This document shows, piece after piece, positions 1-26,150 of a stretch of 26,150 nt of DNA. The notes beneath the pieces were generated by a model, which saw only the letters and a list, made by a program, of their open reading frames with translations, was not told where the DNA came from and ran no database searches. A program made the position numbers and the translations under genes. Position 1 is the stretch's first letter, and the number at the start of each line of letters is the position of its first letter. The DNA is from a virus, in the IMG/VR virus record IMGVR_UViG_3300034121_000214, positions 1 through 26,150 of that record. One strand, given 5' to 3'.

Positions 1-414
1 TTAAACGTTGTGAATGATTGAAAAGTTGAGCACTACTGCCTCAGAGTATGAAGTAGCAGCAGTCAGGTTTCGCAGCGTAATCAAAGCAGAACCAGCAACC
101 ATGTAAGACACATAAACAACATACGCACCAGCGGCACTACCAGTGGTATTGCTTCCGACGTTCACAATCATTGTGTCCTTGGCGCTAATCGTGCTGTTGG
201 TCAGAACAAACGAAACGGCAGTGGCTCCAGCCAAAGCTGCGTTGTTCATCGTAATTCGACCAGCAGACTTGTTCAGAGTTACCCCTGTGGACTTGTCTGT
301 CAACTGCGTCACGGCACCTTGGGCAGCGGCAGAGTAGCCGATTTCCTCAGAGGCGTAGCAAGTCGTAAATTCCGGGTCAGCGTATGCAACGCCGGTTGCT
401 TGGGTATTGGGCAT
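1..414 (-). CDS. Putative virion decoration-type protein (137 aa)
   Basis: Complete ORF with ATG at 414-412, TAA at 3-1 and a good Shine-Dalgarno sequence (AAAAGGA, 427-421). The protein is rich in Ala, Thr, Val and Ser with alternating hydrophobic residues, which suggests an all-beta fold; the segment TGVTLNKSAGRITMNNAAL is of a kind common in small proteins near phage head genes. It is the third gene after the major capsid gene in transcription order and is preceded by a terminator-like hairpin, so it probably has its own expression level. Head decoration or a small fibre are the likeliest roles, inferred from position and composition; no catalytic motif is visible. Late transcription presumably continues beyond position 1. 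Confidence 0.6.
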   Translation of the reverse strand: MPNTQATGVAYADPEFTTCYASEEIGYSAAAQGAVTQLTDKSTGVTLNKSAGRITMNNAALAGATAVSFVLTNSTISAKDTMIVNVGSNTTGSAAGAYVVYVSYMVAGSALITLRNLTAATSYSEAVVLNFSIIHNV

Positions 415-427
415 GATGTGTCCTTTT

Positions 428-448
428 AAAAACAGGGGCCGAAGCCCC
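428..448 (-). terminator. UUCG-loop hairpin with T-run between decoration genes
   Basis: On the minus strand GGGGC (448-444), loop TTCG (443-440) and GCCCC (439-435) form a stem, followed by TG and five T (432-428). This is a rho-independent terminator shape. The T-run runs straight into the Shine-Dalgarno sequence of the 137-aa gene, so the hairpin may give partial termination or protect the 3' end of the upstream message. A near-identical copy lies at 906-925. Confidence 0.65.
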
Positions 449-456
449 CATTTGGT

Positions 457-879
457 TTAAGCAACGCGATACATCGTGTAGGCAGCATCGCCGGTCTTGC
501 GGAACAAGAACTCGGCTGCACCGCCAACACCAGCTGCACTGCCGGTAATGGCAACAACTAGGTTACCCACGGTTGTAATGCCAGTGCCTGCAATCATCGT
601 GATCAAGCCGGTAGAAGTACCCAGGTTGATAACGACCAAGCGGAACGTGCTGTTGGGCTTGGCGTTGTTGAACACAGCGTCAAGTGCCGTAGCCGTTGGC
701 AGCGTGTACGAAGCAGCAGTGGTAGACGGGTTGCCCACCAAGATACCACCAGTAACTTGTGCAGCGGTCAGCGTGGCCGTTGCAGTTGCTGTCTGAGGGG
801 CGGCTTGAACGCCCATAACGATTTCGTTGGTGTTGCCATCAGTGAACTGATACCCACCGCCAGAATTTGGGAGAGCCAT
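457..879 (-). CDS. Putative virion decoration-type protein (140 aa)
   Basis: ATG at 879-877 with AAAGGA-type Shine-Dalgarno upstream (TTTCAAAGGAAATTATC precedes the start). The sequence is dominated by Ala, Thr, Gly and Val with short beta-like stretches (ATATLTAAQVTGGILVG, FRLVVINLGTSTG) and no charged catalytic cluster, as in beta-rich head-associated proteins that follow capsid genes in many podoviruses. It is bracketed by two copies of the same UUCG hairpin and is the first gene after the coat gene. Capsid decoration or a head fibre is inferred from position and composition only. It resembles the 137-aa neighbour in composition, but no clear shared motif is visible, so paralogy is not claimed. 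Confidence 0.6.
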   Translation of the reverse strand: MALPNSGGGYQFTDGNTNEIVMGVQAAPQTATATATLTAAQVTGGILVGNPSTTAASYTLPTATALDAVFNNAKPNSTFRLVVINLGTSTGLITMIAGTGITTVGNLVVAITGSAAGVGGAAEFLFRKTGDAAYTMYRVA

Positions 880-905
880 GATAATTTCCTTTGAAAGATG
901 TTACG

Positions 906-925
906 AAGAAAGGGGCCGAAGCCCC
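906..925 (-). terminator. UUCG-loop hairpin downstream of the coat gene
   Basis: Minus strand GGGGC (925-921), TTCG (920-917), GCCCC (916-912), then TTTCTT. It sits just after the coat gene stop codon (935-933) and before the start of the 140-aa gene. Same stem and loop as the element at 428-448, with a shorter T-run, so a weak terminator or mRNA-stabilising stem is likely. Confidence 0.6.
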
Positions 926-932
926 ATTCAAT

Positions 933-2147
933 TTAGCCCCAAAGACGGCAAGCCATCTGCGGACGAATAGTGCCAAAACCGTACAGAACGTCAATCCGGC
1001 AAGGCATACGGTCGTTGTTGATGTCGTATTGACGAACAACACGCAGCGAGATGCCGTTGTGGTTTGCGCGAGCGGCCATGTCAACACCCTGGGGCAGCAA
1101 CAGGTCAGCAGTGGCAAACGTAATGGCGTCCTTGTGGTAGACCAAGTTCTGCGGATAGCCGGTAGAAGCTGTGCCAACAAACGTCACGGCAGCGTCATTA
1201 GCGGGGAAGCTGTTGACGGTAGCCAAGGCGCTTTCGCTGGTGTAGATTGCCGGGCTGATTGCAACGCTCGTCCAAGCACCAGAAGATGCAGTGGCGGTAG
1301 AGGTGCAAACAAACTGCTGCAACGAACCAGTGGACTCACGGGTCTGTGGGTTGACTGCAAACACGTTGGCAATGGTAAATACGTCACCCTGAGCAATCGT
1401 AGCCGATGCAGTACCGCCGTCAAGGTTGATCGTCGATTGACCTTGAGTGGAGACAGCGCCGTTGACCAAAATCGTATCAGTCGTAGACCGCGAGCCAGTG
1501 GTGTGAACCTTGATGGACTGGCTCATGTTGACTTCTTCAAAGCCCAGAACACCAGTACCCATCATGCCGTTCTTGAACTGGCGTGACACGGTGTCGGTTG
1601 GGTTGAACAAGCCTTTCATGCCTTCAACCAGGCCAGCGTTGGCGGCAGGGTTGACGGTAGCGTAGCGAGGCGACATCACGGCGGCGTTTTCGTTCAGCTT
1701 CTGCTGGGCTTGCAACAGCACCAACGAAGTAGCAGGGGTTGTGCCAGGAGTGCCGACGGTCGAGTAGATCGACTTGTAGGCGTTGGCGACGTCTGCGTCA
1801 ATGCTTGCGGCCAACTGCGAGATACGGGGTTTCAGCACCCGGTCTGCAAAGTCGTCCAACTGCATGGTCAGTTCGGCAGAGGTAAAGTTCACGCCGATGT
1901 GCTTCTGGCTTGCCACGGTCAGGGTTGTGAACTGCTCGTTGTCGTCCTGAACTTGCAGGGCGGCACCGTCAGTGACCAGAGCGCGGTCAGGCAAGCGGAT
2001 ACGCAGGGTGGAACCGATCTTGGCACCGTTGACAGCAAAGCTGTCGTCGTACTGTCGGTTCACGTTGCGGGTGATCACGAGGTTGTTCTCGAGAATCTCG
2101 AGAGCTTTCCGGGTGATCATGTCAATGGTAAGAATGCTGTTAGCCAC
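933..2147 (-). CDS. Major capsid protein, P22 coat-like (404 aa)
   Basis: Forms the icosahedral shell around the scaffold. The N-terminus (MANSILTIDMITRKALEILE) with the following NLVITRNVNRQYDDSFAVNG and IGSTLRIRLPDRA segments is typical of the P22 gp5 coat family, as is the later DFADRVLKPRISQLAASIDADV helix. The middle part is a Thr/Ala/Gly-rich beta region and the C-terminus ends with a YGFGTIRPQMACRLWG tail. The length (404 aa) is close to the roughly 430 aa of P22 coat. The start codon is GTG (2147-2145), chosen because AAGGAAAT lies just upstream (2158-2151). The scaffold gene is 20 bp upstream and decoration genes follow, a normal head-gene order. Family assignment is by recognition, not by search. 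Confidence 0.88.
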   Translation of the reverse strand: MANSILTIDMITRKALEILENNLVITRNVNRQYDDSFAVNGAKIGSTLRIRLPDRALVTDGAALQVQDDNEQFTTLTVASQKHIGVNFTSAELTMQLDDFADRVLKPRISQLAASIDADVANAYKSIYSTVGTPGTTPATSLVLLQAQQKLNENAAVMSPRYATVNPAANAGLVEGMKGLFNPTDTVSRQFKNGMMGTGVLGFEEVNMSQSIKVHTTGSRSTTDTILVNGAVSTQGQSTINLDGGTASATIAQGDVFTIANVFAVNPQTRESTGSLQQFVCTSTATASSGAWTSVAISPAIYTSESALATVNSFPANDAAVTFVGTASTGYPQNLVYHKDAITFATADLLLPQGVDMAARANHNGISLRVVRQYDINNDRMPCRIDVLYGFGTIRPQMACRLWG

Positions 2148-2167
2148 GATATTTCCTTAAAAACAAA

Positions 2168-2908
2168 TTAAAACTTACGCGCTTGTTGCGCTTTCACTTG
2201 CCTTGCTCTTTCGGCCTCAATCCACTGGCTGGTTGTCATGGTCTTGGTAGACCGTGGGTCAGTCGTGTCGTAAGACCCAGAACCCACCCCTCGGGCGGTG
2301 ACTGGTGAAATCGGTTCAGGCGCACCAGAAGTGCGTTTTTGAACGGGGTTATCGGCTAACTTAGCCTCAAGCCGTCCAAGTTCTTTTGCCTGCAAAATAG
2401 GCGATAGTCGAGAAATACGATCGGCCTCTTTCGGATTTGAGCCAAGGTGATAAACCAAGTCAGGCCCAATATCCGACGATTGAATCGTCTGCGCCATCAC
2501 GGTTGTGATTTTCAGGTTCGGGTTGTAGGCAACTTGTTCAAAGTCGCTGTACTTAGACCGAGCCGCTTCTTCACGCTCATGATAGTTATCAAGAATCTCA
2601 GCTTGCTGTTTCTGGATTTCCCGCTGCTCAATCAGCTTATAAGCCTTGGCTTCTGCGTAAGCATCAACCGACTCAAACTGATCTTGCGGAGGCAAATCCA
2701 CTGCCACTGGTGGCGCAGGCTGTCGCTCTCGTTCCCACTTTCGCTGCTCTCTTGCGAGACGTTTTCCAATTGCGGCATCAAGTTCCTCTTGCGAGAATGT
2801 CTTGGGAGCCTCAACTTCCGGCGTTTCAACTACAGGTTCTGGTGTGGCCGCCGTGGCTTCCAGTTCCGGCGCGGGGGCTAACTCCGCTGATTGCTCTACT
2901 TCTGACAT
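2168..2908 (-). CDS. Capsid scaffolding protein (246 aa)
   Basis: Internal scaffold that directs procapsid assembly and is removed before DNA packaging. The N-terminal 35 residues are an acidic Glu/Pro/Ala tail, followed by the hallmark FSQEELDAAIGKRLAREQRKW segment (about residues 38-58) seen in many phage scaffolds. A long charged helical region comes next (KAYKLIEQREIQKQQAEIL), and the C-terminus is basic (RQVKAQQARKF), as expected for a coat-binding end. ATG at 2908-2906 with AGGA about 6 nt upstream. It lies directly before the coat gene. A possible extended -10 promoter (2953-2961) would let scaffold and coat be boosted above the rest of the late operon. No protease motif is visible. 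Confidence 0.82.
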   Translation of the reverse strand: MSEVEQSAELAPAPELEATAATPEPVVETPEVEAPKTFSQEELDAAIGKRLAREQRKWERERQPAPPVAVDLPPQDQFESVDAYAEAKAYKLIEQREIQKQQAEILDNYHEREEAARSKYSDFEQVAYNPNLKITTVMAQTIQSSDIGPDLVYHLGSNPKEADRISRLSPILQAKELGRLEAKLADNPVQKRTSGAPEPISPVTARGVGSGSYDTTDPRSTKTMTTSQWIEAERARQVKAQQARKF

Positions 2909-2952
2909 TTTGAATCCTGAGATTCCCTGGTTTACCGAGCCAGTACGGGGCT

Positions 2953-2961
2953 ATTATGCCA
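2953..2961 (-). promoter_or_regulatory. Possible extended -10 promoter for scaffold and coat
   Basis: On the minus strand TGG-CATAAT (2961-2953) matches the extended -10 form TGnTATAAT with one mismatch in the hexamer. It lies in the 58-bp gap upstream of the scaffold gene, with about 45 nt of leader to its ATG. No convincing -35 box is present. The position suits extra transcription of capsid genes, but the evidence is only a short motif. Confidence 0.33.
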
Positions 2962-2966
2962 AAAAA

Positions 2967-3224
2967 TCATTCTGCTGCGCGAGCCTCAACTTCATATGGG
3001 TTATTTTGATACCCATAACGCAATAACCAATAGCTGTACTTGACCAAGTAAACCAGCTTGCCATCCCGCTGCATCTGCTCTAGGTGCTTGCGCTCGTGGC
3101 GGATCAGGCCTTGGTGCATCTCGTAGCCGGGGGCAAGGTAAATGCTGCCCCAGAAGCTAGTCCAGCCGTGGAAGCCGCAGAAGCGCATGTACGCGAGGAT
3201 TAGGCCGGTGGCGGTGTGGGTCAT
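2967..3224 (-). CDS. Small HExxH metallopeptidase-like protein (85 aa)
   Basis: The motif HERKH (residues 43-47) fits the zincin HExxH signature, with E44 as the presumed catalytic base. Thirty residues later NPYEVEARAA supplies a Glu (E78 or E80) that could be the third zinc ligand, the pattern of tiny gluzincin-type proteins. The N-terminal half is aromatic and hydrophobic. ATG at 3224-3222 lies 1 nt after the preceding fibre stop codon, so translation is probably coupled; no clear Shine-Dalgarno sequence is seen. The first nine codons are duplicated after the other fibre gene (4854-4828). The protein sits between tail fibre and scaffold genes. A virion or assembly protease or a peptidoglycan-related role are possible, but the substrate is unknown and activity is inferred only from motif spacing. 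Confidence 0.6.
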   Translation of the reverse strand: MTHTATGLILAYMRFCGFHGWTSFWGSIYLAPGYEMHQGLIRHERKHLEQMQRDGKLVYLVKYSYWLLRYGYQNNPYEVEARAAE

Positions 3225-3230
3225 GTTAGA
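3199..3230. repeat. 32-bp direct repeat, copy B
   Basis: Matches 4829-4860 at 31 of 32 positions (mismatch at 3207/4837), with a period of exactly 1630 bp. It covers the fibre stop codon junction and the first nine codons of the HExxH gene. It marks the right end of an inserted fibre gene cassette in transcription order. Confidence 0.92.
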
Positions 3231-4812
3231 AATCGCAAACTAAACGTGCTTCCCATGTAAAGTTATTGGGTGTTGTCCCCGTCCATGTCGCTGTAAAAGT
3301 AGTTGCGCCCATAGCAGTCACCCCGATAGGGCTTGTGTAACCAGCGTTGTATGCAGAGCAGTTAATGACGCTGCCATTTGCCAATGGCGCAGCAGCAAGG
3401 CCGTGAGCAATCGTTGATCCACTTGCAACGCCTGACGCATATCCACTGTTGCGCGACACATACCCATAATTGTTTTTGACAGCATTGCCCGAAAAATTAC
3501 CCGCTTGACCAGTTACCCCTGGGTTAATAGCAGCATTGCCAACCAGCGAGAATCTATTGCCCATCCACAGACCGCCAGACCCGGCGTCGTGCGTGATGTC
3601 TTGGTACGTTGATCCAATAAAAGTGTTGCCGATGTATTTGGCGCCTTGACTGGCAGCTTTGATTCCGATAGTACAACCAACGAATGTATTACCATCAAGG
3701 TAGGTGGCGGCGGGTACACCTGTTGTCACATCTGAAACTCCAACTTCAGCAGCTGCAATTGCCGAATCACGAAGCGTGATAGTTGTGGCCGTGTCTTTTA
3801 TCTCAAGACCTTTTGATCCAACGCGTACTGCACTAAACGCTATCTGCAAGCCAATAAGAGCGCAACCACTCGCCGACCCGTATACCTGAACGCCGATCAA
3901 CCCCGTTGCATTTGTGCCAGCCAGATATGTTTTTCCATAAGTCTTTCCTTGGCTTGAACCAATTACCATCCCTGTTTCAGTAAATCCTTCAAAGTGGCAA
4001 TCGCCAATTGACCAGTTAGTAGCCGCTGGCTGGATGATTAGGCCGCGAACCCCACCATCAGAAATCATTTTCTGACCTTCAAACAACGTGGAGTTAATTA
4101 CAAAGTTGCTTCCAATAAAAGGCCCATTTGAATAGCAATCGTCCAATATACAGCTGTAGCAAGTAGCCGATCCATTGCCAACAACGAAAGAGTTGTTGTA
4201 AACACCAAAAACATTACAACGGCGCAAAACCACATCAGATGCAGTTGTAATAACAAAACCACTACCACCCACATCTACCCCAACACGCCCTTTAATGCAG
4301 ATGTTTTCGCAATACTGACCGCCTGAAATAGTTTTGTTGAAGGTTATTGCGTCGGAGGTGTGCTGCTTATAAATAACCACGCCATAAAGCTGGCTCGTAC
4401 CGGAATTCCATCCTGCTGATTCGCCCAACCAGTTCACATACGCTGGAATAGTGATTCCAGAAAGCGTTAGATAAACACCATTTGGAAACCATAGTGTTCC
4501 CCCTGTTGGTCGTGATGCCAAGTATGTGTTTGCTGCGTTGATGGCCGTTGCGCAATCCAAAGTTCTAGTACCAGCTTGCACATCCGCTATCTGCGCTGCG
4601 GTCATGAAGTCAAAAACACTCACACTCTCCCGCAACTTAGCCTGAACCGTTGTCGAAACAGCGCCTGTACCGGCTGGGAGGTAGCCAACAGCAGCACCAA
4701 ACTGGTTGACGGTTGATTGCTTGGTGACACCACCTTGAACCACTGGAACCAGTTCAGCGCCCGTCAACGGGGTTGTTGCAGAAGTTAGTTGAGAGATTTT
4801 ACTGTTTGCCAT
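3226..4812 (-). CDS. Tail fibre / tailspike with beta-helix body, second copy (528 aa)
   Basis: Probable receptor-binding protein. The N-terminus MANSKISQLTSATTPLTGAE is a widespread phage fibre start that attaches the protein to the virion. A linker GTGAVSTTVQAKLRESVSV (about residues 49-67) is nearly identical to one in the upstream fibre. The body has a GGTLWFPNGVY segment and many short Gly/Asn/Val repeats typical of right-handed parallel beta-helix (pectate-lyase-like) tailspikes. The C-terminal 70 residues form a separate domain starting near NSGYASGVASGSTIAHGL. ATG at 4812-4810 has AAGG about 8 nt upstream. The gene looks more AT-rich than head genes, lies between two copies of a 32-bp repeat, and was therefore probably gained as a cassette. 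Enzyme activity on host glycans is possible but no catalytic residues can be named. Confidence 0.8.
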   Translation of the reverse strand: MANSKISQLTSATTPLTGAELVPVVQGGVTKQSTVNQFGAAVGYLPAGTGAVSTTVQAKLRESVSVFDFMTAAQIADVQAGTRTLDCATAINAANTYLASRPTGGTLWFPNGVYLTLSGITIPAYVNWLGESAGWNSGTSQLYGVVIYKQHTSDAITFNKTISGGQYCENICIKGRVGVDVGGSGFVITTASDVVLRRCNVFGVYNNSFVVGNGSATCYSCILDDCYSNGPFIGSNFVINSTLFEGQKMISDGGVRGLIIQPAATNWSIGDCHFEGFTETGMVIGSSQGKTYGKTYLAGTNATGLIGVQVYGSASGCALIGLQIAFSAVRVGSKGLEIKDTATTITLRDSAIAAAEVGVSDVTTGVPAATYLDGNTFVGCTIGIKAASQGAKYIGNTFIGSTYQDITHDAGSGGLWMGNRFSLVGNAAINPGVTGQAGNFSGNAVKNNYGYVSRNSGYASGVASGSTIAHGLAAAPLANGSVINCSAYNAGYTSPIGVTAMGATTFTATWTGTTPNNFTWEARLVCDF

Positions 4813-4815
4813 AAT

Positions 4816-4854
4816 TTATACCTTGAATATTAGGCCAGTGGCGGTGTGGGTCAT
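4816..4854 (-). pseudogene. 12-codon remnant of the HExxH gene start
   Basis: After the stop codon of the upstream fibre gene, ATG at 4854 opens MTHTATGLIFKV and then TAA at 4818-4816. The first nine residues are identical to those of the intact HExxH gene at 3224, with the same 1-nt spacing to the fibre stop codon. This is best explained as the original gene start left behind when the second fibre cassette was inserted. It may still be translated as a short leader and could help couple translation to the next fibre. Confidence 0.8.
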
Positions 4855-4860
4855 GTTAGA
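4829..4860. repeat. 32-bp direct repeat, copy A
   Basis: Partner of 3199-3230, 31 of 32 identical. It contains the end of the upstream fibre gene (TAA at 4858-4856) and the first nine codons of the HExxH gene remnant. Similarity stops sharply on both sides. Confidence 0.92.
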
Positions 4861-6769
4861 CACCTGTTACCTGCCACCAGCTATCCCATGTTGAAGCATC
4901 AATTGCTTTGCGAAAGTAGAAATCATCTCTATAGGTGGCGTCGTAATCTGGGATAAATTGCTGCCAAATAGCAGTATTTGTAACGCTGGACTGCTTGTGT
5001 GTATACAACATACCCGATTGATTTGCGCCATCAATAGTTCGGTTAGAAAGATGCGTCATGCTCACGCCGTAAACAAATGCGCTTGGCAATGTGGCTTCAT
5101 CTGCACCCGTCGTGTTGTTGAGTGATCCAGTAAAGTCACTTAACCCCGCCCTCATGGTATGCGTAACAAAATCAAATCTGTTGTTTTGAAGGATATTAGT
5201 TACCCCAGTTCCGCTTGGGCTTGAATCTTGAATGGCTCCAGATGAAGGGGCAGCGCCATAAAAATCGTTGTCACGAATGCTTGCGTAAGTGACTGCGCCA
5301 GTGTTTCCAAATCTAATGTGATAGCTTGCGTGAGTAAAAAAAGAGTTTCCACAGATAGCTACATTAGTTGTGGTTTGACTAAACAGAACTCCAAAGTTCC
5401 CCGCATCTCCACCAGTAAATTGGTTTCCACGCACTGTGATATTAGTATCAACCATAGTCACACCAGCAGTTGAAAACCACACACCTCGCAAATGAGTGCT
5501 GATGTTGTTGGCAATACTAATGCCATTCGTATAACCATCACGTTTGTAAACAAAATTGCCAGAAGGGTTGTAGCTGGTATTGCCCTCAATAATTATTCGC
5601 TGTGGCGTTGTTGGTGTAGTTGTTTTCAGGTTCATCACAATGGATGATTCAGTGCCTGCATCTTCAAAGTGATTACCTCGAATAATCACATTTTCAAGGA
5701 GTGCAGTGTTCTGCGTCTGAATACATATATGACCCCTATTTCCGTTGGTATTGTAAAAACGGTTATTTAGAATTCTGATATTTTTTATGCTTTCTACTGC
5801 CGCGTCTGGTTCAAGATCAAGTGAACCCGGCATATCAGATCGGGCGCAATTACGAAATACGCAGGCTTCAACCTCAAGGCCATCAGCATCAATAACAGAC
5901 AAGCCGTTTCTATTGTCGTTATTTACCCCGTCAAACACGCAGTTCTTAACGATCACATCAAAGTTATGGCGCTCCGTTCCTGACCGGCCAGCACCAAGAT
6001 AGAAGCCATCTCCACGGAAACCCTCAAAGTAAACATTGTCAATGCGGCACCGCTTGACGCCTTCAAGTACCAATAAGTGACATTGTTCTTGAAATCCATT
6101 GGCGACTACAGACCCAAGAAACTTCACATCACGAATCACAAGACCTGTGATGTAGGTTGAAGCACTTCCACTATTGGCGCCTAAAGCACCAAGACCAGTT
6201 ACGTTGTACGGAATAATTATTGTTGATTCGCCATCACCATAAAGGTAACTGTTCGTTGGCATATTTAGCAGGTTGGTGGCGTATGTCGCAGCCGGTGCGT
6301 AAACCCGCTTGCCTGTATTAAACGCTGCAAGGAATGCGGCTGAATCGTCAGCAACCCCATCCCCCACGGCTCCAAAGTCTTTGACACTCACACTCTCCCG
6401 CAACTTCGCTTGAACCGTAGTCGCCACGGCTCCGGTGCCTGCCTGCAAGAACCCAACCAAGTTAGACCCGCCAGACGCCGCCAATTGCGCCAAGGTAGCA
6501 AACCCGCCAATGTTGTCTACCGTCCAGATAAGCACATCAGTGGCGCTGTACAAAGCCATCTTGTACAAGGCCGTGCCAAGCCACACAGAAGCCTCGCCAC
6601 GGCTGTCTAGGATGACAGGATTAGCATTGGCAGTCCCACCGCCGTAATCGGTGTAGGTGGCTAATGGCGTGGTTGTACCAGCAGCGTAGGTGTACAGTTT
6701 GCCGCCTACCAACGGCGCACCGTTAGCGTCCAAAAATTGGAGTTTGGGTGGCGTGGCAAGTGCGGTCAT
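4856..6769 (-). CDS. Tailspike / tail fibre with pectate-lyase-like beta-helix (637 aa)
   Basis: Probable receptor-binding tailspike. Residues 1-90 (MTALATPPKLQFLDANGAPL, then GGKLYTYAAGTTTPLATYTD) are a common virion-anchoring head domain. After the linker GTGAVATTVQAKLRESVSV comes KDFGAVGDGVADDSAAFLAA, the signature entry into a pectate-lyase-3 type right-handed beta-helix. Many short beta-helix rungs follow (VIIRGNHFED, ITVRGNQFTGG, IRDNDFYGA). The C-terminal 60 residues (from about IDGANQSGMLYTHK to the end) are a distinct trimerisation or binding domain ending in WDSWWQVTGV. ATG at 6769-6767 with AAGGG 6 nt upstream. Host polysaccharide depolymerisation is plausible for this fold but unproven. 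It shares its linker with the downstream fibre. Confidence 0.85.
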   Translation of the reverse strand: MTALATPPKLQFLDANGAPLVGGKLYTYAAGTTTPLATYTDYGGGTANANPVILDSRGEASVWLGTALYKMALYSATDVLIWTVDNIGGFATLAQLAASGGSNLVGFLQAGTGAVATTVQAKLRESVSVKDFGAVGDGVADDSAAFLAAFNTGKRVYAPAATYATNLLNMPTNSYLYGDGESTIIIPYNVTGLGALGANSGSASTYITGLVIRDVKFLGSVVANGFQEQCHLLVLEGVKRCRIDNVYFEGFRGDGFYLGAGRSGTERHNFDVIVKNCVFDGVNNDNRNGLSVIDADGLEVEACVFRNCARSDMPGSLDLEPDAAVESIKNIRILNNRFYNTNGNRGHICIQTQNTALLENVIIRGNHFEDAGTESSIVMNLKTTTPTTPQRIIIEGNTSYNPSGNFVYKRDGYTNGISIANNISTHLRGVWFSTAGVTMVDTNITVRGNQFTGGDAGNFGVLFSQTTTNVAICGNSFFTHASYHIRFGNTGAVTYASIRDNDFYGAAPSSGAIQDSSPSGTGVTNILQNNRFDFVTHTMRAGLSDFTGSLNNTTGADEATLPSAFVYGVSMTHLSNRTIDGANQSGMLYTHKQSSVTNTAIWQQFIPDYDATYRDDFYFRKAIDASTWDSWWQVTGV

Positions 6770-6778
6770 GATTTACCC

Positions 6779-7267
6779 TTAAACGCTGAGAGCAGCAACT
6801 TTGTCTTGGAATGCCTTGACGCGAGAATCAAGAACCGCACGGTCAGCATCTAGCTGGGCAGAACGCTCTTCAAGTTTGTCTTTGAGCGCAGCCTGGGAGA
6901 CTTCATTGCTAGAAACCCGGCGCTCACGTTCAGCAACGGCATCAGCTTTAGCTTGCAAAGCCACTTCCATGTCAGCACAACGGGCGGCAAATGCTTTTTC
7001 TTGAGCATCCAACTCTTTGCCCTTCGCCGTAGCAGCAGCATTCTTTTCCTTGGCGTCGGCCAACAAATCCTTGGCTTCTGCTTTGGCGGATTCCAATGCG
7101 GCACTGGCGGCTGCGCGATCAGCAACGGCAGCTTCCACCGCGCTCATTGCGCCCTGGCGCTTGGCGAGTTCATCACGCAGAGCAGCCATTTGCGCCAAAT
7201 CTTTGGGCATTTGAGTGGTGAAGTAAGCCAGGTAATCTACACCGGGATTGTCGTTAACTATGTTCAT
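6779..7267 (-). CDS. Coiled-coil protein of the late operon (162 aa)
   Basis: After about 35 residues the protein is almost entirely Ala/Glu/Lys/Asp-rich helix with heptad-like spacing (AEAKDLLADAKEKNAAATAKG, AVAERERRVSSNEVSQ, LDADRAVLDSRVKAF), a long coiled coil without membrane segments or catalytic motifs. ATG at 7267-7265 with AAAGGTG upstream. It lies between a 101-aa protein and the tailspike gene, so it could be a fibre chaperone, a connector or an internal virion protein; none of these is shown by the sequence. Gene spacing (9 bp on both sides) places it in the same transcription unit as the fibres. Confidence 0.6.
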   Translation of the reverse strand: MNIVNDNPGVDYLAYFTTQMPKDLAQMAALRDELAKRQGAMSAVEAAVADRAAASAALESAKAEAKDLLADAKEKNAAATAKGKELDAQEKAFAARCADMEVALQAKADAVAERERRVSSNEVSQAALKDKLEERSAQLDADRAVLDSRVKAFQDKVAALSV

Positions 7268-7276
7268 GTTGCACCT

Positions 7277-7582
7277 TTAAGCGTAATAGGTCACATTGAG
7301 TTTGGCACTGGCTGTCTGCTCAATAAACTTGATTTTGGTCAGATCGCCGTCGTATTGCAAAGTCACACCGGCTGCCAATGGCATACCGACTGAAGCTGTC
7401 GGGTTGACATCATCATCACGCCAGCGCACATTGGTGGTTTCGGGGGTAATCAAAGCAATGCTGGGCCTGCAAGACAAGCCATTTAAGTCGCGGGTTGGCA
7501 CGGTCAAAGCAGTAGCCGAACTAAGTGAAGTGATTTGCTGATATCCAAGACGCGTAGTGATGGATTTTAGGTTCATTGACAT
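7277..7582 (-). CDS. Small putative virion protein (101 aa)
   Basis: Conserved-looking, mostly beta protein with no recognised domain. It begins MSMNLKSITTRLGYQQITSL and ends with KFIEQTASAKLNVTYYA. ATG at 7582-7580 directly follows the TAA of the 54-aa gene (7585-7583), and AAGGAG lies at the end of that gene, so this start is well supported. An in-frame second ATG two codons later is less well placed. Its location between a large virion-type protein and fibre genes suggests a structural or assembly role, but function is unknown. Confidence 0.6.
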   Translation of the reverse strand: MSMNLKSITTRLGYQQITSLSSATALTVPTRDLNGLSCRPSIALITPETTNVRWRDDDVNPTASVGMPLAAGVTLQYDGDLTKIKFIEQTASAKLNVTYYA

Positions 7583-7747
7583 TTACATTGCTCCTTGCAA
7601 AGTATTCAGGGTAACTTGCGTTTCTTGGATTTCAACATCCAAACGAATGACGGCCTCAACATCGCCAGAGGCAACAGCCGTAGATTTGGCATTGTTAAGA
7701 GATGATAACTTGTTTGACAACAAGGTAACTAGTTCTTGCATCTTCAT
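7583..7747 (-). CDS. Small helical protein (54 aa)
   Basis: ATG at 7747-7745 overlaps the stop codon of the 537-aa gene by ATGA, and TAA at 7585-7583 abuts the next gene. The product (MKMQELVTLLSNKLSSLNNA..., ending NTLQGAM) is a short amphipathic helix pair with regular Leu spacing and many Ala/Asp/Glu, which looks like a small coiled coil. A second ATG two codons in is an alternative start. Exact fit between its neighbours, with overlap on one side and abutment on the other, is the main evidence that it is real. Function unknown; a virion assembly helper is a guess. Confidence 0.65.
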   Translation of the reverse strand: MKMQELVTLLSNKLSSLNNAKSTAVASGDVEAVIRLDVEIQETQVTLNTLQGAM

Positions 7748-9357
7748 ACCAGTACCACCATTTCTTGAGCAACTGTGGACAAGTGCGATTGCAGCAGAAT
7801 TACATCGTAAGTATCCGTGCCGTCATTTGCGCAGTACGCGGCCATCCGTTGACCAAGTGCCGCCGTGCCTGACTGCAAAAAGTCGGTCGGAGTAAATGGA
7901 CTCAACACCCGGTTTTGTACGTCGAATCGGTACATTTGATTGATTGCGGAGGCCGCGTAAATGTTCATATAGAACATCCTGCCTTCATTTTCAAATGGTG
8001 CCAAACACCCGCAAGTGCCTACCGTCAGGGCTACTGAGCCGTCATAGGTGATCGTGCTTGTCCACGTACCCGTAATGCTGCCTGCAATGTCCAGTACATC
8101 CAATGTCACTGCGCTGCCTCGGAAGAAATAGCAGAACGATTGCCGTGCGTTTTTGCCAGCATCGGGGCGAATACCAAACGATGGCGCCCACATACCGCCT
8201 GAAGCGTTAGCAGCCGGGGCCACGCCAAAGTAGGTGGTTGACCACGCACCGGCCACAATGTTGTTCGTGCCGTTGTTAACCGTGGCATCGCCATAGTTGT
8301 AGGTGTAGACCGTTGTAGTGCCGCTTGAACGCAACAGCAGCAGGTTGGGCAGTTCGATGACAAACTTGGCACTTGAAGATGGCTGGGTTGTCCATGCCGT
8401 GCCTGTCGTGTAAACAGGGCTGGGGCCAACTGTGTGGCTGGCAATGATTCGGCGCTGACCAACAGCCGCAGGCGTCACCGTGTCTTGCACAATCCTGATC
8501 TGGAAGTTTCGATATTCGTTGACTGCCACTACGGAATCACCATTGGTAGCTTGGCCGGTCAGTGTGCTTGCGCCTGATGCTGTTGCCGTCAGTGCGGTTC
8601 TAGCTTCAATCCCGGTATCGTAGACAAATGCACCTTTTATCATCCCATCGCCTGGAGTGCAGTCATAAGGTACATATTGCTCGTCCAGCACCATGATGCT
8701 GCTATCGGTGGCAATCGTTGCTGGCAGGTTGGTGGTGGTCAGGCCGGTAGATAGCGTGTTTGTTGCAACCTCAAGTGACCGCCAGATGTTTGACGCAGTT
8801 GTTCCTGCACCCAGCATAAACAAACGGCCAGCAATGATTTCGTATCTTGCGCCAGTAGCCGGGGTAAAGGTGAAAGCCGAAAGCACTTGGATTGTTGGTG
8901 TAGTGCTGGCGCTGTTGCCGGTGATGTAGCGTTCTTCAGTCTTTCCAGCGGTCGTATCAGTAATCCGCAGCTTGAAGCCGTACTCACCAGAGCCGCCCCT
9001 GTTTGCCAACATATTGAGGCCAACCGCTGTTGGCAGGGCTGTTGAGAGCGTGACCGAGCTTGTCGTCGCACCGGCAGCAATGGTGCCAACCAGACCCAGC
9101 GACGGGGCAAAAGTTATTGCCGAACCAGCGCCAAAGGTGCCAGCCAATGCCGGGCTCTGAATAAAGTTCCAAGCCTTTGTAACGATGTTGTATCGATTTA
9201 GCACCGTGGCACTAACCAAGTTGTAGACAAACGGATTGCGTGATACCCCAGAGCGCAGATCAGATACTACCGAAGTAGCCGCAGCGCTGGCGTTAGGTGC
9301 CGGGGCGACTTGCGCCCACATCAGCCTATCAATGACTTTTTTGAACGTATTTGCCAT
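7744..9357 (-). CDS. Large putative virion protein, beta-rich (537 aa)
   Basis: Starts MANTFKKVIDRLMWAQVAPA and continues with long stretches of Thr/Ser/Ala/Gly beta strands and repeated aromatic-ended motifs (NRYNIVTKAWNFI, SNIWRSLEVATNTL, NQMYRFDVQNRVLSPF). Recurrence of pairs such as 'Y-R-F-D ... N-R-V' resembles kelch or beta-propeller blades, so a propeller is suspected but not proven. No signal peptide or membrane helix is seen. ATG at 9357-9355 overlaps the previous stop codon as TAATG, so translation is coupled. Size and location between the portal region and fibres favour a structural or tail-associated role. Confidence 0.6.
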   Translation of the reverse strand: MANTFKKVIDRLMWAQVAPAPNASAAATSVVSDLRSGVSRNPFVYNLVSATVLNRYNIVTKAWNFIQSPALAGTFGAGSAITFAPSLGLVGTIAAGATTSSVTLSTALPTAVGLNMLANRGGSGEYGFKLRITDTTAGKTEERYITGNSASTTPTIQVLSAFTFTPATGARYEIIAGRLFMLGAGTTASNIWRSLEVATNTLSTGLTTTNLPATIATDSSIMVLDEQYVPYDCTPGDGMIKGAFVYDTGIEARTALTATASGASTLTGQATNGDSVVAVNEYRNFQIRIVQDTVTPAAVGQRRIIASHTVGPSPVYTTGTAWTTQPSSSAKFVIELPNLLLLRSSGTTTVYTYNYGDATVNNGTNNIVAGAWSTTYFGVAPAANASGGMWAPSFGIRPDAGKNARQSFCYFFRGSAVTLDVLDIAGSITGTWTSTITYDGSVALTVGTCGCLAPFENEGRMFYMNIYAASAINQMYRFDVQNRVLSPFTPTDFLQSGTAALGQRMAAYCANDGTDTYDVILLQSHLSTVAQEMVVLV

Positions 9358-9920
9358 TATGTAATCCTTGCTCTAACTGCCGCCTGCCATGCAGCCATGT
9401 TGCCGCCGTTGACCAATATCTGACCTTGAATACCGCCAATGTTGGCTTGATTGGTAACAGTGCCGACTGTGGTAACCGTGGTAACCGTGGTAACCGTGCC
9501 AGACTCAATGATAGCCGTCTGCCTTGCCCGTTGTAACGACTTGTCGTAACCCTGCGGAGCGTTTAGGTAGTTCAGCATCCGAGTCAGCAGCAAAACCATG
9601 CTTTGCTGCGCTTCTGAACTAGTAGCGTCCAAAACCGGAAGTGGAGTGGCCCTTAGCTGAGTATTAGTCAACCCAGCGTTTTGAATGGTGCCGGTCGGGG
9701 TGTAAACCGCGTTCGTGTTTAGATTGAAGTAGGTGACTGCTGTACCGTTGTCACGACCTACAAACAACGCACCCGTATTGTCGGTCAAAAGTACGTCGGC
9801 CAACAAACTTCCGCCGCCACCACCGCCGCTAGTTGTGGGCAATGGATTTAGGTCGGTAATGGGTGCGCCATCTGCGCTATTTAGCTTTACCGACTCAGCA
9901 ATTGCGCCACTGATTTGCAT
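9357..9920 (-). CDS. Putative virion protein with Gly linker and VT repeats (187 aa)
   Basis: Three parts are visible: an N-terminal segment (MQISGAIAESVKLNSADGAP), a run of six Gly (about residues 32-37) acting as a flexible linker, and a beta-rich body (VLLTDNTGALFVGRDNGTAV) followed by a helix (SMVLLLTRMLNYL). Near the C-terminus GTVTTVTTVTTVGTVTNQ is encoded by a 9-bp tandem repeat. ATG at 9920-9918 follows the previous stop codon by 3 nt with only a weak Shine-Dalgarno sequence, pointing to coupled translation. Probably a head-tail or fibre-associated protein; function not recognised. Confidence 0.55.
   Translation of the reverse strand: MQISGAIAESVKLNSADGAPITDLNPLPTTSGGGGGGSLLADVLLTDNTGALFVGRDNGTAVTYFNLNTNAVYTPTGTIQNAGLTNTQLRATPLPVLDATSSEAQQSMVLLLTRMLNYLNAPQGYDKSLQRARQTAIIESGTVTTVTTVTTVGTVTNQANIGGIQGQILVNGGNMAAWQAAVRARIT
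9471..9497. repeat. 9-bp tandem repeat x3 inside the 187-aa gene
   Basis: Three perfect copies of GGTAACCGT at 9471-9479, 9480-9488 and 9489-9497, with a degenerate relative just before (GGTAACAGT, 9452-9460). They encode Val-Thr-Thr steps. The in-frame unit means copy number could change without breaking the gene. Confidence 0.9.
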
Positions 9921-9923
9921 AAT

Positions 9924-10286
9924 TTACGCCAGAAAGCGGAGTTTATAGAGGGTAGTTAGGTACAGTTCAACGATATTATCTATCAATTGCTGCAACGTAG
10001 AGTCAGACTTGTCGCACACATCGTATCGACCCTTTTCGATCTCTGCAAGTTGGTCTTGCAGGAACTCAATAATGTTGGTCGTCTTCTTGGCGGCAGGGAT
10101 TGCAATGGGGCCAATCAGGCCATTTCGGCCCTGGTAGGCTTCCGCAAACGCATCCGCCACATCAATCACACTGTCGTAGAACGTGTTCAACGCCATGTGT
10201 TTGGAGTAGCTGCGGGTGTTTAAATGCACCGAATGGGCCACGTTACGGCCCAAAAACAGTATGCCCATCAGTTGCGCGGCGGTCAT
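9924..10286 (-). CDS. DUF5856-type ferritin-like phage protein (120 aa)
   Basis: The segment HLNTRSYSKHMALNTFYDSV (residues 21-40) followed by DVADAFAEAYQGRNGLIG is characteristic of a small phage family that I associate with DUF5856. The His/Asp/Glu spacing on long helices resembles the ferritin/Dps fold, where such residues bind iron. The protein is all-helical with a second helix pair (EFLQDQLAEIEKGRYDV, LQQLIDNIVELYLTTLY). ATG at 10286-10284 overlaps the portal stop codon as ATGA. Its place right after the portal gene suggests a packaged or assembly protein, or iron/redox protection; this is inference. Metal binding has not been established here, and not all Dps ferroxidase positions can be matched by eye. 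Confidence 0.65.
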   Translation of the reverse strand: MTAAQLMGILFLGRNVAHSVHLNTRSYSKHMALNTFYDSVIDVADAFAEAYQGRNGLIGPIAIPAAKKTTNIIEFLQDQLAEIEKGRYDVCDKSDSTLQQLIDNIVELYLTTLYKLRFLA

Positions 10287-12439
10287 TGCATGGCTCCTTC
10301 AACGTCCATCTGCTGCTCTGGCATATCCGGCATTTGACCACCTTGCGATTCCATTGCCGCAGCAACCACGCCCATGGCAATGTCTTGAATCTGCTGCTCA
10401 GTCATACCGGCCTGCACCGCACTGATGCGCTTAGTTTCAGCATCGTATGCCTTGACCTCGGCCTCAAATTCTTTGACCTTTAGCGTCTGCGCTTCCATCG
10501 ACTGCTGGACGTTTTGCAGCATTTCTTGCATCTGCTGCATTTCTTGACCCATAGCCTGCATCTGCATATTAGCCGCTTGCAAGGCTGGGTCGTTGTCATC
10601 ACCCATAAGTTTGGGGTCGATGGTTTTAGCCAGACGTTTAGCCAACTCGTCAGCACCAGGCCAGTCCATGTTCTTGACAAAAAGGTCACCAGCCACAGCC
10701 CACAGTTGCGGGTTGCCTTGCAGCAGGTTTGACATTTCTTCCCGAGTCTCCACCCGTTTGGTGCTGTAACTTGGGCCGGTAGTCACCACCACATCGTACT
10801 TGCCGACGTTGGGGTTGTAAATCTTGTCGATCTCAATGCCCTGCTGATTGACAATCCGCTTGACCGGTTCCGGCTGCGATGGGTCAATCTTTGCCATGTC
10901 GGTAACGCCATCCTCACCAATAATCCGAGCCACCCGCTGGGTGTCGTAGATTTTGGGGATCATGTCCACCAGTTGGCGAGTCACATAGCGAATGGCCCGA
11001 GCCAAGTTGTCAACATAGTGGTAAGTGCCAACATCACCCTCGCGCTGCCGGGCCAGAATGGCTTTTCCGCTGCGCTCATTGCCGCTCATGCCCAAACTGG
11101 CGTTGTACTGCCCGGTCGCCGCTTTGATGTCTTCAGACGCACCAGATTTGGCTTGCAAAAGGCCGCTAGACGCCATTGGTGGCTGCGCGCGTTGGGGTAG
11201 TGGCAGAGTTGCACCAGCGCCGTCTGTAACGTCTGGATTGACTTCCAGATACGGCCAGTTGGTGGTGTTTGCAGTCTTCCACTGCAACTCATACCCTTCA
11301 AACTGACCACCGTAGCCAATGAACGGTGCTTTTGGTGCCAGGGCCAGCATCTCAGCCTCTTGGCTTACCCAGTAGTTGTACATCCGCTGGGCGTCCTTGG
11401 CATTACGCACCAGACCAGAGACATAAATCTGCCCGTCAACCTCAAACTCATTGCCGACCACCCGCACGATTGGAATGTACTTACCAGCCCAATCGCGCTT
11501 CTCCAGCACCTCGTAACCGTTGGTTTTGACCCAGCAAACCTTCTGCCGCTGCACAACTCGGTTCTTTAGCGGCTTGCCGTAGAGTGCCTTCAGTTGCTTG
11601 TCATCAGGCGTGTTGTTGAACGCCGTGATGTTGTTGGGGTACAGGTTCAGTGTCTCAGGCTTGTACTCTACGTAGAAATACTCAGCAATCCGCACTGTCT
11701 CGTCCCGCAGCCATTGCGTCAAGTCTTGGTCGCCAATGCCAAGGGATTGCAAGCTGCTAATCGGCGCGGCATCTGGGTACAGGCGCTCGTACTCGTCCTT
11801 AGGTACGTCCTCCGTGACAAAGCACCACCGCGCATCCGCACCGCATGGGTCTTGGATAGCGGGATCCATAAACACCGAGAATGAATTCCGAACCCGGCCA
11901 ATCTTCAAGTCTTGGTCAAAACTGTTCTCGTCGCAGTACTCAGTCAGTACCCGAATGTAGCCTTCACCGTAGGTAACCTGGTTCTCGCAAGCCGTGTCGT
12001 AGGCCGTGTCAGCGTCACTGATGTACTCAATGTGCCGCACAATGCCGTTAAAGATTTCCGCCATCTCCGTATTGCCAATCTCGTCGGCAGGAATAACCTT
12101 ACCGCTTGGGCGGTTGTGGCGCTGGTCGTTGGTAACCTGCCGAACGTGCTGCGGCAGCTTGTTAATAGTCAAGCAAGGACGGGCGTTGATGGTCTGCCCT
12201 TGGACGGCCCCGCGAGTCGCCAACACATCAGCAGGCCACTGCCACTGGTTGTCCGGGCTACCCGCCATGAACCGCAGGTCATCCAGTTCGTTGCTGCGCG
12301 AGTCGCTGTAGGCATCCACCGCCATAGTAAGGCGTGAACGCATCGTCGCCAACATATCGCGCTGGTCGTCTTGCTCGCCCGGCCCCCCGCCAACATTGGC
12401 AACCTGACCAACCTTGTTGATGCCCGTGTAGTCAGCCAT
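10283..12439 (-). CDS. Portal protein, P22-like (718 aa)
   Basis: Dodecameric ring at one capsid vertex that docks the terminase and later the tail. The N-terminal part carries SDSRSNELDDLRFMAGSPDN and PCLTINKLPQHVRQVTNDQR (about residues 45-105), diagnostic of the long P22-type portals. A wing region with DPCGADARWCFVTEDVPKDE follows, and the C-terminal 100 residues are a Gln/Met/Glu-rich helix (MQMQAMGQEMQQMQEMLQNV), matching the barrel helix of P22 gp1. The length agrees with P22 gp1 (725 aa). I chose ATG at 12439-12437 over an in-frame GTG one codon earlier because the ATG overlaps the stop codon of the 51-aa gene as TGATG. Downstream it overlaps the DUF5856-type gene by 4 bp. Confidence 0.9.
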   Translation of the reverse strand: MADYTGINKVGQVANVGGGPGEQDDQRDMLATMRSRLTMAVDAYSDSRSNELDDLRFMAGSPDNQWQWPADVLATRGAVQGQTINARPCLTINKLPQHVRQVTNDQRHNRPSGKVIPADEIGNTEMAEIFNGIVRHIEYISDADTAYDTACENQVTYGEGYIRVLTEYCDENSFDQDLKIGRVRNSFSVFMDPAIQDPCGADARWCFVTEDVPKDEYERLYPDAAPISSLQSLGIGDQDLTQWLRDETVRIAEYFYVEYKPETLNLYPNNITAFNNTPDDKQLKALYGKPLKNRVVQRQKVCWVKTNGYEVLEKRDWAGKYIPIVRVVGNEFEVDGQIYVSGLVRNAKDAQRMYNYWVSQEAEMLALAPKAPFIGYGGQFEGYELQWKTANTTNWPYLEVNPDVTDGAGATLPLPQRAQPPMASSGLLQAKSGASEDIKAATGQYNASLGMSGNERSGKAILARQREGDVGTYHYVDNLARAIRYVTRQLVDMIPKIYDTQRVARIIGEDGVTDMAKIDPSQPEPVKRIVNQQGIEIDKIYNPNVGKYDVVVTTGPSYSTKRVETREEMSNLLQGNPQLWAVAGDLFVKNMDWPGADELAKRLAKTIDPKLMGDDNDPALQAANMQMQAMGQEMQQMQEMLQNVQQSMEAQTLKVKEFEAEVKAYDAETKRISAVQAGMTEQQIQDIAMGVVAAAMESQGGQMPDMPEQQMDVEGAMQ

Positions 12440-12594
12440 CACTTCTTCTTAGCCGTCTTGGCAGAGTCTTTGAAATCTTTGGCGCTAGGCGCTGCCTTGC
12501 TGCCAACCTTGTTCATCTTCTCGCCAGAGCCAGCTTTGATGCGCTCCTGCTTGGCGTGAATGTTGGCGTATAGGCCGGGTTTGCTTGTTTTCAT
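12439..12594 (-). CDS. Small basic protein between terminase and portal (51 aa)
   Basis: ATG at 12594-12592 overlaps the large terminase stop codon by ATGA, and its TGA (12441-12439) shares a base with the portal ATG. The product starts MKTSKPGLYANIHAKQERIK, contains AGSGEKMNKVGSKAAPSAKDF and ends KTAKKK. It has about 14 Lys/Arg residues, so it is strongly basic and probably disordered, fit for binding DNA or RNA. Short proteins with the GLYANI-AK-R-I-AGSGE-M pattern are common beside phage terminases, from recollection of the family. Role unknown; a packaging accessory is a reasonable inference. Confidence 0.75.
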   Translation of the reverse strand: MKTSKPGLYANIHAKQERIKAGSGEKMNKVGSKAAPSAKDFKDSAKTAKKK

Positions 12595-14114
12595 GATCCC
12601 ATCCATCCAGTTGATACCGCCGAATAGTCAGAGTACCTGCGCGGCGCGGCTTCACGGTACTCCCGATGCGCCACAGGAAAAGCAAACGTCACACAGATCG
12701 CATCCGCAGCATCTGGACTAGCTAAACCCCGTGCTTTCATCTCTTTCTTGCTCTCCAAGAAGATCGTACCCCGTGAATCAGGCTTCATCAAGGGCGAAAT
12801 CAGGTCTGTCTTCAAAAACCTATCGTGCGGAATACTAGCAGATTTCAACCACGCTTTCATATCCCCCCACATCTGCGCCCTCATATTTCCATACATTATC
12901 GGGTTTTTGGACTTGTTCCCAAAGTTTACACCCTTGATCTTGTACCGCTGCTCCTTCAACCTATCCACAATCCCCGCCCCCAGCCCACCCTCATCAATTA
13001 CGACTAACGTCGGTTTGTACTCCTCAATCGCCTCAATGATATGCCCCACCACCGTCATGGTGTCATCCCCCCGGTACTTCTTAATCGCCACAATATCCCG
13101 CCCCTGCCGCACTGCAATCACAGTCGCATCCGCCCCAAACCGCGCCGGATCAACGCCAATAATGATCGGGGCTGAGTTGTCCTTGTACTTAGGCCGTTTC
13201 ATTGCCTCGTCGACTACGTCCGACGGTATAAACTGGTCATCCCCCGCCCGTGGGAACTCACCATACACCTCAACGTGCGCCTGGGCGCTGTCCGGCCCGT
13301 ACTCCGCAATGATCCGCTCATAAACCGCCTTGTCCGTCCCCTCCACCGTCCGCGCATCCACCACCTTAGTCGCCCAAAAGTCTCGCTTTGAGTGAAAAGT
13401 CTCGTAAAAGTACCCCGTGTTGCGCCGTGGGTTAGAAAACGCCAGCCAAAAACGATTCGGCGTGTTTTCCGTGAAGAATCCACCAGTGACCGACCAAATT
13501 GAGTCGTCAATACCGCTCGCTTCGTCAAAAATCACCAGCACACCGTCAAAATTGTGCACACCAGCATAAGCATCCGGGTTTTCCGCCGACCATAATCGAC
13601 CCTCTACGCCCCAATACCTTGTACCTTTCTTTAAGTCGCGCTCGACTAACTCAGTTAACCACTTAGCTGGCGCCACTCTGGTGGCACTTACCTCAAACCA
13701 GTGGCTGTTTAGTCCCATAGCCAGCCATTTAGTTATCTCCGCCCAGGTAATACTGCGTAACTGGTTTTCCGAGTTGGCCGAGATGATGGTTGTCGAGCCA
13801 ATTCGCGTCGATGTCATCCATATAGTTAGCCAACTCACTAGCGCAGACTTGCCAATACCCCGTCCGCTAGATACTGCCTCTTGCAATACCGAATAGTCGA
13901 CGACGCCTTTGTTCTTCTTAATATGGTCGGCAATATCTTGCAGCACCTCGCGCTGCCATTTGCGCGGGCCGGTGAAGTGTTCCAGCGGCGTCCCCTTGCG
14001 CCCCCAGGGGAACAGGTACAGCACAAACGCTAGTGGGTTGTCTTTGAGCGCCGGACTCCACAGCCGGGCCATGAGTTCTTGTTCGTCTTCAGGTTGGTAA
14101 ATTGTGGTCTGCAT
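12591..14114 (-). CDS. terL: Terminase large subunit (507 aa)
   Basis: ATP-driven DNA packaging motor and headful or end-cleaving nuclease. Visible motifs: Walker A SSGRGIGKSA (82-91), Walker B VLVIFDEAS (192-200; D197, E198), a coupling motif SNPRRNTG (227-234), and RNase H-like nuclease acidic residues in GVDPARFGAD (D322), VVIDEGGLG (D374) and SPDAADAICV (D468, D471). The length is normal for the family. ATG at 14114-14112 lies inside the end of the small terminase gene (26-bp overlap); the Shine-Dalgarno sequence is weak, so translation is probably coupled. Its TGA overlaps the 51-aa gene. No missing motif or frameshift is seen. The packaging mode (headful or cohesive) cannot be told from sequence. 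Confidence 0.93.
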   Translation of the reverse strand: MQTTIYQPEDEQELMARLWSPALKDNPLAFVLYLFPWGRKGTPLEHFTGPRKWQREVLQDIADHIKKNKGVVDYSVLQEAVSSGRGIGKSALVSWLTIWMTSTRIGSTTIISANSENQLRSITWAEITKWLAMGLNSHWFEVSATRVAPAKWLTELVERDLKKGTRYWGVEGRLWSAENPDAYAGVHNFDGVLVIFDEASGIDDSIWSVTGGFFTENTPNRFWLAFSNPRRNTGYFYETFHSKRDFWATKVVDARTVEGTDKAVYERIIAEYGPDSAQAHVEVYGEFPRAGDDQFIPSDVVDEAMKRPKYKDNSAPIIIGVDPARFGADATVIAVRQGRDIVAIKKYRGDDTMTVVGHIIEAIEEYKPTLVVIDEGGLGAGIVDRLKEQRYKIKGVNFGNKSKNPIMYGNMRAQMWGDMKAWLKSASIPHDRFLKTDLISPLMKPDSRGTIFLESKKEMKARGLASPDAADAICVTFAFPVAHREYREAAPRRYSDYSAVSTGWMGS

Positions 14115-14496
14115 CTATGATTTCTATGACGCGCCGCTCTGCCTCTGCCAGCGCCTGGGTTATGGATATGCGTTGGTCGATCTCTACTGAGATGGCCTGC
14201 TTGGCGACCCAGCCGTGTTGATGCTTCAGTATCTCTAGCGCCGCCTTGGCGTCGCCGCCTCGCGCTGCGCTGTGCAGTATCTCTGCCATCTCGCGTTCGC
14301 CGTCGGCTTTGCCTTTCATTGCGGCCATGTTCACGACCGGATCAAAGTTACTCAGCGTCATGAACTCTTGCGGCAGCATACCGGCTGCAAGCGCGAGTGT
14401 CTCGCCGCGCAGGCCCAGCTTTGCTGCGTCGTACACGGCCTGTAAGCGCGACTCTGTTGCTTTTAGCTCTCGAATTGATAGCGGGAATGAGACCAT
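14089..14496 (-). CDS. Putative terminase small subunit (135 aa)
   Basis: Recognises viral DNA and feeds it to the large subunit. It is helical throughout, with an N-terminal segment able to form a helix-turn-helix (IRELKATESRLQAVYDAAKLG, then ETLALAAGMLPQEFMTL), a middle oligomerisation-like helix (ADGEREMAEILHSAARGG) and a charged C-terminus. Identification rests on this layout plus its 26-bp overlap with the large terminase. ATG at 14496-14494 has no Shine-Dalgarno sequence; the leader is very AT-rich and may be extremely short. It is the first gene of the leftward late operon, so its upstream region (14497-14560) should hold the late promoter. Confidence 0.72.
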   Translation of the reverse strand: MVSFPLSIRELKATESRLQAVYDAAKLGLRGETLALAAGMLPQEFMTLSNFDPVVNMAAMKGKADGEREMAEILHSAARGGDAKAALEILKHQHGWVAKQAISVEIDQRISITQALAEAERRVIEIIDADHNLPT

Positions 14497-14530
14497 GTCG
14501 GGTTTATATCACAAAAAATAAAAATTCTAC

Positions 14531-14558
14531 GCAAAAAATTGTCTGCAAAAAATTGTCT
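14531..14558. repeat. 14-bp AT-rich tandem repeat x2
   Basis: GCAAAAAATTGTCT occurs twice in tandem (14531-14544 and 14545-14558) and a third copy begins with GC. It sits 35-62 bp upstream of the small terminase start codon. The place and spacing suit binding of a late activator or a melting region, but no promoter hexamers of good quality are evident beside it (a TATAAA lies at 14503-14508 on the minus strand). Confidence 0.85.
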
Positions 14559-14610
14559 GCGGGCGCTCCGTAGCCGTGGCCTCAAGCCGTCGGCCCTCCC
14601 CCCCCGGCCT

Positions 14611-14654
14611 CGACCGCCAGCCGACCGCCGCCCGACCGCCGCCCGACCGCCGCC
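14611..14654. repeat. 11-bp GC-rich tandem repeat x4
   Basis: Four copies of an 11-mer: CGACCGCCAGC (14611-14621), then CGACCGCCGCC three times (14622-14654). It borders the GTG-rich repeat block. The unit is not the same as the 12-bp repeat nearby. Confidence 0.9.
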
Positions 14655-14707
14655 AGCGTGTGGGCAGTGTGTGCCACCCACACGGCACGCAGCTACCAGG
14701 GCGCAAA

Positions 14708-14753
14708 GTGTGTGCCATGTGTGCCATTAGGCAGTACGGCACACATGACACAC
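14708..14753. repeat. Long imperfect inverted repeat (hairpin)
   Basis: The left arm 14708-14725 and right arm 14738-14753 are complementary over 16 base pairs with a 2-nt bulge in the left arm; the loop is 12 nt (14726-14737). Arms are built of GTGTG / CATG units. It directly precedes the 12-bp tandem array and ends in a perfect palindrome CACACGTGTG (14749-14758). Confidence 0.85.
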
Positions 14754-14813
14754 GTGTGGGCAGTCGTGTGGGCAGTCGTGTGGGCAGTCGTGTGGGCAGT
14801 CGTGTGGGCAGTG
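14754..14813. repeat. 12-bp tandem repeat x5 (iteron-like)
   Basis: Four perfect copies of GTGTGGGCAGTC (14754-14801) and a fifth differing only in the last base (14802-14813). Extra single copies of the last variant lie at 14658-14669 and 14940-14951. The spacing of 12 bp is slightly more than one helical turn. Regular direct repeats of this type are typical of initiator or regulator binding arrays. Confidence 0.93.
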
Positions 14814-14829
14814 TGTGCCATTGTGTTGG

Positions 14830-14848
14830 ACTGCCCACACTGCCCACA
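14830..14848. repeat. Inverted copies of the 12-bp repeat
   Basis: ACTGCCCACACTGCCCACA contains two complements of the TGTGGGCAG core. The first ten bases (14830-14839) can pair with 14803-14812 in the last tandem copy, giving a 10-bp stem with a 17-nt loop; the rest can pair with the copy before it. Confidence 0.85.
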
Positions 14849-15032
14849 AATAGGTTTTTACGTCTCTTTTGGGATAGTTTGTGTCGTTTTTAGCAGTTTT
14901 GGTCGCGGCTACGCTCTTTTTTCCGTTGCAAAAACTGGCGTGTGGGCAGTGTGTGTCATGTGTGCCATCTTTTTTTCAGCCGCAAAACTTTCTGCGTGAT
15001 TGCGGCGCAGTCCTAGTTCCTGTACTACAAAC

Positions 15033-15052
15033 TACTGTATATATATACAGTA
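15033..15052. promoter_or_regulatory. Perfect consensus LexA (SOS) box
   Basis: TACTGTATATATATACAGTA is identical at all 20 positions to the E. coli LexA consensus TACTG(TA)5CAGTA, and includes the CTGT-N8-ACAG core shared by most beta- and gammaproteobacterial LexA sites. It is a perfect palindrome in the divergent control region, about 540 bp from the small terminase start and 230 bp from the first micro-gene. The host LexA would be expected to bind tightly here. Which of the two operons it controls is not shown; a TATATT at 15053-15058 beside it could be a rightward -10 box. Confidence 0.8.
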
Positions 15053-15081
15053 TATATTCTTTCATAAGTCTAATCAAAACA

Positions 15082-15099
15082 ATGACACACATGACACAC
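15082..15099. repeat. 9-bp tandem repeat x2
   Basis: ATGACACAC occurs twice in tandem (15082-15090, 15091-15099). It is the complement type of the GTG-rich repeats in the left half of the control region and resembles the right arm of the hairpin at 14738-14753. Confidence 0.85.
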
Positions 15100-15136
15100 A
15101 AACAGGCTTTTTCATTGGAGAGTACTAGGCCCACGC

Positions 15137-15158
15137 CGTCACCCACACGTCACCCACA
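15137..15158. repeat. 11-bp tandem repeat x2
   Basis: CGTCACCCACA occurs twice (15137-15147, 15148-15158), followed by a related ATGACCCACAC at 15170-15180. Their complement carries the TGTGGG core of the left-hand array, so the control region has opposite-orientation motif clusters on its two sides. Confidence 0.85.
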
Positions 15159-15212
15159 ATGGGCCACGCATGACCCACACACGTATTAGGGAAAGTACTT
15201 AGCAAAAAGACG

Positions 15213-15239
15213 TTGCAATGCTACAAATATTGTTACACT
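15213..15239 (+). promoter_or_regulatory. Possible promoter of the micro-gene cluster
   Basis: TTGCAA (15213-15218) and TACACT (15234-15239) resemble -35 and -10 hexamers with a short 15-bp spacer. It is about 40 nt upstream of the first gene start at 15281 and is the best candidate in the AT-rich stretch 15205-15245. Match quality is modest. Confidence 0.35.
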
Positions 15240-15280
15240 ATCAACCATGGCAGCATCGCCATGACAACGAAAGCAACAAA

Positions 15281-15469
15281 ATGACAAAATCTGAAACACG
15301 CGAAGTTACCCTCACCATCAAATATGGTCAGACCCTTGGCGCTGATTACATGGCACGCGCATTGTCCGCCTTGTATCGTTCCGCCCGCTCCACCAAATCT
15401 CAGAATGAAATTCTGGCCATTGCACTGGCCTACAGTGTTGTCAGCAACTCTGAATTCATTGTTTCTTGA
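15281..15469 (+). CDS. Hypothetical early protein (62 aa)
   Basis: First gene of the rightward micro-gene cluster. ATG at 15281 begins MTKSETREVTLTIKYGQTLG; TGA ends at 15469. The protein looks like a beta strand (VTLTIKY) followed by two Ala-rich helices (DYMARALSALYRSA, QNEILAIALAYSVV). A longer reading from ATG 15218 exists, but it overlaps the likely promoter, so I prefer 15281; the Shine-Dalgarno sequence is weak for both. No family recognised. Its promoter-proximal place suggests early expression and possibly a regulatory or host-directed role, which is inference. Confidence 0.55.
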   Translation: MTKSETREVTLTIKYGQTLGADYMARALSALYRSARSTKSQNEILAIALAYSVVSNSEFIVS

Positions 15470-15478
15470 TTCCAGCGT

Positions 15479-15501
15479 ATAGCGGCCACACTGGCCGCTA
15501 T
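15479..15501 (+). other. 10-bp perfect stem-loop after the first micro-gene
   Basis: ATAGCGGCCA (15479-15488) pairs fully with TGGCCGCTAT (15492-15501) across a 3-nt loop. No T-run follows, so it is not a standard terminator; an RNA processing or mRNA stability element between the 62-aa and 90-aa genes is more likely. Confidence 0.7.
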
Positions 15502-15538
15502 GCGATGCAATCCGCATCTCACTACAGTAAGGTTCACC

Positions 15539-15811
15539 ATGCAACAGCGCGTTACAGATTCCCAACTGCAAGCCGTCGTCGACCGCATTAACCGCATTAC
15601 CGGCTCGCCCATGACGCCGTACACCGACGGCAAGATTAACGTCGGCAACTATCATCTAAGCGGCGCATACGGCGGCGTATGCCTGCACCGTATGCACAAT
15701 CAAGGCGGCGGCGTATCCTCGCCGCTGTCGACCGGCCACATCCCTAAGCGTGAACTGTTGAACCTCATGCACGCCTATATTCAAGGTATCAACGACAAGG
15801 CGGCAGCATGA
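15539..15811 (+). CDS. Conserved-looking small phage protein (90 aa)
   Basis: ATG at 15539 with AAGG about 7 nt upstream begins MQQRVTDSQLQAVVDRINRI. The central YHLSGAYGGVCLHRMHNQGG and C-terminal GHIPKRELLNLMHAYIQG segments look like a compact alpha/beta protein of a kind I recall from tailed-phage accessory regions; no enzymatic role is assigned. An in-frame ATG at 15500 lies in the hairpin region and lacks a ribosome site, so it is rejected as start. The stop codon overlaps the next ATG (15808-15811), so this and the following genes form one translationally coupled string. Confidence 0.7.
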   Translation: MQQRVTDSQLQAVVDRINRITGSPMTPYTDGKINVGNYHLSGAYGGVCLHRMHNQGGGVSSPLSTGHIPKRELLNLMHAYIQGINDKAAA

Positions 15812-15999
15812 CCACACTACCCGATATGCTGCGCCATTACAGCATCCCCCAGCTACTTGATTTCGCCGACTCACTAGACCCAAACAACGGCTGGCGTGAG
15901 GCGGTCGCGGAAGACCCATCGGTAACCCGCGACCAATTGACCGACGCCATGCTTGGCGCATACGACGACATCGACACACACAACTGGATTAACAAATGA
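15808..15999 (+). CDS. Hypothetical acidic protein (63 aa)
   Basis: ATGA overlaps on both sides (15808-15811 and 15996-15999) give strong support for a real gene. The product (MTTLPDMLRHYSIPQLLDFA..., ending HNWINK) is acidic, with many Asp, and probably helical. Acidic small phage proteins sometimes mimic DNA or block host enzymes, but nothing specific is visible here. Function unknown. Confidence 0.65.
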   Translation: MTTLPDMLRHYSIPQLLDFADSLDPNNGWREAVAEDPSVTRDQLTDAMLGAYDDIDTHNWINK

Positions 16000-16181
16000 A
16001 ACTCTACCCATCATATGACGCACTGCCCGCAAACCCCGTTTATCTGGGGTCTGACATTATGCCCGGCCTCATGTCAGAGCATATGGCCGACATGATCGAC
16101 GAGGAGTCATACGGCAAACCTTTGGCCTACGTCATCGACGAAAACGGGTTCCGTTCGTTTTTCACATGGGGGCGCAAATGA
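15996..16181 (+). CDS. Hypothetical protein (61 aa)
   Basis: Lies between two ATGA overlaps (15996-15999 and 16178-16181). Sequence MKLYPSYDALPANPVYLGSD then MADMIDEESYGKPLAYVIDE and FRSFFTWGRK. A mixed alpha/beta small domain without cysteines or membrane helix. No family recognised. Likely co-translated with its neighbours. Confidence 0.62.
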   Translation: MKLYPSYDALPANPVYLGSDIMPGLMSEHMADMIDEESYGKPLAYVIDENGFRSFFTWGRK

Positions 16182-16273
16182 AACGCATTTTGTGGACTAT
16201 CACTCAAGCCCTACTTGGCGCGGCCATATGGGGCGGGCCGTTCATTTATTATTTTTGGAGTATGAAACTATGA
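16178..16273 (+). CDS. 31-aa single-pass membrane micropeptide
   Basis: ATG at 16178 overlaps the previous TGA, and its own TGA (16271-16273) overlaps the next ATG at 16270. The peptide begins MKRILWTITQALLGAAIWGG and continues PFIYYFWSMKL: a basic N-terminus, about 24 hydrophobic residues rich in Trp and Tyr, and a basic C-terminus, which is a complete one-helix membrane peptide. Overlaps on both ends make chance unlikely. The role is unknown; an inner-membrane effector, superinfection factor or holin-like helper are possibilities without direct support. Confidence 0.6.
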   Translation: MKRILWTITQALLGAAIWGGPFIYYFWSMKL

Positions 16274-16557
16274 AAACCATCACACTAGGCCGCGCCCGCT
16301 ATACCGTGCGCGATGACCGCGACATTATGGGTGAACTGTTGAAAATTACAGGTAAGCATAAGCCCGTTAAAGCTAAGATGAAAGACTGCCCGGCGCGGTT
16401 CTATCCTAAGCACGGCGCCACACTTAGCACCGCCGCTTATGTCGCATGGTTCTACGCGACCAATAATATGACCGCTACGGGGTTCTACGAGGGCCTGAGC
16501 GACCGCCTAAGCGTACCCGAGGGCGAAGACAGCATGGAGGTCTGCGATGCTGCCTAA
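16270..16557 (+). CDS. Hypothetical protein (95 aa)
   Basis: ATG at 16270 lies in the ATGA overlap with the membrane micropeptide; an earlier in-frame ATG at 16192 would run through that gene and is rejected. The product begins MKTITLGRARYTVRDDRDIM, has a basic Lys-rich middle (GKHKPVKAKMK), an aromatic helix (TAAYVAWFYATNNM) and an acidic tail (VPEGEDSMEV). No known family recognised. It overlaps the next gene by 11 bp. Confidence 0.62.
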   Translation: MKTITLGRARYTVRDDRDIMGELLKITGKHKPVKAKMKDCPARFYPKHGATLSTAAYVAWFYATNNMTATGFYEGLSDRLSVPEGEDSMEVCDAA

Positions 16558-16756
16558 GACTATGCGGGAGTTATTGGCCGACGGCTGGACTCGCGATCAG
16601 GTGTACGGCGCCGTCAAGCGGGGTGAACTGGTGAACCTGAACCGCCTAGACGCCTGGGGGCGCATTCGGCGGGGGCCGGGCCTGTTCGCCGCGCCAGCCG
16701 GGCCGGGCGTCAACTTCACGCCGCTGCGCGACGCCTGGGGGCGGTCATGCTCATAG
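16547..16756 (+). CDS. Small winged-helix-like DNA-binding candidate (69 aa)
   Basis: ATG at 16547 has a very strong Shine-Dalgarno sequence (GGAGG, 16535-16539, spacing 7). The segment MRELLADGWTRDQVYGAVKR followed by GELVNLNR and a GLF turn matches the general layout of a small helix-turn-helix plus wing, like the N-terminal domains of AbiEi-type antitoxins. The C-terminal half repeats DAWGR, encoded by a 14-bp direct repeat (16649-16662 and 16730-16743). A regulator of this operon or of the nearby control region is plausible. No partner toxin gene is recognised next to it. Confidence 0.58.
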   Translation: MLPKTMRELLADGWTRDQVYGAVKRGELVNLNRLDAWGRIRRGPGLFAAPAGPGVNFTPLRDAWGRSCS

Positions 16757-16800
16757 CTGCCCTAGTAGCCGCCCTGATGGCCCTGCTGCTGAACCTCTGA
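16747..16800 (+). CDS. 17-aa hydrophobic micropeptide
   Basis: ATG at 16747 overlaps the end of the 69-aa gene by 10 bp and is preceded by a G-rich ribosome site (GGGGGCGG, spacing 3-4). The peptide MLIAALVAALMALLLNL is entirely hydrophobic, one short membrane helix. Its TGA is 2 bp before a strong terminator, so it would be the last message of the cluster. Such an ORF could arise by chance; overlap, ribosome site and terminator position raise the odds that it is translated. Confidence 0.42.
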   Translation: MLIAALVAALMALLLNL

Positions 16801-16802
16801 CC

Positions 16803-16823
16803 AAGCCCCGAAAGGGGCTTTTT
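16803..16823 (+). terminator. Rho-independent terminator of the micro-gene cluster
   Basis: AAGCCCC (16803-16809), GAAA loop (16810-16813), GGGGCTT (16814-16820), then further T. It ends rightward transcription just before the convergent end of the primase-helicase gene (stop codon at 16840-16838). On the minus strand the T-run is poor, so it acts mainly rightward. Confidence 0.85.
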
Positions 16824-16837
16824 CACGTTAGCCGGGT

Positions 16838-19114
16838 TCACGCGACCGTCCGGCGCATCTCTGACCGACTCATGTTGACCAGTTCAGGCGCCACGAAAAT
16901 ATGCTTTTTAGAGTTGAAGTCTCGGGAATGAATCAGGCCCATATCGACCCAACCGGCTTCGCGGAACGCATGGAACAGTGCGCCCTGGACAATTTTAATG
17001 CCGGGGGCCACGGCGCCAGACCCCTGGACACGGTCACAGATAATGTGGAACGGCGAGCCGATCACGCCCTGGGCGAACGGGCCGCGGCGTTCGCGCATCA
17101 TTTCAACCAGCACAGACTCGGCGGTACTCATACCCGCCTCGACCATGATGGCCTTGGCTTCGGTCATGGGCGGCGGGGCCGACGGGTTGAAGGCGGAGAC
17201 GTCACGGGCCATCAGCCACGCCGCCACGCCCGCGAAGCCGCCCCGGTGGACGTACCAGTTCCAGAGGGCCACGGCGTCGGCTTCGGGCAGGCGGTCGGCA
17301 GCCGCCCATAGGACGAACCAGCGGCGGTCATCAGAGGGAAGACTGATCGAAACGCGCTCATTAGAGAAGGCCACGACCAGCACACGATTAAGGGCCATGT
17401 AAGGGTGCAAGCCCTTGCGGTTGACCGGCAGGTACTCGGGCGGGGCGGCGATGACAGGTTTAAGATGGTTCTCCAGCGCCCGGCGGTCACGGGCCTCACT
17501 CTGGCGCAGTTCGGCAATCTCCATGACCTCGCACTCCAGCCCGTAGCCCCACTGCGACGTTAAGTCTTCATTTTTGACCAGCGCGCAGTTCAGCTTAGCC
17601 GGGCCGCCAATGGCCCAAAAGAACGGGGCCAGCAGGGTATCCTTGCCAGACCCTGGCTTGCCGCCCAACAGCACGGCATGGTTGATCTTATGGCCGGGAT
17701 ACTGCACCTTATGGGCCAGCACGTTCAGGAGATGCTCACGCTCAAAGTCGAGCGGAACCATACGCTCCAGATGGCGCAGCCAAATGCTGACATCGCAGGC
17801 CACAGGCGTCGGGCGGGCGTCGCGCCAGCGGTTGCCGTAAACCAGCCCATCACGCGACACCAGCACAGACTCGCCAGCGGCGAAGGTGATGCCGACCAGC
17901 GACTTAGCGCCAGCGGCCTGCCGGTTCTCGTCGAAACAGACCGACGCTTCAATTCTGCGGGCGGCCTTGCCGGTGGAGTGAATCGACACGCACTTAATGT
18001 GCCGAAACAGGGCGTTGAAGGTCTGCCGGGGTATCTCGCGACGGTCTTGCATATCAAAGAACGCCTCGTCGTTCTGAAGGTACGCAAAACGCTGATACCA
18101 GCCCGACTTCTCGACCCGGCCCAGCTCGCGCTGTTCGACCTCAGCGATGATCTCAGCAGCGGCGTCAGGGTAAGCGGCGCTGGGTTTGATCTTGGCGAGG
18201 GCCAGTTCAAGGTGCGCGGCCATCAGTTCATCGCGCAGGCCGGGGGCGTGGCGGGGGCCGCCCTGGTCGGCGACCCACTGCATGAAGGTGTTGCTGTCCA
18301 AGTCGACGCAGTGGCCGTGCATACAGCAGAACGCCCGGTTAAGGGGCATATAGCGGCCCTCTGGGTTGCCGTCGGTATGCTCGGCAGCGTTAGGGCAGAT
18401 GACGCCCGCCCAGCCCTCGGCGTTGGGGTGCGACAACAGCAGACCCTGGCCCGACAGCCAGACCAGCACATCGTCGGCGCCATCGTCGGCCATCCGAATC
18501 GGGCGGGGGCCGGAGGACTCAGCCGGGCCGGGCGTCACATCAAGGGCGGCGCAGATGTCGGCCAGCAGGTACTCGCGCTCGGGGTGGAACTCGACTAAGA
18601 CTGACGCGAACTCGGCCTTGTCAGGTTTGAGGTTGATCGAACCGGGCAGGCGGAAGTTGCGGACGGGGTTGCAGGCGCCGGGGTCGGTGTAGCCCGCAGC
18701 GGCGATGGCCTTGATGGCGGCGGCGAACTCGCCCTTGGGCGGCTGTTCGCTGAAGACGTAGCCGTACTGGTAGTTGCCGGGCGACGTTTCCATAATCCAA
18801 GTCGGCGGCAGCGGCGGGGTCTTGGACTTAGTGCCAATGTCGTCCAGCACCATCACCGCGCAGTACTCGCAGTTAGCCGACGACGCCGACACGCGACCGT
18901 CCTCGAAACGGTCGACGATGAACGACGCCGTGTTGCCGTACCATGCCTCGCCCTCACGGACGCCGTGGGACGGCAGGTAAGAGGGCCAAGTGGCCTTAAC
19001 GGCCCCGTCGGCGTGATACTGCCGCTCGCCGCCACGCAGTTGTGGTTTTTGGCGCACAAGTAGCATTGTCTCGCCCTCGGGCGCCAGCTTAGTGATAAAC
19101 TCTAGAAATTGCAC
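16838..19114 (-). CDS. Primase-helicase (758 aa)
   Basis: Bifunctional replication protein. The N-terminal 190 residues resemble RepB/AEP-type primases: the strand AVMVLDDIG (86-94, D91 D92) could be the metal-binding motif, followed by TWIMETSPGNYQYGYVF and RNFRLPGSINLK (152-163). A zinc-binding candidate spans C240, H246, C263/C264, H266/H268 and C269. The C-terminal half is an SF3/D5-like helicase with Walker A GGKPGSGKDT (484-493), a hydrophobic-acidic strand EVMEIAEL (529-536) and the sensor-like VVAFSNERVS then SDDRRWFVL. A GTG start (19114) is supported by AAAGGA; an alternative ATG at 19066 also has a GAGG upstream. It is the last gene of the replication operon after the polymerase. 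Primase activity is inferred from layout. Confidence 0.82.
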   Translation of the reverse strand: MQFLEFITKLAPEGETMLLVRQKPQLRGGERQYHADGAVKATWPSYLPSHGVREGEAWYGNTASFIVDRFEDGRVSASSANCEYCAVMVLDDIGTKSKTPPLPPTWIMETSPGNYQYGYVFSEQPPKGEFAAAIKAIAAAGYTDPGACNPVRNFRLPGSINLKPDKAEFASVLVEFHPEREYLLADICAALDVTPGPAESSGPRPIRMADDGADDVLVWLSGQGLLLSHPNAEGWAGVICPNAAEHTDGNPEGRYMPLNRAFCCMHGHCVDLDSNTFMQWVADQGGPRHAPGLRDELMAAHLELALAKIKPSAAYPDAAAEIIAEVEQRELGRVEKSGWYQRFAYLQNDEAFFDMQDRREIPRQTFNALFRHIKCVSIHSTGKAARRIEASVCFDENRQAAGAKSLVGITFAAGESVLVSRDGLVYGNRWRDARPTPVACDVSIWLRHLERMVPLDFEREHLLNVLAHKVQYPGHKINHAVLLGGKPGSGKDTLLAPFFWAIGGPAKLNCALVKNEDLTSQWGYGLECEVMEIAELRQSEARDRRALENHLKPVIAAPPEYLPVNRKGLHPYMALNRVLVVAFSNERVSISLPSDDRRWFVLWAAADRLPEADAVALWNWYVHRGGFAGVAAWLMARDVSAFNPSAPPPMTEAKAIMVEAGMSTAESVLVEMMRERRGPFAQGVIGSPFHIICDRVQGSGAVAPGIKIVQGALFHAFREAGWVDMGLIHSRDFNSKKHIFVAPELVNMSRSEMRRTVA

Positions 19115-19128
19115 GTTGTCATCCTTTG

Positions 19129-19156
19129 CGCCGCCCCTGACCGGGCGGCGTTTTTA
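19129..19156 (+). terminator. Strong hairpin with T-run in antisense orientation
   Basis: CGCCGCCC (19129-19136), 6-nt loop, GGGCGGCG (19143-19150), then TTTTTA on the plus strand. Both flanking genes are on the minus strand, so as a terminator it would stop rightward antisense transcription. For the minus-strand message it is a GC-rich stem between the polymerase stop codon and the primase ribosome site, which could reduce read-through or processing. Confidence 0.6.
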
Positions 19157-21052
19157 TTTGCCGTAACGCGGCATCGTCTTGATGCCACAAGCCAGCGGCA
19201 GGCCAGTGGCCCATGCTGGCGGCGTAGTCATCACTCTACGCACTTCCTCCTCTGAACCGCCCTCAACGACGATCTCGTCGTGAACGTGCAGAACCACATC
19301 ATCAAGCTGGCGCAGCGCGTAGCGCAGCAGATCGTTAGCGACAGCCTGGGTGACATTCTCACAGGCCAAGCCTTTCCAGAGTCGGGCGCGGGGCCACTCG
19401 GTGGCGTCCTGGGCAGGCTTCCACGCTGCCTTGGCGTAGCTGATGCCGTCGTCCTCCAGCCGGGCGAAGGGGTAGCATAGCACCCGGCCAGAAGGTAGAG
19501 CGTACCAGAGATGCAGGCCGTCGAACAGGTAAGTTATCCGCCCGGCGGTGAACTCCTGCCCCCGGTTCCGCATCGCCCTGGTGTACTGCTGCTCCAACTG
19601 CGACCAGAAGCCGACCGCCCACTGATTGTTGCGGCGCCATGCGTCGACCATCCGCTTAGAGTCGGCCTCGGACAGGCGCACACTATAGATGCGGGCCATC
19701 GACGCGAACGCGCCGACGCCGCCAGCGAAACCGCAGGCCAACTCCTGAACCTTGCCGATTTGGCGCTGCGCGGACTCGCCGTCGCGGTCGTAGTCGGCCT
19801 TGATGTCGTCATAGGTACGGTTGAAGGTGCCGGAGGCGTTGACGATGTAGGGGTCAAGCCCCGACTCGAAAACGTCTAGCTTGGCCTGACCTGCGCCAGA
19901 CAACCAAGGGTTAACCCGTGCCTCAATGGATGACCAGTCCGCGACGACGAACTGCCGACCCTTGGCCGGGATCAGCGCAGGGCGCAGCATCCCCCGGAGA
20001 ACGTCGGTGACGCGCTTGCCGTACTTAGGGACGATGGCGTGACCCCGGCACATGGCGGCGCGGACATCCTCGGGGGTCTTTGCGACCTTGCGGGTGAAGT
20101 TGTGAACCTGGGCGCCGTAGCTGCTGGCGCGGCCAGTGGCGCTGCCGCCTGCGAACACGAACGCGCCCCGGACGCGGCTGTCCTCCTCGTCGGCTAGTTG
20201 GGCTAAGCGGTTGAACTTGGCTACACTGGACGCCCACAGGTCGTCGGCGCACTGGATGATCTCCTGAACGTCGAGCGGCACTCCGTCGCAGTTCAGCAGG
20301 TTAGCGCGGACGGTCTTGTCGATGCTGACCTTGTCGTCCTTGGTCATCAGGGCGCGGGCCTCGGGGCCGACACGATCCCAAACCCACTGGCGCATCTTAG
20401 GACTGCGAACAGAGACAAGCTCACCCTTCGACACCTCCTTGACGATCTCGGCAATCTCAGCGGCCTCTGTAGCGGCGTAGGACACCGCTGCGCGGCAGAG
20501 CGGCACATCGACCAGAACGCCCTGGTCGTTGATGCGCTCGTTGACATGGTAGTCGGCCAGTTCCTCGTCCGACAGCGGGCGCATGGCTTGGCTGATGGCC
20601 CGCATCGCCCGGACATCCTGCTCACAATACTGGATCATCTCGGCGGTCAACTCAGCCGACTCCTGGTACGGTGGCACACACATCTTGCGAATGAGGGCAG
20701 CGCCCCGGTGATCCTTCTTCATTGACGCGCCCATGAAGCGCCCGGCGTCTTCCAGCGACCCCGGCGCACAATTGGCGCGGGCCTGCGCTGCCGTACAGTA
20801 GAAAGATTCTAGGGGGTAATCTTTCTGTAGAACGTACCAGCAGATCAACCGCTCAAAAGCAGCGTTGTGGGCCATGATGCGGTGGCCGGTAAAGTCAGGC
20901 AGGGGCTGGCCGGGCAGCCAAGTTACGACCTCGCCATCGTCGACGGCGTAAGACATACACAGAACCTCGGTCGTGAGGTCTTGCGCGTAGTTATAGACGC
21001 CGCGACTTTTAAGGTCGCAGGTGGAGCGGGTTTCAAAATCAAGCCAGATCAT
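19154..21052 (-). CDS. Family-A DNA polymerase with 3'-5' exonuclease (632 aa)
   Basis: Replicative phage polymerase. Exonuclease motifs: WLDFETRS (Asp and Glu of ExoI), AHNAAFERLI (ExoII) and YCEQDVRAM (ExoIII). Polymerase motif A FVVADWSSIEARV (catalytic Asp), motif B RQIGKVQELACGFAGG (Arg, Lys) and motif C VLHVHDEIV (His-Asp-Glu). All catalytic residues are present. In motif B the residue eight after the Lys is Phe where many phage homologues have Tyr. There is no 5'-3' exonuclease domain. I chose ATG at 21052 because GGA lies just before it; an in-frame ATG at 21082 lies within a hairpin and lacks a ribosome site. It follows the possible ssDNA-binding gene and precedes the primase-helicase. 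Confidence 0.92.
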   Translation of the reverse strand: MIWLDFETRSTCDLKSRGVYNYAQDLTTEVLCMSYAVDDGEVVTWLPGQPLPDFTGHRIMAHNAAFERLICWYVLQKDYPLESFYCTAAQARANCAPGSLEDAGRFMGASMKKDHRGAALIRKMCVPPYQESAELTAEMIQYCEQDVRAMRAISQAMRPLSDEELADYHVNERINDQGVLVDVPLCRAAVSYAATEAAEIAEIVKEVSKGELVSVRSPKMRQWVWDRVGPEARALMTKDDKVSIDKTVRANLLNCDGVPLDVQEIIQCADDLWASSVAKFNRLAQLADEEDSRVRGAFVFAGGSATGRASSYGAQVHNFTRKVAKTPEDVRAAMCRGHAIVPKYGKRVTDVLRGMLRPALIPAKGRQFVVADWSSIEARVNPWLSGAGQAKLDVFESGLDPYIVNASGTFNRTYDDIKADYDRDGESAQRQIGKVQELACGFAGGVGAFASMARIYSVRLSEADSKRMVDAWRRNNQWAVGFWSQLEQQYTRAMRNRGQEFTAGRITYLFDGLHLWYALPSGRVLCYPFARLEDDGISYAKAAWKPAQDATEWPRARLWKGLACENVTQAVANDLLRYALRQLDDVVLHVHDEIVVEGGSEEEVRRVMTTPPAWATGLPLACGIKTMPRYGK

Positions 21053-21058
21053 TTTCCA

Positions 21059-21082
21059 ATGCCCACTCTTGCGAATGGGCAT
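21059..21082 (-). other. Hairpin before the polymerase start
   Basis: ATGCCCA and TGGGCAT (21059-21065 and 21076-21082) form a 7-bp stem with a 10-nt loop. It lies between the stop codon of the 208-aa gene and the chosen polymerase start and would sequester the first in-frame ATG. A translational or processing element is possible; there is no T-run. Confidence 0.5.
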
Positions 21083-21092
21083 CAGGAAGCGA

Positions 21093-21719
21093 TTACGCTA
21101 CGCGACGACGGCGCCCGGCTGGTGCCGGTGCCTCGACTTCAGGCTCACCATCCATGCTCACCCATTCGATAATCTCAAACACCGGAGTGTAGATTTTGCC
21201 GTATGACTTATGCTGGTAGTGATCCTTCTTCAGCTTCACGACAGCCACAGGCTTGGTCTGATCGACATCAACCTGCTCGGCCAGCGCGGCGGCAATAGCC
21301 TGGACGCCACGCTTACCGCCGACCGAGGTCGTGGTGTAGCGCACTTCCATGCCCTTGTCGTCACCTGACAGGCACTTGAGGCTCATGCCAATCTGCTGCT
21401 CCCAGCCACGCTTGGCTGATGGGGGCGCGTCTTCGATCTCCGGCAGCGGCTGGCTGACGGCGACCATCTTCTCGCCAAGCACCTCACCGTCGCCCCAAGC
21501 GATGAAGCCGTGGACGAAAGAGAAGGGATTGACGGCCCAGGTCGAGTCATCCTCGACCTCGGTCTGGTCAGCGCCGAACACCCAGTGGCCGGTCTTGTCC
21601 ATCTTGAGGATGACAACACCGGATGGGCCAGCCGCCGACACGGCCATGCTTTTAAGAGCGGTAGAGAGGGTACTGATAGCTGGCAGACCAGCTTTTGAGA
21701 ACACTGAAAGATTAGACAT
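21093..21719 (-). CDS. Replication-module protein, possible ssDNA-binding protein (208 aa)
   Basis: Begins MSNLSVFSKAGLPAISTLST. Strand-rich middle part (GVVILKMDKTGHWVFGAD, FVHGFIAWGDGEVLGEKMV), a VKLKKDHYQHKSYGKIYTPV segment and an unusual end: an acidic/Pro stretch then a basic tail GRRRRVA. It is placed between the DUF2800 nuclease and the polymerase, where phages often encode a ssDNA-binding protein. The OB-like beta content supports that idea, but classic SSBs have acidic rather than basic ends, so the function is inferred from position. ATG at 21719 with AAAGG 6 nt upstream. Confidence 0.6.
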   Translation of the reverse strand: MSNLSVFSKAGLPAISTLSTALKSMAVSAAGPSGVVILKMDKTGHWVFGADQTEVEDDSTWAVNPFSFVHGFIAWGDGEVLGEKMVAVSQPLPEIEDAPPSAKRGWEQQIGMSLKCLSGDDKGMEVRYTTTSVGGKRGVQAIAAALAEQVDVDQTKPVAVVKLKKDHYQHKSYGKIYTPVFEIIEWVSMDGEPEVEAPAPAGRRRRVA

Positions 21720-21727
21720 GATTACCT

Positions 21728-22855
21728 TTATTGCAGTTTAGAAAGGGCGGCAGTCAACTGCTTACCCAAGAGGATCACCTCGGGGCGCGGATCATCCACG
21801 CTTGCCAAGGTGTTACCTGAGGAGATGGCGACGACCACATCAGCAGGAAGGGCGATCTTGCGCTTTTTGAGCACCTTCTCGACCTTCGCTGGTGACATGA
21901 TAGAAGTCTCCATCACCTCAGATTCGTCAAGGCCCAACGCGAACAGGGCGACCTTGGCCTTGTCCTCGTCAGTCCACTGTCTGATCGCCCGCTTGGCGAC
22001 CAGTTTGTACTCGGGCAGTTTGGCCCCGGACTCCATCATGGAAAGCGCCAGCTCGCGCAAGCTGGAAATCCAAGTCTCCAACAAATCCGCGTTTTTTAAG
22101 TAGGTGCTAATTTTTCCCGCATCTAAATTGTCCAACGTCGTCGCCAGCGCCCGGTCGGCAGCGCCTGTCATCTGAGGGCAGATAGGCTTGGCGGTGCAGA
22201 ACCGGCAGTGGTCACCAACCGTAAGCTGAGCGTCAGGAAAGGACGACTGCTTGACGGCCTGCACCAGATCGCGCTCAAACTGCCGAATGCGCTCGGGCGT
22301 AGTCACCCATCGCCGAACCATCGGCGGCTGGATGATGACGCACTCTACCTCAGTCGCACCATCAAACGCCCAGGCCGACTCTTGCGTCCGCATGGCAGCC
22401 GCAGCGTAGAACATCAACTGTGCGTTCTCCTCGGCGTCAACGATCACGCCGTCGCCGAACTTCCAGTCCAGCACGATGGCGCGGTTGCCGATTCGACCGA
22501 TAAGGTCGGTCGAGCCAAACACGCCCGGCAGCAGATCACCAAAACCGACACGGGTCTCGGTGGCAAAGTTCATCTCCTCCTTAGGGTCGACTTCGTTCAG
22601 CAGCGCCAGCGCCGACTTCAACTTCTCGCAGTGGTCTTCGCTTAACGCCACGCCGTTGAAGTTCTTGTCGAGCAGGCTGTACGGGCTGGCGTCGCCGTCG
22701 TTGACCAAGTAATCAATGGCAGAATGCAGCGCCGTACCCTCGGCCATGTACTTGTTCTCGACTTGGGGCGGCATCTTGGCGACCAGCGCCACGCTGCCGG
22801 GGCAGGCCATCACACGCTTAGCGGTCGAGCCGCCGACGATCTTACTGTGCTGCAT
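21728..22855 (-). CDS. DUF2800 Cas4/RecB-like nuclease (375 aa)
   Basis: PD-(D/E)XK-family nuclease probably working in DNA end processing or recombination. Motifs: RVMACPGS (C18), GTALHSAIDYL (His44), GVFGSTDLIG (D117), IVLDWKFGDG (D130, K132) and AQLMFYAAAA (Q146, Y150), the order expected in Cas4/AddB-type folds. Three cysteines, C217, C220 and C226, in HCRFCTAKPICPQ with C18 form the 4Fe-4S cluster pattern. The C-terminal 120 residues are a helical extension seen in DUF2800 proteins. ATG at 22855 overlaps the upstream 52-aa gene by 14 bp with an AGAAG ribosome site. It heads the run nuclease, possible SSB, polymerase, primase-helicase. Confidence 0.88.
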   Translation of the reverse strand: MQHSKIVGGSTAKRVMACPGSVALVAKMPPQVENKYMAEGTALHSAIDYLVNDGDASPYSLLDKNFNGVALSEDHCEKLKSALALLNEVDPKEEMNFATETRVGFGDLLPGVFGSTDLIGRIGNRAIVLDWKFGDGVIVDAEENAQLMFYAAAAMRTQESAWAFDGATEVECVIIQPPMVRRWVTTPERIRQFERDLVQAVKQSSFPDAQLTVGDHCRFCTAKPICPQMTGAADRALATTLDNLDAGKISTYLKNADLLETWISSLRELALSMMESGAKLPEYKLVAKRAIRQWTDEDKAKVALFALGLDESEVMETSIMSPAKVEKVLKKRKIALPADVVVAISSGNTLASVDDPRPEVILLGKQLTAALSKLQ

Positions 22856-23000
22856 CTTCTTCTTTCTTCTGGACGGTGATCGTCGAGGGGATATTGCTAT
22901 AGCGAGTTTCGATCTCGTTAAAGCTGTAGCCTTCGATGAGGGAGTTGGCGTGCGCCAGGATGATGCGCTCGATTTCGGCGCGGGAGAATTCGATCTTCAT
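22842..23000 (-). CDS. Small protein leading the replication operon (52 aa)
   Basis: ATG at 23000-22998 begins MKIEFSRAEIERIILAHANS and the product ends TVQKKEEDAAQ. It is charged and helical at the N-terminal side. A longer reading with an in-frame ATG at 23066 runs through the divergent promoter region and is rejected. It overlaps the DUF2800 gene by 14 bp, so it is co-translated with it. First gene after the leftward promoter; possibly an early regulator, but no family is recognised. The ribosome site is weak (AAAG). Confidence 0.6.
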   Translation of the reverse strand: MKIEFSRAEIERIILAHANSLIEGYSFNEIETRYSNIPSTITVQKKEEDAAQ

Positions 23001-23038
23001 GGACTTTACTTTCGTTGTTACCCGGATTGGGTGAACGA

Positions 23039-23088
23039 ATAGTAGCACGAAAATAATCTTGTGCAAATATTTTTTTCTGTGCTAAAGT
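23039..23088. promoter_or_regulatory. Divergent promoters with shared -35 and an operator-like inverted repeat
   Basis: Rightward: TTGTGC (23059-23064), 18-bp spacer, TAAAGT (23083-23088). Leftward: TTGCAC (23066-23061), 16-bp spacer, TACTAT (23044-23039). The two -35 boxes overlap in the palindrome TTGTGCAA. An imperfect inverted repeat TAGCAC(A)GAAAA / TTTTTC(T)GTGCTA spans 23043-23084 around that centre. One regulator bound here could switch both arms of the replication region. Confidence 0.5.
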
Positions 23089-23095
23089 TCATCAC

Positions 23096-23362
23096 ATGGA
23101 AAAACACATTGAAGCCTACCTCGTTAAGCGCGTCAAAGCGCTTGGCGGCATAGCGTACAAGTGGCGCGGCCACGGCGGCGCAGCCGACCGCATCATCGTC
23201 CTGCCTGACGGCACGGTCTGGTTCGTGGAGGTTAAGACCATCGGCGGTCGGCTGTCTGCGCTACAGAAAGTCTTCGCCGCCGACATGGCGCGGCTCAAAC
23301 AGAAGTACACAGTGTTGTGGACTAAGGAACAAGTAGATGAATTTACGTCCCTACCAAAATGA
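23096..23362 (+). CDS. VRR-NUC domain nuclease (88 aa)
   Basis: Stand-alone VRR-NUC (restriction-fold) nuclease, the type often paired with phage helicases. Residues 27-36 GHGGAADRII correspond to the G-PDR motif (here Ala-Asp, D31), and VWFVEVKTIGG (41-51) holds the catalytic Glu-x-Lys (E45, K47); LSALQKVF gives the conserved Gln (Q57). The length is typical for the single-domain family. ATG at 23096 has no Shine-Dalgarno sequence and lies 7 nt after a -10-like TAAAGT, so its message may be leaderless. The gene overlaps the helicase by 26 bp, indicating a functional pair for processing branched or recombination DNA. Confidence 0.88.
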   Translation: MEKHIEAYLVKRVKALGGIAYKWRGHGGAADRIIVLPDGTVWFVEVKTIGGRLSALQKVFAADMARLKQKYTVLWTKEQVDEFTSLPK

Positions 23363-24617
23363 GGCGGCGGACTTCTTGTTCGCCAACGACCGCGCTATGA
23401 TCCTGGCGCCGGTCGGGGCAGGCAAGACCGCCATCACGCTGACGGCCATGCAGGCCATGCTGACCAGCGGCCATGTCAGTCGGTTCCTCGTACTGGCCCC
23501 CAAGCGTGTGGCCGTCAGCGTCTGGCCGACCGAGGCCAAGTTGTGGGCGCCCGCCCTGCGCGTTAGCGTGGCCGTGGGGACGCCTAAACAGCGCGAGGCT
23601 GCGTTCCGATCAGACAGTGAGGTGGTAGTGACCAACTACGACAATTTGCAGTCCCTGCCTGCGCTAAGTTTTGACGGCATTGTGTTTGACGAACTGACCC
23701 GGCTGAAGAACCCTAGCGGGGCCAGGTTCAAGGCGCTCAACAAGATGCTGGACTGCCCTGTAAGGTGGGGCTTGACAGGTTCGTTCACCAGCAACGGCTT
23801 AGAGGACGTATTCGGCCAATGCAAGATCGTCGACCAGTCGCTGCTGGGCCGCAGCAAGGGCGCGTTCCAGCAGCAGTACTTCTTCCTGGTCAACAAGGAT
23901 TTCAACCAGTGGGAGCCGCGCCCAGGTGCGCTGGAGCAGGTCATGGAGCGGATTAAGCCCGCCACGTTCGTGCTGGAGCCGGGCGAGTACAAGGACAAGC
24001 TGCCCCAACTGCACACCGTGCCGGTGCGGTTCGACATGGTCAACCGCAAGCCTTACGACCAAATGAAGAAGGAGTTCGTGGCGCAGTTCCCCGACGCCCA
24101 GGCGGTGGCCGTTAACGCCGGTGTGGTCACGGCCAAGCTGCAACAGATGGCGTCCGGGTTCGTCTACGGCGACTCGACGGTCTGGTTCGACTCGACTAAG
24201 TTCGACGCCCTGGACGACCTGCTGGACGAGAACCAACACGCCAACACCATCGTCGCGTACACCTACAAGGAAGAGTTGGCCGAACTCAAGCGCCGCCACC
24301 CCCGCGCCGTGACGCTGGACGAGCCAGACGCCATCGAACGCTGGAACGCTGGCAAGGTTGAACTGCTGCTGGCCCACCCTAAGTCGGCGGGCCACGGCCT
24401 GAACCTGCAACACGGCGGCAGCAAGATCATCTTTTTGTCGCTGCCCTGGTCGTTGGAACTGTACGAACAGACCATCGGGCGCCTGCACCGCAGCGGCCAG
24501 CGGCACGATGTGTGGTGTTACGTCATGGTGGCGAACAAGACCGTAGACGAAAAGATATGGGCGGCGCTCCATGACAAACGCGCCATTTCTGACATCGCAC
24601 TGGAGGCACTGAAGTGA
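23337..24617 (+). CDS. SNF2-type (SF2) DEAD/H helicase (426 aa)
   Basis: ATP-dependent DNA translocase. RPYQNEAADFL is the Q-like start; Walker A is LAPVGAGKTA (23-32); motif II is VFDELTRLK (116-124, D118 E119, in place of the more usual DEAH); LTGSFTSNG (146-154) is motif III. The second domain holds SAGHGLNLQHGG (motif V) and QTIGRLHRSGQR (motif VI, Arg finger). The compact length is typical of phage versions. ATG at 23337 starts within the VRR-NUC gene. It probably acts with that nuclease in replication or recombination. Stop TGA overlaps the next GTG start. Confidence 0.9.
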   Translation: MNLRPYQNEAADFLFANDRAMILAPVGAGKTAITLTAMQAMLTSGHVSRFLVLAPKRVAVSVWPTEAKLWAPALRVSVAVGTPKQREAAFRSDSEVVVTNYDNLQSLPALSFDGIVFDELTRLKNPSGARFKALNKMLDCPVRWGLTGSFTSNGLEDVFGQCKIVDQSLLGRSKGAFQQQYFFLVNKDFNQWEPRPGALEQVMERIKPATFVLEPGEYKDKLPQLHTVPVRFDMVNRKPYDQMKKEFVAQFPDAQAVAVNAGVVTAKLQQMASGFVYGDSTVWFDSTKFDALDDLLDENQHANTIVAYTYKEELAELKRRHPRAVTLDEPDAIERWNAGKVELLLAHPKSAGHGLNLQHGGSKIIFLSLPWSLELYEQTIGRLHRSGQRHDVWCYVMVANKTVDEKIWAALHDKRAISDIALEALK

Positions 24618-24778
24618 ACCGACTCACACAACTGAAGGCAAGGCTTAAAGCAGCCCAAGCCGAGCTTTTGATCCGCACCCGGACGCACAACAGCGCGTCA
24701 CGGGCTTACAACAAGGTGACCGCCCATATCACCGAACTGGAGAAAAGAATTGCTGACCTGGAGAAAATTTCAAAGTAA
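24614..24778 (+). CDS. Small coiled-coil protein, GTG start (54 aa)
   Basis: GTG at 24614 shares GTGA with the helicase stop codon and has GGAGG (24602-24606) at 7-nt spacing. The product (MNRLTQLKARLKAAQAELLI..., ending EKRIADLEKISK) is an almost continuous basic coiled coil with Leu heptads. TAA at 24776-24778. A non-ATG start and short length make it easy to miss. Function unknown; helicase partner is an inference from coupling. Confidence 0.65.
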   Translation: MNRLTQLKARLKAAQAELLIRTRTHNSASRAYNKVTAHITELEKRIADLEKISK

Positions 24779-24938
24779 CCTGCCTAACTACAGTGAAGCC
24801 GATCTATTGGCTTTGCTGGATGAAGAACGATTGAAGCACCGTAGAGTGACTATGCTGGAGCGTATCCACCAACGCTACTGCACCATGCGAGCCAACCGGG
24901 AACGGCTGGAGATTTTGAAAGAAGGAAAACGACCATGA
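24750..24938 (+). CDS. Small helical protein, TTG start (62 aa)
   Basis: Reads LTWRKFQSNLPNYSEADLLA then LLDEERLKHRRVTMLERIHQ and ends ILKEGKRP. TTG at 24750 overlaps the end of the 54-aa gene by 29 bp, with GGAG (24739-24742) about 7 nt upstream; no ATG start would keep the conserved-looking N-terminus. The protein is highly charged and helical. It ends in an ATGA overlap with the next gene. No family function known. Confidence 0.62.
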   Translation: MLTWRKFQSNLPNYSEADLLALLDEERLKHRRVTMLERIHQRYCTMRANRERLEILKEGKRP

Positions 24939-25135
24939 CCCTAATGCAACAATTTAAGAGGATGACCCGCCGCTTGACGCCAGTTGAGATGGCGGCAACA
25001 GAGTTGGCCGAGGCTGAACTGCACCGCCTGGAAGCACACTCTGCTGTTGAATACGCTACCAGTGTGGTCAGCTACGAAGACGCCAGGATCAAACGTCTAA
25101 GGAAGTTCTTGGCAGATGCGGAGAAGGCAGCATGA
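24935..25135 (+). CDS. Small helical protein (66 aa)
   Basis: ATG at 24935 in an ATGA overlap; GAAGGAAAA upstream gives a good ribosome site. MTLMQQFKRMTRRLTPVEMA followed by a long Ala/Glu/Arg helix (ELAEAELHRLEAHSAVEYA) and DARIKRLRKFLADAEK. Similar short 'TPxEMAxxELAEAE' proteins occur in many phages. Probably a coiled-coil protein; role unknown. Confidence 0.66.
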   Translation: MTLMQQFKRMTRRLTPVEMAATELAEAELHRLEAHSAVEYATSVVSYEDARIKRLRKFLADAEKAA

Positions 25136-25227
25136 ATACTTGGCCTTTCCCTACTGAGTTGCCCAAGCCAATGCCAAGCAAACGCATTCCGTTTAATCCT
25201 GAAAATTATGAGGACGCACCCCTATGA
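25132..25227 (+). CDS. 31-aa proline-rich peptide
   Basis: ATG at 25132 and TGA at 25225-25227 both lie in ATGA overlaps. The peptide begins MNTWPFPTELPKPMPSKRIP and ends NPENYEDAPL; about a quarter is Pro, so it is probably unstructured and may bind another protein. Overlaps at both ends are the support. Function unknown. Confidence 0.55.
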   Translation: MNTWPFPTELPKPMPSKRIPFNPENYEDAPL

Positions 25228-25487
25228 GTATCCTAGACGAAATCAAAGTCAACCGCACCCCCACTCACATGGTGCGTACCCCGAGCCTAACCTTGAGCCG
25301 GGAAGCTCGGCAAAGCATGGGTAAGTACACCGAGCGCAAGAAGCTGCCGGGTGAAGCCAAAGCAGCAGAATTGAACATTTGGAATCGCACCACGTACAGA
25401 ACCGGCGACGGTGACTACACCGCACAGGTTCCACGGGCAGGGTCAATGGACGCTTACAAACTGCCGTCACGAGGGCATCGAACATGA
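25224..25487 (+). CDS. Hypothetical basic protein (87 aa)
   Basis: ATG at 25224 in an ATGA overlap, stop overlapping the next ATG (25484-25487). Starts MSILDEIKVNRTPTHMVRTP; rich in Arg, Lys, Thr and Pro, ends KLPSRGHRT. Low hydrophobicity suggests a flexible nucleic-acid- or protein-binding protein. No family recognised. Confidence 0.6.
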   Translation: MSILDEIKVNRTPTHMVRTPSLTLSREARQSMGKYTERKKLPGEAKAAELNIWNRTTYRTGDGDYTAQVPRAGSMDAYKLPSRGHRT

Positions 25488-25765
25488 GTGGAGGACACTT
25501 TAACTACAAGCAGCATTCATTGCTGGACATGGTGGATGATATTCGCTTTGCCATCCTGATCAACTACAGCAAAGAAAAGAACGAAGGGGGCAACGACATT
25601 GGCGACCGCTTTAGCCCTGAAACTATTGCCGAGTTTGAGAAGGCAGTGCAGGCGCTGACGCTGGCTTACGTTTATGCACAGCGCATTGACTGGCTGCTGA
25701 GTTGCGATGATGGCGAGGATAGTTTTCACAAACGGCTACAGGCACAACTGAAGGAGTTGGTATGA
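25484..25765 (+). CDS. MSGGHF-family small phage protein (93 aa)
   Basis: ATGA overlap on each side. The N-terminus MSGGHFNYKQHSLLDMVDDI and the C-terminal AYVYAQRIDWLLSCDDGEDS and FHKRL segments belong to a small conserved phage family I recognise by pattern; its function is unknown to me. Helical, with a conserved Trp-Leu-Leu-Ser core. A nearby position in the accessory run suggests early expression. Confidence 0.72.
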   Translation: MSGGHFNYKQHSLLDMVDDIRFAILINYSKEKNEGGNDIGDRFSPETIAEFEKAVQALTLAYVYAQRIDWLLSCDDGEDSFHKRLQAQLKELV

Positions 25766-26016
25766 CACAACCAGAAGCCTTATGGTTAGCGCACAGGTTG
25801 ATTAGCATGGCTGACGATGGCGACATGGGGCGAAACCCAAACCCCAAATGCAGCAAACGTCAAGCCGCCGCCGAACTGCGCCGACTCCATGCAGTGAATC
25901 AGGAACTGCTGGCGGCGTTGAATGAGGTTTACATCACTTGCGATTGGCATGGCGACGATGGCCGAGAAGCCATGAGCAAAGCCCATGCAGCTATAGCTAA
26001 AGGAGAAGCTAAATGA
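25762..26016 (+). CDS. Hypothetical phage protein (84 aa)
   Basis: ATG at 25762 in an ATGA overlap. MTQPEALWLAHRLISMADDG, a basic stretch (RNPNPKCSKRQAAAELRRLH) and a helical end AHAAIAKGEAK. The QAAAELRRLHAVNQELLAAL segment is a motif common in small proteins of tailed phages, from recollection. Function unknown. Overlaps the membrane protein gene at 26013. Confidence 0.65.
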   Translation: MTQPEALWLAHRLISMADDGDMGRNPNPKCSKRQAAAELRRLHAVNQELLAALNEVYITCDWHGDDGREAMSKAHAAIAKGEAK

Positions 26017-26144
26017 CTGACCACAACCAAGACGACGAGATCGAATCGTTGTACAAACCCGACTGGCTTGCACTAACCATTGCGGTAGCGATCACCACGA
26101 TCTCGCTGGCGGCGTTTGCTTTTTTAGTGGGGTACTTGACATGA
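26013..26144 (+). CDS. Small single-pass membrane protein (43 aa)
   Basis: ATG at 26013 in an ATGA overlap with AAGGAG 8 nt upstream. An acidic soluble N-terminus MTDHNQDDEIESLYKPDW is followed by one transmembrane helix (about 19-41, LALTIAVAITTISLAAF and on), ending GYLT. TGA at 26142-26144 overlaps the next ATG. An inner-membrane protein; role unknown, possibly in superinfection exclusion or lysis timing, without direct evidence. Confidence 0.65.
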   Translation: MTDHNQDDEIESLYKPDWLALTIAVAITTISLAAFAFLVGYLT

Positions 26145-26150
26145 CTAAAC
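26141..26150 (+). CDS. Start of a further gene, cut by the window edge
   Basis: ATGACTAAAC at the right edge opens a new frame (MTK) in an ATGA overlap with the membrane protein gene, repeating the layout of the preceding genes. Only three codons are visible, so nothing can be said about the product. Confidence 0.45.

Follow-up and report, generated by a model that had tools for sequence, protein, structure and literature searches.

The window, a 26,150-base record of a freshwater phage read here along its minus strand, carries two tailspike genes in a row, followed by a small gene encoding an HExxH protein. The portal is of the P22 type (PF16510, E=9e-178), and the phage is a P22-like podovirus. 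The nearest portal from a named phage is that of DSL-LC05 (72.5%), whose tailspike genes likewise lie between those for portal and scaffold; an HExxH protein was absent among the two small proteins read there. The features of the locus are listed below.

2967..3224, minus strand: intact HExxH gene, 85 aa (phrog_37302, by PHROG match)
3199..3230, minus strand: right repeat copy, comprising the end of tailspike 2 and the intact HExxH gene start (sequence comparison)
3226..4812, minus strand: tailspike 2, 528 aa, with a MANSKISQL-type N-terminus, the LRESVSV motif and a beta-helix (PF12708)
4607..4689, minus strand: LRESVSV homology block of tailspike 2, a repeat of the block at 6375-6457
4813..4828, minus strand: 16-nt linker ATTCAAGGTATAAATT, containing AAGG (Shine-Dalgarno-like); 14 of 16 positions are common to contigs L003 and L048 (sequence comparison)
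4816..4854, minus strand: scar mini-ORF MTHTATGLIFKV with its stop codon, ending 3 nt before the tailspike 2 ATG (sequence)
4829..4860, minus strand: left repeat copy, comprising the end of tailspike 1 and a 26-nt HExxH gene-start scar (sequence comparison)
4856..6769, minus strand: tailspike 1, 637 aa, with an N-terminal head-binding domain, the LRESVSV motif and a beta-helix body (PF12708, tailspike PHROGs, 7eeq)
6375..6457, minus strand: LRESVSV homology block of tailspike 1, 83 bp, 76% identical to 4607-4689

The preliminary description had reported a 32-bp repeat on either side of the 528-aa gene, and this was confirmed, with the gene boundaries as it gave them. The two copies are in direct orientation, identical at 31 of 32 positions and spaced 1630 bp apart, and they are the only copies in the whole record (expected number 0, from 100 dinucleotide shuffles). 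On the minus strand both read TCTAAC-ATGACCCACACCGCCAC(C/T)GGCCTAAT, and the repeat is made up of the stop codon that ends the preceding spike gene, a single base and nucleotides 1-26 of the HExxH gene. The right copy continues into the intact 85-aa gene. In the left copy the same codons run, as had been described, into an early stop, which comes after 12 codons, leaving a truncated HExxH gene start, MTHTATGLIFKV, that is referred to here as a scar.

A repeat search of the window found no inverted repeats at the ends of the insert. The insert consists of one spike gene only, flanked by direct repeats, and the features of a transposase or IS insertion were not found; nor was there an inverted pair at the spike ends of the kind used by an invertible Gin/Cin-type fibre switch. 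No promoter or terminator was predicted on the coding strand between the genes of the block, and Rfam gave no match to an RNA element there. The linker alone was considered as a mobile signal and rejected, as away from scar cassettes it matches only unrelated genes. Elsewhere in the window, two neighbouring tandem arrays, 5.5 copies of CGTGTGGGCAGT at 14753-14817 and 4 copies of CGACCGCCGCC at 14611-14654, sit in the region that separates the structural genes on the minus strand from the small genes on the plus strand.

The two genes before the HExxH gene had been called fibre genes. They are better read as beta-helix tailspikes: both the 637-aa and the 528-aa proteins match PF12708 in Pfam, and residues 13-88 of tailspike 1 match the tailspike head-binding domain of 7eeq (E=1.8e-6). 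Tailspike 2 gave neither a head-binding domain match nor a sequence match in the PDB. Its N-terminus differs from that of tailspike 1 and belongs to a family that also heads other spikes; its relatives align mainly over the N-terminal ~130 residues. A search for relatives did not find a donor of the 528-aa body, and among named phages no DNA match to the segment was found.

A search with the HExxH protein yielded 53 viral loci, and H43, E44 and H47 are invariant across the 27 relatives aligned. The sole relative in a named phage, Pseudoalteromonas phage J2-1, is distant (51%). The protein has no match in Pfam or NCBIfam, and its structure model (pLDDT 70.7) had no fold match in the PDB. The only profile match below 1e-3, to 8pjx, covered 30 residues with no stretch passing alone and was discounted. 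Distant relatives (48-52% over 44 residues) were present on two Methylotenera MAG contigs (L236 and L237), the only matches in the genome collection searched, and are a weak hint at hosts.

The relatives carrying the evidence are IMG/VR contigs. The preliminary description had proposed that spike 1 and the HExxH gene were once neighbours and that the second spike came in between them, and had predicted relatives with no 528-aa gene, one repeat copy and an intact spike-HExxH junction. One such relative, L009, was found. It has the same scaffold and capsid genes as the window and the same 637-aa tailspike (97%); an intact HExxH gene comes immediately after this spike, and the repeat is present once. 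Aligned with the window, L009 departs from it precisely at the repeat: the aligned parts overlap by 32 bases, the net difference is 1630 bp, and there is no mismatch in the 60 bases leading up to the junction. A second, independent case is provided by L003, ordered spike 1, scar, spike 2, HExxH gene, and L008, where a homologue of the L003 spike 1 lies directly before an intact HExxH gene. Homology in this pair runs to nucleotide 26 of the scar and resumes 9 nt before the HExxH gene, and the flank of L008 that was retrieved has no similarity to the portal, scaffold or capsid genes of the window. Both one-repeat arrangements support addition of the second spike at this position. A segment lying between direct repeats could also be deleted by recombination between them, and the polarity in any one pair is uncertain because this would recreate the empty site.

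The same joint was found before other spikes. In the window, L003 and L048, the scar and the 16-nt linker are followed by differing, unrelated spike bodies, all with MANSKISQL- or MADTKISAL-type starts. The scar and linker are identical at 57 of 60 positions between L003 and L048 and at 56 of 60 between the window and L003; L003 and L048 are the same over the first 48 nt, where the window differs at three positions. The HExxH gene of L048 starts MIRTASG, not MTHTATG, and the L048 scar therefore cannot have been copied from the junction of L048 itself. L055 represents almost the same phage as L048 (99.7%).

Further HExxH-start scars were found after spikes in L008 (twice), L035, L059, L080, L096 and L223. 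Most scars end within about 20-30 nt of the gene start, while the one in L035 extends to codon 15, and all scar frames close before or at the following start codon. The preliminary description had allowed for a repeat that is common after many unrelated genes, which would speak against its reading, and this is partly the case: the HExxH gene start lies behind the ends of dozens of different spikes and also turns up as a scar in other settings. A second small hydrophobic gene (LQLLKSRT) comes after the scar in L059, L080 and L223, and its own start is present as a scar in L004, L023 and L096. L096 carries two stacked scars: its spike end is followed by an LQLL scar, an HExxH scar and a new spike. 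L004 probably also carries two, a degenerate HExxH-like start (23/29) followed by an LQLL scar, ahead of an intact HExxH gene. These stacks are read as successive replacements on the 3' side of the spike.

In L008 (6584-11960) a 471-aa spike and an intact HExxH gene are followed by a 701-aa spike, a scar reading MTHTATEK and stop, a 488-aa spike and a further MTHTATEK scar. These short scars share the joint GGAGAAATGACATG, with TGACATG at both, and the type was found in this one contig only. Two other observations concern the same region in relatives. In L239 (570-640) a 20-codon remnant, KYTGKRVYAPAATWYQLTGV and stop, follows a relative of the spike 1 end and looks like a second spike reduced by internal deletion. 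L201, L203, L212 and L222 encode, just upstream of the LQLL gene, a further, third small hydrophobic peptide of about 32 aa (for example MTARTIYLRITLALLTFWSTIGLITWQLLHNS), which is possibly another member of the set of small genes after spikes.

The borders of the varying segment were compared in nine relatives of the window's type (L003, L004, L005, L007, L013/L016/L017, which share one spike, L018 and L025; also L022) and in the more distant L040. In these contigs, similarity to the window ends at 6317-6399, shortly past the LRESVSV block of spike 1, and sets in again at 3224-3234, at the HExxH gene start. The flanking DNA is mostly 85-95% identical, and a variable spike segment with fixed borders thus lies inside a conserved backbone. 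Nothing is conserved upstream of about -4 from the HExxH ATG, and synonymous variation within the gene is lowest in the windows that contain codons 2-10 (0.21 vs 0.39), although constraint from translation initiation can also explain the latter. The gene start adjoins spikes also in phages without similar head genes; this border motif is both more conserved in DNA than its surroundings and common to unrelated phages.

The HExxH alleles recombine (p=0.002 in a PHI test of 40 alleles, the minimum attainable with 500 permutations). The HExxH gene differs in every close relative, and the spacer that follows it is 98-100% identical among them; the idea that the allele in the window necessarily came with the inserted spike was dropped as unproven. 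The 6 nt before the two ATGs match within a genome and differ between genomes (TCTAAC at both in the window, AATAAC at both in L003). This agreement favours a right-hand crossover at the recipient's own junction, or a local duplication, over the import of the entire right border.

We consider it probable (roughly 0.72) that the 528-aa gene is a second tailspike carried as a portable cassette and that the HExxH gene start serves as the right border for exchange of tailspike modules between phages. The left end of the cassette would be the 26-nt copy of the HExxH start and the 16-nt linker, while its right end would abut the intact HExxH start. With the HExxH gene start on the right and the LRESVSV block on the left acting as short homology arms, a donor carrying scar, linker and spike may recombine with any phage whose spike ends in the HExxH gene start. 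Where the next gene in the recipient is different, the broken gene start would remain as a scar. The scar itself may have formed once, before the cassette reached this phage, either through an illegitimate join or because a redundant HExxH gene was deleted. Against the cassette, 26-32 bp is short homology, a purely imported right border does not predict the matching 6 nt before both ATGs, and the search for relatives turned up no donor of the 528-aa body.

It is plausible that the second spike is still translated by coupling, since the scar frame ends beside the next start codon and no terminator or promoter was predicted between the genes on the coding strand. Wider host recognition through the second spike appears to be the likeliest benefit. 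A stronger form of the hypothesis, which we regard as possible but doubtful, is that the HExxH start is a dedicated, selected docking element among unrelated phages, and that scars are kept as a mini-ORF with an embedded ribosome-binding site that couples translation of the added spike. L008, with its MTHTATEK scars after two successive spikes, would then be a multi-spike array built by repeated docking.

The preliminary description had favoured a single insertion in the window's lineage, in which a spike gene entered the junction of spike 1 with the HExxH gene and caused a local duplication of that junction. The one-repeat arrangement of L009 agrees with this, as do the matching hexamers before both ATGs, which local duplication would give. 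The claim that this one insertion duplicated the junction was not supported by the comparison with L003 and L048, whose different spikes follow the same scar and linker; L048, where the HExxH start is of another type, weakens it in particular, and we consider a one-off event unlikely.

Alternatively, the scar may be the relic of a lost gene, left when the spike came as a two-gene unit (spike 1, HExxH, spike 2, HExxH) and deletion removed all but the start of the inner, redundant HExxH gene. The order of genes in L008, where an intact HExxH gene stands between the first two spikes and scars follow the next two, and the longer scar of L035 are consistent with this. By itself, however, it leaves the same joint in three phages with different spikes unexplained, and the ends of most scars, near the gene start, are sharper than random deletions would give. 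As a full account it is improbable, but it can hold for the origin of the scar while the cassette explains its spread.

Descent of tailspike 2 from tailspike 1 as an old tandem duplicate, via unequal crossing-over, is very unlikely: both are beta-helix spikes that share the LRESVSV block, but their similarity is limited (about 32% over roughly 215 residues) and the N-terminus of tailspike 2 is of the different MANSKISQL-type family found before other spikes. An artefact of metagenome assembly, with two phages joined at the repeat, is conceivable for an IMG/VR viral contig with a short repeat conserved across phages, but the arrangement of scar, linker and spike also occurs in the separately assembled contigs L003, L048 and L055, which makes this extremely improbable.

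Border motifs around receptor-binding modules and the boundary-sequence model of phage mosaicism are already known. In lytic E. coli phages, conserved DNA motifs flank the sequences coding for receptor-binding domains and were proposed to be recombination hotspots (PMC10408124). As here, short motifs lie on both sides of the variable part of the spike, across taxonomic borders, and one 20-nt motif is found just after the spike gene. That downstream motif is non-coding and a predicted terminator, whereas in the phages examined here it is the coding start of a small gene, which leaves scars that are sometimes stacked. The boundary-sequence model, in which homologous recombination is aimed at short conserved sequences at gene boundaries (reviewed in PMC3233612), likewise involves a short conserved sequence at a gene border. 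Here, in contrast, a second copy of the boundary accompanies an added receptor-binding gene, and the direct repeats that result keep a legible record of gains.

Ackermannviridae have branched complexes of several tailspikes, with conserved N-terminal XD/TD domains as arms (PMC11414711). They share with the present locus spike genes in a row and, on the reading proposed here, a tie between extra spikes and host recognition and exchange of spikes by recombination. The locus described here differs in its P22-like podovirus backbone. Its second spike has no head-binding match and an N-terminus unlike that of spike 1. In the Xanthomonas phages OP1 and Xop411, duplications of tail-fibre domains are flanked by short repeats, which were suggested to aid gain and loss (PMC2248197). 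Short repeats around duplicated fibre parts are common to both situations, but there the domains were duplicated inside one gene, while here a separate spike was added with a gene-start scar. In a brief search of open-licence papers, no description was found of spike gains marked by broken gene starts that recur as scars and can be stacked.

Receptor-binding genes set which bacteria a phage infects, and their exchange is usually inferred from mosaic alignments alone. At this site each gain or swap of a spike can leave a short, readable scar, sometimes stacked on another, and past additions can then be counted and ordered from sequence alone. The finding also touches the long-standing question of whether targeted homology creates module borders or whether they are random joints filtered by selection; both kinds of joint are visible at the HExxH gene start.
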